DNA of 64,000 nt from an uncultured Clostridia bacterium. GTDB taxonomy: Bacteria; Bacillota; Clostridia; Peptostreptococcales; Anaerovoracaceae. The first letter of the stretch is position 1. Each line of letters begins with the position of its first letter. The DNA lies in assembly GCA_945876935.1 (NCBI GenBank), contig CAMCQA010000002.1, positions 62,001-126,000 of the forward strand, read 5' to 3'. The notes below the pieces were generated by a model. It saw only the letters and a list, made by a program, of their open reading frames with translations, made no database searches and was not told the origin of the DNA. This document shows, piece by piece, positions 1-64,000 of this stretch. A program made the translations under genes and the position numbers.

Positions 1-740
1 TTATGGGCAAGACTGCAGCTATATTGTCAGAAAGAAAAAATAAAATAATAGATATAAATATGGGCTGCCCTGTTCCAAAAGTTGTGAAAAATGGTGAAGG
101 TTCAGCTATGCTGAGGGATCCTAAAACAGTATATGAGGTTGTTAAATCTGTTGTGGAGAACGCCAATAAACCAGTAAGTGTTAAAATAAGACTGGGATGG
201 GATGACGATAGCAAGAACTATATAGAGATAGCAAAAACTATAGAGAAAGCAGGTGCGTCAGCCATTACAGTCCATGGAAGAACCAGAGCTCAGTATTATT
301 CTGGTAAAGCAGATTGGCAGGCTATAAAAGAGGTTAGAGAAGCTGTTAAAATCGATGTTATAGGTAATGGAGATATATTCTGCGGAGAAGATGCTATGGC
401 TATGATGGAAAAAACAGGATGCCAACTCGTTATGATAGGACGAGGAATGCTTGGAAATCCATGGATTTTTCAGGATTGTAACAGACTATATAAAGGTGAT
501 ATATATAATAAAAATATAGCTTTTTCTGAGAAGGCTGATACCATAAAAAAACATTTACAACTTTTGGTAGAGATTAAAGGTGAAGAAAGAGGTGTAAAGG
601 AAATGAGAAAGCATATTGCATGGTATACTAAAGGTATGGCTAATAGCAGTTTTTTCAGAAATCAGTTAAACCAAATAGCATCTTTTGAAGAAGCCTTAGA
701 AAAAATTGATGAGTTTGCTTATTTTATAGAAAGAAAATAA
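1..740 (+). CDS. dus: tRNA-dihydrouridine synthase (Dus), 5' end cut by window
   Basis: FMN-dependent enzyme that reduces specific uridines in the tRNA D-loop to dihydrouridine. About 245 residues are visible; DusB-type proteins are usually about 320, so roughly the first 75 residues (the start of the TIM barrel) lie left of the window. The frame is open to the first base, so the ATG at 3 is probably internal. Seen: the NMGCPVPK segment with the catalytic Cys, VKIRLGW, TVHGRTRAQ (FMN/RNA contact region) and GNGDI followed by MIGRGMLGNPW (phosphate binding). Followed 38 bases later by the nfu gene. Family assignment is secure; the Dus subtype is inferred from the DusB-like motifs. Confidence 0.93.
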   Translation, partial: MGKTAAILSERKNKIIDINMGCPVPKVVKNGEGSAMLRDPKTVYEVVKSVVENANKPVSVKIRLGWDDDSKNYIEIAKTIEKAGASAITVHGRTRAQYYSGKADWQAIKEVREAVKIDVIGNGDIFCGEDAMAMMEKTGCQLVMIGRGMLGNPWIFQDCNRLYKGDIYNKNIAFSEKADTIKKHLQLLVEIKGEERGVKEMRKHIAWYTKGMANSSFFRNQLNQIASFEEALEKIDEFAYFIERK

Positions 741-778
741 GCTTATAAATATGTTTTATAAAATAGGAGGAAATTAAT

Positions 779-1012
779 ATGGAAAACAAGATTAAAGAAG
801 TACTAGAACAGATTAGACCATTCTTACAGAGAGATGGAGGAGATATTGATTTTGTTTCTTATAATGAAGAAACTAAGATTGTTACAGTTAAATTGCAGGG
901 AGCATGTGCTGGATGTCCGGGCGCTCAGATGACTCTTAAAGGAATCGTTGAGAATATTCTTAAAGAAGCTCTTCCGGAACACGTTGAAGCTGTAGAATCA
1001 ACAAACTTTTAG
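779..1012 (+). CDS. NifU C-terminal domain (Nfu) Fe-S scaffold protein
   Basis: Small 77-residue stand-alone Nfu domain. Such proteins bind a labile [4Fe-4S] cluster between two subunits through a CxxC motif and hand it to apo-proteins. The motif is visible as GACAGCPGAQ, preceded by the conserved RDGGDIDF segment and the usual pattern of one Nfu domain (about 70 residues). It lacks the IscU-like and A-type domains of full NifU. The ribosome binding site AGGAGG lies 9 bases before the ATG. It sits between dus and a dipeptidase on the same strand, an ordinary housekeeping context. It could serve the many Fe-S proteins encoded in this window (AsrABC, ferredoxin, IspH), but that is inference. 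Confidence 0.92.
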   Translation: MENKIKEVLEQIRPFLQRDGGDIDFVSYNEETKIVTVKLQGACAGCPGAQMTLKGIVENILKEALPEHVEAVESTNF

Positions 1013-1024
1013 ACAGAGGAAAAT

Positions 1025-2458
1025 ATGAGAGATAAAATAAGAGAGCAGCTTCAGAAGGAGAAGGAAAATATGGTTCTTAGCCTTCAGGAGCTTATTTCTA
1101 TTCCTAGTGTTTTAGGAGAAAAAAAAGCCAATGCTCCTTTTGGGCTAGAAGTAAAAAAAGCCTTTGAATATATGCTAAGAAAAGGTGAAGAAGATGGATT
1201 TTCTATTATTAATATAGATGGTTATGGCGGACATCTTCAGTGGAATAAAGAAAGTGGCAGTCAGTCTGATTTTGGTTACGGAGACACTATGGGCATTCTT
1301 TGTCACCTAGATGTCGTGCCCGCAGGTGAAGGCTGGAGCTACAATCCTTTCGGAAAAAACTTAGTAGACGGAAAGATTTATGGAAGAGGTTCGGCAGATG
1401 ACAAAGGACCTACGATAGCTGCTTACTATGCTGTAAAAGCTTTGAAAGATTTAGGCTTTAAACCATCTAAAAATATAAGAATAGTTTTAGGTTTAGATGA
1501 AGAAACAAATTGGCTAGGAATGGAGAAATACTTAGAAAAAGTCGAACCGGCTGATTTTGGTATAACACCAGATGGGGATTTTCCAGTAGTGAATGGAGAG
1601 AAAGGCATCTTAAGCTTCACTATAGCTAAAAAGTTTAAATCTGAAAAGCAAGAGGGTATACATCTTCGCAAAATAAAAGGCGGAAATGCTCATAATATGG
1701 TAGCTGACTGGGCACGAGCTGTTATCCTGTCTAGCAATAAAGATGATTATGGGCTAGTTAAGGAAATTTGTAATAATTTAGCTAGCCAAGGTTTTTCTAT
1801 AAAGACTAAGGGCATAGGTAAGAGCTTAGAAATTTATGTCGAAGGCGTATCGGCTCATGGATCAACTCCAGAAAAAGGCAAGAATGCTATATCAAAGATT
1901 ATGGAAATTCTATCAAAATTGAATATAGCCTCAGATGATATAGCAGAATTTATAGAATTTTACATTACGCATATAGGCTACGAGACAGAAGGTTCTTCCT
2001 TAGGAATAGACTTGAGAGATGATGTATCTGGCAAAACAGCTGTCAATGTTGGTGTTATAGAGCTTGATGATAAGTCTGTAAAGCTTAAAGTCAATGTAAG
2101 ATATCCGGTGACTAAATCAGATGAGGAAGTTTACAGTGGAATTTCTTCTGTTGTAGAGCCTTACAATATTGGAATTATAAAGGAGGCACATAAGAAGCCT
2201 ATCTTTATAGATGAGAATGATAGCTTTATAAAAACTTTGATGGATGTTTATAGAGAAGAAACTGGGGATGTTGAATCACAGCCTATTATCATGGGTGGAG
2301 GAACATACTCTAGAGCTATGAAGAATTTTGTCGCTTACGGGGGCATATTCCCAGGCGAGGAGGAGCTTGCCCACCAAAAGGATGAATATATAAAAGTAGA
2401 CAGCCTAATGAAAATGTCAGAAATATATGCAAATGCTATATATAGACTTTGCAAGTAA
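1025..2458 (+). CDS. pepV: M20 family dipeptidase, PepV-like
   Basis: Zinc-dependent cytoplasmic dipeptidase of the PepV/Sapep branch of the M20 family (477 residues, normal length). Metal-site segments are visible in order: CHLDVVPAGEGW (first His and the Asp after it), GRGSADDKGP (bridging Asp), GLDEETNW (general-base Glu with its metal-binding neighbour) and, near the C terminus, GGGTYSRAM followed by the AHQKDEY His. The central segment YVEGVSAHGSTPEKGKNA is the lid/dimerisation region typical of the family. Starts 12 bases after nfu with AGAGGA as ribosome binding site; a hairpin terminator follows. The role would be peptide use or turnover; the exact dipeptide specificity cannot be read from the sequence. 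Confidence 0.9.
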   Translation: MRDKIREQLQKEKENMVLSLQELISIPSVLGEKKANAPFGLEVKKAFEYMLRKGEEDGFSIINIDGYGGHLQWNKESGSQSDFGYGDTMGILCHLDVVPAGEGWSYNPFGKNLVDGKIYGRGSADDKGPTIAAYYAVKALKDLGFKPSKNIRIVLGLDEETNWLGMEKYLEKVEPADFGITPDGDFPVVNGEKGILSFTIAKKFKSEKQEGIHLRKIKGGNAHNMVADWARAVILSSNKDDYGLVKEICNNLASQGFSIKTKGIGKSLEIYVEGVSAHGSTPEKGKNAISKIMEILSKLNIASDDIAEFIEFYITHIGYETEGSSLGIDLRDDVSGKTAVNVGVIELDDKSVKLKVNVRYPVTKSDEEVYSGISSVVEPYNIGIIKEAHKKPIFIDENDSFIKTLMDVYREETGDVESQPIIMGGGTYSRAMKNFVAYGGIFPGEEELAHQKDEYIKVDSLMKMSEIYANAIYRLCK

Positions 2459-2493
2459 ACTTTGACTCTTAATTTAAGTTATAAAAGGAATTG

Positions 2494-2540
2494 CACCGCG
2501 AAGGTTGAAGTATTTTAACTTTCGCTGGTGTATTTTTTTA
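2494..2540 (+). terminator. Rho-independent terminator after pepV
   Basis: Stem CACCGCGAAGGTT pairs with AACTTTCGCTGGTG (one bulged base, one G-U pair) and is followed by a T-rich run at 2531-2540. It ends the dus-nfu-pepV group and isolates it from the regulator downstream. Confidence 0.85.
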
Positions 2541-2638
2541 TTAGTTTTTGATAATCTTTTGTATGCTGGATAGATTTTAACTTATGTAGTAGAATATAAT
2601 TATAAAAATGAAGTATGTAGGATGTAATGGAGAATATT

Positions 2639-3322
2639 ATGCATAGGTTTCATAATTTTGAGATTTTCAAAGATGTAGAAGAAGAAATCTTAAATTTTAT
2701 AATAGACAATAGCAATGTTGTAGCAGCCAGCAAAGACAGTGTTATTTTTCGAGAAAAGGAAAATTTTGAAGGGCTATACATAGGTGTTGAAGGAAGATTT
2801 TCTATTGAGAAGATAAACTATTTAGGCGAGAAAAAAGTCATATTTATATTGGGTAAGGGTGATTTGCTAAATGAGTTTATAAAAAAGGGCATAGAAAGTT
2901 CAACTAGCTGCATTTCACTAACAAAAACGAAATACTTATTCATACATAGAAATATAATGATAGAGGCGATGAAGAAGAGCAGCCAACTTATGTTTAATTT
3001 TATGGAGTATGAAGAAAATAAAATTCACAAAATGTATAGACAGCTTAGAAATACAGTAGGCTCTATCACGGGAGATAAGAGGCTTGCAACTAAACTTTGG
3101 AAGCTATCAAAAGATTACGGAACAGAAACGGAAAGTGGAATAACCATAGACATTCCTCTCACTGTTACATATATGTCTGAGCTTACTGGTGCTAAACGAG
3201 AGACTGTTTCGCGTCAGTTAAAAAAACTTGTTGAGAAGGATTTAATTGTTCAGAGTGGTCCTAAAATAACTGTTTTATCTAGAGAAAAACTGAGGGAGTA
3301 TATATTTAGTAACGACAAATAA
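2639..3322 (+). CDS. Crp/Fnr family transcription regulator next to the asr operon
   Basis: 227-residue regulator with an N-terminal cyclic-nucleotide-binding-like beta barrel (about 10-120), a dimerisation helix and a C-terminal winged helix (about 150-225). The recognition helix reads AKRETVSRQLKKL, with the RE..SR pattern of Crp/Fnr proteins. Only one Cys is present (about residue 91), so an FNR-type [4Fe-4S] sensor is unlikely and the signal is unknown. I prefer the ATG at 2639, which has GGAGA 5 bases upstream; the ATG at 2627 has only a weak, too-close AGGA. A terminator follows, so it is its own transcript. Its probable target is the FNT-asrABC operon just downstream, where a matching palindrome occurs. 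Confidence 0.88.
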   Translation: MHRFHNFEIFKDVEEEILNFIIDNSNVVAASKDSVIFREKENFEGLYIGVEGRFSIEKINYLGEKKVIFILGKGDLLNEFIKKGIESSTSCISLTKTKYLFIHRNIMIEAMKKSSQLMFNFMEYEENKIHKMYRQLRNTVGSITGDKRLATKLWKLSKDYGTETESGITIDIPLTVTYMSELTGAKRETVSRQLKKLVEKDLIVQSGPKITVLSREKLREYIFSNDK

Positions 3323-3337
3323 ATAACAGCGCACTTT

Positions 3338-3379
3338 AAATTAGCTACAAAATTTTATAAAAAGTAGCTAATTTTTTAT
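3338..3379 (+). terminator. Terminator after the Crp/Fnr gene
   Basis: Stem AAATTAGCTAC (3338-3348) pairs with GTAGCTAATTT (3364-3374), followed by T residues. It separates the regulator from the operon it probably controls. Confidence 0.8.
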
Positions 3380-3403
3380 TTTATTGATATTTTTTTCTCA
3401 AAG

Positions 3404-3453
3404 TGTGACATATATCACTGAACAAAGACTCTTTATTTGATATGATTTGAAAA
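3404..3453 (+). promoter_or_regulatory. Promoter of the FNT-asrABC operon with a Crp/Fnr-type operator
   Basis: The palindrome TGTGA-CATATA-TCACT occupies 3404-3419 (half sites GTGA/TCAC, 6-base spacer). A -10 hexamer TATGAT lies at 3441-3446; no good -35 is present where one would expect it, which fits an activator-dependent promoter. With a start point about 3453 the operator centre (3411.5) falls at about -41.5, the class II activator position of Crp/Fnr proteins. Seen: the sequence and spacing. Inferred: that the adjacent regulator binds it. Confidence 0.7.
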
Positions 3454-3488
3454 TAAAATGTAGAAGGTTCATTTTAGGAGGTCAAAAA

Positions 3489-4253
3489 GTGTTTATTAAA
3501 GAGATTGATAAGATGTCAAATGTAGCACTGCAAAAAGTAAATTTCATGAAGAAAAATACTTTTGGTTTATTAGTGCTATCCCTTTTGGCGGGAGTTTTTA
3601 TTGGTTTAGGAGTTCTGCTCAGTTTTACTATTGGAGGAAGCTTAGGAGGAGCGCCATATACTAAGGTAATTATGGGCGTTAGCTTCGGAATAGCCTTGAG
3701 CTTGGTTATTATGGCTGGTGCTGAACTTTTCACTGGAAACAATTTAGTATTAGGTGTAGGTTTGCTAAAGAGAGAGATCAGCATTCTAGATCTTATTAAG
3801 TACTGGGTTATATGTTATATAGGAAACTGGCTAGGATCTATTTTTATAGCCTACCTATTTTTCCAAGGTGGTTTTGCAGTAGATAGTGTAGGAACATTCA
3901 TATCTGGTGTTTCGTCAGTAAAGATGAATATACCTTTCATAACGCTGTTAACTAGGGGTATTTTATGTAATTTATTAGTATGCCTAGCTATTTGGTGTAG
4001 CAATAAAATGACAAGCGAAAGTGGAAAGCTTATTATGATTTTCTGGTGCTTATTTGCATTTGTAACAACAGGTTTTGAGCATAGCATAGCAAATATGACT
4101 CTTTTGAGCATAAGCATGTTTAACCCTATGGTGGAAGGAATAAGCTTTTCTGGATATTTTTATAATATTTTCACAGTAACTTTGGGAAATATTATAGGAG
4201 GCACGTTATTAGTTGCACTGCCTTATTATGTGGTTAGCAAAGGAGAAAAATAG
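3489..4253 (+). CDS. Formate/nitrite transporter family channel, probable hydrosulfide channel
   Basis: 254-residue pentameric channel protein of the FNT family with six hydrophobic membrane spans. Visible family features are the GGxxGxxxA-like glycine-rich early helices and the MAGAELFTGNNL segment that matches the conserved ELFTGN motif. Because it is the first gene of an asrABC operon, it most likely exports HS- made by sulfite reduction, as described for the clostridial HSC/FNT3 channel found beside asrABC. The start chosen is GTG 3489 with TAGGAGGT 6 bases upstream. An in-frame TTG at 3447 lies before the predicted transcription start and cannot be used. It ends 2 bases before asrA. Formate or nitrite transport is the alternative. 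Confidence 0.9.
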   Translation: MFIKEIDKMSNVALQKVNFMKKNTFGLLVLSLLAGVFIGLGVLLSFTIGGSLGGAPYTKVIMGVSFGIALSLVIMAGAELFTGNNLVLGVGLLKREISILDLIKYWVICYIGNWLGSIFIAYLFFQGGFAVDSVGTFISGVSSVKMNIPFITLLTRGILCNLLVCLAIWCSNKMTSESGKLIMIFWCLFAFVTTGFEHSIANMTLLSISMFNPMVEGISFSGYFYNIFTVTLGNIIGGTLLVALPYYVVSKGEK

Positions 4254-4255
4254 AT

Positions 4256-5284
4256 ATGGGTTATATTATTGAAAATAAGAACTTAGATTTACTTATAGAT
4301 AAGCTGAGAGAAGATTATTTGGTATACGCACCTATGAGATATAAGGGCCAAGGTGAATTTTCTGATACAGATTCAATTAGGTATGGAGAGATAAAGAAAG
4401 CATCTGATTTAGAGTTGGAAGCGAAAAGTGAGCATACATTTAAAGAAATTCTAATGCCTATAAGCGAAACTTTATTTTATTATACAGAGGATGAGGTAAA
4501 GGTTGCAGAAGCACATAATACTAAAGAAGCTCTAGTATTTGTAAGAAGCTGTGATCTACATAGTTTAAGCAGATTAGACAATATCTATTTAAATAATGGG
4601 TTTGGAGATTTTTACTATAAGAGACTTAGAGATAAGCTTAAGTTTGTATTGATTGGATGTGAAAAATCTTACGACAATTGTTTCTGTGTAGATATGGAGA
4701 CAAATAAATCAGATAAATATGCATTTAGCATAGATATAAGAGATGGTAAAGCATATTTTGATGTACAGGAAGAGGCGCTTTTAAAGTATTTTGAAAGTGT
4801 TGAGAGTCAAAAGGCAGACGTATCTCCGCTTTATGTAACAGAGAATCAAACAAGAGTTAAACTGCCGTCACCAGAAAATATAGATGTTAACTTTATTAAT
4901 GACCACGAGCTTTGGAGAGAATACGATAAAAGATGTATAGGCTGTGGCAGATGCAATTTCTCTTGTCCAACATGTACATGTTATACGATGCAAGATATTT
5001 TTTATCAAGATAATGGAAAAGCTGGAGAGAGAAGAAGAGTTTGGGCGTCTTGCATGGTTGATGGATACACAGATGTAGCTGGTGGAGGAGCTTATAGAAA
5101 GAGAAACGGCGATAGAATGAGATTTAAAGTTCTGCATAAGGTTTATGACTATAAGAAGAGATTTAAGGATAACAATATGTGCACTGGCTGTGGTAGGTGT
5201 GATGACGTATGTCCGGAGTATATAAGCTTTTCAAATTCTATAAATAAACTTTATGATGCAACTAAAGGAGGCAGAGATGATTAA
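4256..5284 (+). CDS. asrA: Anaerobic sulfite reductase subunit A
   Basis: 342-residue iron-sulfur subunit of the dissimilatory-like anaerobic sulfite reductase. It relays electrons toward AsrC. Two 4Fe-4S binding clusters are visible: CIGCGRCNFSCPTC at about residues 227-240 and CTGCGRCDDVCP at about 309-319. Length matches AsrA of enteric bacteria and clostridia. The gene starts 2 bases after the FNT gene and overlaps asrB by 8 bases, a sign of translational coupling. The order channel-asrA-asrB-asrC supports the assignment. It resembles the hydrogenase/heterodisulfide-type Fe-S subunits, but the neighbours settle the identity. Confidence 0.95.
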   Translation: MGYIIENKNLDLLIDKLREDYLVYAPMRYKGQGEFSDTDSIRYGEIKKASDLELEAKSEHTFKEILMPISETLFYYTEDEVKVAEAHNTKEALVFVRSCDLHSLSRLDNIYLNNGFGDFYYKRLRDKLKFVLIGCEKSYDNCFCVDMETNKSDKYAFSIDIRDGKAYFDVQEEALLKYFESVESQKADVSPLYVTENQTRVKLPSPENIDVNFINDHELWREYDKRCIGCGRCNFSCPTCTCYTMQDIFYQDNGKAGERRRVWASCMVDGYTDVAGGGAYRKRNGDRMRFKVLHKVYDYKKRFKDNNMCTGCGRCDDVCPEYISFSNSINKLYDATKGGRDD

Positions 5285-6071
5285 GAATGAATATATACCA
5301 TTTCCTTCTACTATAAAAGAAATAATAAAGCATACTGATATAGAGTATACGTTTAGAATGTCTTATGAGGGAGAAGTAAAGCCGGGGCAGTTCTTTGAAG
5401 TGAGCCTTCCTAAGTTCGGCGAAGCTCCAATTTCTGTAAGTGGATACACTAATGACTCTGTAGATTTAACAATAAGAAAAGTTGGAAAGGTTACAGATGA
5501 AATCTTTGAAAACTATGTAGGAGATAAGCTATTTTTGAGAGGTCCGTACGGGAATGGTTTTGATATAGATACTTATAAAGGTGAGGAGCTTTTAGTTGTA
5601 GCAGGCGGTACGGGACTGTCACCTGTAAGAGCCTTAGTTGATCACTTTGCAACTAATATAGATGAAGTGAAGAGGCTTCATATTGTGGCGGGTTTTAAGT
5701 CTGAAGAGGATATATTGTTTATTGATGATATTAAAAGATGGGAAAAAACATCTAATTTAGTATTAACTTTAGATAAAAACGAAAATAACTATCTGGCAAA
5801 GACTGGTTTGGTTACAGAGCACCTTCCTAATATAAGTTTTGATGATATATCAAAGACAGTGGCAGTAGTTGTAGGTCCACCTATGATGATGCACTTTACT
5901 GTTTTAAAGCTTTTAGAAATCGGATTTAAAGAAGAAAACATATGGATAAGCCACGAGAGAAAAATGTGCTGTGGATTAGGTAAGTGTGGACACTGTAAAA
6001 TTGGCGATACATACGTTTGTTTAGACGGCCCTGTATTCAAATATACAGAAGGCAAACTTTTAATTGATTAG
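5277..6071 (+). CDS. asrB: Anaerobic sulfite reductase subunit B
   Basis: 264-residue FAD/NAD(P)H-binding subunit that feeds electrons into AsrA and AsrC. It has the ferredoxin-reductase fold: an N-terminal FAD domain (PGQFFEVSLP, RGPYGNGF), a nucleotide-binding domain (VVAGGTGLSPVRAL, VVGPPMMM) and a C-terminal [2Fe-2S] cysteine cluster KMCCGLGKCGHCKIG with a fourth Cys a few residues on. The start is the ATG at 5277 with AAAGGAGG 5 bases upstream, inside the end of asrA; a longer frame from 5253 lacks a ribosome site. It ends 10 bases before asrC. Confidence 0.95.
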   Translation: MIKNEYIPFPSTIKEIIKHTDIEYTFRMSYEGEVKPGQFFEVSLPKFGEAPISVSGYTNDSVDLTIRKVGKVTDEIFENYVGDKLFLRGPYGNGFDIDTYKGEELLVVAGGTGLSPVRALVDHFATNIDEVKRLHIVAGFKSEEDILFIDDIKRWEKTSNLVLTLDKNENNYLAKTGLVTEHLPNISFDDISKTVAVVVGPPMMMHFTVLKLLEIGFKEENIWISHERKMCCGLGKCGHCKIGDTYVCLDGPVFKYTEGKLLID

Positions 6072-6081
6072 AGGTGATACT

Positions 6082-7050
6082 ATGGGAATGGATATAAATA
6101 CAGGTGCTTTGAGAAAAAATGCCTTTAGAGTTACTAAGAGAAGAGGAATTACCGCCTCTAGAGTTAGAATTCCTGGAGGTAGAATGGATGCAAAACTTCT
6201 TGGAGAAATTCAGAAGATTGCTGAGCTATACGGGGATGGGACAGTTCACATAACTTCAAGACAAGGATTTGAGATACTGGGGATACCTTTTGAGAATATT
6301 GATAAAGTAAACGAAGCTTTGCAACCGCTTATAGATGAATTAGATATCAATCAGGAAAAGAGAAATAAGGGCTACTCTGCTGCAGGAACTAGAAATATAA
6401 CAGCTTGTATAGGAAATACTGTTTGTCCTTATGCATGTTACAATACTACGGAATTTGCTAAAAAGATAGAGAAAGAGATATTTCCACATAATCTTCACTT
6501 TAAAGTTGCACTGACAGGTTGTCCAAATGATTGTGCTAAAGTTAGAATGCATGACTTTGGTATCCAAGGTATGACTATGCCTCAACTTGATAAATCTAGA
6601 TGTGTAAGCTGTGGAGCTTGTGAAAGAGTATGTAGAAAAAGATCTGTAAAGGCGATTACTATGGTAAATAACAAGCCTGAACATAATCTTGAGAAATGTA
6701 TAGGATGCGGACTTTGTGTAGTAAATTGTCCTATGAGAGCATGGACTAGAAGTGAAAAGAAATACTACAAGTTGGTTATCATGGGTAGAACTGGAAAGAA
6801 AAACCCAAGACTTGGTGAAGATTTCTTAAAATGGGCTGATGAAGAAAATATCATTAAAATAATAAAGAATACTTACGCATACGTTACAGAGTACATTGCA
6901 AAAGATGCACCTGGAGGTAAAGAGCATATAGGATACATCGTTGATAGAACGGGGATGGAAGAATTTAAGAAGTGGGCAATGAAGGACGTTCACTTAGACT
7001 CAGAAACTATAGAATACGATTCTATTTACTGGAAGGGTCCAAAGTACTAA
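6082..7050 (+). CDS. asrC: Anaerobic sulfite reductase subunit C (siroheme subunit)
   Basis: 322-residue catalytic subunit that reduces sulfite to sulfide. The siroheme-[4Fe-4S] ligands follow the C-x5-C-xn-C-x3-C pattern: Cys109, Cys115, Cys147 and Cys151, in TACIGNTVC and TGCPNDC. Two further 4Fe-4S ferredoxin motifs lie at about 174-184 and 206-216. The N-terminal nitrite/sulfite reductase ferredoxin-like half contains HITSRQGFEI. The start ATG 6082 has AGAGGTG 5 bases upstream; the upstream in-frame TTG at 6064 overlaps asrB and lacks a site. It is the last gene of the operon and is followed by a strong bidirectional terminator. Confidence 0.96.
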   Translation: MGMDINTGALRKNAFRVTKRRGITASRVRIPGGRMDAKLLGEIQKIAELYGDGTVHITSRQGFEILGIPFENIDKVNEALQPLIDELDINQEKRNKGYSAAGTRNITACIGNTVCPYACYNTTEFAKKIEKEIFPHNLHFKVALTGCPNDCAKVRMHDFGIQGMTMPQLDKSRCVSCGACERVCRKRSVKAITMVNNKPEHNLEKCIGCGLCVVNCPMRAWTRSEKKYYKLVIMGRTGKKNPRLGEDFLKWADEENIIKIIKNTYAYVTEYIAKDAPGGKEHIGYIVDRTGMEEFKKWAMKDVHLDSETIEYDSIYWKGPKY

Positions 7051-7080
7051 TTTAAAATAAAAAATCAATTTCAAATAAAG

Positions 7081-7116
7081 AAGACTGAACTTTTCAATGG
7101 AAAAGTTCAGTCTTTT
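7081..7116. terminator. Bidirectional terminator between asrC and the minus-strand pair
   Basis: A perfect 15-base stem (7081-7095 with 7100-7114) closes a 4-base loop AATG. T-rich sequence follows on the plus strand, and the A-rich sequence before the stem gives a T-rich tail on the minus strand, so it can serve both converging transcripts. Confidence 0.88.
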
Positions 7117-7123
7117 GTTTTAT

Positions 7124-7717
7124 TTATTCATCTTTGTCATTTTCTGAAAGAGCGCCCTCTAAGTATTGTGAAGTTGCAAACTCATCGATATTATAGTCGG
7201 CAGTTGATATTATCGATGCGCCATCAAGTATTCCTACATAGTCTTCAGATATATCTGATAGACTTTCTTCAAGGGCAGAAAATTCTGCACCCTTTATTTT
7301 CTCCAATATTCTAAGGTCATCTTCCAGAAGCTCTTCTAGAAGTCCGTGAGGCACATTTCTCATAAGAAATAGCTGCTCAAGCTCTTTTCTCACATAGTAA
7401 TTTGTATCTATAATTTTTAAGAATAGAGGGAAATTTGAACTTTTTGAAGCATTAGCAAATAATTCAACATCTCTTCTTACGAAGCTGAGAATATTTTCTA
7501 CTGTTTCAAAGCCGTAATTTCTTATTGGATAAGGCTCAATCCTCTGTATGTATATCTTTCCCTCGTCTCTTATATTAAAGAAGTATGATATACATAAGTT
7601 ATCTTTTATATCAAACTGTACATAAAGCACCTTAGATGAGTTAATTTGAACTTTTGATGCACCTAACTGTCTAAGCTCCATTCCTAGTAGATCAACTGAT
7701 ATAATATGTTTTGCCAT
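7124..7717 (-). CDS. Hypothetical protein co-transcribed with the ArsB/NhaD-type transporter
   Basis: 197-residue soluble protein that I do not recognise. It has no signal peptide, no membrane span and no Cys-rich or nucleotide-binding motif. It looks alpha/beta, with an acidic C-terminal third (repeated SALEESLSDISEDY-like acidic stretches, ending ENDKDE). A ribosome site GGAGGTGG lies 3 bases before the ATG. It begins 33 bases downstream of the transporter gene on the same strand, so the two are probably one transcript, but this does not prove a shared job. It ends at the bidirectional terminator. Conserved length and clean codon structure suggest a real gene. Confidence 0.75.
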   Translation of the reverse strand: MAKHIISVDLLGMELRQLGASKVQINSSKVLYVQFDIKDNLCISYFFNIRDEGKIYIQRIEPYPIRNYGFETVENILSFVRRDVELFANASKSSNFPLFLKIIDTNYYVRKELEQLFLMRNVPHGLLEELLEDDLRILEKIKGAEFSALEESLSDISEDYVGILDGASIISTADYNIDEFATSQYLEGALSENDKDE

Positions 7718-7750
7718 GTTCCACCTCCAAAGACACTTAAAGACTATATC

Positions 7751-9025
7751 TTAATTATAAAACAAACTGAAACGAAGTAAAAGGTATATTGTAGATAATA
7801 TGATTGTAAATATCATCACAGGGAAGCCAACTTTTAAAAATTCTTTAAAAGTTATAGGATGTCCATGTTTTGCGCTTATACCTGATAGCACTACATTTGC
7901 AGAGGCTCCTATTAGCGTTCCGTTTCCACCGAGACAGGCGCCAAGAGATATTGCCCACCATAGAGGTGCTACATCAATTCCGCTGTTTCCCATAGCTATA
8001 ATCAAAGGTATTAAAGTAGCTACGAAGGGGATATTATCTAATATAGAAGATAGAAGAGCAGATGCCCATAGAAGAACTAACATTGTTAGTACAGGGCTAT
8101 CAGCTGTAAGTGTGATAATTGTATTTGCTAGCCTGTCGACTACGCCAGTTTCTACTAGCCCTCCTACAACAACAAACAGACCTGTAAAGAAAACTAGGGT
8201 TGTCCACTCTATTTCACTTATTATTTCCTCAGCATCTTCCTTGCCTATCAGAAGCATAATGCTTCCTGCTGCAAGAGCTATAACAGAAGACTCCATGTGT
8301 ATTACGGAATGTAACATAAAGCCCAGAAGCACCAGAACTATCATAATGGAGCTTTTAATAAGAAGGCTTGGATTAAGTATTGCCTTCTTTTCATCTAGAG
8401 CCATAACTCTTGCTATAGCCTCTTCATTAACTGACATTTTTCTTCCATAAGCCATTTTTGTTAATAAGATAAATGCTATCATCATTATTACTACTATAGG
8501 TGCCGTATTTTCTATGAAATCCATAAAACTTAAGTTTGCAGCACTACCTATCATTATATTTGGTGGGTCACCGATAAGCGTTGCTGTACCACCGATATTT
8601 GATGATAGAATTTGTGATAGTAGAAATGGTACAGGGTTTAGTCCTAGCATATTGGATATAGATATTGTCATAGGTCCTATTAAGAGTACGGTAGTAACAT
8701 TATCTAAAAATGCTGATAGCACTGCTGTTACTATCATAAAGAACATCATGATTCGCCAAGGATCCCCTTTGGCTAGCTTAGCTGTTTTTATAGCTATGTA
8801 TTCGAACATTCCTGAAGCTTTAACAACAGTAACGAACATCATCATACCTATAAGAACACCAATGGTGTTAAAGTCGATATAGCTTATAGCCTTTTCTACA
8901 TCTAATATATGAACCATGAGCAGAAATACTGCACCGCATACTGCTGCTGTTGCTCTATGAATTTTCTCAGAGATAATTGCAATAATTACAACTAAGAATA
9001 CTACTATTGAAATTGTTTGTCCCAA
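7751..9025 (-). CDS. ArsB/NhaD superfamily ion transporter
   Basis: 424-residue integral membrane protein with about 11 hydrophobic spans, of the ion-transporter superfamily that includes ArsB, NhaD and the P protein. The key segment GTATLIGDPPNIMIG, together with its inverted-repeat counterpart GGNGTLIGASANVVL near the C terminus, is diagnostic for this fold. Substrate cannot be read: arsenite, Na+/H+ exchange and dicarboxylate-like anions are all possible. No ars genes adjoin. Start chosen: TTG 9025, which has AGGAGG 8 bases upstream; another in-frame TTG at 9031 is only 2 bases from the same site. The gene has its own promoter and an unusual leader. Confidence 0.85.
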   Translation of the reverse strand: MGQTISIVVFLVVIIAIISEKIHRATAAVCGAVFLLMVHILDVEKAISYIDFNTIGVLIGMMMFVTVVKASGMFEYIAIKTAKLAKGDPWRIMMFFMIVTAVLSAFLDNVTTVLLIGPMTISISNMLGLNPVPFLLSQILSSNIGGTATLIGDPPNIMIGSAANLSFMDFIENTAPIVVIMMIAFILLTKMAYGRKMSVNEEAIARVMALDEKKAILNPSLLIKSSIMIVLVLLGFMLHSVIHMESSVIALAAGSIMLLIGKEDAEEIISEIEWTTLVFFTGLFVVVGGLVETGVVDRLANTIITLTADSPVLTMLVLLWASALLSSILDNIPFVATLIPLIIAMGNSGIDVAPLWWAISLGACLGGNGTLIGASANVVLSGISAKHGHPITFKEFLKVGFPVMIFTIILSTIYLLLRFSLFYN

Positions 9026-9055
9026 AATCAAATCCTCCTGATTCTAATTTATATT

Positions 9056-9110
9056 ATTCAAAAAACTATAAAATCTATCCGCTGAAAAGGAATAGATATT
9101 CATAGTTTTA
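9056..9110 (-). promoter_or_regulatory. Hairpin with U-tract in the leader of the ArsB/NhaD gene, possible attenuator
   Basis: On the minus strand AAAACTAT...ATCTAT(T)CC pairs with GGATAGAT...ATAGTTTT, then a run of six T residues follows, about 30 bases before the TTG start. This has the form of an intrinsic terminator placed between promoter and gene. A 19-codon frame, ATG at 9103 to TAG at 9044, runs through the whole hairpin and stops just before the ribosome site of the transporter. The structure is seen; attenuation or leader-peptide control is inference. Confidence 0.5.
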
Positions 9111-9124
9111 GTTTTTACTAATCA

Positions 9125-9153
9125 ATTATACTCCTCTAACAGGAGTATATCAA
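9125..9153 (-). promoter_or_regulatory. Promoter of the ArsB/NhaD gene with a palindrome in its spacer
   Basis: On the minus strand TTGATA (9153-9148), a 17-base spacer and TATAAT (9130-9125) form a good housekeeping promoter. The spacer is almost filled by a 9+9 base inverted repeat, TATACTCCT and AGGAGTATA around a 5-base centre (9127-9149), which also covers part of both hexamers. This is a natural place for a repressor or MerR-like activator. No regulator gene is adjacent. Confidence 0.6.
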
Positions 9154-9176
9154 TAAAAAGATTTTTGTAATAGCTA

Positions 9177-9205
9177 TTGACCAAATCATAAAAGAGCTAT
9201 ATAAT
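9177..9205 (+). promoter_or_regulatory. Promoter of the FMN riboswitch-ribU transcript
   Basis: TTGACC (9177-9182), a 17-base spacer and a perfect TATAAT (9200-9205) place the start point near 9212, about 12 bases before the first conserved base of the riboswitch. Confidence 0.8.
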
Positions 9206-9223
9206 GAACGAGTAAGTAAATAT

Positions 9224-9341
9224 CTGTTTCAGGGCGAGGTGAAATTCCTCACCGGTGGTGATTGCAAAGCATAAGTCCACGAGCCGCAAGGCTGAATTGG
9301 TGAAAATCCAATACCGACGGTATAGTCCGGATGAAAGAAAC
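9224..9341 (+). promoter_or_regulatory. FMN riboswitch (RFN element)
   Basis: The conserved RFN blocks are visible in order: CAGGGCGAGGTGAAATTCC near the 5' side, ACCGGTGGTG, AGTCCACGAGC, TTGGTGAAAATCCAATACCGACGG and the 3' block TATAGTCCGGATGAAAGA. These form the closing stem and the multi-helix junction that binds flavin mononucleotide. A terminator hairpin 70 bases downstream and the ribU gene behind it show transcriptional control: FMN binding should favour termination. Identification is by sequence blocks and is very secure. Confidence 0.96.
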
Positions 9342-9411
9342 AAAAAACCAATAAATCAATTATTTTAATTAATATTTAGATTAAAATTTTTGTACAATAT
9401 TAGGTAAGGTT

Positions 9412-9445
9412 AGCTCTGAATGAAAATTCAGAGCTTTTTTGTTTT
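9412..9445 (+). terminator. Expression-platform terminator of the FMN riboswitch
   Basis: Stem AGCTCTGAAT (9412-9421) pairs with ATTCAGAGCT (9426-9435) around a GAAA loop and is followed by a T run. Lying between the riboswitch and ribU, it is the regulated terminator. The rest of 9342-9499 holds AT-rich linker, in which the antiterminator would form, and the ribU ribosome site. Confidence 0.88.
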
Positions 9446-9499
9446 CCTAAACAGATTAATTTAATAAGCATTGATTATTGATTAAGGAGGACAAATCAA

Positions 9500-10066
9500 A
9501 TGGAAATGAAAGGCCAATGCATGACAGTAGAGAAAAGACAAAATCAGACAATTAAGTTAGCGAAGATGGGGGTTTTAGTAGCGATTTCTGTGTTGCTAGT
9601 TAATATTCACTTTCCTATATTCCCAGCTGTACCATTTCTTGAGTACGATCCGGCAGATATTCCTATCCTGATAGGCGGTTTCGCTTTTGGACCTATAGCA
9701 GGCTTGACTTTAACAGTTATAGCAGCAGTACTTCAGGGGATAACAGTAAGTGCGTCAAGCGGTATATATGGGATAATAATGCATGTTATTGCAACAGGAA
9801 CTTTTGTGCTTGTAGCAAGTCTACTTTATAAAACAAAGAAAACTAAAAAGATGGCTGTTATAGGTTTGCTAGCAGGTTCTTTGGCGATGACTGCTATAAT
9901 GATTCCGGCAAACTATATAGTAACACCATACTTTATGAATGTTCCTATAGCTGTAATAAATCCAATAATGCCATTTATAATTGGATTTAACTTAATTAAG
10001 TCTATAACTAATGGTATATTCACATTTATTTTATATAAGAGGGTTTCAGAGTTTCTTCACAAATAG
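9500..10066 (+). CDS. ribU: Riboflavin ECF transporter substrate-binding subunit
   Basis: 188-residue S component of an energy-coupling-factor transporter for riboflavin, with about six membrane spans. Seen: an N-terminal region with the pattern KMGVLVAISVLLV that packs against the T component, FLEYDPADIPILIGG (the RibU signature), and a hydrophobic C-terminal half. The FMN riboswitch directly upstream confirms riboflavin as substrate. The shared EcfA/EcfA'/EcfT module is not in the window. AAGGAGG lies 9 bases before the ATG; a second in-frame ATG at 9521 is possible. A terminator follows at 10132, so the transcript is monocistronic. Confidence 0.95.
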   Translation: MEMKGQCMTVEKRQNQTIKLAKMGVLVAISVLLVNIHFPIFPAVPFLEYDPADIPILIGGFAFGPIAGLTLTVIAAVLQGITVSASSGIYGIIMHVIATGTFVLVASLLYKTKKTKKMAVIGLLAGSLAMTAIMIPANYIVTPYFMNVPIAVINPIMPFIIGFNLIKSITNGIFTFILYKRVSEFLHK

Positions 10067-10131
10067 TGGAGATAACATAATAAATGTCAATGAATGAACT
10101 TCTAGATATATACAACAAACGGTAAATAAGG

Positions 10132-10177
10132 CAGAAGAGGATAGTGATTGTCGTCCATTATCCTTTTCTGTTTTTTT
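10132..10177 (+). terminator. Terminator after ribU
   Basis: CAGAAGAGGATAGT pairs with ATTATCCTTTTCTG (two G-U pairs) and is followed by seven T residues. Confidence 0.85.
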
Positions 10178-10258
10178 AAGGATATACTTTATCTAAATAT
10201 TGTGATAATATTAAGAAAAGCTTTATATTGAGTTTATTTCAATAGAGGAGGTGTTTTT

Positions 10259-10528
10259 ATGGACAATAAGAAGTTAGCAGAGCAGACTAAGGCAAGGGGA
10301 AGGTTAGTGCTTTTAATAGGTATTACAGTTCCTATATTAATCGCATTTTTTCCAGATATTCTTTTTATTAATGGATACCTTGAAAACTCGGGCACGGTTC
10401 TCAATTCATTTGATGCGAGAGTTATAGTAAGAGCTCTTATGGTGGGCACTGTATCTATTGTTTTCAGTATTTGGGGAATGCTTACAATACTTAAGGAATG
10501 TAATGATGAAAATGGTAAGGATGAGTAA
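10259..10528 (+). CDS. Small two-span membrane protein, unknown
   Basis: 89-residue protein that I cannot assign. It has a positively charged N terminus, a hydrophobic span at about 17-36, a central polar stretch (NGYLENSGTVLNSFD), a second span at about 57-78 and an acidic tail. The ribosome site AGAGGAGG is strong, and a good terminator follows at once, so it is a real monocistronic gene. Neighbours (ribU upstream, an anchored surface protein on the other strand) give no clue to its role. Confidence 0.7.
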   Translation: MDNKKLAEQTKARGRLVLLIGITVPILIAFFPDILFINGYLENSGTVLNSFDARVIVRALMVGTVSIVFSIWGMLTILKECNDENGKDE

Positions 10529-10539
10529 TTGGATTTTAA

Positions 10540-10570
10540 AAACTGACTTTTATAAAGTCAGTTTTTTTTT
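10540..10570 (+). terminator. Terminator after the small membrane protein gene
   Basis: AAACTGACTTT (10540-10550) pairs with AAAGTCAGTTT (10554-10564) and is followed by a T tract ending at 10570. Confidence 0.88.
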
Positions 10571-10574
10571 GTAA

Positions 10575-10603
10575 ATAAAAAAGAAGCCTAGATAGGCTTC
10601 TTT
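10575..10603 (-). terminator. Terminator of the MucBP surface protein gene
   Basis: On the minus strand AAAGAAGCCTA pairs with TAGGCTTCTTT and the tail continues into T residues. It lies 8 bases past the stop codon, back to back with the plus-strand terminator. Confidence 0.85.
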
Positions 10604-10610
10604 AAATATA

Positions 10611-11870
10611 CTATTTTGCTTTCTTTCTGGAAAGTGCTCCTAATAATGTAGCAGAGCCAAGTAGAGCTAACATATATCCTAAATACTGACTATCGTCAGA
10701 AGTTTTTGGAGACTTAGATGAAGCCATCTTTACTTCAGCTGCTTTATCAGACTTTACTTGTCCTTCAGGCTGCTTTGGAGCTGCTGGACTTTCTGGTACT
10801 GCCGGATTTTCTGGATTCACAGGATCCTGTGGCTCTTCAGGCTGATTAGGCTCTTCAGGCTGTTTTGGCTCTTCAGGTTGCTTAGGTTCTTCAACTTTTT
10901 TATAAACGTATACAACCTGTTTTTCCTCTTCAGTTACTACACCATTTGCATCAGCAGAACCATCTTGCAGTTTAACAAACTCATAACCAGGAAAAGCTTT
11001 TTCCTCTGTTTCATAAGGTGTGTCGATATCAACATCTCTCACAACATCTGAAACATCCTCAAGAACTGTACCATCTTCTGTAATATACTTTACAGTCACA
11101 CTACCTACAGGAGTATCAACTCCCTCTGGAAATAGTTTAGATTTTTCTACTTCTATAAGAGTTGCGTTTCCAACAGAAGCCCTAAGAGTAGTACTGCTTG
11201 TTTTTAGTAGGGCAGTAACCCATAGAGTTTGATCTTCAGGTCTGCTTCCAGATCTACCCTGTAGACCGTGAAAATAGATAAATCCATCATTCTCAGTATA
11301 AGTAATTCTGTTATTATCCTTAACTATGATATGTGTAATATCTGATTTTTTGATACCTATTTTATCGCTGTAGTCAAGGTCTGTGAAAGCTACATAAGTA
11401 GGTTTAGTTTCACCTTCTATAGAAACATTAAACTCAGATGTTCTATAAGGCGTTATAGTACCTATGGAAACTCTTTTAGCGCTAGCTAAAAAATCTGGTA
11501 CATAAGTGTTTGCAGTATATGTAACTGTCTGACCAAACTTATTTTTATATGTTACCTTGTCTCCAGCTTGAAGGCTTTTAAACCCAGTATCTGCAAAAGC
11601 TTTTGTTTGAGCAGGAGGAGCTTCTGAGAAGTCCTTTCCGTTCCATTTAACTTCTGGATTTGTGCTGTCTGGCTCATATCTAAAAACTAGACTGTTGCTA
11701 GTTACGTCAGCTTCTAAAGGCTGGGTTGGATCTGCAACCTTAACAACAGGAATGTCTGTAAGGTTATCCAGGCTATCACCTACGCCTTCAGCATAGGCAA
11801 AACTTGATACAGATGATATGGTAACAACTAGGGCTAACATGCCACCTAAAATTTTCTTTAACTTATTCAT
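10611..11870 (-). CDS. Sortase-anchored surface protein with MucBP-like domain
   Basis: 419-residue exported protein. It has a signal peptide at 1-28 (KK near the N terminus, hydrophobic core, cleavage near FAYA-EG). An N-terminal region of about 230 residues has no domain I recognise. A MucBP-like beta domain at about 250-325 (VTVKYITEDGT ... VYVYKK) may bind mucin or glycans. A Pro/Glu/Gln-rich spacer (EEPKQP-type repeats) is followed by a C-terminal sorting signal SPKTSD at 387, a hydrophobic span and RKKAK. SPKTSD departs from LPxTG, so the cognate sortase (not in the window) probably has altered specificity. GGAGGGAG precedes the ATG. Adhesion is the likely role; the ligand is unknown. 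Confidence 0.85.
   Translation of the reverse strand: MNKLKKILGGMLALVVTISSVSSFAYAEGVGDSLDNLTDIPVVKVADPTQPLEADVTSNSLVFRYEPDSTNPEVKWNGKDFSEAPPAQTKAFADTGFKSLQAGDKVTYKNKFGQTVTYTANTYVPDFLASAKRVSIGTITPYRTSEFNVSIEGETKPTYVAFTDLDYSDKIGIKKSDITHIIVKDNNRITYTENDGFIYFHGLQGRSGSRPEDQTLWVTALLKTSSTTLRASVGNATLIEVEKSKLFPEGVDTPVGSVTVKYITEDGTVLEDVSDVVRDVDIDTPYETEEKAFPGYEFVKLQDGSADANGVVTEEEKQVVYVYKKVEEPKQPEEPKQPEEPNQPEEPQDPVNPENPAVPESPAAPKQPEGQVKSDKAAEVKMASSKSPKTSDDSQYLGYMLALLGSATLLGALSRKKAK
10831..10892 (-). repeat. 18-base tandem repeat encoding EEPxQP units
   Basis: About three and a half 18-base units (10831-10848, 10849-10866, 10867-10884 and part of a fourth) differ at only a few positions and encode the EEPKQP/EEPNQP wall-spanning spacer of the surface protein. 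Such repeats often vary in copy number between strains. Confidence 0.8.
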
Positions 11871-11969
11871 TTTTTTCTCCCTCCATTATGCACAATTAAA
11901 TTAGTCTTTGGGCATTGTTACACTTATACCCTATGAAAAGATAAGTTCACTGCACTAAGCTAAAAGAAA

Positions 11970-11987
11970 TGTTCTTTTAAAAGAACA
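11970..11987. promoter_or_regulatory. 18-base perfect palindrome between selO and the surface protein gene
   Basis: TGTTCTTTTAAAAGAACA is a perfect palindrome about 100 bases upstream of the surface protein start and 27 bases past the selO stop. It has no loop or T run, so it is not a terminator. It could be a repressor operator for the surface protein gene. No consensus was recognised. Confidence 0.35.
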
Positions 11988-12013
11988 ATAGGTGGTTGTT
12001 AGGTGTTATGGTA

Positions 12014-13465
12014 CTAAGTACCACAGTAAGTTTTGTATCCTTGATTAGTAAAAGGTTTTGAGTGTTCTTTCTTTATCTCGCTGTAATCAAAAGGATTTTG
12101 TATATCTTTTAGTAAGGATAGGTAGCTAGTCATATCCCCTTTTACTGCTTTGTCGAGAGCTTTTTCTAATAGAGAATTTCTCAGTATGGAAACAGGATTT
12201 CGAGATCTCATCAACTCTACAGCTTGTTTATATGATGATTCTTCATCTATCAATTGGAGCCATCTGTTTTTCCAAGCCGGAAAATCCTTATGATTAAAGA
12301 ATCCTCCTGTCATTTCTAAGAAAGAGTAATCTGAGTTATCTAGAAGACTGCTTAGTCTTACAAAAGTCTGAGAGTAGTCGCTTTGGCTGTCTTTTAATAT
12401 TTTTATAAGATCTTCCACCAGCTGTGTACTTAGATCTTTTTGCCCCATATCATCAGAAATTCCTAACTTTTCTTTCATCATAAAATAATAGTGTTCATCA
12501 AATTTTTTGTCAAAGTCATCTAACATAGCATTGATATCATCTACAAAATTTTCCGGATTATCAGATAGAGGTATTAAAGCCTCACCAAGCCTAGCTAGAT
12601 TCCATTTGATGATATTTATTTGATTTGAATACTTATATCGCCCATAGTTATCGATTGAGCTGAAAACTGCATCCTCATCGTATTCGTTTAAGAAAGCGAA
12701 AGGACCATAGTCTATAGTTTCTCCTGATATTAGGACGTTATCGGTATTCATAACACCGTGGACAAAGCCGATACTCTGCCACTTTGCAATCAGATAAGCT
12801 TGCCTGTTTAGGATTTCCTCAAAAAGACTCAGATATTTATTTTGGTCCCCTTCAATATGGGGAAAGTGTCTTGTTACGGCGTAGTCGGCTAGTGATTTAA
12901 GAATATCTTTACCCAGCTGACTTGCTAGCTGGAAAGTGCCTACTCGTATGTGGCTCTTTGCTATTCTAAACAATATACCTCCTGGTTCCAAAGTGTTTCG
13001 TAAAACCACCTCACCTGTTGCAAATACTCCTAGACTTCTAGTTGAAGGTACTCCTAAGTGATGCATACTTTCACTAGCTATATACTCCCTCAGCATGGAA
13101 GAAAGAGTTGCCTTACCATCCCCTTCTCTTGAGAAAAGAGTTCTTCCACTTCCCTTAAGATGTATATCATAGAGATTGTTTTTCTTATCTGAAATTTCTC
13201 CAAGAAGCATAGCTCTACCATCACCAAGAACTCTGAAGTGTCCGTATTGATGACCTCCATATGCCTGAGCAATAGCAGTTTTCGCTTCTGTATCTTCATT
13301 AAACAACTCAGAAAAAGCATGGCTGTTTGGCAAGCTAAATTCTTTGGCAAGCTCTTCATTAAATATTACAGGTTTTATATTTTTAATTTTTGGTAACTTT
13401 GTATTATCATAAAGCTGGTTTGGTAAGCTTTTGTAAGACATAGTTAGATTTAAACTATTATTCAT
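12014..13465 (-). CDS. selO: Protein adenylyltransferase SelO (YdiU family)
   Basis: 483-residue pseudokinase-fold enzyme that transfers AMP from ATP to Ser/Thr/Tyr of target proteins, linked in other bacteria to redox stress. Seen: AYGGHQYGHF and LGDGRAMLLGE, HLKGSGRT (nucleotide-binding Lys), SREGDGKATLSSMLREY, STRSLGVFATGE, FVHGVMNTDNV (catalytic-loop Asn/Asp) and DYGPFAF (the DFG-like metal site). The C terminus, YKTYCGT, keeps the conserved C-terminal Cys region of the family; no selenocysteine is evident. Length is normal. It is monocistronic on the minus strand, with its own upstream gap of 200 bases shared with tsaE. Confidence 0.95.
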   Translation of the reverse strand: MNNSLNLTMSYKSLPNQLYDNTKLPKIKNIKPVIFNEELAKEFSLPNSHAFSELFNEDTEAKTAIAQAYGGHQYGHFRVLGDGRAMLLGEISDKKNNLYDIHLKGSGRTLFSREGDGKATLSSMLREYIASESMHHLGVPSTRSLGVFATGEVVLRNTLEPGGILFRIAKSHIRVGTFQLASQLGKDILKSLADYAVTRHFPHIEGDQNKYLSLFEEILNRQAYLIAKWQSIGFVHGVMNTDNVLISGETIDYGPFAFLNEYDEDAVFSSIDNYGRYKYSNQINIIKWNLARLGEALIPLSDNPENFVDDINAMLDDFDKKFDEHYYFMMKEKLGISDDMGQKDLSTQLVEDLIKILKDSQSDYSQTFVRLSSLLDNSDYSFLEMTGGFFNHKDFPAWKNRWLQLIDEESSYKQAVELMRSRNPVSILRNSLLEKALDKAVKGDMTSYLSLLKDIQNPFDYSEIKKEHSKPFTNQGYKTYCGT

Positions 13466-13627
13466 ATTAAGTATCTCCTTTAGGACATTTATACACTTTT
13501 TTATTTGGAGGAAAACTTTTGAGGTGAGTAGATCTAGTTGGAATCAGCTGTATAATTGTTTTAGATATATCTATTATAAGTTGGCGGATGTATTTGATTT
13601 TCGTGTAGGTTGAAAAAGCGAAGAAGA

Positions 13628-13656
13628 TTGAAAAATAAAGGAATTTGTGTTAAAAT
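13628..13656 (+). promoter_or_regulatory. Promoter of the tsaE operon, apparently giving a leaderless mRNA
   Basis: TTGAAA (13628-13633), a 17-base spacer and TAAAAT (13651-13656) form a good promoter. The tsaE ATG at 13666 begins only 9 bases after the -10 box, and no Shine-Dalgarno sequence lies before it, so transcription should start at or within a few bases of the start codon. Confidence 0.6.
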
Positions 13657-13665
13657 TATCACATT

Positions 13666-14085
13666 ATGAGAGAGATTTTAATTAAGAATGAGAAGGATAC
13701 CAGCCTATTTGCAAAAGAGCTTGTATCTCAAATAGAAAAGGGCGATATTATAGCGTTAGTTGGAGAACTTGGGACAGGAAAGACAACTCTATCAAAGTAT
13801 ATAGCCAAAGAACTTGGAGTTGAAGAGACTGTTACGAGTCCGACTTTCACTATTGTTCAGGAATACAGAAGTGGCAAGCTGCCTCTGTATCATTTTGATG
13901 TATATAGAATTACAAATGTGGAAGAGATGTATCAAATAGGATATGAAGATTACTTTTTTGGAGATGGTGTGAGTATAATAGAGTGGGCAGATATTATAGA
14001 GGAGATAATACCTGAGAAAGCTAAAGTTATATTTATTGATTATGGTCAGTCACCGGAGGAGAGGATATATAGATGTTCCTTTTAG
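13666..14085 (+). CDS. tsaE: tRNA threonylcarbamoyladenosine biosynthesis ATPase TsaE
   Basis: 139-residue P-loop ATPase needed with TsaB and TsaD to make the t6A modification next to the anticodon of ANN-decoding tRNAs. Walker A is GELGTGKTT (about 38-46); the family motifs SPTFTIVQEY, HFDVYR and IIEWAD are all present. Normal length. It overlaps tsaB by 13 bases, so the two are translationally coupled. TsaC, the fourth enzyme, is not in the window. It lacks a ribosome binding site and probably starts a leaderless transcript. Confidence 0.96.
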   Translation: MREILIKNEKDTSLFAKELVSQIEKGDIIALVGELGTGKTTLSKYIAKELGVEETVTSPTFTIVQEYRSGKLPLYHFDVYRITNVEEMYQIGYEDYFFGDGVSIIEWADIIEEIIPEKAKVIFIDYGQSPEERIYRCSF

Positions 14086-14822
14086 CAATAGAAACTACAG
14101 GATTTAATTGTAGCGTAGCTCTTCTCTCAGAAGATGGAAGGATTCTGGAGAAAAGTTCTGCCGATAGACTCAATCACTTAAAAGACCTTACTCCTCTTAT
14201 AAAAGTTCTTTTAGATGAAAAAAATATAGCGATGAAAGCTGTTGACTATATAGCCGCATCTTGTGGTCCAGGATCTTTTACAGGAATAAGAATAGGTATA
14301 TCTACAGCTAGAGCCATAAGTCAAATTACAGGAGCACCTTGTATAGGTGTCGACTCTATGGAGGCGATGGCTCTTTCATGTCAGCAAAGGGCAATTGAAA
14401 ACTGCTTAATAAAAGAAGAAGAGAAGTCCTCTACCATAGTGTGTCCTTTAGTAGATGCTAGACAAAATCAAGTCTATTCATGCTTATTGAAAGAAGATGC
14501 AATAGTGGAAAAAACTTTTGTTGAAGACATTGATGTAGCATTAGATAAGATAAAATCAGCACTATTAAACTGTAAGGCCAATAAGATTTTATTTGCAGGT
14601 GATGCTATAGAAAAGTATGAACCCATAAAAGAATTTATAAAAACTTTAGAGTATCAAGGTATAGATGTAAAGTTTACAGAAGAAGGGCAAAGAGCTAAAA
14701 GTGTGGCTATTTTAGCTAGTAAATTAGCTGATGAAGGAAGCACTCTAGAATATGCTCAGCTGCTGCCAAACTATATGAGAAAGCCTGAAGCTCAAAGACG
14801 ATTGGAAGAAAGATTAAAATAA
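14073..14822 (+). CDS. tsaB: t6A biosynthesis protein TsaB
   Basis: 249-residue ASKHA-fold partner of TsaD; it is catalytically inactive itself and serves as the dimerisation scaffold of the TsaBDE complex. Seen: LAIETTGFNCSVAL at the N terminus, the conserved CGPGSFTGIRIGISTARA segment and PLVDARQNQVYS. Length and order between tsaE and rimI are typical for Clostridia. The gene starts inside tsaE with GAGAGGA upstream and ends directly against rimI (stop and next ATG abut). Confidence 0.95.
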   Translation: MFLLAIETTGFNCSVALLSEDGRILEKSSADRLNHLKDLTPLIKVLLDEKNIAMKAVDYIAASCGPGSFTGIRIGISTARAISQITGAPCIGVDSMEAMALSCQQRAIENCLIKEEEKSSTIVCPLVDARQNQVYSCLLKEDAIVEKTFVEDIDVALDKIKSALLNCKANKILFAGDAIEKYEPIKEFIKTLEYQGIDVKFTEEGQRAKSVAILASKLADEGSTLEYAQLLPNYMRKPEAQRRLEERLK

Positions 14823-15266
14823 ATGAAAGAGGAGTTAACTTTTAGAGAAGCATCCAGATTTGATATAGATGAACTATATTTTCTAGAAAGAGATATATTT
14901 TCCGATGCTTGGAGTAGAGAACCTTTGGAAAGTCAGATCAGTGACACCGCTACTAGAGGCATTTTATTGAGTTTAAATAGAGAGGAAATAGTAGCGTATA
15001 TCTGTTATTACTTTGTGGCAGATTCTGTTCATATTGCGAGAGTTGCAGTCAAGAAGAACCATAGATGTAAAGGTTATGGAATTAGTATTCTAGACGAACT
15101 AGTATCATCTTTGAAGGCAAAAGGAGCTAAAGAATTTTCATTGGAAGTTAGAAAATCTAATGAAGCAGCTATAGGCCTCTATGAAAAGGCCGGCTTTGTG
15201 AACTTAGGTGAACGCAAGAACTATTATCCTGACGGAGAAACAGGCATAATGATGGGAATACTTTAA
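14823..15266 (+). CDS. rimI: GNAT acetyltransferase RimI
   Basis: 147-residue N-acetyltransferase of the RimI type, which acetylates the N-terminal Ala of ribosomal protein S18 and may act on other proteins. The acetyl-CoA pyrophosphate loop is visible as KNHRCKGYG (Q/RxxGxG/A form), followed by the family's LEVRKSNEAAIGLYEKAGF and GERKNYYPDGE. It begins at the base after the tsaB stop. The tsaE-tsaB-rimI-tsaD order is the classic arrangement. Confidence 0.93.
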   Translation: MKEELTFREASRFDIDELYFLERDIFSDAWSREPLESQISDTATRGILLSLNREEIVAYICYYFVADSVHIARVAVKKNHRCKGYGISILDELVSSLKAKGAKEFSLEVRKSNEAAIGLYEKAGFVNLGERKNYYPDGETGIMMGIL

Positions 15267-15289
15267 TTTAACATAGGAGAAATATTTAA

Positions 15290-16303
15290 TTGGGAAAAGA
15301 TATTATAACATTAGCGATAGAATCAAGTTGTGATGAAACTTCGGTAGCTATTATGAAGAATGGCAGAGAAGTTTTAGCCAATGAGATTCTTTCACAAATA
15401 GATATACATAAGCTTTATGGAGGAGTTGTTCCAGAGATTGCCTCTAGACATCACTTGGAGAGCATAAACCATGTTGTAGAAGAAGCTTTAAAGAAAGGTA
15501 ATGTAACCTTTGAAGATATTGATTTTATAAGTGCTACAAAAGGCCCGGGACTTGTAGGAGCTCTTCTTATAGGAGTTGCAACCGCTAAAGCCTATGCCCT
15601 AGCTATGAATAAAGACTTGGTAGGTGTCCACCATATACATGGACATATATGCGCAAATTACATAGAGCATAAAGATCTTGAGCCACCTTTTTTAGCTCTT
15701 GTTATTTCAGGAGGACATACAAACCTTATCTCCGTTAAAAGTTATACGGAATACGAAGTTTTAGGTGGAACTAGAGATGATGCTATAGGAGAAGCTTACG
15801 ATAAAGTCGCAAGAGTTTTAGGATTAGGCTATCCTGGAGGGCCCAAGATAGATGCAATCGCTAAGGAAGGTAATCCAGAGGCAGTTCACTTCAAGAGAGT
15901 TTTTCTTGAAAAAGGAAGCCTTGATTTTAGTTTTAGTGGAATCAAAACAGGGGTTTTAAATTATATTAATGGCGAAAGACAAAAAGGAAATGAAATCGTT
16001 GTGGCAGATATAGCAGCAAGTTTTCAAGAAGCCGTTTTAGAAGTTCTAGTCACAAAAGTTATCAATTCGGCTGTGGAGCTTGGTGAAAAGAAGCTTGTTC
16101 TTGCTGGTGGCGTTGCCGCAAATAGTAGACTTAAAGAGCTGCTAGAGGAGAAGTGTAAAAAAAATAAAATAGAGCTTTATTACCCTTCTCTTAAGCTATG
16201 TACAGACAATGCAGCTATGATAGGTTGTGCAGCATACTATAAATATTTAGAAGGAAAGAAGGACGCTTTGGACTTAGATGCCACAGCAATTTTAGAAATA
16301 TGA
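15290..16303 (+). CDS. tsaD: t6A transferase TsaD
   Basis: 337-residue metal-binding ASKHA ATPase that transfers the threonylcarbamoyl group to A37 of tRNA. Seen: AIESSCDETSVA, SRHHLE, ATKGPGLVGALLIG, the iron-binding HHIHGHI (two His of the metal site), GGTRDDAIGEAYDK and LVLAGGVAANSRLRE-like C-terminal motif. The start is TTG 15290 with AGGAGA 9 bases upstream; no ATG is suitably placed. It overlaps the ABC-F gene by 4 bases (ATGA). Normal length. Confidence 0.96.
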   Translation: MGKDIITLAIESSCDETSVAIMKNGREVLANEILSQIDIHKLYGGVVPEIASRHHLESINHVVEEALKKGNVTFEDIDFISATKGPGLVGALLIGVATAKAYALAMNKDLVGVHHIHGHICANYIEHKDLEPPFLALVISGGHTNLISVKSYTEYEVLGGTRDDAIGEAYDKVARVLGLGYPGGPKIDAIAKEGNPEAVHFKRVFLEKGSLDFSFSGIKTGVLNYINGERQKGNEIVVADIAASFQEAVLEVLVTKVINSAVELGEKKLVLAGGVAANSRLKELLEEKCKKNKIELYYPSLKLCTDNAAMIGCAAYYKYLEGKKDALDLDATAILEI

Positions 16304-18285
16304 TAGTTATATCTTGTAAGAATATAAAAAAGAGTTTTGGTATAAATACAGTTCTTGAGGATATAAGTTTCAATATAAATAAAGGTGATAGAGTCGGGCT
16401 TGTAGGCATTAATGGAGCTGGTAAATCAACTCTTATGGAGATTTTATCGGGAGAGAAGGGTTTTGATCAAGGGGAACTTATCTTTGGAAAAGATATAAGG
16501 ATAGGGTATTTGAAACAAAACCAAAGAGATATAGAAAACCTTACTGTTTTGGAGGCCGGAGAACTTGTATTTGCTCATTTGAAAGAAAAAGAAAAACAAA
16601 TAGAATCATTTGAAGAAAAGCTGAGAATTTTAGAAAAGTCAGGTGATATGGAAGCTATCGAAAAAGCCAGCGCTAGCCTTGCCCACCTGCTAGAAGACTT
16701 TCAGCACGCAGGTGGGTACACATTTAAGAGCCGCACAAGCACAATGCTCTCAAATGTGGGCTTTTCGCCGGATTACTGGCAAAAGCAGGTTAGCAGTCTG
16801 TCGGGAGGCGAAAAGACAAGGCTAGCCTTGGCTTGCTTACTTCTTGATGAACCGGATGTTTTACTTCTTGACGAGCCTACAAATCATCTTGATATAGGAA
16901 CCATAAAGTGGCTTGAGCAGTATCTTGTAGGCTACAAAGGGAGCCTTATGGTAATATCTCATGACAGATATTTTTTAAATAAACTTACTAATAGAACTAT
17001 TGAAATCGAGGCAGGTAGAAGTATTTCTTATAGTGGAGGATATGACTTTTATGCTGAGGAAAAGAGAAAAAACAGAGAAGTAGAGCTTAAGGCTTATGAG
17101 AAACAGTCTAAAGAAATAAAAAGGCAAGAAGATTTAATTAGAAAGTTTAAAGAGAGAGGCACAGAGAAACTTGCAAAAAGAGCTTTATCTAGAGAAAAAG
17201 CTTTGGAAAAGATTGAAAGAATTGAAGCGCCAAAGCATGAACAACTTAAGATGAAGCTTAGATTTAAAGAAGAATACAAAAGCGGAAACGATGTTTTAAA
17301 ATCAGAGAATCTGAGTAAAAGCTTCGGATATGGAAGTCATAAGAAGACTCTTTTTTCAAATGTAAATCTCGATATTAAAAGAGGAGAAAAAATTTGCATC
17401 GTAGGGGAAAATGGTGTTGGCAAAACAACACTTTTGCGAATGATAAAGGGTGATTTCTCACAGAATGAAGGGTATATAAAGCTTGGACATAATGTTAAAA
17501 TAGCCTACTACGATCAAAATCAAGAGCTTTTAAATGACAATTTAAGTGTTATAGAGGAGCTTCACAACAGCTTGAGACTTTACTCGCAGGGAGAGCTAAG
17601 AGGTCTTCTTGGAATGTTTATGTTTAAGGGAGACAGGGTAGAAGCACCAATAAGAAGTCTAAGTGGGGGAGAGAGAGCAAGACTATCTCTTTTAAAACTG
17701 ATGATGGAGGGCGCTAACCTTTTAATTTTAGATGAGCCTACAAATCATCTTGATATACAGGCTAAAGAAGTATTTGAACAGGCTGTAATGTCATTTGAAG
17801 GCACTGTCATTATGATTAGTCACGACAGATATCTTCTTTCTAAGGTACCGGATAAGATATTGGAACTATCGGTTGATGGTATAAAAGAGTATATTGGGAA
17901 ATATGATTATTATGAAGATAAAAAAGCAAGCTTTGGAGATAATGCCAATGTTATTGCAAGAGATTTATTTTCAAGAGAAGAAAACTCAAATACAATTGCA
18001 AGTTCAGGCGTCATAGATGCTTCTAATAGAAGCGAGGCAGGTTTATCCTCAAAGGATGAGCGACAGAAAAAGAAGGAAGCTGAGAGAGAAGAAAAAAGAA
18101 TAGCTAAGGAGAAGGCTAATCTTGAGAAAGAGATAGAAGAGCTAGAAGCGAAAATACAGGAAGAAGAGTCCTTACTGCTGTGTGATGATGTGGTTAAAGA
18201 CTATGAAAAGCTTGCTGAAATAAGTTCAAATCTTGAATCGTTGAAGGCCGTTTTACAAGAAAAATACGAAAAATGGTTGCAATAG
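16300..18285 (+). CDS. ABC-F family ATPase
   Basis: 661-residue soluble protein with two ABC domains and no membrane spans. ABC-F proteins act on the ribosome, as translation factors or, in some clades, antibiotic protection factors. Domain 1: Walker A GINGAGKST, signature LSGGEKTRLALA, Walker B LLLDEPTNHLD. The linker (about 245-330) is rich in Lys/Glu. Domain 2: GENGVGKTT, LSGGERARLSLL and LILDEPTNHLD. The C-terminal extension (about 560-661) is a predicted coiled coil rich in Glu/Lys, as in YdiF/Uup-like members. It overlaps tsaD (ATGA). A housekeeping role is more likely than resistance given this operon. Confidence 0.92.
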   Translation: MIVISCKNIKKSFGINTVLEDISFNINKGDRVGLVGINGAGKSTLMEILSGEKGFDQGELIFGKDIRIGYLKQNQRDIENLTVLEAGELVFAHLKEKEKQIESFEEKLRILEKSGDMEAIEKASASLAHLLEDFQHAGGYTFKSRTSTMLSNVGFSPDYWQKQVSSLSGGEKTRLALACLLLDEPDVLLLDEPTNHLDIGTIKWLEQYLVGYKGSLMVISHDRYFLNKLTNRTIEIEAGRSISYSGGYDFYAEEKRKNREVELKAYEKQSKEIKRQEDLIRKFKERGTEKLAKRALSREKALEKIERIEAPKHEQLKMKLRFKEEYKSGNDVLKSENLSKSFGYGSHKKTLFSNVNLDIKRGEKICIVGENGVGKTTLLRMIKGDFSQNEGYIKLGHNVKIAYYDQNQELLNDNLSVIEELHNSLRLYSQGELRGLLGMFMFKGDRVEAPIRSLSGGERARLSLLKLMMEGANLLILDEPTNHLDIQAKEVFEQAVMSFEGTVIMISHDRYLLSKVPDKILELSVDGIKEYIGKYDYYEDKKASFGDNANVIARDLFSREENSNTIASSGVIDASNRSEAGLSSKDERQKKKEAEREEKRIAKEKANLEKEIEELEAKIQEEESLLLCDDVVKDYEKLAEISSNLESLKAVLQEKYEKWLQ

Positions 18286-18305
18286 ATGTTTTGGTAAATT
18301 ATAAT
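18277..18305 (+). promoter_or_regulatory. Promoter of acpP-rex overlapping the end of the ABC-F gene
   Basis: TTGCAA (18277-18282), a 17-base spacer and TATAAT (18300-18305) lie across the ABC-F stop codon, 29 bases before the acpP ATG. They allow acpP and rex to be transcribed apart from the upstream operon. Confidence 0.6.
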
Positions 18306-18333
18306 TTTAGCATACATATTAAGGAGGAAAATT

Positions 18334-18561
18334 ATGGTTTTTGATAAGATAAAAGAGATAATTGCAGAGCAATTAAAGGTAGAAGAAAGCTCTGTAACAA
18401 TGGATACAGACCTAATGAAAGATTTAGAGGCAGACTCTCTTGACGCTGCAGAAATTATCCTTGCTATTGAGGAAGAATACGATATGGAAATTCCAGAGGA
18501 AGATGCTGATAAGTTTAGCTTAGTTTCAGACATCGTTAAATATATAGAGGAGAACAAATAA
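18334..18561 (+). CDS. acpP: Acyl carrier protein
   Basis: 75-residue acidic four-helix protein that carries growing fatty acyl chains. The phosphopantetheine attachment site is DSLD in DLEADSLDAAEIIL (Ser about residue 36). Strong AAGGAGG upstream. It is not inside a fab cluster here but directly before rex, which starts 3 bases after its stop. This pairing may couple expression of an acyl carrier to redox control, though read-through alone would also explain it. It could be a second, specialised ACP; length and sequence fit the ordinary fatty acid type. Confidence 0.95.
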   Translation: MVFDKIKEIIAEQLKVEESSVTMDTDLMKDLEADSLDAAEIILAIEEEYDMEIPEEDADKFSLVSDIVKYIEENK

Positions 18562-18564
18562 GGT

Positions 18565-19206
18565 ATGCAACACTCTAAGGAACCTACAAGAATTTCAAAT
18601 GCAGTTATAAAGCGACTTCCTAGATATAGGAGGTACCTTAACGAGCTTAGAAAAAAGGGTGTTGAAAAAATTTCATCAAATGAGCTTAGTAGAATGATAG
18701 GATATACTGCTTCCCAGATCAGACAAGATTTGAATAATTTTGGTGGATTTGGTCAGCAGGGTTACGGATATAATGTAGGTGAGCTACATAAGGAAATTAG
18801 TAATATTTTAGGCTTAGATAAGAACTACAAAATGGTAATCGTAGGAGCTGGTAATCTTGGTCAAGCAATTGCTAACTATACATACTACTACAAATCGGGA
18901 TTCATCGTTGATGGTATATTTGAAATAAACCCTAGACTTGTTGGTATAAAAATAAATGATATTGATGTTATGGACTATGAGGACATGGTTTCATACATAG
19001 AGGAAAATGATATAGATATCGGCATTATATGTACTTCTAAAGAGAATGCTCAAGAAGTAGCAGATAGATTAAGCTTTGCGGGAGTAAATGGAATATGGAA
19101 TTTTGCGCCTGTAGATTTGGAAGTGCCGTCTCATATTTCAGTTGAGAATGTACATTTAAGTGACAGCTTACATTTCTTAGCTTATCATATGTCAAAAAGT
19201 GAATAA
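18565..19206 (+). CDS. rex: Redox-sensing transcriptional repressor Rex
   Basis: 213-residue repressor that senses the NADH/NAD+ ratio and controls fermentation and hydrogen/energy genes in Gram-positive anaerobes. The winged helix (about 5-75) contains SNELSRMIGYTASQIRQDL and the FGGFGQQGYGYNV wing. The Rossmann domain has VIVGAGNLGQAIANY, and the C-terminal helix swaps between subunits. Start ATG 18565 with GAGGAGA 9 bases upstream at the end of acpP. A candidate Rex site lies just beyond, in the leader of the divergent ferredoxin gene. Confidence 0.96.
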   Translation: MQHSKEPTRISNAVIKRLPRYRRYLNELRKKGVEKISSNELSRMIGYTASQIRQDLNNFGGFGQQGYGYNVGELHKEISNILGLDKNYKMVIVGAGNLGQAIANYTYYYKSGFIVDGIFEINPRLVGIKINDIDVMDYEDMVSYIEENDIDIGIICTSKENAQEVADRLSFAGVNGIWNFAPVDLEVPSHISVENVHLSDSLHFLAYHMSKSE

Positions 19207-19216
19207 ACATAAAAAA

Positions 19217-19242
19217 ATACCCGTTTCGAAAGAAACGGGTAT
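19217..19242. terminator. Convergent terminator between rex and ferredoxin
   Basis: ATACCCGTTTC and GAAACGGGTAT form an 11-base perfect stem around a GAAA loop. On the minus strand a run of seven T residues follows, making it a strong terminator for ferredoxin; the plus-strand tail is only AT-rich. Confidence 0.88.
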
Positions 19243-19263
19243 AATTAAATTCTCAACTATTAA

Positions 19264-19462
<199 letters not shown>

Positions 19463-19480
19463 TTTTATCCCTATACACAG

Positions 19481-19509
19481 ATTATAACACTAGAATGAGG
19501 AGATGTAAA
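19481..19509 (-). promoter_or_regulatory. Ferredoxin promoter
   Basis: On the minus strand TTTACA (19509-19504), a 17-base spacer and TATAAT (19486-19481) give a start point near 19474. The -35 box overlaps the ribosome site region of the divergent P-loop/Asp23 gene. Confidence 0.7.
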
Positions 19510-19510
19510 G

Positions 19511-20314
19511 ATGAAAGTATATGCTCTCGTTGGAAAAAGTGGAACAGGAAAAAGCTTTCAGGCTATCAATCTTTGTCAAAAAATGGGCATAGAAAGTATA
19601 GTTGATGATGGCCTGTTTATCTACAAAAGCAAGGCAGTTGCTGGAAAATCAGCAAAAAGAGAAGCTACGAAAATAGGAGCTGTAAAAAGAGCAATATTTA
19701 CAAAGGAAGATCACAGGATTGATGTCTCAAAAAAAATACAAGAGCTGAGGCCTGAATCGATACTTTTAATAGGGACATCTGATGCTATGGTAGATAAGAT
19801 TGCTGCCAAGTTAGAACTAGGTGAAATTCATCAAAGAGTATATATAGAAGATATAACTAGTGAGGCAGATAGAAAATTAGCTCACAAGTATAGACATCAA
19901 ATGGGACAGCATATAATTCCGGTATCTGCAATGCAGATAAAAAGAGATTTTTCAGGATACCTTTTAAGTCCAATGAGGCTATTTAAAAGCTTTGGAGAAA
20001 GTAAGGGCATTGGAGAGAAATCACTAGTTAGACCGACATACAGCTATATGGGGAATTTTATTATCTCAGATAGGGTTATCGGCGACATAGTAAGATGTAC
20101 TGCCGCAGACGTAGATGGTGTTGTAGAGATTATTAAAATATCTACAGGGGATAATATTGAAGAGCTTGAAGTGACTGTGTCTCTATCTATGAAAAAGGGG
20201 TATAATGTTATAGAGATAGGGCGTGTTTTTCAAGATAAAAGTCTGAAAATGATTGAAGAAATGACAGCCTTCAATGTAAAAAGTTTAGATGTAGAGATTA
20301 GGAAAGTAGTATGA
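19511..20314 (+). CDS. P-loop NTPase fused to an Asp23/Gls24 domain
   Basis: 267-residue two-domain protein. The N terminus has a Walker A motif GKSGTGKS (residues 8-15) and an alpha/beta segment (about 1-150) that looks like a small nucleotide-binding domain. The C-terminal part (about 170-265) follows the Asp23/Gls24 envelope-stress pattern: ISDRVIGDIVRCTAADVDGVV, ELEVTVSLSMKKGYNVIEI and MTAFNVKSLDVEIRKV. Asp23/Gls24 proteins sit at the membrane and respond to cell-envelope stress. It overlaps the glycosylase gene by 4 bases. AGGAG precedes the ATG. No Walker B is obvious, so activity is uncertain. Confidence 0.75.
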   Translation: MKVYALVGKSGTGKSFQAINLCQKMGIESIVDDGLFIYKSKAVAGKSAKREATKIGAVKRAIFTKEDHRIDVSKKIQELRPESILLIGTSDAMVDKIAAKLELGEIHQRVYIEDITSEADRKLAHKYRHQMGQHIIPVSAMQIKRDFSGYLLSPMRLFKSFGESKGIGEKSLVRPTYSYMGNFIISDRVIGDIVRCTAADVDGVVEIIKISTGDNIEELEVTVSLSMKKGYNVIEIGRVFQDKSLKMIEEMTAFNVKSLDVEIRKVV

Positions 20315-21171
20315 AAAAATTTATAATAGATGGAATTAAGGATTTCGACTTGGATCATATATTTGATTGTGGACAATGCTTCAGATGGGAAAAGGAAGAG
20401 GATGGAAGTTACACAGGAGTTGCAAAGGGAAAAGCTGTCAATATAGATTACGATGAAGGAAGACTTATTATAGATAATGCGTCAGAAGAAGATTTTAATG
20501 ATATTTGGTACCACTATTTGGACTTAGACACTGATTATGGAAAGATAAAAAGAAGTCTTAGCAGAAAAGATAAAGTCATAAAAAAAGTTATTAAGAGTGG
20601 AGAAGGCATAAGAATACTTAATCAGGATATATGGGAGACGATAGTTTCTTTTATAATATCGGCTAATAACAATATACCGAGAATTAAAGGTGGTATAGAG
20701 CTTTTATGTGAAAATTTTGGGAAACCCTTAGGAGAGTATAGAGGTAAAGATAGATTTGCTTTTCCCTCGCCTGAGAAAATATCTTCTTTGTCGGAAGAAA
20801 ATCTTGATATTTGCAGACTAGGTTATAGATCAAAGTATATAATAGCTACAGCGAAAAAATATCTTGAGGATAGAGAAAGCTATGAAAATCTTGTCAGCGA
20901 AAAGGTTTCCACTGAGGAAGCTTTCAATAAAATAAAGGAGCTTTCGGGCGTTGGACCTAAGGTAGCAAACTGTATAACCTTGTTTAGTTTAAAAAAGAGG
21001 GATAGTTTTCCTATCGATGTGTGGATGAAGCGTGTTATGAACAGGCTCTATGGCATAGATGAGAATAATTTTAAGGAAATGGAATTATTTGCAAAAGAGA
21101 ATTTTGGAAATAAAGCAGGAATTGCACAGCAATATCTTTTTTACTATATGAGAAATAACGAGGAGAAGTAA
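20311..21171 (+). CDS. ogg: 8-oxoguanine DNA glycosylase/AP lyase, OGG1 type
   Basis: 286-residue base-excision repair enzyme that removes oxidised guanine and cuts the abasic strand. It has the N-terminal OGG domain (FDCGQCFRW matches the conserved hallmark near residue 17) and the HhH-GPD core: helix-hairpin-helix LSGVGPKVANCI with the catalytic Lys in GPK, followed by FPIDVWMKRVMNRLYG with the catalytic Asp. The clostridial OGG1-like enzymes have this length. The start overlaps the upstream fusion gene (ATGA), and nfeD begins 1 base after its stop. In an anaerobe it fits the redox-stress theme. Confidence 0.92.
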   Translation: MKKFIIDGIKDFDLDHIFDCGQCFRWEKEEDGSYTGVAKGKAVNIDYDEGRLIIDNASEEDFNDIWYHYLDLDTDYGKIKRSLSRKDKVIKKVIKSGEGIRILNQDIWETIVSFIISANNNIPRIKGGIELLCENFGKPLGEYRGKDRFAFPSPEKISSLSEENLDICRLGYRSKYIIATAKKYLEDRESYENLVSEKVSTEEAFNKIKELSGVGPKVANCITLFSLKKRDSFPIDVWMKRVMNRLYGIDENNFKEMELFAKENFGNKAGIAQQYLFYYMRNNEEK

Positions 21172-21172
21172 A

Positions 21173-21628
21173 ATGGGTATATTAGTATATTTAGACTCTA
21201 TAATTTGGGCGGTTGCAACTATTGTTTTTGTCATATTTGAAGCAGTGACAGCAGGACTTGTTACTATTTGGTTCGCTTTGGGAGCTTTAGCAACAACTAT
21301 TTTATCTATCTATGTTGATGATCCTATGTGGCAAATAGCTTGCTTTTTGATAGTTTCTATCATCTCTCTAGGGTTTACTAAGACAATTAAAAGAAAATTT
21401 TTAGAAAAAGACTTAGTAAAAACAAATGTTTCAACTGTTGTAGATAGCTTAGGTATAGTTACTGAAGATATCACAAGTATGAAGAAAGGCAGAGTTACTG
21501 TCGATGGTAAGGACTGGATGGCAGCTGTGGAAGATACAGGTTGCGAGGTTATAAATATCGGAGAAACAGTGAGAGTAAAAGATATAAAGGGAGTTACCCT
21601 AATTGTAAGTGTTATTGATAAAGATTAG
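21173..21628 (+). CDS. NfeD family membrane protein
   Basis: 151-residue protein with three hydrophobic spans (about 5-30, 34-50 and 53-72) and a C-terminal soluble OB-fold domain (about 85-150: VDSLGIVTEDITSMKKGRVTVDGKDW ending in GVTLIVSV). NfeD proteins pair with SPFH/stomatin proteins in membrane microdomains, and the next gene encodes such a protein 44 bases on. The short, protease-less form is the usual partner. Ribosome site GAGGAGAAG. Confidence 0.9.
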   Translation: MGILVYLDSIIWAVATIVFVIFEAVTAGLVTIWFALGALATTILSIYVDDPMWQIACFLIVSIISLGFTKTIKRKFLEKDLVKTNVSTVVDSLGIVTEDITSMKKGRVTVDGKDWMAAVEDTGCEVINIGETVRVKDIKGVTLIVSVIDKD

Positions 21629-21672
21629 CATAAGGCTAATTTTTATATAATTAGTAAAAGGAGGACTTAGCA

Positions 21673-22629
21673 ATGTATGAGCAGGGATTTTTAGCAAATT
21701 TCGGAGGAGTTATAAGTATTTTAATCATTGTTATATTAGTTTTGTGGTTGTTAGCTACAAATATTAGAATTGTTCCACAGGCTAATGCATATGTAATTGA
21801 GAGGTTGGGAGCATATCATGCTACATGGAGTGTGGGACTTCATATAAAACTGCCTCTGATAGATAGCGTAGCGAGAAAGGTTAGTTTAAAGGAGCATGTA
21901 ATAGATTTCTTGCCACAGCCTGTAATAACTAAAGATAATGTAACTATGGAGATTGATACAGTAGTATATTTTCAAATTACAGAGCCTAAACTATATGCTT
22001 ATGGAGTTGAAAATCCAATGGCAGCTGTTGAAAATCTAACGGCTACAACTCTTAGAAATATAATTGGTGAGTTAGATTTAGATGCAACTTTAACAGGAAG
22101 AGATTATATAAATTCAAATATAAGAGCCGTATTAGATGAGGCTACAGATGCATGGGGCATTAAGATAAACCGTGTTGAAGTGAAGAATATTACTCCGCCT
22201 AGAGAGATTCAAGAGGCTATGGAAAAGCAGATGAAGGCAGAGCGTGAAAAGAGAGAAGCTATTCTTAGAGCTGAAGGTGAAAAGAAATCATCTGTATTAG
22301 TTGCTGAGGGAAATAAAGAAGTTGCTATTTTAGCTGCGGAAGCTGAGAAGCAAGCGGCAATATTAAATGCAGAAGCTGATAAACAGGCAGCTATAAAGAA
22401 GGCGGAAGGACAAGCTGAGGCAATAAGAATGATTCAGCAGGCTACGGCTGATGGTATTGCTATGATTAAAGATGTTAATCCTTCTAAAGAAGTATTAGCT
22501 CTTCAAAGCTTTGATGCTTTGACCAAGGTGGCAGATGGAAAAGCTACTAAGCTCATAATTCCATCAGATATGCAGTCTCTTGCAGGGGTTGTAAGCTCGA
22601 TTGTAGAAATTGGTAAGGCTGATAAATAA
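21673..22629 (+). CDS. SPFH domain/stomatin-like membrane protein (QmcA-like)
   Basis: 318-residue protein with one N-terminal membrane anchor (about 12-30), an SPFH domain (about 32-200: PQANAYVIERLGAYHATWSVGL ... DKDNVTMEIDTVVYFQIT-like beta strands) and a long Ala/Glu/Lys-rich coiled coil (about 200-290) with heptads such as EAEKQAAILNAEADKQ. It scaffolds membrane microdomains and often regulates proteases. Paired with NfeD. AGGAGG precedes the ATG. The ends of the domains are estimated. Confidence 0.93.
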   Translation: MYEQGFLANFGGVISILIIVILVLWLLATNIRIVPQANAYVIERLGAYHATWSVGLHIKLPLIDSVARKVSLKEHVIDFLPQPVITKDNVTMEIDTVVYFQITEPKLYAYGVENPMAAVENLTATTLRNIIGELDLDATLTGRDYINSNIRAVLDEATDAWGIKINRVEVKNITPPREIQEAMEKQMKAEREKREAILRAEGEKKSSVLVAEGNKEVAILAAEAEKQAAILNAEADKQAAIKKAEGQAEAIRMIQQATADGIAMIKDVNPSKEVLALQSFDALTKVADGKATKLIIPSDMQSLAGVVSSIVEIGKADK

Positions 22630-22700
22630 AAGTAGGAAATAATTTAAAGTGACAAAATTGAATCGTTAAATTACAATTTGTAAATTTTTGTTGCGATTTG

Positions 22701-22728
22701 TTGACAAACAAATAAATAGTAGTACAAT
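22701..22728 (+). promoter_or_regulatory. groESL promoter
   Basis: TTGACA (22701-22706), a 16-base spacer and TACAAT (22723-22728). The start point near 22735 falls inside the CIRCE element, as is usual for HrcA-repressed chaperone operons. Confidence 0.85.
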
Positions 22729-22732
22729 AATA

Positions 22733-22759
22733 TTAGCACTCTAAGTTTTAGAGTGCTAA
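22733..22759 (+). promoter_or_regulatory. CIRCE operator (HrcA binding site)
   Basis: TTAGCACTC-N9-GAGTGCTAA is an exact match to the CIRCE inverted repeat. HrcA binds it and releases on heat shock. hrcA and dnaK are not in the window. Confidence 0.97.
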
Positions 22760-22797
22760 TGCATTTTTAATCAATATTAGATCAATAGGAGGAAAAT

Positions 22798-23076
22798 ATG
22801 GATTTTGGAATTAGACCTCTAGGTGATAGAGTAGTTATAAAAAGAGCACAGGCAGAAGAAAAAACAGCAGGTGGCATTCTTCTTGCTAGTCAGGCAAAGG
22901 AGCAACCTAATATAGCTGATGTTGTTGCTGTAGGTAATGGAAAAGCTGATGTCAAAATGGAAGTAGCAGTGGGAGATAAAGTTATATTTTCTCATTATGC
23001 TGGCGCAACTGTTAAATTCCAAGGTGAAGAGTACATCATAATAAGTCAGGAAGATATTCTTGCAATTTTAGGATAA
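22798..23076 (+). CDS. groES: Co-chaperonin GroES
   Basis: 92-residue heptameric lid of the GroEL chaperonin. Seen: IRPLGDRVVIKRAQAEEKTAGGILL (the mobile loop that contacts GroEL lies within this region) and the C-terminal GEEYIIISQEDILAI. Normal length. AGGAGG precedes the ATG and groEL follows after 26 bases. Controlled by CIRCE/HrcA. Confidence 0.98.
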   Translation: MDFGIRPLGDRVVIKRAQAEEKTAGGILLASQAKEQPNIADVVAVGNGKADVKMEVAVGDKVIFSHYAGATVKFQGEEYIIISQEDILAILG

Positions 23077-23087
23077 TTATAAGTTAA

Positions 23088-24722
<1,635 letters not shown>

Positions 24723-24738
24723 TATCAAGTTTAATATA

Positions 24739-24776
24739 AAAAACCATCCTTATGCTTTATGCAAGGATGGTTTTTT
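24739..24776. terminator. Terminator after groEL
   Basis: AAACCATCCTT pairs with AAGGATGGTTT around an 11-base loop and is followed by T residues. A-rich sequence before the stem may also let it end the converging thioredoxin reductase transcript. Confidence 0.87.
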
Positions 24777-24836
24777 GATGTTTAAATAACAGAATAATTT
24801 CATACCTCTAAGGATTTATAGAGAAATGAGGCTTTA

Positions 24837-25694
24837 TTATAATGATTTTAAATATTTAATTACAGAAGTTCCTGCCATAGAGCCATCGTAAACAGCCTTA
24901 GCAACTTGGAGAAAACCGCCAACACAATCTCCGCAGGCAAATACTCCCTTAACATTGGTTTCCATATTTTCATTAACTAGTATTTTGTCGTTGAGAGTCT
25001 CCACTCCTATCTTTTTTGCTAAGTCAGTTGTTCCTGCACTGCCCATAGCAACAAAAACCCCATTGACATCAATCTTAGACTCATCCTCGAAATAGACAGA
25101 GTCAACGATGGTTTCTCCTTTTATATATGAGATTTTTTTCTTAATAAGCTCTACGCCTTCCGGCAAAGGATTATCCAGATCTAAGCCATTTGTTAATAGG
25201 TATGTCTTGTTTGCTAAAGGAAGTAAAGCTTCTATCTCATGAATAGCGTAATCGCTATTTCCTATTACGCAAATATCTCTCCCCCTAAAGAAAAAGCCAT
25301 CGCATGTTGCACAATAACTTACACCTCGTCCCTCAAAATCTTCTAGACCGAGGATTTCAGCCTTCTTTCTTGATGTGCCTGTTGCTAAGACTAAAGCTTC
25401 CGCATCAAAGTTACCTTGTGTAGTTGAAACTTTAAAAGCCTCATCCCATACTATTCCTAAAACTTCAGCTTCTACTAGGGTTACGCCTATGTTTTTGACT
25501 TGCTTTAGACCTCTTTCAAAGAGCTCCCTGCCTGATATAGTAGCATCTAAGCCATAGTAATTTTCTATTTTGTGAGCTTTTTCTAAGGCTCCATACCCTG
25601 AATATATTAGGGTAACATCAACATTGCCACGTGCTGCATAGAGGGCTGTTGATACGCCAGCAGGACCAGCTCCTATAACTATTGTTCTTTTCAT
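24837..25694 (-). CDS. Thioredoxin reductase-like flavoenzyme without NADPH motifs (FFTR-type)
   Basis: 285-residue FAD enzyme that should reduce thioredoxin through the redox-active CATCD motif (Cys128/Cys131). FAD sites are seen: GAGPAGVST at 8-16 and GVFACGDCVGG near 250-260. In NADPH-dependent TrxB the second nucleotide site reads GGGDSAVEE, with HRRxxxR further on; here the first is GNSDYAIHE (145-153) and the second region is TYLLTNGL, so both are lost. The protein is also shorter than TrxB (about 310). This is the profile of ferredoxin-linked flavin thioredoxin reductases (FFTR) known from Clostridia. Ferredoxin as donor is inference. No thioredoxin gene adjoins. Confidence 0.85.
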   Translation of the reverse strand: MKRTIVIGAGPAGVSTALYAARGNVDVTLIYSGYGALEKAHKIENYYGLDATISGRELFERGLKQVKNIGVTLVEAEVLGIVWDEAFKVSTTQGNFDAEALVLATGTSRKKAEILGLEDFEGRGVSYCATCDGFFFRGRDICVIGNSDYAIHEIEALLPLANKTYLLTNGLDLDNPLPEGVELIKKKISYIKGETIVDSVYFEDESKIDVNGVFVAMGSAGTTDLAKKIGVETLNDKILVNENMETNVKGVFACGDCVGGFLQVAKAVYDGSMAGTSVIKYLKSL

Positions 25695-25878
25695 AATATC
25701 TCCAAATCAATCTTTATCAATGTATGTTGTAATTATACCACTTTTCTTTTTTTACTAATCTTTTAAGGTTATTTAGAAAAATGAACCACATTGCTTTGCT
25801 AGTTTTTATGCTAGAAAAATACATTTTTTTATTATATAATTATATGGTTAAAGACACTTTTAAATGGGAGAATATAAA

Positions 25879-27531
25879 ATGAAATTATCTGAACTAATAT
25901 TTGGAAATATAGACTTAAGCAGAGAAGAATTAGAAAAGAAATATCCTGAGAGAAATTTTCCTGAGGGGGCGAAGGTAACAAGGTTAGGACCGAGTCCAAC
26001 GGGATTCATCCACTTAGGAAACCTTTATGGAGCATTCATAGATGAGAGGCTCGCTAGCCAGTCAAAAGGTCTTATTTACCTAAGAATAGAAGATACTGAT
26101 GATAAAAGATATGTGGAAGGCGCAGTTGATACAATAATAGATAGCCTTTCATATTTTGATATAAACTTTGATGAAGGTGTAACAAAAGATGGAGAGTTAG
26201 GAGCTTATGGACCTTACTATCAAAGCGAAAGAGAGGATATATACAAGGTATATGTGAAAGAGCTTTTAGATAAAGGCATGGCATACCCATGCTTTCTGAA
26301 AGAAGATGAAATTGAGGCTATAAGGGAGCTTCAGATGAGCAAGAAAGATAATCCAGGTATTTATGGAGAGTATGCAAAATATAGAGATATTTCTTTTGAA
26401 GAAGCAAAGAAAAGAATAGAATCAGGTGAAGAGTTTGTTATTAGATTAAAATCGTCTGGACACGATGGAGAGGCTGCAAAGTATATTAGTGTTGAGGATG
26501 CTATAAGAGGGAATTTAGCAATGCCTGAAAACTTCCAAGATACTGTAATCCTAAAGAAGAATGGCATCCCTACATACCATTTTGCTCATGTTGTAGATGA
26601 TCATCTAATGAGAACAACACATGTAGTAAGAGGTGAGGAGTGGTTATCTTCTTTACCTGTTCACGTTGAACTTTTTGACAAGCTTGGATTTGAGCTTCCA
26701 ATATATTGTCATACAGCTCAGCTTATGAAAATGGATAATGGCAATAAAAGAAAGCTGTCAAAGAGAAAAGACCCTGAGCTTTCTTTAGATTACTACAAAG
26801 AACTAGGTTATCACAAAGATGCCATCAAGGAGTATTTGCTTACTATTTTAAACTCAAATTTTGAGGAATGGAGAATAGAAAACCCTAACACAGATTGGAG
26901 AGAATTTGAATTTTCTTTAGACAAAATGTCAACGTCAGGAGCTTTGTTTGATATTAACAAACTGGATGATGTATCAAAAGATGTGCTTTTAAGAAAAAGT
27001 GCAGATGAAATATATGATTTCCTTTTGGCTTGGGCAGCAGAATACGATATTGAAGCTAAGAACACTTTGGAAAAATACAGTGCAGGTTTAATCAAAAGCG
27101 CTTTAGATATGGGAAGAAATGATGCTAAACCGAGAAAGGATTTAATAAACGCCAGTCAAATTTTCGATTTTATATCCTATTTCTTCGATGAATATTTTCA
27201 ATTAAGAGATTATATGCCTGCGGAAGTATCGAAGGAAGATGGAATTGATATTTTAGAAAAATATTTAGCTTCCTATAATCATGAAGATGACAATAGTCTT
27301 TGGTTTGAAAAGATTAGAGAAATAGCTGATGAGCTGGGATATGCTTTAAAGCCAAAGGATTTTAAGAAGAACCCGGAGAATTTTAAAGGGCATGTAGGTC
27401 ATGTGAGCACAGTAATAAGATTGGCTTTAGTTGGAAGAGCTCAGTCACCGGATATTTGGACTATTCAGCAGCTGCTTGGAGAGACAGTGTTGAGAGAAAG
27501 AGTTGCAAGGTATATAGATGAACTTAAATAA
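25879..27531 (+). CDS. gltX: Glutamyl-tRNA synthetase
   Basis: 550-residue class I aminoacyl-tRNA synthetase that charges tRNA-Glu (and in many Gram-positives also tRNA-Gln, followed by amidation). Seen: GPSPTGFIHLGNL (HIGH-type motif), LRIEDTDDKRYVEGA, the long insertion typical of the clostridial 550-residue form, RGEEWLSSLPVH and the KLSKRKDPE (KMSKS-type) loop. Start chosen: ATG 25879 with GGGAG 8 bases upstream; an upstream in-frame ATG at 25864 overlaps that ribosome site and has none of its own. Downstream lies an IS3-type end hairpin that probably terminates it. No T-box leader was seen. Confidence 0.95.
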   Translation: MKLSELIFGNIDLSREELEKKYPERNFPEGAKVTRLGPSPTGFIHLGNLYGAFIDERLASQSKGLIYLRIEDTDDKRYVEGAVDTIIDSLSYFDINFDEGVTKDGELGAYGPYYQSEREDIYKVYVKELLDKGMAYPCFLKEDEIEAIRELQMSKKDNPGIYGEYAKYRDISFEEAKKRIESGEEFVIRLKSSGHDGEAAKYISVEDAIRGNLAMPENFQDTVILKKNGIPTYHFAHVVDDHLMRTTHVVRGEEWLSSLPVHVELFDKLGFELPIYCHTAQLMKMDNGNKRKLSKRKDPELSLDYYKELGYHKDAIKEYLLTILNSNFEEWRIENPNTDWREFEFSLDKMSTSGALFDINKLDDVSKDVLLRKSADEIYDFLLAWAAEYDIEAKNTLEKYSAGLIKSALDMGRNDAKPRKDLINASQIFDFISYFFDEYFQLRDYMPAEVSKEDGIDILEKYLASYNHEDDNSLWFEKIREIADELGYALKPKDFKKNPENFKGHVGHVSTVIRLALVGRAQSPDIWTIQQLLGETVLRERVARYIDELK

Positions 27532-27555
27532 ATAGAAAAAGAAGCCTTGGAGAGC

Positions 27556-27610
27556 TGAACTGACCCCAAAAAGTTGGACATAAAACAACTTTGAGGAGGT
27601 CAGTTTTTTT
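27556..27610 (+). mobile_element. IS3-family left-end hairpin fragment, serving as gltX terminator
   Basis: The sequence beginning TGAACTGACCCCAAAAAG and the matching CAACTTTGAGGAGGTCAGTT form the imperfect inverted repeat commonly found at the left end of IS3 (IS150-group) elements. No orfA follows, so only the end remains. The hairpin is followed by seven T residues and lies just after gltX, so it can act as a Rho-independent terminator. Identification is by resemblance. Confidence 0.6.
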
Positions 27611-27629
27611 ATACCAACAAATAACATGA

Positions 27630-27698
27630 AAAAGGATTGAAGAATATATTGTTTATTACAATTTTTATAGATTTATTTTAAATGAAAATAGATTATAA
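27630..27698 (+). pseudogene. Relic of the C-terminal tail of an IS3-type transposase (copy A)
   Basis: An open stretch of about 22 codons starts just after a stop codon and encodes IEEYIVYYNFYR, which matches the IEEYIxYYNxxR signature found near the C terminus of IS3-family DDE transposases. Nothing of the catalytic core remains. A second, similar relic lies at 28385. Short, so the call is tentative, but the two copies support each other. Confidence 0.5.
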
Positions 27699-27777
27699 TA
27701 TAGCTAGTTTATTTTAGAGAGAAATATATAAACAAAATTTTTAAGAAATTATTTAGCAAAAGATAGAGGATGACAAA

Positions 27778-28287
27778 ATGAAAAAAGCAATAAAAATAAT
27801 ATGCATTATTCTATTTATTAGTATAATGTTAGTTGGATATATTTGGGACAATTTAATATCAAACTCTGTTTATTATGCAAAGAATATGCCTAAAGATGAA
27901 GGACAACATCCTGAATGGATTATGTTAATAGATAATATGGAAGATATATATAAGCCTGAAATAGAAGGTATTGAATATAAAATAGATGGCATAAACTTTA
28001 TAATTGATAGAAAAAATAATGAAGTAAATTTTGGGAATATTTATTTAGATGAAATTCGGTATATTTATTCAGATGAGAAACAGACAGATTATAGGTTTAA
28101 TAAAAATATGGAACTACTAAATGCAATAGATGATAAATATAATAAGGTTGATATAAAAAGTATTAACAAAGATGAAATAATATCAAAAATTGATACTTTA
28201 TTAAAACCTGTAGTAGAGGCACAGCCTAAACCGACGATAAACCTACAATGGTTATTCAATATGATACATAAAGATGAATTCAAATAA
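27778..28287 (+). CDS. Hypothetical membrane-anchored or secreted protein between IS relics
   Basis: 169-residue protein I do not recognise. The N terminus (KKAIKIICIILFISIMLVGYIW) is a signal anchor or signal peptide without a lipobox Cys, so the remainder probably lies outside the cell. The rest is rich in Asn, Ile, Lys and Asp with no motif I know. It is visibly richer in A and T than its neighbours and lies between two transposase relics, which suggests recent acquisition. GAGGATGA precedes the ATG and a terminator follows. Treat as a real but unassigned gene. Confidence 0.65.
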   Translation: MKKAIKIICIILFISIMLVGYIWDNLISNSVYYAKNMPKDEGQHPEWIMLIDNMEDIYKPEIEGIEYKIDGINFIIDRKNNEVNFGNIYLDEIRYIYSDEKQTDYRFNKNMELLNAIDDKYNKVDIKSINKDEIISKIDTLLKPVVEAQPKPTINLQWLFNMIHKDEFK

Positions 28288-28296
28288 AATTATTAC

Positions 28297-28333
28297 ACCT
28301 ACCTAGGCAAAAGTGCTTAGGTAGGTCTTTTTT
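28297..28333 (+). terminator. Terminator after the 169-residue orphan gene
   Basis: ACCTACCTAGGC (28297-28308) pairs with GCTTAGGTAGGT (28315-28326, one G-U pair) and is followed by C and six T residues. Confidence 0.87.
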
Positions 28334-28384
28334 ATTTATAGGCTTAACATTCATTTTTATGATAATTTTTCATGCCTCAAATAA

Positions 28385-28450
28385 ACTAAAAGAAGTATTG
28401 AAGACTACATTGCATATTACAATATGTATGACATAAAAAACCAGAGATAA
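28385..28450 (+). pseudogene. Relic of the C-terminal tail of an IS3-type transposase (copy B)
   Basis: After a stop codon the frame encodes IEDYIAYYNMYD, again the C-terminal IEDYIxYYN signature of IS3-family transposases, then ends at TAA 28448. The 36 bases from 28397 resemble copy A (27636 on) at about three of four positions, so the two may derive from related elements. The last bases overlap a terminator stem. Confidence 0.45.
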
Positions 28451-28472
28451 GTATTTCTAAATATCTCTGGTA
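28434..28472 (-). terminator. Terminator of the small alarmone synthetase gene
   Basis: On the minus strand ACCAGAGATA pairs with TATCTCTGGT and is followed by six T residues. It lies about 80 bases past the stop of the alarmone synthetase gene; nothing else was seen in between. Confidence 0.83.
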
Positions 28473-28550
28473 TAAATCAAATTTTGAAAGTCACATCTAT
28501 GTTTGCCTCTAAGCTGCTTCTACAATACCTTGATTTTAAATAAAAGCTAT

Positions 28551-29225
28551 CTATTGTCTGCTGGCTTCTCTATGTATCTTAGACATCGTATCGTCTATCT
28601 CTTCCAGTTGATCAGCCATTTGTTTTAGAATTTTTGAAGATTCTTGGCTCAAAGGTTTACCATTTTTTTTGTATCTAAGTTCGTGTTCAAGACTAGCCCA
28701 AGTGTCCATAACAACAGAGCGAACTTGAATCTCTACAGGTACATGCTCAACTCTGTCAGAGAGAAAAACGGGAACTTTAACAATAAGATGAAGACTTCGG
28801 TACCCACTTTCTTTAGGATTTTTTATATAGTCCATTTTTGTAACTAACTCTATATCGTGTTGCTTTAGAAGCATTTCACTTATTCTATAAATATCATCAG
28901 TATATTTACAGATTACTCTTATACCAGCAAGGTCTGTTATCTTAGAAAAAGCACCTTCTTCATCTGATAGCCCTCGTCTTATTATTTTTTCAAGCATGCT
29001 ATTTACAGATTTTACTCTTGATTCCATATGATGTATAGGATTATAGTCGTGATTTACTTGAAATTCATCATCTAAAATTTCTAGCTTTGTACTCACTTCT
29101 TTTATGGCAGCTTGATAAATATTGCGCACTTCCAAAAAGTTTTGAGCTTCCTGTGCCAGAGGTAAAAGTTCTTCTGGAATAGAAGATAGGTTCATTTTAG
29201 TATCGTCGCTTCTCTCAATAATCAT
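28551..29225 (-). CDS. Small alarmone synthetase, (p)ppGpp synthetase (RelQ/YjbM type)
   Basis: 224-residue enzyme with only the RelA/SpoT synthetase domain; it makes (p)ppGpp from ATP and GDP/GTP without ribosome control. Seen: the N-terminal helix, a region matching KITDLAGIRVICKYTDDIYR (metal/GTP site), NPKESGYRSLHLIVKVP and VEIQVRSVVMDTWASLEHELRYKK, all conserved in small alarmone synthetases. No hydrolase, TGS or ACT domain. AAGGAGG is 4 bases before the ATG. It is monocistronic on the minus strand. Activity on purine nucleotides is fitting beside the purine operon, but no functional link is implied. Confidence 0.92.
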   Translation of the reverse strand: MIIERSDDTKMNLSSIPEELLPLAQEAQNFLEVRNIYQAAIKEVSTKLEILDDEFQVNHDYNPIHHMESRVKSVNSMLEKIIRRGLSDEEGAFSKITDLAGIRVICKYTDDIYRISEMLLKQHDIELVTKMDYIKNPKESGYRSLHLIVKVPVFLSDRVEHVPVEIQVRSVVMDTWASLEHELRYKKNGKPLSQESSKILKQMADQLEEIDDTMSKIHREASRQ

Positions 29226-29490
29226 AAGCCCTCCTTAAACTCTATCCTGAGTACATTATACTTTAAATGAAATATCCATTCAAGCAAGTTCTAAATACCT
29301 TACAAAACTTTTATCTTTGCATCATATAAAGCAAATAGAGAAAAAAGAAAATGCTATTGCTTTTTTCTATAACTCCAGATTGAGTATTTAAAAATTTCAA
29401 TAATAAAAGTGGCTGATTTTTTAGGACATTTCAAGGCTTTTTATGATATTATATAGGGAGGTTTAATAGTATTTATGGAGAAGGAAAAAA

Positions 29491-32400
29491 ATGGTTAGAC
29501 GATTATTTGTAGAAAAGAAACCTGGCTTTGATGTTGAAGCTATGAAACTATTTGATGACTTGAAGAGTACTCTTCACATTGAAGGGCTTGAAGGTGTGAG
29601 AGTTATCAATAGATATGACATGGACGGAGTAGATGATGCCGTATTTGAAAATGTTAAATATACTGTTTTTGCAGAGCCGGCTATAGATGTAGCGTACGAA
29701 GAAAGCTTTGAGCTAGGTTCTGCGAATTTTTTTGCATATCAGCTTTTAACAGGTCAGTTTGATCAGAGAGCTGACTCTGCAGAGGTTTGTATAAGGCTTA
29801 TAAATCCTGCGGCAGAACCTGTTGTAAGATTTGCAAAGGTTATAGTTTTAGAAGGAAATATAAGTGCAGATGATCTTGAGAGAGTAAAGAGTTATTGCAT
29901 AAATCCGGTAGATAGTCAGGAAGCATCTATGGAAAAGCCGGAAACTCTAGATTTGGAAACAATAGAGCCAGATGATGTTGAAGTTATAGAAGGCTTTGTT
30001 GATATGAGCGATGAAGAACTTGCAATATTCATTAGAGACAGAGGTCTTGCTATGACTATGGATGATATCAGACTTATCCATGACTATTTTAAGAACACTG
30101 AGAAGAGAAATCCTAGTATTACAGAAATAAAAGTTATAGATACATACTGGTCAGATCACTGTAGACATACAACTTTCAATACTAAGATATCTAGCATATC
30201 TTTTGATGATAACAAGTATGGAAATCTTGTAAAAGACACATACAATGAATATTTAGACTTAAGAAAAGAAGTTTATGGAGATAGAGAAAAAGATATATCA
30301 TTGATGGATATGGCTACTATAGGTGCTAAGTACCTAAATAAGACAGGAAAGTTGGATAACCTTGATGAATCTGAAGAAATAAACGCTGCTTCTATTAGAA
30401 TAAAAGCTAAGATAGATGGAAAAGAAGAGGATTGGTTATTAATGTTTAAAAATGAAACTCACAACCATCCTACAGAAATAGAGCCTTTTGGTGGCGCTGC
30501 AACTTGTTTAGGAGGAGCTATAAGAGACCCTCTATCAGGAAGATCTTATGTTTATCAGGCTATGAGAGTTACTGGTGCAGGAAACCCTAAGACTCCTATT
30601 GAAGATACTCTTCCAGGAAAACTTCCTCAGATAAAGATTACGAGAGAAGCTGCTGCAGGTTATTCTTCTTATGGAAATCAGATAGGTCTTGCTACAGGTC
30701 TCGTTGATGAAGTTTATGATAACGGATATGTGGCAAAGAGAATGGAAGTAGGAGCAGTTATAGGTGCTACTCCAGCAGATCATGTTGTTAGACTAAGACC
30801 TGAAAAGGATGATGTAGTTATTCTTCTAGGTGGTAGAACAGGTAGAGATGGTCTTGGTGGAGCTACTGGTTCATCTAAGGAGCATACTGAAGAGTCTATG
30901 AGTCAGGCTGGAGCTGAAGTACAAAAGGGTAACCCGCTGGTAGAGAGAAACATTCAGAGAATGTTCAGAAGAAAAGAAGTTGCCACTTTAATTAAAAAAT
31001 GTAATGACTTTGGTGCCGGTGGTGTATCTGTTGCAATAGGTGAGCTTGCTGATGGATTAGAAGTTTATTTGGATCTTATTGAAAAGAAATATGATGGACT
31101 TGATGGAACAGAGCTAGCTATTTCTGAATCTCAGGAGAGAATGGCTGTAGTTGTTGCCCCGGAAAATATAGAAAAATTTACAAAGTTTGCTAGAGAGGAA
31201 AATCTTGAAGCTACTGTTGTTGCTAAAGTTACAGATGAAAATAGAGTAGTTATGAACTGGAGAGGAAATAAAATTTTAGACTTGTCTAGAGACTTCCTTG
31301 ACACTAACGGAGCAAAACAGGAAACAGCTATAAAAGTTACAAAGAGCAATCTTGAAAAAGGTGTTTTCCAGATTAAAGATTTCAATGATGCGCTTGTAAA
31401 TCTAAATTGTTGTTCAAGAAAAGGCCTTGTAGAGAGATTTGATAGTACTATAGGTGCCAATACAGTTGTAATGCCTTTAGGAGGTCAATACCAGTTAACT
31501 CCTGCTATAGGTATGGCTGCAAAGTTACCTGTTGTTAAGGGAGACTGTGAAACTGCAAGTATAATGACTTATGGATATGATCCGGATATTGCTAAGAACT
31601 CACCGTATCATGGAGGGATGTATGCCGTTATTGACTCGCTAACTAAAGTAGGAGCAATGGGTGGAGATATAAGAACTGTTAGATTGTCTTTCCAAGAATA
31701 CTTTGAAAAACTAACAGACGATGCTTCATGGGGTAAGCCTGCGGCAGCTTTATTAGGAGCTCTTAAGGCTCAGAAAGAATTAGAGGTTGCAGCAATTGGA
31801 GGAAAAGACTCTATGTCAGGTACTTTTATTGACATCAAAGTACCTCCTGCATTAATTTCTTTTGCAGTTACTACAGCTGATGCTTCAGACATACTAAGTC
31901 CAGAACTTAAAGGAGCTGGCAATTCGCTTCTTCTTGTAAAAGCAAACTATGATGAGCAAGGTCTTCTGTTATTTGATGAATATAGAGAAAGAATGGACAA
32001 CCTGCACAAGCTTGTTTTAGACAAAAAAGTTTTAAGTGCAAATGTTATAGGCAAAGGCGGAGTTTTTATAGGTCTAGTCAAGATGGCGGTAGGTAACAAA
32101 ATAGGTGTTGATGTTTTCAATATACCTAAGGACGTTATGCTAAATCCAAACTATGGCGGTTTGATTCTAGAAGTTAGAGCAGAGGAAGCAGACGTAGTTG
32201 CTGAAACATTGAATGCAGTTGTTATCGGTGAAACAGTAAGTGATAAGGTAATAAAAATAAAGAGTGAAGAAGAGCTTTGCTTTAATCTAGATGATGTTAT
32301 TACAAACTGGAGCAAACCGTTAGAAGAAATTTTCCCTACAAAGATTGCTGGAGATGTGGCAGAAAAAGTTGAGACTTTGTCTTATGAAGGAAAATCAGAT

Positions 32401-33228
32401 ATTAGACCAGCGAATAAAATTGACAACCCTAAGGTTGTAATTCCTCTATTCCCGGGAACGAACTGTGAATTAGATTCAGCTAGAGCATTTGAAAGAGCTG
32501 GAGCAATAACAGATATTCACTTAATAAGAAACATAGATAGAGAAGCGCTGGAAGAATCAATTGAACAGTTAGCAGCTAAGATAAAAGAAGCTAATATCGT
32601 TATGATTCCTGGAGGATTCTCCGGAGGTGATGAGCCTGATGGATCTGCAAAGTTCATAACAGCAGTATTTAGAAACCCTAAGATAAAAGAAGCTGTAACA
32701 GAGCTTTTAGAAGAGCGAGACGGTCTGATGATAGGTATCTGTAATGGATTTCAGGCTCTTATAAAGCTAGGTCTTGTTCCTTATGGAAAAATCCTTGATG
32801 TTGATGAAAATAGTCCTACATTAAGCTATAACAAGATTGGTAGACATATGTCTAGACTTGTTAAAACTAGAATTTCTTCAGTTAAATCTCCATGGCTACT
32901 TAAGACAGAAGTGGGAGAAATTTTCAATATAGCTGTATCACATGGAGAAGGAAGATTTATCTGCAGCGAAGAGGAACTTAAGAGACTTGCAGAAAATGGA
33001 CAGATTATAACTCAGTATGTTGATATAGATGGTAATGCAACTATGGATATCGATTATAATCCAAACTATTCAGCTTGGGCTGTTGAAGGTATAGTTTCTC
33101 CGGATGGAAGAGTTCTTGGTAAGATGGGACACTCTGAAAGAATCAGTCCTAATGTATATAAGAATATTGTTGGCGAAAAGGATATGAAGCTGTTTGAATC
33201 AGCAGTTGCGTACTTTAGAGAAAGGTAG
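29491..33228 (+). CDS. purL: Phosphoribosylformylglycinamidine synthase (single long chain)
   Basis: 1245-residue enzyme of purine step 4: FGAR + ATP + glutamine to FGAM. It is the single-chain form rather than the PurS/PurL/PurQ trio of bacilli. Seen: the N-terminal PurS-like part, linker and DHCRHTTF (the conserved HCRHTTFN), two ATP/FGAM-binding halves (ETHNHPTEIEPFGGAATCLGG, GGQYQLTPAIGMAAKLP, KDSMSG) and a C-terminal glutaminase with PLFPGTNCELDSARAFERAGA and the Cys nucleophile in IGICNGFQAL. First gene of the pur operon. GGAG precedes the ATG. No purine riboswitch was found upstream. Confidence 0.96.
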   Translation: MVRRLFVEKKPGFDVEAMKLFDDLKSTLHIEGLEGVRVINRYDMDGVDDAVFENVKYTVFAEPAIDVAYEESFELGSANFFAYQLLTGQFDQRADSAEVCIRLINPAAEPVVRFAKVIVLEGNISADDLERVKSYCINPVDSQEASMEKPETLDLETIEPDDVEVIEGFVDMSDEELAIFIRDRGLAMTMDDIRLIHDYFKNTEKRNPSITEIKVIDTYWSDHCRHTTFNTKISSISFDDNKYGNLVKDTYNEYLDLRKEVYGDREKDISLMDMATIGAKYLNKTGKLDNLDESEEINAASIRIKAKIDGKEEDWLLMFKNETHNHPTEIEPFGGAATCLGGAIRDPLSGRSYVYQAMRVTGAGNPKTPIEDTLPGKLPQIKITREAAAGYSSYGNQIGLATGLVDEVYDNGYVAKRMEVGAVIGATPADHVVRLRPEKDDVVILLGGRTGRDGLGGATGSSKEHTEESMSQAGAEVQKGNPLVERNIQRMFRRKEVATLIKKCNDFGAGGVSVAIGELADGLEVYLDLIEKKYDGLDGTELAISESQERMAVVVAPENIEKFTKFAREENLEATVVAKVTDENRVVMNWRGNKILDLSRDFLDTNGAKQETAIKVTKSNLEKGVFQIKDFNDALVNLNCCSRKGLVERFDSTIGANTVVMPLGGQYQLTPAIGMAAKLPVVKGDCETASIMTYGYDPDIAKNSPYHGGMYAVIDSLTKVGAMGGDIRTVRLSFQEYFEKLTDDASWGKPAAALLGALKAQKELEVAAIGGKDSMSGTFIDIKVPPALISFAVTTADASDILSPELKGAGNSLLLVKANYDEQGLLLFDEYRERMDNLHKLVLDKKVLSANVIGKGGVFIGLVKMAVGNKIGVDVFNIPKDVMLNPNYGGLILEVRAEEADVVAETLNAVVIGETVSDKVIKIKSEEELCFNLDDVITNWSKPLEEIFPTKIAGDVAEKVETLSYEGKSDIRPANKIDNPKVVIPLFPGTNCELDSARAFERAGAITDIHLIRNIDREALEESIEQLAAKIKEANIVMIPGGFSGGDEPDGSAKFITAVFRNPKIKEAVTELLEERDGLMIGICNGFQALIKLGLVPYGKILDVDENSPTLSYNKIGRHMSRLVKTRISSVKSPWLLKTEVGEIFNIAVSHGEGRFICSEEELKRLAENGQIITQYVDIDGNATMDIDYNPNYSAWAVEGIVSPDGRVLGKMGHSERISPNVYKNIVGEKDMKLFESAVAYFRER

Positions 33229-33234
33229 TGTATT

Positions 33235-33714
33235 ATGAAAGTTGGCATAGTAATGGGCAGCAAGTCCGATTGGGATGTTGTTAGTAAAGCTGTTTCAGTT
33301 TTAAAAGACTTTGGTGTTGAAGTGCAGGCTAGAGTTATATCTGCACATAGAACACCTTCTATAGCAGAAGAATTCGCAACAACTGCAGAAGAAAAAGGTA
33401 TCGAAGTTATAATAGCTGCAGCTGGGAAAGCTGCTCATCTTGCTGGGGTAATGGCTGGAAATACGAGTCTGCCAGTAATAGGAATACCTATGAAAACTAG
33501 CGATATGGGGGGACTTGATTCTTTGCTTAGCACGGTTCAGATGCCTTCAGGCGTCCCGGTAGCAACAGTAGCTATTGGAGGAGCAGAAAATGCGGGTCTT
33601 TTAGCTATACAGATGCTCAGCATCAAGTATCCTGAACTAAGAAAGAAGTTCAAGGAATTTAAAAAAGCTCAAGAAGAAGCAGTAATACTAGCAGATGAAA
33701 GCTTAGAATACTAG
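33235..33714 (+). CDS. purE: N5-carboxyaminoimidazole ribonucleotide mutase (PurE)
   Basis: 159-residue octameric enzyme that moves the carboxyl group to form CAIR. Class I features: MGSKSDWDVV (phosphate loop), SAHRTP and AAGKAAHLAGVMAG. Class I PurE normally needs PurK, which is not in the window. It lies 6 bases after purL, so the two are co-translated. Normal length. Confidence 0.95.
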   Translation: MKVGIVMGSKSDWDVVSKAVSVLKDFGVEVQARVISAHRTPSIAEEFATTAEEKGIEVIIAAAGKAAHLAGVMAGNTSLPVIGIPMKTSDMGGLDSLLSTVQMPSGVPVATVAIGGAENAGLLAIQMLSIKYPELRKKFKEFKKAQEEAVILADESLEY

Positions 33715-33748
33715 TTTAAGAAAAAGAGTATTGTCGAAAGGAAATGAA

Positions 33749-34780
33749 ATGGCAGGATTAACTTATAAAGAAGCTGGAGTTGATACAAAAGAAGGAGAGA
33801 GAGCAGTCTCTCTCATGAAAGACCATGTAAAAGAAACATTCAATGAAAATGTATTGACAGGACTGGGAGGTTTTGGAGGTTTATTCAAGCTTCCTATAGG
33901 GGATATGAAAGAGCCTATACTAGTCAGTGGAACAGATGGTGTAGGAACAAAGTTGAAGTTGGCTTTTATGATGGATGTTCATGATACAGTAGGTATTGAT
34001 TGCGTTGCTATGTGTGTTAATGATGTTTTATGTCAGGGCGCTACACCTTTATTTTTCTTAGACTATATAGCTACGGGAAAAGTAAAAGCAGAAAACATAG
34101 CAGAGATAGTAAAAGGCATATCTGAAGGATGCAAGCAGGCAGAAAGTGCTCTAATAGGAGGAGAAACAGCTGAGATGCCAGATTTCTATTCAGCAGGAGA
34201 ATACGATATGGCAGGCTTCTGCGTAGGAATGGTTGATAGAGAAAAAATAATAACAGGTGATGATATTAAAGAAGGCATGTCTGTTATTGGTCTTGCTTCA
34301 AGTGGCATTCACAGCAACGGATATTCTTTAGTTAGAAAGATTGCTTTTGAAAAATTAGGGCTTGGTTGTGACGATTATGTAGAAGAACTAGGAGAAACTT
34401 TAGGAGAAGCTTTGATTAGGCCTACAAGGATTTATGTAAAGCAGTGCAAGGCTCTTTTCGGAAATGTGGACATAAAGGGTATAGTTCATATTACAGGCGG
34501 AGGTTTCTTTGAGAATATACCTAGAATTCTTCCAGAGGGTATAGGCGTAGAAATAGACACTTCTAGTTGGAATAGAAAACCTATATTTAAATTTTTACAA
34601 AATGGTGGTGGAATTGAAGAAATTGAGATGTACAGCACCTTCAATATGGGTATAGGAATGATGATAGTACTTCCAAATGATCAGGTTGAAAAGGCTCTTA
34701 CGCTTCTAAAATCAGCAGGGGAAGAGGCTTATTTAATCGGAAAGACAGTTTCATCAACAGAAAGGGTAAAATTAATATGA
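33749..34780 (+). CDS. purM: Phosphoribosylformylglycinamidine cyclo-ligase (AIR synthetase)
   Basis: 343-residue enzyme that closes the imidazole ring to give AIR. Seen: LVSGTDGVGTKLKLA, GIDCVAMCVNDVLCQGATPLFFLDYIATGK, ALIGGETAEMPDFY and SGIHSNGYSLVR, in normal order. The start is ATG 33749 with AAAGGA 6 bases upstream; an earlier in-frame TTG at 33731 lacks a ribosome site. It overlaps purN by 4 bases (ATGA). Confidence 0.96.
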   Translation: MAGLTYKEAGVDTKEGERAVSLMKDHVKETFNENVLTGLGGFGGLFKLPIGDMKEPILVSGTDGVGTKLKLAFMMDVHDTVGIDCVAMCVNDVLCQGATPLFFLDYIATGKVKAENIAEIVKGISEGCKQAESALIGGETAEMPDFYSAGEYDMAGFCVGMVDREKIITGDDIKEGMSVIGLASSGIHSNGYSLVRKIAFEKLGLGCDDYVEELGETLGEALIRPTRIYVKQCKALFGNVDIKGIVHITGGGFFENIPRILPEGIGVEIDTSSWNRKPIFKFLQNGGGIEEIEMYSTFNMGIGMMIVLPNDQVEKALTLLKSAGEEAYLIGKTVSSTERVKLI

Positions 34781-35382
34781 AAAAGAAACAAGTTAGAATT
34801 TCAGTTCTAGTATCAGGAAACGGTAGTAATCTACAGGTGCTTATTGATGCTATAGAAAATGGAATAGTTCCTAATGCAAAAATAGTTCAGGTTATTTCTT
34901 CAAATGCTTCAGCTTATGCAGTTGAAAGAGCACAGAACCATGACATTCCAGTAAATATAATAACAAAGCATGATTATGCAGATATCAGAGATAGAATGGA
35001 TGCGATACTAGAAATGCTTCAGCTAGAAAATACAGATTTAGTTGTTTTGGCAGGCTATTTAAGCATTTTACCTCAGAAGGTTATAAAAGCTTATGAAAAT
35101 AGAATTATCAATATTCATCCTGCGCTGCTACCAAAGTATGGTGGAAAAGAGTGCTATGGAATGAAGGTACATGAAAGAATAATTGAAGCAGGAGAAACTG
35201 AATCAGGCGCAACTATTCACTATGTAGATGAAGGAATTGACACAGGAAAAATTATAGTTCAAGGTGTAGTTCCTGTAAGACCTAGCGATACAGCAGAACT
35301 TCTTAAAGAGAGAGTTCTTAAGAAGGAGCATGAGCTTCTTCCTATAGCTGTAAATCAAGTTATAAAAGAGCAGATGCTATAA
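34777..35382 (+). CDS. purN: Phosphoribosylglycinamide formyltransferase (formyl-THF type)
   Basis: 201-residue enzyme that transfers a formyl group from 10-formyl-tetrahydrofolate to GAR. Seen: SVLVSGNGSNLQ at the N terminus, the catalytic NIHPALLP (Asn/His) and HYVDEGIDTG (Asp, substrate side), so the catalytic triad is complete. It starts inside the end of purM. A 90-base gap follows, holding a GC-rich stem-loop just before purF. Confidence 0.96.
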   Translation: MKKKQVRISVLVSGNGSNLQVLIDAIENGIVPNAKIVQVISSNASAYAVERAQNHDIPVNIITKHDYADIRDRMDAILEMLQLENTDLVVLAGYLSILPQKVIKAYENRIINIHPALLPKYGGKECYGMKVHERIIEAGETESGATIHYVDEGIDTGKIIVQGVVPVRPSDTAELLKERVLKKEHELLPIAVNQVIKEQML

Positions 35383-35424
35383 GCATAGAGCAAAATTAAA
35401 GAGTAAATTAAGACACTAATCAAG

Positions 35425-35450
35425 GGCGGCCATAATACCATATGGCTGCC
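35425..35450 (+). promoter_or_regulatory. Stem-loop in the purN-purF gap
   Basis: GGCGGCCATA pairs with TATGGCTGCC (one G-U pair) around a 6-base loop. It has no T run, so it is not a terminator, and it lies 14 bases before the purF ribosome site. It is much richer in GC than its surroundings. A role in mRNA processing or in controlling purF translation is possible but unproven. Confidence 0.5.
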
Positions 35451-35473
35451 TAAATAACTTGAAGGAGATAAAA

Positions 35474-36895
35474 ATGGGTGGAATATTTGGAGTTGTATCT
35501 GAAAGAGACTGTGTTATGGACATCTTTTTTGGTACTGACTATCATTCACATTTAGGTACAAGCAATGGCGGTATGTGCATCTTAGGAGAGAAAGGTTTTA
35601 AAAGAGCTATTCATAGCATATCAAATAGTCCTTTTCGTAGTAAGTTTAATGATGAGCTTATGGACTTTGAAGGTGGCTTTGGAATAGGTGCAATATCAGA
35701 TGGTGACCCACAGCCGTTGACAGTTAGAAACAAATTTGGTAGCTGGGCTATTACTACTGTTGGAAGAATAAACAACAAGGAAATCTTGGTAGATTATCTT
35801 ATAAACAATGGAAGCAATTATTTTATGACTAAGAGTGGCGGAGATATTAACAATACCGAGCTCGTGGCTGCTTTAGTTTCTAACGGAGAAGATATAACTT
35901 CTGGAATAGAGCTTGCTCAGGATAAGATAGATGGATCTGTAACGATGATCATTCTAAATGAGAAAGGCATGTATGTGGCTAGAGATAAGTTTGGAAGAAC
36001 ACCTCTTATCTTAGGAAAGAAAGATGGTGCATACTGTGCGGCATCAGAGAGCTTTGCCTTTATAAATATAGGTTATGAATATGAGAGGGAATTAGGAGCT
36101 GGAGAAATAGCTTTCCTAGAGCCTAGAAAAGAAACTATTTTGAGAAAACCTTTAGATAAGATGAGAGTATGTACATTTCTTTGGTCATACTTCGGATATA
36201 CTACATCTATTTATGAGGGCAAGAATGTAGAGCTTATGAGAAATAGAAATGGAGCTCTATTATCAAAAGAGGATGAAGGTTTAAATGTAGACTACGTTGC
36301 AGGTGTTCCAGACTCCGGAACTGCCCATGCCCTTGGATATGCTAATACATCTAAGATTCCATATGCAAGGCCTCTTATAAAATACACACCTACATGGTCA
36401 AGAAGCTTTATGCCAACAAATCAAAAGGCTAGAAATAAAGTTGCACAGATGAAGCTGATTCCAGTTTTCCCAATGATTAACAAGAAAAAGTTTGTTTTAA
36501 TAGATGACTCTATCGTTAGAGGGACTCAGCTTTCAGAAACAGTTTCTTACCTAAAAGATAATGGAGCTGAAGAGATTCATGTAAGATCTGCGTGCCCGCC
36601 TATTATGTTTCCGTGCAAGTACTTGGACTTTTCAAGAACAGTTAGCTCGATGGAGCTAATAACTCACAGAGTTATTAAGAGATTAGAGAATAAAGATGAT
36701 AGCTGGATTATACCAGACGATATTTTAAATGAATATGTGGATGAATCTACAGAGCGACATAGAAATATGGTAGAAGAAATAAGAAAAGATATGGACTTTG
36801 ATAGTTTGAAGTTCCAGGCTCTAGAGAAATTAGTTGAAGCTACTAGAGTTGAAGGATGTAATCTTTGTACATACTGTTGGAATGGGGAGGAATAA
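35474..36895 (+). CDS. purF: Amidophosphoribosyltransferase, divergent form lacking the Cys nucleophile
   Basis: 473-residue enzyme of the first purine step (PRPP + glutamine/NH3 to phosphoribosylamine). The C-terminal half has an intact PRPP loop FVLIDDSIVRGTQLSETV and conserved VPDSGTAHALGYA. The N-terminal glutamine amidotransferase domain is present but begins MGGIFGVV where normal PurF reads MCGIFG: the catalytic Cys is replaced by Gly, and the RGQESAG segment is replaced by HLGTSNGGM. Ammonia-dependent activity would remain possible. Start ATG 35474 with GAAGGAGA upstream; the earlier TTG at 35459 overlaps the ribosome site. It is followed 1 base later by purH. It could instead be a paralogue with a changed role. 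Confidence 0.88.
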   Translation: MGGIFGVVSERDCVMDIFFGTDYHSHLGTSNGGMCILGEKGFKRAIHSISNSPFRSKFNDELMDFEGGFGIGAISDGDPQPLTVRNKFGSWAITTVGRINNKEILVDYLINNGSNYFMTKSGGDINNTELVAALVSNGEDITSGIELAQDKIDGSVTMIILNEKGMYVARDKFGRTPLILGKKDGAYCAASESFAFINIGYEYERELGAGEIAFLEPRKETILRKPLDKMRVCTFLWSYFGYTTSIYEGKNVELMRNRNGALLSKEDEGLNVDYVAGVPDSGTAHALGYANTSKIPYARPLIKYTPTWSRSFMPTNQKARNKVAQMKLIPVFPMINKKKFVLIDDSIVRGTQLSETVSYLKDNGAEEIHVRSACPPIMFPCKYLDFSRTVSSMELITHRVIKRLENKDDSWIIPDDILNEYVDESTERHRNMVEEIRKDMDFDSLKFQALEKLVEATRVEGCNLCTYCWNGEE

Positions 36896-36896
36896 T

Positions 36897-38480
36897 ATGA
36901 GAGCATTAATAAGCGTATCAGATAAAAGGGGAGTTCTTGAGTTTGCAAGAGAACTGGAAGCTCTTGGTTTTGAAATTTTATCAACGGGAGGTACACTGAA
37001 AGTCCTTGAAGATGGCGGTGTTAAAGTAAAGTCTGTGTCTGATTTTACGGGGTTCCCAGAATGTTTAGATGGACGCGTAAAGACGCTTCATCCCAAAGTT
37101 CATGGAGGCATTCTATCAATAAGAGATAATGAAGAACATGTTAGACAGCTAAATGAGCTTGATATAAAAGGGATAGATCTTGTGGCAGTAAACTTATATC
37201 CTTTTAGGGAAACAATATCAAAAGAAGATGTAAGCCTTGAAGATGCTATTGAAAACATTGATATTGGTGGACCAACAATGCTAAGATCTTCTGCTAAAAA
37301 CCATAAATTTGTTATATCTGTGTGTGATGCAGACGATTATCCTGCAATTATAAAGTCTTTAAAAGAGAAGGGCGACTTATCATATAGAGAGAGATACATG
37401 TTAGCTCTTAAAGTTTTTCAGCACACTGCCCTGTATGATAGTACTATATCAAAATACCTTCAAGGAAGATTATTAGATGAGCTTGCTACAGAAGATAATG
37501 AAGAGCTAGTAAACAAAATTATGTATCCTAGAGAGCTTACAATAGGATTTGAGAAGGTTCAGGACTTAAGATATGGGGAAAATCCACACCAGTCAAGTGG
37601 ATACTATAAAGACACTATCACAAATAAATCAGACTTGGTAAATGCAGTGCAGCTTCATGGAAAAGAGCTATCTTTCAATAATATAAATGATACTCAAGGT
37701 GCACTTGCATGCTTACTAGAGTTTGATGAACCTACAGTAGTTGCTGTAAAACATGCTAATCCATGTGGTGTAGCTACTGGAGATACAGTTCTAGAAGCTT
37801 ATAAAAAAGCTCATGATTGCGACCCAACATCAATTTTTGGAGGCATCGTTGCATGCAATAGAGAAGTTGATAAGGAAACTGCTTTAGAAATGAGTAAGAT
37901 TTTCCTTGAGATTATAATAGCTCCAGGATTTTCAGAAGAAGCTTTGGAAGTTCTTCAGGAAAAGAAGAATATAAGACTTCTTAAACATGATGGAATATTA
38001 GAGTCAAAGAATGAGGCGTTAAAGTCTAAAAACTTTGATATTAAAAGAGTTTCTGGTGGTATGCTAATTCAATCTGAAGATGATAACATAGCTACCGAAT
38101 ATAAGGTTGTAACAGATAAAGCTCCTACAGATAACGAGATGAAGGACTTAGAGATGGCGCTAAGAGTTGTAAAGCACACTAGAAGCAACGGAATCATAAT
38201 TGTAAAGGATGGAATGACAATCGGTATAGGTCCTGGACAGACAAATAGAATCTGGGCCCTTGAAAATGCTATCAAACAGTCAAATTACGATTTGAAAGGT
38301 GCTGTTGTAGCATCAGATGCTTTCTTCCCATTTAATGACTGTGTCACTGTAAGTGGAGAAGCTGGAATAACTGCCATTGTGCAGCCTGGTGGATCAATGA
38401 GAGATCAGGAAAGTATAGATAAGGCAAATGAGCTTGGAGTTGCAATGGTATTTAGTGGAAATAGACATTTCAAACATTAA
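36897..38480 (+). CDS. purH: Bifunctional AICAR formyltransferase/IMP cyclohydrolase
   Basis: 527-residue enzyme catalysing the last two steps to IMP. The N-terminal MGS-like cyclohydrolase domain (ISVSDKRGVLEFA, LSTGGTLKVLED, FPECLDGRVKTLHPKVHGG) is followed by the AICAR transformylase domain with HGKELSFNNIND and the catalytic Lys-His in VAVKHANPCG. Start ATG 36897, 1 base after the purF stop, with GGGGAGG upstream; a longer frame from 36834 would overlap purF and lacks support. Normal length. Confidence 0.96.
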   Translation: MRALISVSDKRGVLEFARELEALGFEILSTGGTLKVLEDGGVKVKSVSDFTGFPECLDGRVKTLHPKVHGGILSIRDNEEHVRQLNELDIKGIDLVAVNLYPFRETISKEDVSLEDAIENIDIGGPTMLRSSAKNHKFVISVCDADDYPAIIKSLKEKGDLSYRERYMLALKVFQHTALYDSTISKYLQGRLLDELATEDNEELVNKIMYPRELTIGFEKVQDLRYGENPHQSSGYYKDTITNKSDLVNAVQLHGKELSFNNINDTQGALACLLEFDEPTVVAVKHANPCGVATGDTVLEAYKKAHDCDPTSIFGGIVACNREVDKETALEMSKIFLEIIIAPGFSEEALEVLQEKKNIRLLKHDGILESKNEALKSKNFDIKRVSGGMLIQSEDDNIATEYKVVTDKAPTDNEMKDLEMALRVVKHTRSNGIIIVKDGMTIGIGPGQTNRIWALENAIKQSNYDLKGAVVASDAFFPFNDCVTVSGEAGITAIVQPGGSMRDQESIDKANELGVAMVFSGNRHFKH

Positions 38481-38489
38481 TTAGCAATA

Positions 38490-38516
38490 TATAGGAGGCC
38501 GGTAAGATCTCCTATA
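38490..38516 (+). promoter_or_regulatory. Stem-loop in the purH-purD gap
   Basis: TATAGGAG pairs with CTCCTATA around an 11-base loop. The upstream arm contains a Shine-Dalgarno-like AGGAGG that is partly in the stem but is far (about 65 bases) from the purD start, so it is not the purD site. No T run. Function unknown. Confidence 0.45.
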
Positions 38517-38561
38517 AGTATAATAAGATATTTTTAAGAAAAGTAAAAAATAGGTGATTTT

Positions 38562-39821
38562 ATGAAGATTGCAGTAGTAGGAAGCGGTGGTAGAGAACAT
38601 GCCATCATATGGAAACTTTTAGAAAACAAAAAAATTGATAAAATTTTTGCATTGCCAGGCAATGGAGGTATTAGTCAATTGGCTGAGTGCATCGATATAG
38701 GAGCAGATAAAATCGATGAAATATGTGACTTTGCAGAAAAAGAGGCAGTGGATATGGTTGTTGTAGGACCAGAAGTTCCTCTTGCTATGGGGCTTGTAGA
38801 TATGCTTAATGAAAGAGGTATAAAAGCGTTCGGCCCTGATAAAAACTGTGCGCAACTTGAAGCTTCAAAAGCTTTCACAAAAGAGTTTTTAGAAAGACAT
38901 AATATTCCTACAGCTAGATATAAGGAGTATACCGAAGTAGAAGGTCTTCTTTCTGATATTGGAATTTATGGATTTCCTATGGTAATCAAGGCTGATGGCT
39001 TAGCATCTGGAAAAGGTGTTGTAATTGCTGAGAATGCTGAAGATGCTGAGAAAGCTATTCGTGATATGATGGAGCTAAAAGTATTTGGGGATGCTGGTAG
39101 CAAGATTGTTGTAGAAGAATATCTTTCAGGAATAGAAGCGTCTTGTCTCTGCTTTGTAGATGAAAACAGCATTGTTCCTATGGCGTCAGCTCAAGATTAC
39201 AAGAGAGTTTTTGATGGTGATAAGGGTCTGAATACTGGAGGAATGGGAACATATTCTCCTTCTCTAATGTTTACAGATGAAATAGAAAAGGAAGTTAGAG
39301 AAAATATTCTAGAGCCTACTCTTGCTGGATTTAAAAAGGATGGGATGAAATTTAAAGGCGTTCTTTTTGTAGGCTTGATGCTAACTAAGGATGGAGTGAA
39401 GGTTATTGAATTTAATAACAGATTTGGAGACCCTGAGACGCAGTCTGTTTTAAGTAGGCTTGATACAGACCTATATTCTATTTTAGATGCTGTTACAGAA
39501 AATAGACTATCAGAAATTGATATAAAATGGAAGGAAGAGAGAGCGGTATGCGTTGTTATGGCATCTGAAGGTTATCCTGAAGAGCATCCTACAGGAATTG
39601 AAATAACAGGACTTGAAGATGTAGAAGGCGCTGTCGTGTTCCATGCAGGTACAAAACTTTCTGATGGAAAGCTTGTTACCTCTGGAGGAAGAGTTCTTTG
39701 CGTTACTTCTATGGGTAAGACTCATGATGAAGCAAGAGCTTTGGCATATAAGAATGTTGAAAAAATACAATTTAAGGGCGCTCACTATAGAAAAGATATA
39801 GGATTGATAATAGAAAAGTAA
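38562..39821 (+). CDS. purD: Phosphoribosylamine-glycine ligase
   Basis: 419-residue ATP-grasp enzyme that joins glycine to phosphoribosylamine. Seen: AVVGSGGREHAIIWKL at the N terminus, VGPEVPLAMGLVD, VIKADGLASGKGVVIA (ATP-grasp), VVEEYLSGIEASCLCFVD and GMGTYSPS followed by EFNNRFGDPETQ (metal/ATP site). Normal length. It is the last pur gene here; purC, purB, purK and guaAB are not in the window. The ferritin gene follows 77 bases on the same strand without a terminator in between. Confidence 0.96.
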   Translation: MKIAVVGSGGREHAIIWKLLENKKIDKIFALPGNGGISQLAECIDIGADKIDEICDFAEKEAVDMVVVGPEVPLAMGLVDMLNERGIKAFGPDKNCAQLEASKAFTKEFLERHNIPTARYKEYTEVEGLLSDIGIYGFPMVIKADGLASGKGVVIAENAEDAEKAIRDMMELKVFGDAGSKIVVEEYLSGIEASCLCFVDENSIVPMASAQDYKRVFDGDKGLNTGGMGTYSPSLMFTDEIEKEVRENILEPTLAGFKKDGMKFKGVLFVGLMLTKDGVKVIEFNNRFGDPETQSVLSRLDTDLYSILDAVTENRLSEIDIKWKEERAVCVVMASEGYPEEHPTGIEITGLEDVEGAVVFHAGTKLSDGKLVTSGGRVLCVTSMGKTHDEARALAYKNVEKIQFKGAHYRKDIGLIIEK

Positions 39822-39898
39822 TCTGATAAAATGAATATAACTCCTACTCTTGGAGAAAGTAGAAGCAGATGAAGTAGATTTATCGAGAGGAGAATAAA

Positions 39899-40408
39899 AT
39901 GTTAAACAAAAAAGTTACAGAATTATTGGTAGACCAGGTGAATAAAGAGTTCTACTCAGCTTACTTATATTTATCTTTTGCAAATTTCTATGAAGAGGAA
40001 GGTTTAGATGGATTTGCAAATTGGTATAGAATTCAGGCTATGGAAGAGAGAGATCACGCTATTGAATTTATGGAATATATTCAGGATAATGGAGAGTCTG
40101 TACCTCTGGAAGCTATAGCTAAACCGGATGCAAAATTAGAAGATTTAATAGATCCGTTAAAAGAAGCATATGAACATGAGCAGTATGTTACAAGGTTGAT
40201 AAATGGAATCTATGATGAAGCTTATAATGTTAAGGACTATAGAACTATGCAATTTCTAGATTGGTTTGTAATGGAGCAGTGTGAAGAAGAAAAGACTGCA
40301 GGAGATCTAGTTAAGAAATTTGAGATGTTTGGTACAGATGCTAACAATCTATATGCTCTAAATGAAGAATTAAAAACAAGAACATATACAGCGCCATCTA
40401 AAAACTAA
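39899..40408 (+). CDS. ftnA: Ferritin
   Basis: 169-residue non-haem iron-storage protein, four-helix bundle. The di-iron ferroxidase residues are visible: Glu17 in NKEFYSAYLYLSF, the MEERDHAIEF Glu/His pair (about 50/53), Glu in YEHEQYVT (about 94) and Gln/Glu in MEQCEEEK (about 127-131). Prokaryotic ferritin length. GAGAGGAG precedes the ATG. It stores iron and protects against oxidative damage. It may be read through from the pur operon. DUF975 protein follows 15 bases later. Confidence 0.96.
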   Translation: MLNKKVTELLVDQVNKEFYSAYLYLSFANFYEEEGLDGFANWYRIQAMEERDHAIEFMEYIQDNGESVPLEAIAKPDAKLEDLIDPLKEAYEHEQYVTRLINGIYDEAYNVKDYRTMQFLDWFVMEQCEEEKTAGDLVKKFEMFGTDANNLYALNEELKTRTYTAPSKN

Positions 40409-40423
40409 ATTAAGGAGGTCGTT

Positions 40424-41605
40424 ATGGACATTAGACAAGTTACTTGTTCTCAACTAAAAGCTGAAGCGAGAGAAAGTCTTAGAGGCAAGTGGGGAATAAT
40501 GAGTTTGTTTGTATTTTTGCTCAACTTTATTCCTAGCATTCTATTGGTTTTGGGAGAGTTTTTACAGGCGCCTGCATTGGAGCTTAAGAGACAATTCCCA
40601 GAGATTATTTATTATTCAGGACTTTCGACAGATCCTGCCATATCTAAACTGCTACGCTTAGAAGATATAGGTGTTTCGGTTATGATAGTTGGATTTGTAA
40701 TTTTCATACTAGTTACAGGACCACTTTCATACGGAGTATCAAGAGCCGAGCTGTCAATATCTAGAAAACTAGGAGTAAAATTTGGAGATTTATTCATTGC
40801 TTTTAAGAATAGTAAAGTTTTTGGAAAAGCTATACTTCTTCAAGTTTTTATGAGCATCCTAATTTTTCTTTGGTTTTTACTACCTTTATTGATATTGTCC
40901 GTTTTAATTGGACTTTTTACTCTTGGAGGCTCATTATCCGGCTCGATTGTAATACTCATACCGATTTTCATTATATCTTTAATACTTCCTATAATAGCTA
41001 CATTGAGATATAGTATGTCATACTATGTCATGGTGGATAATCCGGAACTTTCTGTTACAGCTTGTGTAAGGGAAAGTAAAAAAATGATGAATGAAAAGAT
41101 AAAGAAGTATTTTGTATTACAGCTATCCTTCATAGGAGAAATCTTAATAAATTTAGTTGTATTAATTGGTATTTTATACTTGATTTTTAATGTTACACTT
41201 GAAAGCTATATAAACAGTCCTTACAAGGCAATACAGTTTATTTTAGGGCCTGGATTTATAACTTGGACACTACTTCTTGTAACATTTTCTATTGCTGGCG
41301 TATCATCGCTTACGGCGTATATAAGAAACGCAAGTGCGGCTTTCTACAGATATATAGGAGAGGACTCTCTGATAGATGAAAATATTAAAAAGGAAGAATG
41401 GCTTGCCGTAGGATTGACTACAGATAGTACATTTGTTAAACCTGAGTCTGACGAATCTTCTAAAGCTGAAGAAAATGATAAAAAAGATGATCCGTCCGAT
41501 TTTAGCCAAAATAAGGAAGAAGAAATTATATCTGAAAATAAAACTGAGGATATAAAATGGCCTACATATGGAGAGGATACAACTCAGGAAACAAAAGATG
41601 ATTAG
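40424..41605 (+). CDS. DUF975 family membrane protein
   Basis: 393-residue membrane protein of the DUF975 family, function unknown. It begins with the family hallmark SQLKAEARESLRGKWG, then has about six hydrophobic spans between residues 22 and 300. The C-terminal 80 residues are soluble and strongly acidic (Asp/Glu/Lys/Ser-rich). AAGGAGG precedes the ATG. It follows ferritin closely, but this does not show a shared role. A terminator stands about 100 bases downstream. Confidence 0.85.
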   Translation: MDIRQVTCSQLKAEARESLRGKWGIMSLFVFLLNFIPSILLVLGEFLQAPALELKRQFPEIIYYSGLSTDPAISKLLRLEDIGVSVMIVGFVIFILVTGPLSYGVSRAELSISRKLGVKFGDLFIAFKNSKVFGKAILLQVFMSILIFLWFLLPLLILSVLIGLFTLGGSLSGSIVILIPIFIISLILPIIATLRYSMSYYVMVDNPELSVTACVRESKKMMNEKIKKYFVLQLSFIGEILINLVVLIGILYLIFNVTLESYINSPYKAIQFILGPGFITWTLLLVTFSIAGVSSLTAYIRNASAAFYRYIGEDSLIDENIKKEEWLAVGLTTDSTFVKPESDESSKAEENDKKDDPSDFSQNKEEEIISENKTEDIKWPTYGEDTTQETKDD

Positions 41606-41707
41606 TCTTTGGATTCAGAAAAAGAAGATCAGATACAACGGCCTACTTTTGAAGATAATAAATAAAAAAGTAGCATCTATAAAAGGTAAAATAAATAAGA
41701 TAAGATT

Positions 41708-41739
41708 AATAAAGGGAGATAATGCTCCCTTTATTTTTT
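41708..41739 (+). terminator. Terminator after the DUF975 gene
   Basis: AATAAAGGGAG (41708-41718) pairs with CTCCCTTTATT (41725-41735), followed by T residues. It separates the pur/ferritin transcript from the permease. Confidence 0.87.
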
Positions 41740-41861
41740 CTCTAAGATATAGTTAAGTTATAAGAGGATGCTATTTATGCTACAAAAAGATAGATAAAAT
41801 CTATCTAGCTAAAATACACGATATTAAAATTGCATATTTTTAGTTAATTATAGCTATACCA

Positions 41862-41890
41862 TTGAAATTACAATGAAAAAAAGGTATAAT
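41862..41890 (+). promoter_or_regulatory. Promoter of the purine permease gene
   Basis: TTGAAA (41862-41867), a 17-base spacer and TATAAT (41885-41890). The leader (about 40 bases) contains no purine riboswitch that I can recognise. The upstream gap (41740-41861) holds a small AT-rich hairpin at 41788-41806 and nothing else. Confidence 0.75.
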
Positions 41891-41935
41891 CATATAGCTT
41901 TTATTAATATTTTTAATATAAATACAGGAGGAATT

Positions 41936-43300
41936 ATGGAAAAGTTATTTAAGTTAAAAGAACATAATACCGACGTTAGGACAGAAATCTTAGCTGGTAT
42001 TACGACTTTCTTATCTATGGTGTACATATTAGCAGTAAACCCTAATATATTGGCTGCTTCAGGTATGAACCCTAGTGCAGTATTTACAGCTACTGCTGTT
42101 TCAGCTGCAATCGCAACACTGTTTATGGCATTTTTAGCAAACTACCCTGTTGCTTTAGCATCGGGAATGGGTCTGAATGCTTACTTCTCTTTTACAGTAT
42201 GTACAGAGCTTGCTGCTAAGGGGATACAGGATCCTTGGAAGATAGCACTTACTGCTATACTAGTGGAAGGTATAATATTTGTTTTATTATCTGTAGTTAA
42301 GTTTAGAGAGACTTTAGTTAACAATGTTCCACTAAACTTAAAGCTTGGAATTACTGCAGGTATAGGTTTATTCATCGTTATTATAGGAATGAAGGGTGCG
42401 GGAATCATCGTAGGCAATCCAGCAACTTTAGTTGGGTTTGGAGATGTATCTTCACCTCAGGTTGTGTTAGCATTCTTTGGATTTATAGCTATAGCTATTA
42501 TGAGTCATTTCAATGTTAAAGGCTCTATTTTATGGGGAATCTTAATGACATGGGGACTAGGCATGTTAGCTCAGCTAGGCGGATGGTACCAGATTAACCC
42601 TCAGGCTGGAGCATTTTCGCTATTCCCAGACTTTTCACAGGGCGTAATATCAGAAGCTCCAAATATGTTTGCTTTTGATTTTTCATATGTAACAGAACAT
42701 TTTGTTGACTTTGCAGTAATAGTGTTCTCATTCTTATTTGTAGACTTATTTGATACTGTTGGAACACTGATAGGTGTTGCTTCTAAGGCAGATTTACTTG
42801 ATGAAAATGGACATCTTCCTAAGGTTGGCGGCGCACTTATGTCTGATGCTTTAGGTACTATCGTTGGTGCTTGTCTAGGTACATCTACAGTAACATCTTA
42901 TGTAGAATCAAGTTCTGGTGTTGCTCAGGGTGGTAGAACAGGTCTTACAGCTGTAACAACAGCAGTTCTTTTCCTAGCGGCTCTATTCCTATCTCCGGTA
43001 TTCTTAGCGATACCAGCATTTGCTACAACTCCGGCTCTTATGTATGTTGGTTTCCTAATGATGAGCGCTTTAAAGGAAATGGACTTTTCTGAGGATATGG
43101 CTAGTGCTATAGGCGGTTTTCTTGCAGTAACAATGATGCCATTCACATACTCAATCGCTCATGGTATTATGTTCGGAGTTTTATCTTTTGTAATTATTAA
43201 ACTATTTACAGGTAAGGCAAAGGATGTACATGGAATTATGTGGGTAGCTGCAGCGCTATTTGCAATAAAGATATTTTTAATGATTTTTAAACTATCTTAG
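41936..43300 (+). CDS. NCS2 family purine permease (AzgA/PbuG-like)
   Basis: 454-residue integral membrane protein with about 12-13 spans for uptake of adenine, guanine or hypoxanthine. Seen: TEILAGITTFLSMVYILAVNP at the start, GMGLNAYFSF, FLFVDLFDTVGTLIG and the CLGTSTVTSYVESSSGVAQGGRTGL segment, all characteristic of the AzgA-like NCS2 subgroup. The start is ATG 41936 with CAGGAGG upstream; the longer open frame from 41873 runs through the promoter. A phosphoribosyltransferase follows 14 bases later, consistent with salvage: import, then ribosylation. Confidence 0.93.
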   Translation: MEKLFKLKEHNTDVRTEILAGITTFLSMVYILAVNPNILAASGMNPSAVFTATAVSAAIATLFMAFLANYPVALASGMGLNAYFSFTVCTELAAKGIQDPWKIALTAILVEGIIFVLLSVVKFRETLVNNVPLNLKLGITAGIGLFIVIIGMKGAGIIVGNPATLVGFGDVSSPQVVLAFFGFIAIAIMSHFNVKGSILWGILMTWGLGMLAQLGGWYQINPQAGAFSLFPDFSQGVISEAPNMFAFDFSYVTEHFVDFAVIVFSFLFVDLFDTVGTLIGVASKADLLDENGHLPKVGGALMSDALGTIVGACLGTSTVTSYVESSSGVAQGGRTGLTAVTTAVLFLAALFLSPVFLAIPAFATTPALMYVGFLMMSALKEMDFSEDMASAIGGFLAVTMMPFTYSIAHGIMFGVLSFVIIKLFTGKAKDVHGIMWVAAALFAIKIFLMIFKLS

Positions 43301-43314
43301 TATAAGAGGTAATT

Positions 43315-43866
43315 ATGTTTTATGAAATGGAGATTGCAGGACTAAAGAGAAAACTTCCTCTTTTTTCCGTAAGTGAAGATTTAAAAATTGCTGCTTTTGT
43401 AATTTTTGGTGATGTTGAAGTAACAGTTGCAGCGGCTAGAGAGTTACTGAAAAAGGCTCCGGAATTTGATATATTAATGACGGCAGAGGCTAAAAGTATA
43501 CCTCTAATATATGAAATGGCAAGGCAATCTGAAAGAAATGATTACATAGTAGCTAGAAAAGGTGTTAAAGTATATATGGCGAATCCTATAGTAGAAGAAG
43601 TTGACTCTATTACGACACAATATACACAAAAACTTTATCTAGGACAGGATGAGGTTGATAAGATCAAAGGTAAAAAAGTGTTGATAATAGATGATGTAAT
43701 CAGTACGGGAGAATCTTTAAAAGCTTTAGAAAGATTAGCTGCAAAAGCTGGAGGAAATGTTGTAGGCAAGATGGCAATCCTTGGTGAAGGAGATGCTATG
43801 GATAGAAATGATATCATTGTACTAGATAGACTTCCAGTCTTCGATAAAGAAGGTAATGTAAAATAA
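43315..43866 (+). CDS. Purine phosphoribosyltransferase (Apt/Xpt-like)
   Basis: 183-residue PRPP-dependent salvage enzyme. The PRPP-binding loop is VLIIDDVISTGESLKALE, and the flexible loop region follows TAEAKSIPLIYEMARQ, as in adenine and xanthine phosphoribosyltransferases. The fold and neighbour (purine permease) make purine salvage secure; the choice between adenine and xanthine/guanine is not decidable by eye, with the N-terminal half closer to adenine phosphoribosyltransferase-like family members of Clostridia. Terminator follows. Confidence 0.85.
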   Translation: MFYEMEIAGLKRKLPLFSVSEDLKIAAFVIFGDVEVTVAAARELLKKAPEFDILMTAEAKSIPLIYEMARQSERNDYIVARKGVKVYMANPIVEEVDSITTQYTQKLYLGQDEVDKIKGKKVLIIDDVISTGESLKALERLAAKAGGNVVGKMAILGEGDAMDRNDIIVLDRLPVFDKEGNVK

Positions 43867-43868
43867 AA

Positions 43869-43905
43869 TAAAAGGCTTTCACTATAATTAGTGGAAGCCT
43901 TTTTA
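43869..43905. terminator. Convergent terminator between the phosphoribosyltransferase and ybaK
   Basis: AAAGGCTTTCACTA pairs with TAGTGGAAGCCTTT and is followed by T residues; the preceding A-rich bases let it act on the minus strand too. Confidence 0.85.
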
Positions 43906-43913
43906 TATTTACT

Positions 43914-44402
43914 CTAGATAATATCTTTAAATTCTAAATCTAATAAACTTATTAAGTCTTTCGCTGAACATTGAATCTGTGTTCCTATTTTGCCACCGTT
44001 AAAGTAAATGGTATCATATGATAATGCACTATCATGAAAAAAAGTTTTAAAACTCTTTTTCATGCCTAATGGGCTGCAGCCGCCATGCACATAGCCTGTT
44101 AAAGGAAGTAAATCTGATTGTTTTATCATCGATATAGACTTTTCATCTGCTGCAATAGCAGCTTTTTTTAAATTCAGTTCACTTGATACGGGGATTACAA
44201 ATACATAGTGTTCTTTGCTTTTTCCTTCAGTAACAAGAGTTTTAAATAAAATGTTTTCATCTATATTCATTGAGCGTGCAACTTCTTTTCCACTGATTCC
44301 CTTGGAAGCATCATAGGAGTGGGCTGTATATATAATATTAGAGTAATCTAATATTCTCATAGGGTTTGTTTTTTCTTTTGAAGACTTATTCTTTTTTGCC
44401 AT
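43914..44402 (-). CDS. ybaK: Cys-tRNA(Pro)/Cys-tRNA(Cys) deacylase, YbaK/EbsC type
   Basis: 162-residue trans-editing enzyme that hydrolyses mischarged Cys-tRNA(Pro). Seen: the YbaK pattern with VFVIPVSSELNLKKAAIAADEKS, the catalytic Lys region, and TGYVHGGCSPLGMKKSFKTFF, which is conserved in YbaK/EbsC. Normal length. GAGAGGTAAG precedes the ATG. Single gene on the minus strand. Confidence 0.9.
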   Translation of the reverse strand: MAKKNKSSKEKTNPMRILDYSNIIYTAHSYDASKGISGKEVARSMNIDENILFKTLVTEGKSKEHYVFVIPVSSELNLKKAAIAADEKSISMIKQSDLLPLTGYVHGGCSPLGMKKSFKTFFHDSALSYDTIYFNGGKIGTQIQCSAKDLISLLDLEFKDII

Positions 44403-44511
44403 ACTTACCTCTCAAAATATCACTTTTCTATTTTTTATATTATATAATATGTTGAAATTTCAATCAATATACGAGATTGATAATTTTTTTACATTTTTTT
44501 TAAAAAAGGTA

Positions 44512-44539
44512 TTGTCAAAAATAAAATATATGTTATACT
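44512..44539 (+). promoter_or_regulatory. Promoter of the DUF3793-flavodoxin pair
   Basis: TTGTCA (44512-44517), a 16-base spacer and TATACT (44534-44539) put the start near 44546. The remaining gap to the ATG holds the palindrome and the stem-loop listed separately. Confidence 0.65.
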
Positions 44540-44547
44540 TTAAGTAT

Positions 44548-44563
44548 GTTAGCTTTAACTAAC
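44548..44563 (+). promoter_or_regulatory. Palindrome at the start site of the DUF3793-flavodoxin operon
   Basis: GTTAG-CTTTAA-CTAAC lies directly at and after the predicted start point. Its TTAG/CTAA arms recall DtxR-family (IdeR/MntR-like) metal-repressor sites, and flavodoxin genes are often iron-repressed. The assignment to a metal repressor is inference from this resemblance. Confidence 0.35.
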
Positions 44564-44590
44564 AAAAACACTTTTGACTCATAACATTTT

Positions 44591-44618
44591 TGCGGGTGTC
44601 TCATAAGAGGCACTCGCA
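44591..44618 (+). promoter_or_regulatory. Strong stem-loop in the leader of the DUF3793 gene
   Basis: A 12-base stem (44591-44602 with 44607-44618, two G-U pairs) closes a 4-base ATAA loop. GC content is well above the neighbourhood. No T run follows; it stands 14 bases before the ribosome binding region. It may stabilise the mRNA or hold part of a ligand-binding leader; I recognise no riboswitch class. Confidence 0.5.
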
Positions 44619-44648
44619 GTAAAACCTCATTAGGGAAGGGAGAGAATC

Positions 44649-45197
44649 GTGGATAAATACTTAATAGAACATTGTGCTCCTACTCTAGCATCTATCAAGA
44701 GTGCAAACCTTTTCAATATGGATAAGAAGAAGCATAACACCTTTAGAGAAGATGTAGAAAGATTGAATAAAAATTTAAATGATAAAGGTCTTTTCATAAG
44801 GATAATTAAAGAGAGTGAAAGTAGGGCATTGATATATGTTTATCGTAAGTCAAAGCTAATAAATGACTGGAAGGACGAACGAGTAAAAGTTCTTGCAGAT
44901 AAGTACGGATACAATGTATCATCAATTGATGAATCTATAGATACTCTGACAGAGAGACTTAAGGACTATGATGAATTTCCTCATGAGATAGGAATATTCC
45001 TTGGTTACCCCATAGGAGATGTAATAGGTTTCATAGAAAACAAAGGTAAAAACTGTAAGTGCATAGGTTGCTGGAAGGTTTACTGTGATGAGTGCAAGGC
45101 ACAGTCCATGTTTAATAGATTTGAAAAATGCAGAGCAGCTTACAGGAAATTATGGTATAGCGGAAAAGCTGTAACTCAATTGGCAGTAGCAGCTTAA
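44649..45197 (+). CDS. DUF3793 family protein
   Basis: 182-residue cytoplasmic protein of the DUF3793 family. It begins with the family's pattern EHCAPTLASIKSANLF. The C-terminal half has PHEIGIFLGYPIGDVIGFIENKGKNCK and CIGCWKVYCDE with paired Cys (CxxC...C..C), then FEKCRAAYRKLW. These Cys suggest a metal or redox site, but no function is established. The start is GTG 44649 with GGGAAGGGAGAG upstream. It sits directly before a flavodoxin gene, a pairing seen in gut clostridia. Iron-uptake or haem-related roles have been proposed for such pairs; I can not confirm any here. Confidence 0.85.
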   Translation: MDKYLIEHCAPTLASIKSANLFNMDKKKHNTFREDVERLNKNLNDKGLFIRIIKESESRALIYVYRKSKLINDWKDERVKVLADKYGYNVSSIDESIDTLTERLKDYDEFPHEIGIFLGYPIGDVIGFIENKGKNCKCIGCWKVYCDECKAQSMFNRFEKCRAAYRKLWYSGKAVTQLAVAA

Positions 45198-45227
45198 TAT
45201 AAATTATATATGAAAGGAAACAATAAA

Positions 45228-45650
45228 ATGAGCAAAGTAGCAGTAGTATATTGGAGTGGAACAGGTAATACAGAGATGATGGCTTTTCAGGTAAAGAAAG
45301 GTATTGAAGAAGCAGGCGGAAGCGTAGATGTATTTACAGCAAGCGAATTTAGCGCTGATAAGATGGATGACTTTGATGCTGTTGCTTTCGGTTGTCCTTC
45401 AATGGGATCTGAAGTTTTAGAAGAAGGCGAATTTGAGCCTATGTTCTCTGATTGCGAAGGAAAACTAAGTGGTAAGAAACTTGCAATATTTGGTTCATAC
45501 GATTGGGGTGATGGACAGTGGATGAGAGACTGGGAAGAGCGTTGTAAAGCAGCAGGTGCTAATTTAGTTGCAGAAGGTTTGACTGTTAACTTAACACCTG
45601 ATGAAGAAGGAGATGCTGCTTGTCAGAATCTAGGAAAGGCATTGGTTTAG
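45228..45650 (+). CDS. Flavodoxin
   Basis: 140-residue FMN protein that replaces ferredoxin as low-potential electron carrier, usually under iron limitation. The phosphate-binding loop is YWSGTGNTEMMA near the N terminus, and the FMN-stacking regions are GCPSMGSE and FGSYDWGDGQWM. Short-chain type. The start is ATG 45228 with AAAGGA 9 bases upstream; another ATG at 45210 lies before that site. It follows DUF3793 after 30 bases and ends with a terminator. Confidence 0.95.
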   Translation: MSKVAVVYWSGTGNTEMMAFQVKKGIEEAGGSVDVFTASEFSADKMDDFDAVAFGCPSMGSEVLEEGEFEPMFSDCEGKLSGKKLAIFGSYDWGDGQWMRDWEERCKAAGANLVAEGLTVNLTPDEEGDAACQNLGKALV

Positions 45651-45684
45651 CTTCTATATTTTTTAAATAAATCTACATACAATT

Positions 45685-45725
45685 AAAACCGTTGGAATAG
45701 AAAAATTCCAGCGGTTTTTATTTTG
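45685..45725 (+). terminator. Terminator after flavodoxin
   Basis: AAAACCGTTGGAA pairs with TTCCAGCGGTTTT (one G-U pair) around an AT-rich loop, followed by T residues. Confidence 0.85.
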
Positions 45726-45798
45726 AAGAAGTGTCAAAGAGTTGGTTTTTATATGCCTTTGATATATAATATATATATTAAATCTGAAAGAGGTACTG

Positions 45799-46551
45799 AT
45801 GGGATATAAGGTTAAAATAAAGAGTTTTGAAGGGCCGTTAGACTTGCTTGTATATTTGATTGAAAGCTCTAAAATGGATATCAATGATATAAAAGTCAGT
45901 GAAATAACGCAGCAATACCTAGCATATATCGAGGAGATGAAAAGGTTAGATATAGAGCTTGCCTCAGAGTTTATGGTTCTTGCTGCAACCCTTATAAATA
46001 TAAAATCGAAACTTCTTCTTCCTAATACAAAGGATGATAGTTTTGATAATGATGAAATAGACACTAGAGAAAAATTAGCTTCAATGTTAATAGAATATAA
46101 GAAGTTTAAATCTGCGGCAGAAATTTTTTCTAAAAAGGAAGAAGAAGCATCTCAGATTATTGAAAAGCCAATGGAGGATTTAAGTGAGATAATAAACTCT
46201 CCAATAGAAATTCTTTCTCTTAAAGAAGATGAATTTATAAAAGCTTTTGAAAAATTCTTAGTCAGAAAGAAAAAAATAATTGAGATTAAAAAGAATTATG
46301 ATAATGTTCAGAGAAAGAAAATAACTGCCGAGGAGAGGGTTAACTATATAGCAGATGTAATTCATAAAGCTGGAGATTCGGAGATAGACTTTTTTGATAC
46401 GGTAAAAGATAAAGGTGATAACTACGATGTGGCATTGTCGTTCACATCTGTTTTAGAGCTTGTGAAGCAAAGGAGTATAGAGGCTAAGCAAGATAGACTA
46501 TATGGTCAAATAACTCTTAAGAGAGGACAAGCTAATCAGGAGAAACAATAA
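45799..46551 (+). CDS. scpA: Segregation and condensation protein A
   Basis: 250-residue kleisin subunit of the Smc-ScpA-ScpB condensin that organises the chromosome. N-terminal FEGPLDLLVYLIESSKMDINDIKVSEITQQY (Smc-neck binding) and the C-terminal helix/winged region (SFTSVLELVKQRSI) match ScpA. A middle linker is rich in charged residues. It starts at an ATG with GAGG upstream in a 148-base gap and is followed by scpB after 3 bases. Confidence 0.95.
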   Translation: MGYKVKIKSFEGPLDLLVYLIESSKMDINDIKVSEITQQYLAYIEEMKRLDIELASEFMVLAATLINIKSKLLLPNTKDDSFDNDEIDTREKLASMLIEYKKFKSAAEIFSKKEEEASQIIEKPMEDLSEIINSPIEILSLKEDEFIKAFEKFLVRKKKIIEIKKNYDNVQRKKITAEERVNYIADVIHKAGDSEIDFFDTVKDKGDNYDVALSFTSVLELVKQRSIEAKQDRLYGQITLKRGQANQEKQ

Positions 46552-46554
46552 GCT

Positions 46555-47163
46555 ATGAATAAGAATAAAGTTAAATCAGCCATAGAAACGATACTTTTTG
46601 TATGGGGTGATACAATTAGTGCTAAGGAAATAGGTGAAGCACTGAATATGCCATGGAAAGAAGTCTACGATATTCTGATAGAGATGAGCAGAGAATATGA
46701 AGAAGCTGAAAGAGGAATATTGATAAGAAGAGTAGATAAAAGTTTTCAACTTGTAAGCAGACAGGAAAACTTTTCATATGTTGAAAAAATGGTGAGACCT
46801 ACTAAGAATAAGAAACTGAGTCAGTCAGCGTTAGAAGTATTGGCGATTATAGCCTATAAGCAGCCTATTACAAGAGCAGATGTGGATGCTATAAGAGGTG
46901 TTAAAAGTGATAAGGTTATAGAGGGTCTATGCAATAAGGGGTTTGTTTTTGAAAAAGGAAGAAGCAACGGTATAGGACGCCCTATCCTTTATGCAACAAC
47001 AGAAAAATTTTTAAAATATATGAATCTGGAAGACATAAAAAGTTTACCGGATTTAGAAATATTTGGAGACGAGTATGAGTCATTAAGTCAATGGGAAAAG
47101 AATCAGCTTTCTTTTGACGAATTATCAGAAGAAGAGGCAATAGAAGAAGGTTTAAGTGAATAG
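46555..47163 (+). CDS. scpB: Segregation and condensation protein B
   Basis: 202-residue partner of ScpA made of two winged-helix domains. Seen: AIETILFVWGDTISAKEIGEAL at the N terminus and LSQSALEVLAIIAYKQPITRADVDAIRGVKSDKVI in the second domain, a region conserved across ScpB. Normal length. Terminator follows about 13 bases after the stop. Confidence 0.95.
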   Translation: MNKNKVKSAIETILFVWGDTISAKEIGEALNMPWKEVYDILIEMSREYEEAERGILIRRVDKSFQLVSRQENFSYVEKMVRPTKNKKLSQSALEVLAIIAYKQPITRADVDAIRGVKSDKVIEGLCNKGFVFEKGRSNGIGRPILYATTEKFLKYMNLEDIKSLPDLEIFGDEYESLSQWEKNQLSFDELSEEEAIEEGLSE

Positions 47164-47175
47164 ACACAATAGACT

Positions 47176-47201
47176 AAAGCAGGTTATAGCCTGCTTTTTT
47201 T
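47176..47201 (+). terminator. Terminator after scpB
   Basis: AAAGCAGG pairs with CCTGCTTT around a 6-base loop, followed by a T run. Confidence 0.88.
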
Positions 47202-47351
47202 ATGCTCTAATAAGATGTTGGTATGAAATCAAATTGTAATTTAACGATTTAAAAAAGTCGAATGAAAAGAAATTTCATTATTATTTTCTTAAATGATTGA
47301 AGCAAAGAAAACTTGAAGGTAGAATCCAGTTACACGAGTAGAGGAGAAGAT

Positions 47352-48488
47352 ATGAATAATGATAACTTGAAAGATATAGTAAATAATGTACGTGAGAGCT
47401 TATCTCAGTTAGATAGTATAAAAGATAAATACAAAACTATAAGTGAAATCATTTTATCTTATGATGAGCTTTTTGAGGAGAGCTTTAACGAGATACATCA
47501 AGTGGTGGAAAGAGCTATATTATCGATAGGTGCAGAGACATCTATTCTGACGCCATATTTAGATGATGATAGTATTAACGAGATAATGGTTAATGGTCCA
47601 AAAGATATATTTGTTGAAAAGTTTGGAGTAATTGAGAAAGTTGATGGAGAGTTTTTTGATAATAAGGAATTAGAAGATCTTATAAGGAGAATTGGTAGCA
47701 GCATCAATAGAGAAATTAACGAGAATTCACCTATTTTGGATGCTAGATTAAAAGATGGTTCAAGAGTAAATGGAATATATAAGAACCTGACAGGTGGAAA
47801 CTGTGTGCTTACTATTAGAAAATTTAACCAAAAAAGCATAGATATGGATAAGCTTATCGGCCTTGGAACTATAAGTGGTGAAGCTGCTGAGTTTCTAAAA
47901 AATAAAATTAATCAAGGTGTCAATATGTTCATATCTGGAGGTACATCTTCAGGAAAAACTACAATGCTTAGTGCCTTGGTTAATTTAGTTGATAAGAGGG
48001 AGAGAATAATAACTGTTGAAGATAGCAGGGAATTAAGTTTTTCCAATATGAATAATGTTGTTCAGCTAGAGTGTAGACAAGTCAATAGCTGGTCTGGAGA
48101 AGAAATAGGTTTAGATAAACTTATTAAAGCTAGTTTGAGAATGAGACCTGATAGACTTATTGTAGGTGAGATAAGAGACGGAAAAGCGTTGATTAACATG
48201 ATTAGCGGTCTTAATACAGGCCATAGCGGTTTATCAACAGGTCATGGAAACTCCATTGAAGCCATGATTAAGAGAATGGAAGCTTTTTATATGCAAGAAT
48301 CTAATTTTCCTATTGAGAGTATCGATGAACAGTTAGCCACAGCAATTAATATTATGATCCACATGTCTAGAGATAAAGAAGGAAATAGATATGTTGAGGA
48401 GATTGGACAGCTTTATCTCAATGATGCTGGAAGAATAGGCATAAAGAGCATATTTAGGCGAGAGGGCAATATTTTAGAAAAAATATAA
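47352..48488 (+). CDS. tadA: Tad secretion ATPase (TadA/CpaF)
   Basis: 378-residue type II/IV secretion ATPase that powers assembly of Flp-type pili. Seen: Walker A GGTSSGKTT (about residue 199), Asp box / Walker B regions RLIVGEIRDGKAL and ITVEDSRELS, and His box LSTGHGNS. N-terminal region is short, as in clostridial CpaF. The start is ATG 47352 with GAGGAGAAG upstream; the longer frame from 47313 has no ribosome site. First gene of the Tad locus. Confidence 0.93.
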   Translation: MNNDNLKDIVNNVRESLSQLDSIKDKYKTISEIILSYDELFEESFNEIHQVVERAILSIGAETSILTPYLDDDSINEIMVNGPKDIFVEKFGVIEKVDGEFFDNKELEDLIRRIGSSINREINENSPILDARLKDGSRVNGIYKNLTGGNCVLTIRKFNQKSIDMDKLIGLGTISGEAAEFLKNKINQGVNMFISGGTSSGKTTMLSALVNLVDKRERIITVEDSRELSFSNMNNVVQLECRQVNSWSGEEIGLDKLIKASLRMRPDRLIVGEIRDGKALINMISGLNTGHSGLSTGHGNSIEAMIKRMEAFYMQESNFPIESIDEQLATAINIMIHMSRDKEGNRYVEEIGQLYLNDAGRIGIKSIFRREGNILEKI

Positions 48489-48515
48489 ATTTTATATTAT
48501 AGAGAGGTAGAAGTA

Positions 48516-49256
48516 TTGAACAAAGAGGGTATTTTACAGGAATTATCATCAGGCCAGAGAATGATATATTATATTTTGTCTTATATGACTCTTGTTGCGA
48601 TAGCTTACTTGTTTTATAAAAGCTTGATAATTTCTTTAATTTTCGGATTCTTATCAATAAAATTAGAGCCTGTATATGAGTCCTATATTATGCAAAGAAG
48701 AAAAGAGGAACTGCTATTACAATTTAAAGATTTTCTATATATTATTTCTTCATCTATAAGCGTTTCAAAGTCTATGGAGACAGCTATAAAGGAGAGTAAA
48801 GAAGGGCTGAGAATGATGTATGGCGATGGAATTATTGTAAAAGAAGTGGAACGAATGATAATAGCTATTGATGAAAGAAAGTATAGTGGTGAGGAAGCTC
48901 TTAAGGATATGGCAAAACGAGCAGATATAGAGGAAATTTGGGATTTTGTTGATACATATTCTATTTGCATAGTAACAGGAGGAAATATTAAAAAAGCAAT
49001 TCTTAGCACCATAAGTATATTGACGGATAAGATGAATATAAAGAGAGATATAAAGGCACTGATATCTCAAAAACAGTTTGAGGGTAAAGTTGTATCAGCC
49101 ATGCCTATTGTAATACTCTTGATTTTAAATACTCTTTCGCCTGACTATTTAGAGCCGCTATATACAACACTTGAAGGCAGGATTCTGATGACTATTGCTC
49201 TTTGTAGTTTTTTAGGATCTAGTTTGTGGATATTTAAGATACTTAACTGGAAGTAA
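48516..49256 (+). CDS. Tad inner-membrane protein TadB-like
   Basis: 246-residue type II secretion F-domain membrane protein with an early pair of hydrophobic segments (about 14-50), a cytoplasmic helical region holding QFKDFLYIISSSISVSKSMETAIKES (typical T2SSF helix), and C-terminal spans (about 190-243). Start is TTG 48516 with GAGGTAG upstream. It follows tadA after 27 bases and pairs with the next gene as the TadB/TadC platform. Confidence 0.85.
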   Translation: MNKEGILQELSSGQRMIYYILSYMTLVAIAYLFYKSLIISLIFGFLSIKLEPVYESYIMQRRKEELLLQFKDFLYIISSSISVSKSMETAIKESKEGLRMMYGDGIIVKEVERMIIAIDERKYSGEEALKDMAKRADIEEIWDFVDTYSICIVTGGNIKKAILSTISILTDKMNIKRDIKALISQKQFEGKVVSAMPIVILLILNTLSPDYLEPLYTTLEGRILMTIALCSFLGSSLWIFKILNWK

Positions 49257-49258
49257 CT

Positions 49259-50344
49259 ATGAGAAAATGTAACTTTAAAAACTTAATAGATTGGTTTGTG
49301 GGTAGCACAAATGAGCTAGAAATAAGATTAAAAGCCAGAGGTATAGAAAATATAGATAAAGAGGCAAGAAAGATAAGGAGAGATAATAAAACTCTTCTCA
49401 TAGCAACAGTTGCCATAGCCATAACATCTATTATTATTGGGCTTAGAGAGTATAGCTTAGTAAAAGAGATGTCCTATCAATTGGAAGAAAATAAAAGTTT
49501 CACAAGAGATGAAAAAAAGTCTAGGTTAATAGAATTAGAAGCTTTTGTAAAGAACTCTAATGATAAGAGTATTTCCTCAAAAAAATTAGATGTAAATTTA
49601 TACTCTAAAAATAAATTTATAGAGGAGTCATCTGCCAAAGTGGAATCTCAAATTACTGAGAGTCAAGATAGTATAGATCAAAGAGAACTGCTAAGTGCTA
49701 CAAAGAATGCTGAAAAAACTAATGGTGAAAGGATTGAACTACCACAGCATTTAAAAGACGGGCGCAAAATTATATGGAAAATCCGAAAAAACTTAAATTG
49801 GATTTGGTTGTTAGTAGCTAGTTTATTAAGTATTCTCGCTATACGAAGCCAAAGATTTTCGAGAATCAGAAAGTTAGAAAAATTATGTAGAGAAGATATA
49901 GAAAACAAATTACCTAATTTTGTAAATAAATTAGTGCTTTTATTATCAACTGGGATGATTTTTGATAGAGCTTTTAAGGAAGCTGTTATAAAGCGAAGTC
50001 AGTTAGAAAAGTGTGAGAGGGGATATTTCTATTCTGAACTTTATAGAATAATAGAGAATAACGATAAAACGAAAGAAGATATTGTGGAGCAATTATATGA
50101 GTTCGCTAAAAGAAGTAAAATGAGAGAACTTGTAAGAATAGTAAATATCGTATGGGATAATATGAGCAAAGGGGACATATTAACCGATAAGCTACAGTTA
50201 GAAAGTGAATTGCTATGGTTTTCACAAAAGAAAAATATGGAGGAGAGAGGTCGTCTTTCTGAAGGTAAGCTGATCATGCCACTGCTGATTATGCTTCTAA
50301 TCTTGGTGTTTATAACAGTAGCGCCAGCTATGCTGGATATTTAA
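49259..50344 (+). CDS. Tad inner-membrane protein TadC-like with a long insert
   Basis: 361-residue T2SSF-type protein. After a span at about 45-62 comes an unusual 110-residue Ser/Glu/Lys-rich insert (about 65-175), then a second span (181-195), a cytoplasmic T2SSF helical region (LPNFVNKLVLLLSTGMIFDRAFKEAV) and a final span near 338-358. Typical TadC lacks so long an insert. It starts 2 bases after tadB. The insert might lie outside the membrane and contact the pilus or wall, but this is conjecture. Confidence 0.78.
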   Translation: MRKCNFKNLIDWFVGSTNELEIRLKARGIENIDKEARKIRRDNKTLLIATVAIAITSIIIGLREYSLVKEMSYQLEENKSFTRDEKKSRLIELEAFVKNSNDKSISSKKLDVNLYSKNKFIEESSAKVESQITESQDSIDQRELLSATKNAEKTNGERIELPQHLKDGRKIIWKIRKNLNWIWLLVASLLSILAIRSQRFSRIRKLEKLCREDIENKLPNFVNKLVLLLSTGMIFDRAFKEAVIKRSQLEKCERGYFYSELYRIIENNDKTKEDIVEQLYEFAKRSKMRELVRIVNIVWDNMSKGDILTDKLQLESELLWFSQKKNMEERGRLSEGKLIMPLLIMLLILVFITVAPAMLDI

Positions 50345-50356
50345 TGGAGGATTATG

Positions 50357-50575
50357 ATGATAAAAGAAAAAATAAATAAATTAAGAAAATGTATTTTTAA
50401 TAAAATTATATCTAGAGTTAATGATGATAAGGACTGTATATTTAAAGAAGAAGGGATGGAAATGATACAAGTAGCAATTTTAATTGCTATAGCTATTATT
50501 TTAGGACTTATTTTTAAAACAGAAATAACTAGCTTTGTAAATAAAACTTTTGAGAGTCTAAATAGTGGCTTTTAG
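50357..50575 (+). CDS. Flp-type pilin-like small protein
   Basis: 72-residue protein with a positively charged N-terminal part (1-30), a Glu-rich junction CIFKEEGMEMIQ and one hydrophobic span (MIQVAILIAIAIILGLIF), then a short hydrophilic tail. This is the layout of class III Flp pilins of Tad systems: leader, Gly-before-cleavage and hydrophobic helix. The likely cleavage is after the Gly in EEG. Start ATG 50357 with GGAGG 6 bases upstream; ATG 50354 is only 3 bases away. Prepilin peptidase is not in the window. Call is by context and layout. Confidence 0.65.
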   Translation: MIKEKINKLRKCIFNKIISRVNDDKDCIFKEEGMEMIQVAILIAIAIILGLIFKTEITSFVNKTFESLNSGF

Positions 50576-50975
50576 AGAGATGCTAAATAAAATTAAGATT
50601 TTTGAAGAGAGAGGAAGCTATATTATTTCAGCTACTATGATTCTTCCTATTTTTATATTTATAGTCATAGGACTCATACTGGTGGCCGTACATTTTTCAA
50701 GTGTAACCTTTGATGAAATAAATGCAAATGAGTTTCTAATATATAAAGAAGGGTCTATGAGGAATACCAGAAACATGACTTATGAGAAGAGGAAATTTGA
50801 TTGTTATAAAAGCTCTTCATTAATCGCTCCATATTTGAGCATAAATTTAAATACAAAAAGGAATTTTATAGGAGTAAATACAGAACTTTCAAGTAATATC
50901 GTCATTAGGCGATATTCAGTAAAAGAGAAGAAAATATTGATGTTTAAAGGGATAATAGATGAGGCTACTGAGTGA
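50565..50975 (+). CDS. TadE-like pseudopilin
   Basis: 136-residue protein with a short N-terminal positively charged part, ERGSYIISATMILPIFIFIVIGLILVAV (the TadE-type N-terminal membrane helix after an acidic/Gly junction) and a soluble C-terminal domain. TadE/TadF proteins are minor pilins of Tad pili. The start is GTG 50565 (GAGAG 8 bases upstream) or ATG 50580 (site too close); it overlaps the flp gene. Overlaps the next gene by 17 bases, so the operon is translationally coupled. Confidence 0.75.
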   Translation: MAFREMLNKIKIFEERGSYIISATMILPIFIFIVIGLILVAVHFSSVTFDEINANEFLIYKEGSMRNTRNMTYEKRKFDCYKSSSLIAPYLSINLNTKRNFIGVNTELSSNIVIRRYSVKEKKILMFKGIIDEATE

Positions 50976-52134
50976 AAAAGGCAGTATAACTATATTTAGC
51001 ATTCTCATTTTATCTGTTGTTATAACCAGTATACTGGCACTAACATTGCTTGTTCAAAAAAAGGTCAATAAGGGTATTTGCCAAGATAGCGCAGTAATAT
51101 CGTCTAGAGCTTTACTCTCGGAATACAATAAGTATATTTTAGATGAATATGGTCTGTTGGTGCTAAATAAAGATAACAGATATCTAAGCGAGGCGATGGA
51201 GTTTTATATGATAGAAAATACAAGTAATAGGTGGAATATTAATGCTAATGTAAATAAGGGAAACTATATAGCATCAAATGTAGATAACATGGAAAAAGAG
51301 ATTGTGGACTATCAGAAAGTCGCAGCAATTAAGAATATTGTGGCAGATAAAGGAGATATAAGCCCTCCAAGAGATAGATACAGAATACTCAAAAATAGTT
51401 TTATTGTAGATAATTTACCGTCAGAGGGTGAAAATAGCAGTTTTGCAGGTTTAAAAGAGCTTGCTGACTTCATTAGTAATATAGATGAAGCTTTTGATAG
51501 AACTCTAAATAAAGTGCTAATCGATGACTATATACTGTCAAAATGCAATAACAATTTGCGTGATAATAGTAAGACATTCTTTAGAAATGAAGTGGAGTAT
51601 ATATTAGCAGGAAGTAAAGATGATGAGAAAAATTATAAAAGGTTTAGACGGAAATTAAAATTCCTAAGAAATATTATCAATATTGCTATTATAGAGTCAA
51701 CTCCCTCTATGAAAGCTAAAGTGACTGCAGCAGCAGGGTTAACTGGACCTTTTGCAGGATTTTCGTATTTAGGTTTATTGGAGGCCTGGGCACTGGCGGA
51801 ATCTGAAAATGATGTTGAAATATTGGAACATGGAGGGAAAATACCCATAAAGAAAGATGAAAAAACTTGGGCGATAGATCTGGACAGTATATCTAATATA
51901 AGTGATGGATATATAGATAATAAAGCAACGACAGGTATGGACTATGAAGATTATTTGAGGGCATTTTTATTTTTCACTTCCAAAGAAAAGAAGATTAATA
52001 GATTGATGGATATCATACAGATAAATACGCGAGGGAATAATGATAGACAGTTTTCCTTTTCAGGAAGCAGTTTCGGTATAGAGTTTAATATAGAAGTTGA
52101 AGGACAGCTATATGAATGGCAAGAAAAGTATTAA
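50959..52134 (+). CDS. Tad-locus membrane protein, DUF5702-like
   Basis: 391-residue protein with SEKGSITIFSILILSVVITSILALTLL near the N terminus, again the acidic/Gly junction plus hydrophobic helix of Tad pseudopilins, followed by a large soluble region (about 40-385) without motifs that I recognise. The pattern of DNA-encoded proteins beginning KGxITxF with a long extracytoplasmic part matches DUF5702 proteins of clostridial Tad loci. Overlaps the genes on both sides. Family name is from memory of the pattern, so moderate confidence. Confidence 0.65.
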   Translation: MRLLSEKGSITIFSILILSVVITSILALTLLVQKKVNKGICQDSAVISSRALLSEYNKYILDEYGLLVLNKDNRYLSEAMEFYMIENTSNRWNINANVNKGNYIASNVDNMEKEIVDYQKVAAIKNIVADKGDISPPRDRYRILKNSFIVDNLPSEGENSSFAGLKELADFISNIDEAFDRTLNKVLIDDYILSKCNNNLRDNSKTFFRNEVEYILAGSKDDEKNYKRFRRKLKFLRNIINIAIIESTPSMKAKVTAAAGLTGPFAGFSYLGLLEAWALAESENDVEILEHGGKIPIKKDEKTWAIDLDSISNISDGYIDNKATTGMDYEDYLRAFLFFTSKEKKINRLMDIIQINTRGNNDRQFSFSGSSFGIEFNIEVEGQLYEWQEKY

Positions 52135-52885
52135 AAGAAAACTGAAAATGGAGAAAGGAAGTTATGTTGTAGAATCTGCAATTATTATTCCTATATTTAT
52201 CGTTGCAGCATTGTCGATCATTATATTTATAAGAGCATATGAAACTAACTGGAAGGTTAACAATATTTTAAAAGATGAAGTAGGTTTATCAGCAGCTAGA
52301 GCGTCTGTATTAGAAACAGATATATTTTTAAGAGGGAGAATAGATAAAAGGATAAATGAAATTGGCAATATAAATGTAAATGATGTAAATATAAGTTACA
52401 GCTTGAAATATAAAGATTTTGATAATTTAGTGCGAGTAGCTTTAGATTACTCTTTGAATATAAAAGTACCTATATTTGCCATAGGTGATTATAATAAGAC
52501 AGCACAAGCTTTAGGTCGAAAATTTGTAGGAGATATTAAGTCAAAAGAAACCGTTACATTTGATGATATGGAGAGAGATGATGATAGTCATATTGTTTAT
52601 GTATTTCCAAGAGATGGAGAGAGATTTCACAGATTAAACTGTAGAGTAGTTGCGCCAAAAGCAGAAAAAGTCTTATTAAGTGATGATATAAGAGCTTCTT
52701 ATACAGCATGTGAAGTATGTTGCAAAAAGAAAATTGATAATGGAGATACTGTTATAGTATTTAATGGTTACGGAAAGAGATTTCATTTATCACAATGCAG
52801 TTTTATAAAGAAACAAATAGAGAAGATCCAAAGAAAAACAGCAGAAGAAAAAGGATATAGTCCGTGTAAAATATGTCATCCATAG
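52112..52885 (+). CDS. TadE-like protein with duplicated Cys/His domain
   Basis: 257-residue protein. N-terminal: KGSYVVESAIIIPIFIVAALSIIIFI (TadE helix, about 15-41), then an extracytoplasmic region. C-terminal 100 residues hold two copies of an H-x3-C-x22-C-x2-C pattern: His173, Cys177, Cys200, Cys203 and His225, Cys229, Cys252, Cys255, each preceded by a short beta-like segment (VYVF / VIVF) and an RFH. The spacing is identical. The pattern resembles small zinc-binding domains of the Ada-type kind. Start ATG 52112 with AAGGA 7 bases upstream; a longer TTG start at 52097 overlaps it. Overlaps the DUF5702 gene by 23 bases. Confidence 0.75.
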   Translation: MNGKKSIKRKLKMEKGSYVVESAIIIPIFIVAALSIIIFIRAYETNWKVNNILKDEVGLSAARASVLETDIFLRGRIDKRINEIGNINVNDVNISYSLKYKDFDNLVRVALDYSLNIKVPIFAIGDYNKTAQALGRKFVGDIKSKETVTFDDMERDDDSHIVYVFPRDGERFHRLNCRVVAPKAEKVLLSDDIRASYTACEVCCKKKIDNGDTVIVFNGYGKRFHLSQCSFIKKQIEKIQRKTAEEKGYSPCKICHP

Positions 52886-52901
52886 ATAAGGAGGAAAATA
52901 T

Positions 52902-53465
52902 ATGAGGCTAAGAGAAAGAGGATACGAGTTAGAATTAAATGGAGATAAGATAAAGCTTTTAGAAGAGAGAATCTTGGAATCAGGAATCTGCAGCTTTTCA
53001 GTTCCTATGTGGTTTTCTAGAAATGGAGATAAAGTGAAGGCAACCTACGAGTGTAGCGGATATATTTCTTTGAGAGAATTGAACTTTAAAGGGCCTAGAG
53101 AAACCTTTGAAATTATTGAGAAAACCCTTTTGACCTTGAATAGAAGCATAGAGTTTTATATTCCACCAGAAAATGTCACAATAAATTTAGATACTGTATT
53201 TTTCAATAAAGTAAATAGAAGAATAAAGATAGCCTATATTCCCGATGATAATAAAAACCTACATGAGAAGATTGAAAAATTTTTAGATGATATTTCTAAG
53301 GTTTCTTCTGAAGATACTAAAATCTACCTTGATGTGGTGAGGAAAGATATTCCAAAAGAGATAACAAGTTTGAAAGATATAGCTATATTCATAGGGCAGC
53401 AGAGAAAGAAAATAAATAGCTGTCAAGGAAGATTGAGAAATTTTGATAGTAGCAACCATCAGTAG
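52902..53465 (+). CDS. DUF6382-like protein of the Tad locus
   Basis: 187-residue soluble protein. Its layout (an N-terminal beta region with YECSGYISLREL, then RETFEIIEKTLLTLNRSIEFYIPPENVTINLDTVFFNKVNRRIKIAYIPDD) matches the DUF6382 domain, which elsewhere is followed by an FHA domain and is linked to Tad or secretion loci. Here the FHA part is missing and the protein ends in a short basic tail. AAGGAGG precedes the ATG. It is last in the Tad operon and is followed by a terminator. Function unknown; perhaps a pseudokinase-like regulator. Confidence 0.65.
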   Translation: MRLRERGYELELNGDKIKLLEERILESGICSFSVPMWFSRNGDKVKATYECSGYISLRELNFKGPRETFEIIEKTLLTLNRSIEFYIPPENVTINLDTVFFNKVNRRIKIAYIPDDNKNLHEKIEKFLDDISKVSSEDTKIYLDVVRKDIPKEITSLKDIAIFIGQQRKKINSCQGRLRNFDSSNHQ

Positions 53466-53500
53466 ATAAGAAATATGTTAATACTCATGCAAAAATAGAG

Positions 53501-53535
53501 AAAAGACCATTAGTTTTTCACTAATGGTCTTTTAT
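53501..53535 (+). terminator. Terminator of the Tad operon
   Basis: A 14-base perfect stem, AAAAGACCATTAGT with ACTAATGGTCTTTT, closes a 5-base loop and is followed by a T-rich tail. Confidence 0.88.
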
Positions 53536-53601
53536 TGATATACCTTTAATATAAAGGGTAAATGATATATAATAGATATAACATTTAGGAGGCATATAGT
53601 T

Positions 53602-54225
53602 ATGAATTTATTAAGAGAAGTTAAAAAGATTGGAATAACAGTTGGAGTTATCCTTATTGCTATTGGGATATTACTTGCTTTTAGACCTGTTCAGGTTCAA
53701 CTTTTGTTAAATACCCTAGCAGGAGTTTTGTTCTTAGTTCTGGGAATAAGTGGTCTAATGAGAGCGTGGAGTCTAAGAAGCAAAGGCTTATCAAGAGCAA
53801 ATGGACTGATTATGATATCGTTAATATCGGCTATATTTGGAGCCTTAGTTCTTTTAAATCCAGATATAACTTTATTTATGGTAGGTATGTTTGTAGCAAT
53901 AATTGCTATAGCTACAGGATTTGAAAATATTGTAACGGGCTTAAGTATTAGAAAGAAGAATGAAAATGGTGCAGGGCTTATTATGTTTGGCATAGTCCAT
54001 CTTATTTTCGGTCTATTCATGGCTTGGAATACTTTTGAAACACTTCTTCTAGTTGTTATGATTATAGGTGTATATATGATCGTTTACGGAGTGAGCCTTA
54101 TTGCATCAATAAATATGAAGATTCCTAAGCAAGTTAGACTTGAGAAAGTTGTTAAAGACACAGAACGATTCGATTACGATTATGATGTTTCAGATTATGA
54201 ATCAACAGATGAAGATATAAAATAG
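53602..54225 (+). CDS. HdeD/DUF308 family membrane protein
   Basis: 207-residue membrane protein with six hydrophobic spans in three pairs, as in HdeD-like DUF308 proteins (LAGVLFLVLGISGLMRAWSLRSKG, GAGLIMFGIVHLIFGLFMAW). The C terminus is acidic with Tyr/Asp repeats (YDYDVSDYESTDED). Function is unknown; enteric HdeD is linked to acid stress. It starts at an ATG with AGGAGG upstream and is 10 bases from rarA. Confidence 0.85.
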   Translation: MNLLREVKKIGITVGVILIAIGILLAFRPVQVQLLLNTLAGVLFLVLGISGLMRAWSLRSKGLSRANGLIMISLISAIFGALVLLNPDITLFMVGMFVAIIAIATGFENIVTGLSIRKKNENGAGLIMFGIVHLIFGLFMAWNTFETLLLVVMIIGVYMIVYGVSLIASINMKIPKQVRLEKVVKDTERFDYDYDVSDYESTDEDIK

Positions 54226-54235
54226 GAGATACTTG

Positions 54236-55531
54236 ATGATTTCATTATCAACAAGAATGAGACCACAGACAATAGAAGACTTCATAGGGCAGGGACACTT
54301 TTTATACAAAGGGTCTCTTCTTTATAATGCTATTTTAAATAAAACCTTCGATAATGGTATTTTCTTTGGCCCTCCTGGAACGGGAAAGACAACTTTAGCT
54401 AGGTTGATCGCAAGGTCTATGGATAGTGAATTTGTTGAAATAAACGCATCTACAACTGGAACAAAGGAGCTAAAGGATATTATTAAACAAGCAGAGGATA
54501 GATTGTTAGGATTTGAAAGAAGAGCTACTTATGTTTATGTGGATGAAGTTCATAGGTGGAACAAGTTGCAACAGGACTCCCTTTTGAAGGCTTTAGAAGA
54601 TGGATGTATCAAGTTTATTGGGAGCACTACTGAAAACCCTTATTTTTCTATTAACAATGCCATTTTGAGCAGAGTCAGAAATATATATGAGTTTAAGATT
54701 CATAGCAGAGAAGATGTTATGAAGATGATTGATAGAGCTTTATCAGATAAAGAAGTTGGCCTTGGAAACTTGGATATTATATGGGAAGATGATGCGAAGG
54801 AAGCTCTTATAGAAATGTCTGGAGGCGATGGCAGAATAGCTTTAGATAGCTTAGAGTATATATCTCAAAATGGGAGAAATGATAAGAGAATAAGTATAAA
54901 GCTAGTTGAAGAAGCTTTGCAGAGGAGAGTTTCTTCTTTTCATAAATCTGAAGATAAATATAACCTTTTATCAGCTCTTCAAAAGTCTATCAGAGGCTCT
55001 GATCCAGATGCAGCTATATATTATTTAGCAAGGCTAGTTACTGGAGGGGAAGACCTTATGACTATCGGTCGAAGACTGCTTGTAATTGCTAGTGAAGATG
55101 TGGGAATGGCATATCCTCAAGCTATATCAATAGTTAACTCCTGTGTGGAAGGAGCTTTAAAAGTAGGATTTCCTGAGGCTGAGATTATTCTTGCTCAAGC
55201 TGTTGTGTTACTCGCTAGCAGCCCTAAGTCTAACGCTTCATATGCAGCTTTATTGAATGCAAAAAAATCTATAAGAAATCACGGAGCTTTTGCACCACCT
55301 ATGCACTTGAGAGATGCTCATTATAAAGGTGCAGAAAAAAGGGGGATAAAAGGATATATTTATCCTCATGATTTTGGAGGATATGTGGAGCAACAGTATT
55401 TACCGGACGAGCTTTTTATTAAAGAGGAAAGATTTTACGAGCCGACAAACAATGGAAGCGAAAGCTCATTTGAAAAATATTTAAATAGCTTAAAAGGGAT
55501 AGGAAAGGACAGAGATAATGGAGATAACTAG
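54236..55531 (+). CDS. rarA: Replication-associated recombination protein A (MgsA/RarA)
   Basis: 431-residue AAA+ ATPase that acts at stalled replication forks. Seen: RMRPQTIEDFIGQGHFL, Walker A FGPPGTGKTTLARLIA, Walker B YVYVDEVHRWNK, sensor GSTTENPYFSINNAILSR, and the C-terminal MgsA region (SEDVGMAYPQAI, GGYVEQQYLPDEL). Start ATG 54236 with GGAG 7 bases upstream; TTG 54233 is less likely. Overlaps ispH-rpsA by 14 bases. Confidence 0.95.
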   Translation: MISLSTRMRPQTIEDFIGQGHFLYKGSLLYNAILNKTFDNGIFFGPPGTGKTTLARLIARSMDSEFVEINASTTGTKELKDIIKQAEDRLLGFERRATYVYVDEVHRWNKLQQDSLLKALEDGCIKFIGSTTENPYFSINNAILSRVRNIYEFKIHSREDVMKMIDRALSDKEVGLGNLDIIWEDDAKEALIEMSGGDGRIALDSLEYISQNGRNDKRISIKLVEEALQRRVSSFHKSEDKYNLLSALQKSIRGSDPDAAIYYLARLVTGGEDLMTIGRRLLVIASEDVGMAYPQAISIVNSCVEGALKVGFPEAEIILAQAVVLLASSPKSNASYAALLNAKKSIRNHGAFAPPMHLRDAHYKGAEKRGIKGYIYPHDFGGYVEQQYLPDELFIKEERFYEPTNNGSESSFEKYLNSLKGIGKDRDNGDN

Positions 55532-57452
55532 AGCCCAGCATAGCGGATTTTGCTTCGGGGTAAAGCAGGCGATTGATAAAGCAGAGAAAGCTGCAGAGGA
55601 GAATAATAAAACTATTTTTAGTTATGGTCCGTTGATACACAATAAGCTTGTAACTGATGATCTGGAAAATCGTGGCATAGAAATAGTTGATAATTTTGAT
55701 AAGCTGCAAGCAGGCGATAAGTTAATAATAAGATCTCATGGCGTTGGTAAGATTGTTTATGATAAAGCAGAAGAAAAATCTATAGAAATTATCGATGGAA
55801 CATGCCCGTATGTGAGCAAGATACATAAGCTTGTGAAAGAAGCCTACGAAGACAATAAAAAAATTGTAATAGTAGGGGATGAGAAACACCCAGAGGTTCA
55901 AGGTATAAACGGATGGTGCAACAACAGCGCTATTATCTTGAAAGAGAAACAAATAATTGAGGAAGACGATCTTTTTGTTGTTGGTCAGACAACTATTAAA
56001 AAAGAGACTTTTGACGATGTTATTTCAGGACTGAAAGGCAAAGATATAGTAATAAAGAATACCATATGCGATGCAACTAAGAAAAGGCAAGATAGTTGTA
56101 AGGAACTTTCTGAAAAAGTGGATGCTATGGTCGTAATAGGTGATCAAGCTAGCTCTAATAGTAAAAAACTTTACGAAATAGCTAATAAATATTGTAAAAA
56201 AGCCTATTTTATACAGGATATTTTCAATTTACCATTGAAAGAGTTAGAAAAATATAATAAAATAGGAATAGCGGCAGGTGCATCGACGCCTGAAAACGCA
56301 ATTAAGGAGGTTATTACAACTATGAGTGATATGATCACTAAAGAAGAATCCATGCTTGATTACATGGAAGAGATTGAGAAATCTTTAAGACTGCCAAGAA
56401 ATGGCGAATTAGTTACTGGTAAAGTGCATCAGGTTACAGACAAAGAAGTCATCGTTAATCTAGGTTGCAAAAAGGATGGAATGATTCCATTATCAGAAAT
56501 TACTTTAGAAGCAGATCAGAAATTAACTGACCTATTTTCAGTAGGTGACGAGATTACTGCTAAAGTTCTAAAGACAGACGATGGTGATGGAACAATCTTA
56601 TTGTCTAAAAAGAAATTAGAAGTTAGTGAACATTGGGACGAACTTGCTAAGGCTTTAGAAGAAAAGACGATTGTGGACGTTACTGTAGTTAGACCTGTAA
56701 ACGGTGGTGTTATAGCTAGCTACAAAGAAGTTCAAGGATTTATCCCTCTTTCACAGCTATTAGATAGATTTGTAGAAGACGCTAGCCAGTTTGTAGGAAA
56801 CGTTCTTCCAGTAAAAATTACTAAGGTTGACCCAAGAAAGGGAAAAGCTATTTTCTCTCACAAGGCTAAGCTAATGGAAGAAAAACAGCAGGCTCTAGAA
56901 GAAATTTGGGGCAGCATCAACGTTGGAGATATCGTTGAAGGTAAAGTAATGAGATTTACTGATTACGGTGCGTTCGTAGATATCGGTGGCCTAGACGGTC
57001 TACTACATATTTCTGAAATTTCATGGGGTAAACTAAGACACCCACAGGAAGTTCTAGAAATTGGACAGACTATTAATGTTCAGATTCTTTCAATGAATCA
57101 GGAAAAGGGCAAAATTTCTCTTGGCTTAAAGCAGACAATGCCAGAGCCATGGTCAGTAATTGACGAAAAGTACCAGGTTGGACAGGTATTTGGTGGAAAA
57201 GTTGTTCAGATTAAAGAGTATGGTTGCTTTGTTGAGCTAGAACCAGGTTTAGATGGTCTTGTTCATATTTCAGAAGTAAATCATGACAGAGTGGCAAATA
57301 TTGCTGATGTTCTAAGCATCGGTGAAGAAGTTCAGGCTCAGATTCTTGAAATCGATAAAGAGAGAAAGAGAATCAGCTTAAGCATCAAAGCTACTATGCA
57401 GGCTCCTGAAAAGGTTGAAGAAGTAGCTGAAGAAGTAAGCGAAGAAGAATAA
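55518..57452 (+). CDS. ispH: IspH fused to ribosomal protein S1-like domains
   Basis: 644-residue fusion. Residues 1-280 are the HMBPP reductase of the MEP isoprenoid pathway, with the [4Fe-4S] ligands Cys12 in HSGFCFGVKQA, Cys96 in DGTCPYVSKIH and Cys184 in NTICDATKKRQ. Residues about 300-625 hold four S1 RNA-binding repeats (GELVTGKVHQVTDKEVIV, DVTVVRPVNGGVIASYKEVQGFIP, EGKVMRFTDYGAFVDIGGLDGLLHISEI, GGKVVQIKEYGCFVELEPGLDGLVHISEV) and an acidic tail. This fusion is common in Clostridia. The two functions may share translation control. Starts inside rarA; terminator follows. Confidence 0.96.
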   Translation: MEITRAQHSGFCFGVKQAIDKAEKAAEENNKTIFSYGPLIHNKLVTDDLENRGIEIVDNFDKLQAGDKLIIRSHGVGKIVYDKAEEKSIEIIDGTCPYVSKIHKLVKEAYEDNKKIVIVGDEKHPEVQGINGWCNNSAIILKEKQIIEEDDLFVVGQTTIKKETFDDVISGLKGKDIVIKNTICDATKKRQDSCKELSEKVDAMVVIGDQASSNSKKLYEIANKYCKKAYFIQDIFNLPLKELEKYNKIGIAAGASTPENAIKEVITTMSDMITKEESMLDYMEEIEKSLRLPRNGELVTGKVHQVTDKEVIVNLGCKKDGMIPLSEITLEADQKLTDLFSVGDEITAKVLKTDDGDGTILLSKKKLEVSEHWDELAKALEEKTIVDVTVVRPVNGGVIASYKEVQGFIPLSQLLDRFVEDASQFVGNVLPVKITKVDPRKGKAIFSHKAKLMEEKQQALEEIWGSINVGDIVEGKVMRFTDYGAFVDIGGLDGLLHISEISWGKLRHPQEVLEIGQTINVQILSMNQEKGKISLGLKQTMPEPWSVIDEKYQVGQVFGGKVVQIKEYGCFVELEPGLDGLVHISEVNHDRVANIADVLSIGEEVQAQILEIDKERKRISLSIKATMQAPEKVEEVAEEVSEEE

Positions 57453-57460
57453 TGAATAGA

Positions 57461-57488
57461 AAAACAGCTCATACTTGAGCTGTTTTTT
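57461..57488 (+). terminator. Terminator after ispH-S1
   Basis: AAAACAGCTCA pairs with TGAGCTGTTTT around a 4-base loop and continues into T residues. Confidence 0.9.
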
Positions 57489-57630
57489 ATTGTATAAATA
57501 AAACATTGTGCATACAATAGAATAAAATTGTAGAATTAGTATGTACATTATGCTAGAAAAAAGTGTTAAAATATTAGGGTGTAGTTGTATCTATAAAATA
57601 CATTTAAAGTCTAGTTATGAAAGGAAAATA

Positions 57631-58380
57631 ATGGGAGAATTAACGTCCTATATCATAAGCGATAATAAAAAGATATATACAAGAATGCTAATTCCAGAAA
57701 GCGATAAGCTCGTTCCTCTTGTTATTTTTAGCCATGGCCTTGGCGCCAATCACCAGCAAGAGCAGACGATGCAGGAGGAACTTTGTAAAAACGGTGTGGC
57801 AGTTTTAAGCTTTGATTTTGCTGGAGGTTCAGGCTTTGTAGAAGGAAAAAGTGAAGGCAGCAATAAAGAGATGTCAGTCATTACAGAAATGCAAAACCTT
57901 AGAGATATTATTAAGTATGCATTCACCTTTGATATGATAGATAGAAAACGTCTCTATCTTATTGGTGCCAGTCAAGGCGGTATCGTATCTATGCTTGTAG
58001 CAAGGGAGATGAAATCTCTTGTTTCAGGAATATATCTTTTGTATCCCGCACTACCTCTTTTTGAAGATGGAAAACAAAGATATGCTCAGAGAGAAAAAAT
58101 TGCTGAAGAAACAAATCTTCATGGAATAATGGTAGGTAAAAAATATTTTTGGGATATACACGACATGGAAATATATGACCTTATAAAAGATTTAGAAATA
58201 AAAACACATATTTTCCATGGTACAAAGGACAAGCTAGTTCCAATGTCGTATGTAGAAGAAGCCATAGATACGCTTCCTCATGGAAATATGACGATTGTAG
58301 AAGATGGTGGACATGGCTTTGACAAACATATGCAGCTTGGGATAGCAGATCATATCTTAAAAGATATTCATAAAATTTAA
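57631..58380 (+). CDS. Alpha/beta hydrolase (serine hydrolase)
   Basis: 249-residue alpha/beta hydrolase of the Xaa-Pro-peptidase/esterase-like type. The catalytic triad is visible: nucleophile in GASQGG, Asp in GTKDKLVP and His in DGGHGFD. Oxyanion region is FSHGLGANHQQEQ. Substrate unknown; esterase or acylglycerol lipase-like are possible. The start is ATG 57631 with AAAGGA 7 bases upstream; the frame open from 57541 (30 codons more) lacks one. The flavin-reductase gene begins 11 bases on. Confidence 0.85.
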   Translation: MGELTSYIISDNKKIYTRMLIPESDKLVPLVIFSHGLGANHQQEQTMQEELCKNGVAVLSFDFAGGSGFVEGKSEGSNKEMSVITEMQNLRDIIKYAFTFDMIDRKRLYLIGASQGGIVSMLVAREMKSLVSGIYLLYPALPLFEDGKQRYAQREKIAEETNLHGIMVGKKYFWDIHDMEIYDLIKDLEIKTHIFHGTKDKLVPMSYVEEAIDTLPHGNMTIVEDGGHGFDKHMQLGIADHILKDIHKI

Positions 58381-58391
58381 GGAGAGAAACA

Positions 58392-58952
58392 TTGAGAGTA
58401 AATATAGGACCTAAACCGTATATAACACCTATGCCGGTTTTAGTGGTTTCATCTTATGATAAAGCAGAGCAGCCTTGTGCAATGCTTGTAGCATGGGGAG
58501 CTGTTAGCGGAATGAAAGAAATAACTCTGTTTATAGACCCGAGAAGATACACATTGAAGGGCATACTGGATAAAAAATCTTTTGTAATTAGCGTGGCAGA
58601 TGAGAAGAATTATTTAGCTTGTGACTACCTTGGCATAGAGAGTGGAAATGATATTTCAGATAAGTTTTTTAAATCCGGATTTAGAGCTATCAAATCTGAA
58701 TTTGTTGACGCACCTATAATAAAGGAACTGCCCTTTGCAGTAGAATGCAGACTTAAAAGCTATGATGAAGAGAGCTGGAGCCTAGTTGGAGAGATTATTA
58801 ATATAAGTATAGACGAAGATATTCTAGATGAGAAGGGTAAGGTATCTTATGATAAATTTAGACCTATAGCCTTTGACTGGATGAATTTGATGTACATGTC
58901 TATGGGCGATAAAGTAGGTAATGCCTTTAAAGATGGGAAAAAACTTAAATAA
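58392..58952 (+). CDS. Flavin reductase family protein (FMN-binding split barrel)
   Basis: 186-residue FMN-binding protein of the flavin reductase-like DIM6/NTAB family. Seen: PMPVLVVSSYDKAEQPCAMLVAWGAVSG, near the FMN site, and VECRLKSYDEESWSLVGEIINI, in the middle. It probably reduces flavin or nitro/quinone-like compounds; the true substrate is unknown. Start is TTG 58392 with GGAGAG 5 bases upstream. It follows the hydrolase gene; a terminator lies after it. Confidence 0.87.
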   Translation: MRVNIGPKPYITPMPVLVVSSYDKAEQPCAMLVAWGAVSGMKEITLFIDPRRYTLKGILDKKSFVISVADEKNYLACDYLGIESGNDISDKFFKSGFRAIKSEFVDAPIIKELPFAVECRLKSYDEESWSLVGEIINISIDEDILDEKGKVSYDKFRPIAFDWMNLMYMSMGDKVGNAFKDGKKLK

Positions 58953-58954
58953 TT

Positions 58955-59000
58955 AAAAAAGAACCTAAGTGCATAATTATTGCATTTAGGTTCTTTTTGT
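58955..59000. terminator. Convergent terminator between the flavin reductase and ArsR genes
   Basis: AAAAAGAACCTAAGTGCA pairs with TGCATTTAGGTTCTTTTT (one G-U pair) around a 7-base loop. T-rich on both strands. Confidence 0.85.
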
Positions 59001-59007
59001 TTTAGAT

Positions 59008-59367
59008 TTATTGATTTTCCTTTATATGAACCATAGAGTCATCCAGTATACATTTTATATGATCATCATCAAGGCTGTAATAAATAAGTTTACCATCTCG
59101 TCTACCTTTGATAAGTTTGGCGTTTCTTAGAGCCTTTAGCTGATGAGAAATAGCTGATTGGGACATATTGAGTAGGTATGAAAGATCGCTAACACAAAGC
59201 TCGCTAGATAAAAGACTCATAAGAATTTGTAATCTAGTGCTATCACCCATAACCTTAAAAAAATCAGCTAAATCAGCTATATCATTAATATTTGGCATCG
59301 TTTTAAAAGCTTTATCAATAAGATCCTTGTTTACTGGGATAATATCTGTATTGAATTTATCTGTCAT
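59008..59367 (-). CDS. ArsR/SmtB family metal-sensing repressor
   Basis: 119-residue winged-helix repressor. Helix 3/4: VMGDSTRLQILMSLLSSELCVSDLSYLLNMSQSAISHQLKAL, the DNA-binding helix region. The C-terminal helix DDDHIKCILDDSMVHIKE carries Asp/His residues in the alpha5 zinc-site pattern of SmtB/CzrA, while the alpha3 ELCVSDL keeps only one Cys, so Zn (or Co) rather than Cd/Pb sensing at alpha3 is favoured. AAAGGAG precedes the ATG. It is divergent to the HMA/ATPase operon that it probably represses. Confidence 0.93.
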   Translation of the reverse strand: MTDKFNTDIIPVNKDLIDKAFKTMPNINDIADLADFFKVMGDSTRLQILMSLLSSELCVSDLSYLLNMSQSAISHQLKALRNAKLIKGRRDGKLIYYSLDDDHIKCILDDSMVHIKENQ

Positions 59368-59507
59368 ATTATACTCCTTTATACTATCTAAGAATAATTA
59401 TACTGAAAAATACACCTGCAAGCAAGATAAATAGTTTGTATGAAAAGGGAGTTAAAGTTTGAATTTTAATTTTAAAAGAAAATTATTAAAAAAAATAAAT
59501 TTATATG

Positions 59508-59535
59508 TTGACAATAAAGAGAAAAGGGATATAAT
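59508..59535 (+). promoter_or_regulatory. Promoter of the HMA-ATPase operon
   Basis: TTGACA (59508-59513), a 16-base spacer and TATAAT (59530-59535) form a strong promoter. Start point near 59542, overlapping the ArsR-type operator. Confidence 0.82.
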
Positions 59536-59539
59536 ATAG

Positions 59540-59565
59540 ATATATGAATAGTTGTTCAAATGATA
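59540..59565 (+). promoter_or_regulatory. Candidate ArsR/SmtB operator
   Basis: GATATATGAATA-GT-TGTTCAAATGAT forms an imperfect 12-2-12 inverted repeat with the ATGAAxA/TGTTCAAAT arms typical of SmtB/CzrA-type operators. It covers the start point, where binding would block transcription and metal would release it. The match to the motif is by eye. Confidence 0.6.
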
Positions 59566-59612
59566 AAATATTAAAGTGAAGCTTTGGAAGATAGGTTAAA
59601 CAGGAGGATAAA

Positions 59613-59834
59613 ATGAAAAAGACAATAAAGATGGCAGACTTAGATTGTGCAAACTGTGCAGCAAAAATGGAAGAGGCTATCAAAAAGATAGATGGAGTTA
59701 ACGATGCAAAACTAAGTTTTCTTACTGAAAAGTTAAAGCTTGATGCAGTTGATGAAAAATTCGAAGATATATTAGATGAAATAGAAGTTGTGATAAGAAA
59801 GATAGAAAAAGATGCGAAAATTATAAGAGGATAA
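59613..59834 (+). CDS. Stand-alone heavy-metal-associated (HMA) domain protein
   Basis: 73-residue protein consisting of one HMA domain (beta-alpha-beta-beta-alpha-beta). The metal-binding motif DLDCANCAAKMEEAI gives the CxxC of the ZntA/CadA type (DCAxC). It probably delivers Zn(II) or Cd(II) to the ATPase encoded 40 bases on; in most relatives this domain is part of the ATPase itself. CAGGAGG precedes the ATG. Confidence 0.9.
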   Translation: MKKTIKMADLDCANCAAKMEEAIKKIDGVNDAKLSFLTEKLKLDAVDEKFEDILDEIEVVIRKIEKDAKIIRG

Positions 59835-59874
59835 ATATATGCATCTTTGATGAAATGTGAAGAGGAATATTTGT

Positions 59875-61719
59875 ATGAATAAGAAAATGAAGCAAAATTT
59901 GATAAAGATATTAATATCCTTGATTATGTTCGTTTTAGCCATAGTACTTAAAGAGAATACTTACATCTATTATGTATTAAGCTTTTCATCTTACTTAGTG
60001 GTTGGATGGGATGTTATATTTTCATCAGCCAAGAAAACTTTAAATGGAAGGCTATTTGATGAAGATTTTCTCATGACTATTGCAACATTTGGAGCTTTTT
60101 ATATAGGAGAACTTACTGAAGGTGTTATGGTAATGCTGCTTTTTCAAATAGGAGAGTTATTCCAATCATATGCTGTAGGTAAGTCTAGGCAGTCCATAAC
60201 AGAGCTTATGAACATAAGACCTGATTATGCTAATCTTATGGTAGATGGAAATGAAGAGAAGGTAGATCCTGATGATGTAGAAGTAGGAAGTACAATACTT
60301 ATTAAGCCAGGTGAGAAAGTTCCTATAGACGGCATTATTATAAAAGGAAGCAGTTACGTTGATACATCTGCAATCACTGGGGAGTCCGTTCCTAGAAGCT
60401 TGGAGATAGGTGATGAAATTTTAAGTGGGTTCATCAATCAGAGCGGTCTTATTGAGGTTAGAACAACAAAAGAGTTTGATGAAAGCACAGCTTCTAAAAT
60501 ATTGGAGTTAGTTGAGAATGCTAGTAGCAGCAAGGCAAAAACTGAAAACTTTATAACGAAATTTGCCAGATACTATACACCTGCAGTAGTTATAGGTGCA
60601 GTATTATTAGCTTTTCTTCCGACAATTTTAGGAAGCGATTTAGGCTTAAATATGTGGATTAAAAGAGCTTGCAGTCTTCTTGTAATATCATGCCCATGTG
60701 CTTTGGTAATATCTGTTCCTTTAAGCTTCTTTGGAGGAATAGGAGGAGCAGCTAGAGAGGGCATTCTAATTAAGGGTAGTAACTATATCGAGTCCATATC
60801 TGACATAGGAACTGTAGTTGTAGATAAGACTGGAACTATTACAAAGGGTATTTTTACAGTTACTCAGGTTAATAATTTCGGAGAGTCTGATGTTTTAGAA
60901 CTAGCAGCTTACGGAGAATCTAATTCAAGTCATCCTATAGGAAGATCAATAGTCGCTTATTATGGAAGACCGATAGACAAGAATCTTTTAGGAGAAGTAA
61001 AAGAGTTTGCTGGAATGGGTCTGGAAGTGGATATTAGAGAAGTTTCTACATTGATAGGTAACGAAAGACTGATGACAAGCAGAGGGATTGATACACCTAA
61101 AGTTGATTCCATTGGAAGCTTGGTGTTTGTAGCTCAACACAATGAGATATTGGGATACCTTCAGGTGTCTGATGAGATAAAAGAAGAGAGTTATACATTC
61201 GTTAATAAGCTTAAGATGCAAGGTGTTAAAGATACGATTATGCTTACTGGTGATAGAAAAGAAATCGCCAATAAGATTGGTGCTAAAGTAGCTATTGACA
61301 ATGTTAGATATGAGCTTCTTCCACAGGATAAAGTTAGTGAAATAGAAAAAATTATCTCAGATAAGAATGATGATAAGAAAGTAGCTTTTGTAGGAGATGG
61401 TATCAATGATGCGCCTGTGCTTGCTAGGGCAGATATAGGTATTGCAATGGGCGCTATAGGCAGTGATGCGGCTATTGAAGCAGCTGATATCGTAATAATG
61501 GATGATGATATAAGCAAGATTGCTAAGGCTATTAAAATAAGTAGAAGAACTATGGCTATAGTGTGGCAAAATATAATATTTGCTTTAGGTATTAAGATAG
61601 TATTCTTAGGCTTGGGAGCTTTTGGTAAGGCTGAGCTCTTTGAAGCTGTATTTGCGGACGTAGGAGTGGCATTTATAGCTATACTAAATGCTATGAGAGC
61701 TCTAAAACGAGTAAAATAA
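59875..61719 (+). CDS. zntA: Zn/Cd-exporting P1B-type ATPase
   Basis: 614-residue P-type ATPase lacking its own N-terminal HMA domain. Seen: the phosphatase motif TGES, the membrane metal site SCPCALVISVP, the phosphorylation site DKTGTITKG, SSHPIG (the HP motif), GDGINDAPVL and the last-helix ADVGVAFIAILNAM (the P1B-2 Asp). These residues mark the Zn/Cd/Pb group. Start ATG 59875 with AGAGG 9 bases upstream; the GTG at 59857 lies before it. A very stable hairpin follows. The ArsR-family gene upstream is the likely regulator. Confidence 0.93.
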   Translation: MNKKMKQNLIKILISLIMFVLAIVLKENTYIYYVLSFSSYLVVGWDVIFSSAKKTLNGRLFDEDFLMTIATFGAFYIGELTEGVMVMLLFQIGELFQSYAVGKSRQSITELMNIRPDYANLMVDGNEEKVDPDDVEVGSTILIKPGEKVPIDGIIIKGSSYVDTSAITGESVPRSLEIGDEILSGFINQSGLIEVRTTKEFDESTASKILELVENASSSKAKTENFITKFARYYTPAVVIGAVLLAFLPTILGSDLGLNMWIKRACSLLVISCPCALVISVPLSFFGGIGGAAREGILIKGSNYIESISDIGTVVVDKTGTITKGIFTVTQVNNFGESDVLELAAYGESNSSHPIGRSIVAYYGRPIDKNLLGEVKEFAGMGLEVDIREVSTLIGNERLMTSRGIDTPKVDSIGSLVFVAQHNEILGYLQVSDEIKEESYTFVNKLKMQGVKDTIMLTGDRKEIANKIGAKVAIDNVRYELLPQDKVSEIEKIISDKNDDKKVAFVGDGINDAPVLARADIGIAMGAIGSDAAIEAADIVIMDDDISKIAKAIKISRRTMAIVWQNIIFALGIKIVFLGLGAFGKAELFEAVFADVGVAFIAILNAMRALKRVK

Positions 61720-61740
61720 CATCTTCCAACAGAGTGTGTA

Positions 61741-61786
61741 TAATGTAAAAGAGGAGACCGAATTGAAGGTCTCCTCTTTTACATTA
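61741..61786 (+). terminator. Long perfect hairpin after the Zn/Cd ATPase
   Basis: A 19-base perfect stem (61741-61759 with 61768-61786) around an 8-base loop. There is no long T run after it, only internal T residues; it may serve as terminator or as a 3' stabiliser of the mRNA. Confidence 0.7.
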
Positions 61787-61796
61787 TATTCTTTGG

Positions 61797-61831
61797 AAAA
61801 ATAAAATAGACCCGCTTTTAGCGGATCTATT
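61797..61831 (-). terminator. Terminator of the CDF-glyA operon
   Basis: On the minus strand AATAGATCCGC pairs with GCGGGTCTATT (one G-U pair) around a 5-base loop, followed by T residues. Confidence 0.85.
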
Positions 61832-61844
61832 GTTGGGTTTTTAT

Positions 61845-63083
61845 TTATTTGTATAGAGGGAATTTCTCGCAAAGCTCTATAACTTTATTTTTTACTTCTT
61901 CAAGCTTAGACTCTCCACCTTTTACTACTTCAGTTACAAGATCTGCAATATAGATTGCCTCTTCTTCCTTCATTCCTCTTGTTGTAATTGATGGAGTACC
62001 AATTCTAACTCCACTTGTAAGCATTGGGCTCAGTGTCTCATTAGGAATAGTATTCTTATTTAAAGTTATATTAGCTCTATCTAGAAGATCTTGAACTTCT
62101 TTTCCGTTTACATCAAAATTTGTAACATCAACAAGCATTAGATGATTATCAGTTCCGCCGGAAATAACAGTGAAGCCATTTTCTATAAATCTATCTGACA
62201 TTGCTTTTGCGTTCTTAATAACCTGCTTCTGATACTCTTTAAACTCTGGAGAAAGAGCTTCTTTGAAACATATTGCTTTAGCAGCGATTATATGCATAAG
62301 AGGACCACCTTGCATTCCTGGGAATACAGCGCTGTTTATTTTCTTAGCATGTTCTTCTTTACAAAGAATAATTCCGCCTCTAGGACCTCTTAAAGTCTTA
62401 TGTGTTGTGCTTGTAACAATATCTGCGTAAGGGACTGGACTTGGATGAAGACCAGCAGCTACAAGACCAGCGATATGAGCCATATCAACAAACATAATTG
62501 CTCCAACTTCATCACAAATTTCTCTAATCTTAGCAAAGTCAATTGTTCTAGGGTAAGCACTCGCACCGGATATAATCATCTTTGGCTGAACTTCTAAAGC
62601 TTTCTTTCTAATATCTTCATAGTCAAGCATCTCTGTTTCAGGATTTAGTCCATAGAAGTGAGATTCATAAACTTTTCCTGAAGAATTTACTTTAGCTCCA
62701 TGCGTTAGATGACCACCATGAGATAAGTCTAGTCCAAGTATTTTATCTCCAGGCTGAAGGAAGGCTAAAAATACAGCAGCATTTGCACTTGCACCAGAGT
62801 GGGGCTGCACATTTGCATGATCAGCTCCGAAAAGTTCTTTAGCTCTTTCGATTGCAAGTGTTTCTATACCATCTACAAATTGACAGCCGCCATAATATCT
62901 CTTTCCAGGGTATCCTTCCGCATATTTATTTGTACTGTGACTTCCCATTGCCTCCATAACTGCTGGAGAAACCATATTTTCACTAGCGATTAACTCTAGA
63001 TGATGCTCCTGTCTGTTCATTTCATCTTCCATAAAACCTGCAACTTCAGGATCTACAGCTCTTATTAAATTAAAATCTACCAT
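61845..63083 (-). CDS. glyA: Serine hydroxymethyltransferase
   Basis: 412-residue PLP enzyme that converts serine to glycine while loading tetrahydrofolate with a one-carbon unit, which feeds purine synthesis (PurN/PurH). The PLP Lys lies in [13 protein letters not shown]-terminal [14 protein letters not shown] and [13 protein letters not shown] segments are also conserved. Normal length. GGAGAG precedes the ATG. It starts 17 bases after the CDF gene on the same strand. Confidence 0.96.
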
Positions 63084-63100
63084 TTTTCTCTCCTTTTCTT

Positions 63101-64000
63101 TTATATATTTATATAAGCTTTATCAAAGGTGATAATAGCCTTATAGTTTGGATTTATTTTCTTTAATTCATTATTAAAGTATTTCACTATTTCCTCGTCA
63201 CTGTGTGTACATTCAGGATTTCTAACTATATCGAAGATAATATTAACTCGAGTAGAGCCTTTTATACACCTTAAGTCATGTATATGAGAAAGTCCTGGAA
63301 AATGATTAACACAAGCTTCTAGAGCTGGTTTTACCTCTTTGATAATAGGATCATTCAGCCTTACAGGATCCATATGAGCCACAATATGAATATTTAAATC
63401 TTTTGACATCTGATGCTCTATATGATCCACAAGTTCATGACTTTCCATAATATCCTTATCTGCATCAACTTCTATATGAATTGAAGCAAAGACTTTACCA
63501 ACACCATAGTTATGAACGATTAAATCATGTATACCAATTATACCCTTATGTGATAAGACTAACTCTTCTATATCCTTGATTATTTCATCACTAGGCATTT
63601 CTCCTATAAGTGGACTAGACATTTCTATAGTTAGGCTTATGCCAGAGTAAATGATAAATGCTGATACAAGCAAGCCTATATATCCGTCTAGAGACACTCC
63701 ATAAAAGTAAAAAATACCAGAACTAACCAAAACTGAGAAAGTAGAAATAATATCATTTCTGCTGTCGATAGCTGTGGCAATCAGTGTTTTAGAATCAATT
63801 TTTTTCCCAATTGATAAGTTGATTATGCTTTGAAAAAATTTTACTAACATTGATACTATCAAAATAATGATAGTGAATATGGAAATACTCATAGGCTCTT
63901 TATCAAATAATCTATCAAAAGATGATTTTGCTAAATTGAAGCCGACAAATATTATGAAGATGGATATTATAAGCCCTGTTATGTATTCTATTCTGCCATG
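63101..64000 (-). CDS. Cation diffusion facilitator metal transporter, 5' end cut by window
   Basis: About 299 residues of a CDF antiporter (Zn, Fe, Mn or similar). The frame stays open to base 64000 and begins [13 protein letters not shown], the conserved (HGH)GRIEY segment, so the true start lies beyond the window; the ATG at 63892 is internal. Seen: [13 protein letters not shown] (the H/DxxxD-type metal site, here with Asp-x3-Asp), spans, and a cytoplasmic C-terminal domain (about 190-299) with [14 protein letters not shown] and several His. Length fits a normal CDF protein of about 380-400. Metal specificity cannot be read. Operon partner of glyA. Confidence 0.9.

Follow-up and report, generated by a model that had tools for sequence, protein, structure and literature searches.

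A TadE-like minor pilin with two Ada-type, predicted zinc-binding modules in a clostridial tad operon

The window analysed here, a stretch of 64,000 nucleotides from an uncultured Clostridia bacterium (assembly GCA_945876935.1, contig CAMCQA010000002.1), contains at 52112–52885, on the plus strand, a gene whose translation, alignment and synteny define a TadE-like minor pilin of 257 residues, ending in two modules with the pattern H-x3-C-x22-C-x2-C. The twin-module pilin is a real and strongly conserved modular Tad pilin, of which no description was found in the literature search. In its best reading, which falls a little short of an even chance, it would belong to the Tad tip complex, as a modular minor pilin whose two Zn(Cys)3(His) modules bind extracellular nucleic acid.

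The ATG at 52112 is preceded by AAGGA, which resembles a ribosome-binding site, and an alternative in-frame TTG is located upstream, at 52097. Residues 1–16 (52112–52159, plus strand) form a class III (prepilin) leader ending with Gly16; the predicted cleavage between G16 and S17 would bring Glu21 to position +5. A scan of named records identified 143 relatives, and the best 80 of these make up alignment A2 (about 24–37% identity); they belong to Mogibacterium, Emergencia, Anaerovorax, Sinanaerobacter, Gallibacter, Baileyella and Mobilibacterium, and to many genomes designated “Family XIII”. Genome G077, of the same genus as the window, shares its match coordinates with L032 (Gallibacter intestinalis), and the window therefore most likely comes from Gallibacter. 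G16, E21 and P27 are invariant in the 80 rows of A2, and Gly followed by Glu at +5 is found in 80/80 loci (best 80 of the 143 relatives); the protein thus carries the prepilin signature G|xxxxE with a hydrophobic helix behind it. In the AlphaFold2 model of the full protein (mean pLDDT 84.9, pTM 0.54) a long N-terminal pilin helix (residues 15–63; 52154–52300, plus strand) is followed by a small head, composed of a helix (73–83) and a three-strand sheet (89–136; head at 52328–52519, plus strand), and by two small beta-rich modules. Structure searches with this model listed regions of PBP2a and PanC, which in the VIA-align rows are matched via residues 33–141 only, and no solved pilin was among the PDB matches listed; PDB sequence searches with the protein and with A2 gave nothing useful. 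Pfam TadE (PF07811) scores 15.3 bits, below the cut-off of 22.9, and for this reason the protein is named TadE-like and is not filed as PF07811; the same family is detected at E ≤ 0.1 in 19/80 members of A2 (best 80 of 143) and reaches 28.0 bits in L119, a homolog from another family. The TadE-like identity proposed in the first-pass annotation is upheld by the invariant Gly16/Glu21 signature and by the synteny of the tad operon, and the protein is almost certainly a minor pilin of a Tad system.

The gene is the seventh of a tad operon lying on the plus strand. The operon starts with a TadA-like T2SSE ATPase (47313–48488), the sole one found in the genome, followed by a TadB-like platform protein (48516–49256; T2SSF at E 0.0063, below cut-off), a TadC-like platform protein (49259–50344; weak T2SSF), a Flp1-like major pilin (50354–50575; PF16982 at 40.8 bits, cut-off 33.5), a short TadE-like minor pilin, TadE1 (50565–50975; no Pfam match over cut-off), and a DUF5702 minor pilin (50959–52134; PF18960 at 166 bits); a DUF6382 protein (52902–53465; PF19909 at 32.3 bits, cut-off 26.7) comes after the twin-module pilin and is the last gene. 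The intergenic gaps along the operon are 27, 2, 9, −11, −17, −23 and 16 bases, the 3′-end of the DUF5702 gene overlapping the twin-module pilin gene by 23 bases. Synteny was counted with the window's proteins as queries, on the same strand and only at loci with enough flank (from the best 80 of the 143 relatives): the twin-module pilin is accompanied by TadA in 62/63 loci, TadB in 67/68, TadC in 69/71, Flp in 72/72, TadE1 in 74/74, DUF5702 in 76/76 and DUF6382 in 77/78, while ScpA and ScpB are found beside it on the same strand in 0/45 and 0/59 loci with enough flank.

The neighbouring minor pilins differ in the residue at +5, which is Glu in 69/69 of the TadE1 relatives scored and is never Glu in the 71 DUF5702 relatives scored (0/71), having F, L, M or I there; the window's DUF5702 pilin also lacks it. 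Two reviews, in their available text, assign the pilin subunit devoid of Glu5 to the tip (PMC10191384, PMC6370729), and the sequence of the DUF5702 pilin suggests that it may be the tip cap; no paper naming DUF5702 was found in the literature search. The window's own TadE1 (50565–50975) has Ser at +5. About 6 kb downstream, at 59008–61719, lies a cluster resembling metal genes, which we take to encode an ArsR/CadC-type regulator (minus strand), a small CxxC metal-binding protein and a P1B-type metal ATPase; it is probably unrelated, a link to the twin-module pilin being unlikely. The single frame at 55518–57452 presumably encodes a fusion of S1 RNA-binding repeats with an IspH-like enzyme.

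Module 1 spans residues 159–205 (52586–52726, plus strand), with H173-x3-C177-x22-C200-x2-C203 (ligand codons at 52628, 52640, 52709 and 52718), and module 2 residues 211–257 (52742–52882, plus strand), with H225-x3-C229-x22-C252-x2-C255 (codons at 52784, 52796, 52865 and 52874); translation and codons place the ligands in the 257-residue product exactly where the first-pass annotation had them, with identical spacing in both modules. The 47-residue copies share 13/47 residues and have an ungapped BLOSUM62 score of 61, compared to a mean of −47 (SD 15) for shuffled copies, with 0/20,000 shuffles reaching 61, and the 52-residue offset is the best self-match of the ectodomain; the duplication recognized in the first-pass annotation is thus beyond chance. 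Identity between copy 1 and copy 2 amounts to 28.5% when both are taken from one protein and to 27.5% when they are taken from different proteins, whereas it is 42% and 51% for like copies; therefore, the duplication is older than the family.

The twin-module pilin matches 269/296 same-family genomes (E ≤ 0.001), usually once, and 145/152 good genomes; its own genome has a single copy. All eight ligands, with the spacing 3/22/2 + 3/22/2, are present in 80/80 loci (best 80 of the 143 relatives), which were picked by a pattern covering Cys252 and Cys255, and therefore only the conservation of copy 1 and of His225/Cys229 is unbiased in this set. The eight ligands are invariant in the 80 rows of A2 (the same best 80 of 143) and in alignment A1, obtained with no pattern selection (26 rows: the twin-module pilin and 25/30 loci, the window itself and near-duplicates being left out). 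In a second clostridial family both modules are found in 11/11 full-length homologs read, with H-x4-C as spacing; the Cys and His residues, on whose conservation the initial claim of metal sites had been made to depend, are thus kept in orthologs. In other families there are one-module TadE-like proteins (L125, L130, L132, L138, L163, L171, L174 and L175), and module-free TadE-like proteins are found in the same class (L129, L133, L135 and L136).

Forty-two same-family genomes, namely 20 of the 27 without hit and 22 with weak hits, were searched again, and 28/42 gave a match while 14/42 did not. In this set, picked for weak or missing hits, 20/28 matching genomes have one complete module instead of two, which rules out a strict need for twin modules. 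In 13/13 of the single-module proteins scored (of the 20), copy 1 is the nearer match for the first half and copy 2 for the second, a sequence pattern that fits with single modules having arisen through a deletion that collapsed the pair; on its own the signal of the second half is weak, since unrelated single modules have GYTPC as well. Among the 28 matches, the gene is cut by contig ends in G150, G105 and G219, both modules are visible on a cut contig in G189, the match in G135 is another protein, and G030 was placed in none of these classes. In G021 (L213) there is only a 63-aa frame, which holds the end of module 2 and has no H-x3-C in place; this gene is broken or frame-shifted and was left out of the full-length orthologs. 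No full-length ortholog read in the same-family genomes is missing a complete site. Of the 14 non-matching genomes, 11 also lack the DUF5702 match, and in the other three (G023, G026 and G112) the contig breaks off at DUF5702, which is why these three do not count as counter-examples. In locus L192 (genome G008) the H-x3-C half of module 1 is lost, with module 2 intact.

Profile comparison connects the module to the N-terminal zinc domain of Ada. Pfam Ada_Zn_binding (PF02805) scores 20.3 bits on module 2, below its cut-off of 23, and is detected at E ≤ 0.1 in 21/80 members of A2 (best 80 of 143), while related His-type domains on other proteins exceed the cut-off; an NCBIfam scan of the twin-module pilin gave no match. 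A profile of 33 module copies (A3) matched the His-type PF02805 domains (A5, seven domains) with a probability of 98.1 and E 1e-13, these domains matched a set of nine true Ada domains with a probability of 98.8 and E 1.4e-16, and the direct comparison of A3 with true Ada gave 82.7 and E 9.5e-6; column-shuffled controls scored 12.6 and 12.0 (8.6 and 20.5 when the ligands were left unshuffled), versus 26 and 58 for the real comparisons. Judged by sequence, then, and via intermediates over the Pfam cut-off, the module is related, as a His-type form, to the N-terminal zinc domain of Ada (He et al. 2005, cited through the available text of PMC4437013 and PMC4999995). The two share, besides the profile similarity through intermediates, the order of the four ligands, a nearly identical spacing and the ending G-[YF]-x-[PA]-C-x2-C; all 33 copies in A3 follow the order [C/H]-x3-C ... 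C-x2-C, those from the second family having x4 in its first part, and the C–C spacing is 22 residues in the module versus 26 in Ada (alignment A4). Unlike Ada, the twin-module pilin is extracellular, has two copies of the domain, lacks a DNA-repair partner domain and carries His in place of Cys38.

The first ligand is His in 33/33 copies of A3 and in 7/7 domains of A5, whereas it is Cys in 9/9 true Ada domains; the His of the module aligns with the first Cys of Ada, C38, which is the methyl acceptor (PMC4437013, available text), and methyl transfer by that residue is therefore excluded. A Zn(Cys)3(His) site would, by its charge, resemble methylated and not unmethylated Ada, the methylated form being described in the same text as the DNA-binding state. 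The two sites are predicted from their sequence to bind Zn, and very probably do so: the zinc-type sites proposed at first draw on the homology to the Ada zinc domain and on an invariant His that a plain disulfide would not need.

A model of the twin module alone (pLDDT 76.9) gave weak matches to RING-H2, C1 and OB-type folds with Foldseek and VIA-align, RING-H2 and OB-type coming first (E no better than 0.88; Z no higher than 3.6, for 48 residues at 2.9 Å); no Ada entry was among the structure matches listed, which is not evidence against an Ada fold. The RING-H2 match raised a RING-like cross-brace, with ligand pairs 1+3 and 2+4, which was set aside because the same four-ligand unit stands alone on many proteins. 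A3 compared with PDB sequences gave weak eL43-type matches (best E 0.097).

The A3 profile matched 54/196 genomes of the class at 1e-6, and the 29 loci from this search (L148–L176) comprise 10 TadE-like pilins and 19 non-pilin proteins; the search for the domain in other Tad proteins and in other proteins, suggested in the first-pass annotation, was thus productive on both sides. By this distribution of sequences the module is not pilus-specific, and the twin-module protein is a modular pilin, formed by a pilin moiety and a non-pilus module. A Pfam scan of 27 non-pilin carriers (the 19 above, seven of eight His-type loci found with PF02805, L145 being left out, and L216) identified 11 with a metallo-beta-lactamase (MBL) domain, two with SNase, one with Endonuclease_NS_2 and one with ChW repeats, and no recognised partner domain in 12/27. 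All of the MBL carriers tested (8/8) match the C-terminal nuclease part of ComEC/Rec2 (TIGR00361, approximately positions 440–663), below the full-length cut-off and as best hit in seven and second in one, and one MBL carrier has a hit at E 3e-44 to the solved beta-lactamase-like domain of ComEC, for which the role of competence nuclease has been put forward (PMC5031224, available text). Thus, the recognisable partners are mostly nucleic-acid enzymes or their relatives. The His-type modules are C-terminal on stand-alone MBL proteins, on thermonuclease-like proteins and on an NS endonuclease; these carriers (L148, L150, L153, L159, L164, L169, L142, L184–L187, L154, L167 and L143) belong to Clostridia and other Bacillota, and Pfam finds the module in some only. 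As to the role, of which the first-pass annotation knew none, the occurrence of the module on extracellular nuclease-type proteins suggests nucleic acid as the ligand, this function being a predicted one. Among titles and abstract openings, with a coverage that leaves out most subscription journals, no description was found of zinc modules on TadE-type pilins or of Ada-type domains on secreted nucleases.

The same modular pilin might instead use structural Zn modules as adhesins for protein, glycan, peptidoglycan or surfaces, which is unlikely but deserves consideration, since the available text of PMC8179133 presents grafted adhesion modules as a frequent use described for modular pilins and that of PMC4322843 presents Tad pili as best known for adhesion; one non-pilin carrier with ChW surface repeats and the 12/27 without recognised partner are also in its favour. 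The partners of the module argue otherwise: it is joined to MBL or nuclease domains in 14/27 non-pilin carriers, and to a lectin, vWA or glycan-binding Pfam domain in 0/27. Slightly less likely still is a reading in which the modules are Zn-stabilised clamps that lock the tip complex, for example against DUF5702, without an outside ligand and in pilus initiation only. In its favour are the tie of the gene to DUF5702, by overlap and by synteny in 76/76 loci with enough flank, the persistence of both modules across two families and the requirement of TadE/TadF genes for piliation in M. luteus (PMC4322843, available text); however, the module-free TadE-like proteins of the same class (L129, L133, L135 and L136) and the single module of 20 same-family genomes indicate that assembly in itself does not depend on a second module, and the module is present also on non-pilin secreted proteins. 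Very improbable is a reading with redox-active or disulfide-bonded Cys, or with sites that serve to sense extracellular zinc, in place of structural zinc, since, despite the reactive zinc-site Cys of Ada, C1B and Hsp33 (PMC4999995, available text) and the disulfides predicted in minor pilins of another Tad system (PMC12075869, available text), the two His are no less invariant than the six Cys, which disulfides leave unexplained and which led to the rejection of a disulfide as first choice, and the ligand arrangement is that of a zinc domain family.

As the role of the modules, nucleic-acid binding, to which we give a little less than an even chance, is preferred over adhesion and over a pure assembly function, and is favoured because of the partner domains, the gene content, the charge state of the site and the conserved basic positions. 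Basic residues are conserved in the twin modules at positions 171, 194, 234, 241, 247 and 254; the net charge of the twin module is mildly and variably positive (mean +2.6, SD 4.1, range −6 to +11), and residue 254, the counterpart of the DNA-contacting Arg71 of Ada, is Ile here and Lys in 90% of the relatives. Among 38 near-complete same-family genomes, ComEA is over cut-off in 38/38 and ComEC is found in 37/38, and both are present in this genome; ComEA and ComEC are common in Bacillota, so that their presence proves little and alone is no proof of competence. TadA is the single T2SSE ATPase in 20/38 of these genomes, this one included, and further T2SSE ATPases are present in 18/38. ComEC is located within about 25 kb of TadA in 5/38 genomes of three genera (G077:C12, G166:C11, G060:C1, G124:C29 and G048:C9), and a genomic linkage of ComEC and TadA is possible. 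The variable net charge, Ile254, the 12/27 partnerless carriers and the ChW carrier count against nucleic acid, and the further T2SSE ATPases of 18/38 relatives count against a role in DNA uptake. The sub-threshold Pfam scores for TadE and Ada_Zn_binding, and structure searches that gave no confirmation of an Ada fold, likewise weigh against the best reading as a whole.

In the proposed mechanism, the N-terminal helix, processed at Gly16, would pack with the DUF5702 and short TadE-like pilins into an initiation or tip complex, and the loop following the pilin part would show two Ada-type zinc modules outside the cell. The first-pass annotation had put its metal sites on a tip-like protein in the extracellular space: the pilin topology bears out a position outside the cell, whereas the tip is taken over from studies on TadEFG and Kil proteins, an analogy that makes display at the pilus tip probable. 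Each module would hold one structural Zn2+ by one His and three Cys, with a site charge less negative, as it is in Ada only after methylation, which would permit contact with DNA; with His at the place of the methyl-acceptor Cys, the modules would therefore most likely bind extracellular nucleic acid. The captured nucleic acid could be passed to ComEA/ComEC, and the Tad fibre would be a DNA-capturing pilus, for competence or for DNA scavenging. A broader proposal, doubtful on balance, is that the His-type offspring of Ada, permanently “switched-on”, is a general extracellular nucleic-acid module of Clostridia, used on ComEC-type nucleases, thermonucleases, an NS endonuclease and the Tad tip, and that in the Mogibacterium/Gallibacter group the twin-module pilin serves as DNA receptor for a so far unrecognised uptake system based on Tad.

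For the question of how Tad pili of monoderm bacteria achieve recognition, the twin module provides a candidate working end that can be tested directly, being small, soluble and conserved family-wide among gut and oral Clostridia, which form a large group. It also points to the reuse, in the extracellular space, of a sensor domain from DNA repair in which His has taken the place of the reactive Cys; if the DNA-receptor reading is true, the twin-module pilin becomes considerably more interesting.

Tad genes are required for DNA uptake in Micrococcus luteus (PMC4322843) and in Liberibacter crescens (PMC8513845), whose available texts name no DNA receptor of a Tad competence pilus and mention no zinc module. 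In both, as may be the case here, a Tad filament could feed ComEA/ComEC, and the present gene content resembles the setting behind the discovery of Tad-dependent transformation in M. luteus; the need for tad was shown there by mutants, whereas here the system is known from gene content alone. As to modular pilins, Streptococcus sanguinis PilB and PilC have grafted vWA and lectin modules (PMC8179133, available text) and are similar to the twin-module pilin in that a module known also on non-pilin proteins is grafted onto a pilin. The modular pilins described in that text carry vWA, lectin, PA14, peptidase and other modules, and not Ada-type zinc; its survey was based on the N-terminal motif IPR012902, so TadE-type pilins may lie outside of it. 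Further counterparts are the TadE/TadF/TadG minor pilins and, in Myxococcus xanthus, the KilLMN tip complexes (PMC12075869, in whose main text the words “zinc” and “Firmicutes” are absent). As described in the available text of that paper, the tad locus contains, as here, three minor pilins, which have, as predicted for the clostridial protein, an N-terminal helix, a beta head and additional C-terminal domains held to be displayed where the pilus ends; in the clostridial protein, by comparison, these extra domains are two Ada-type zinc modules.
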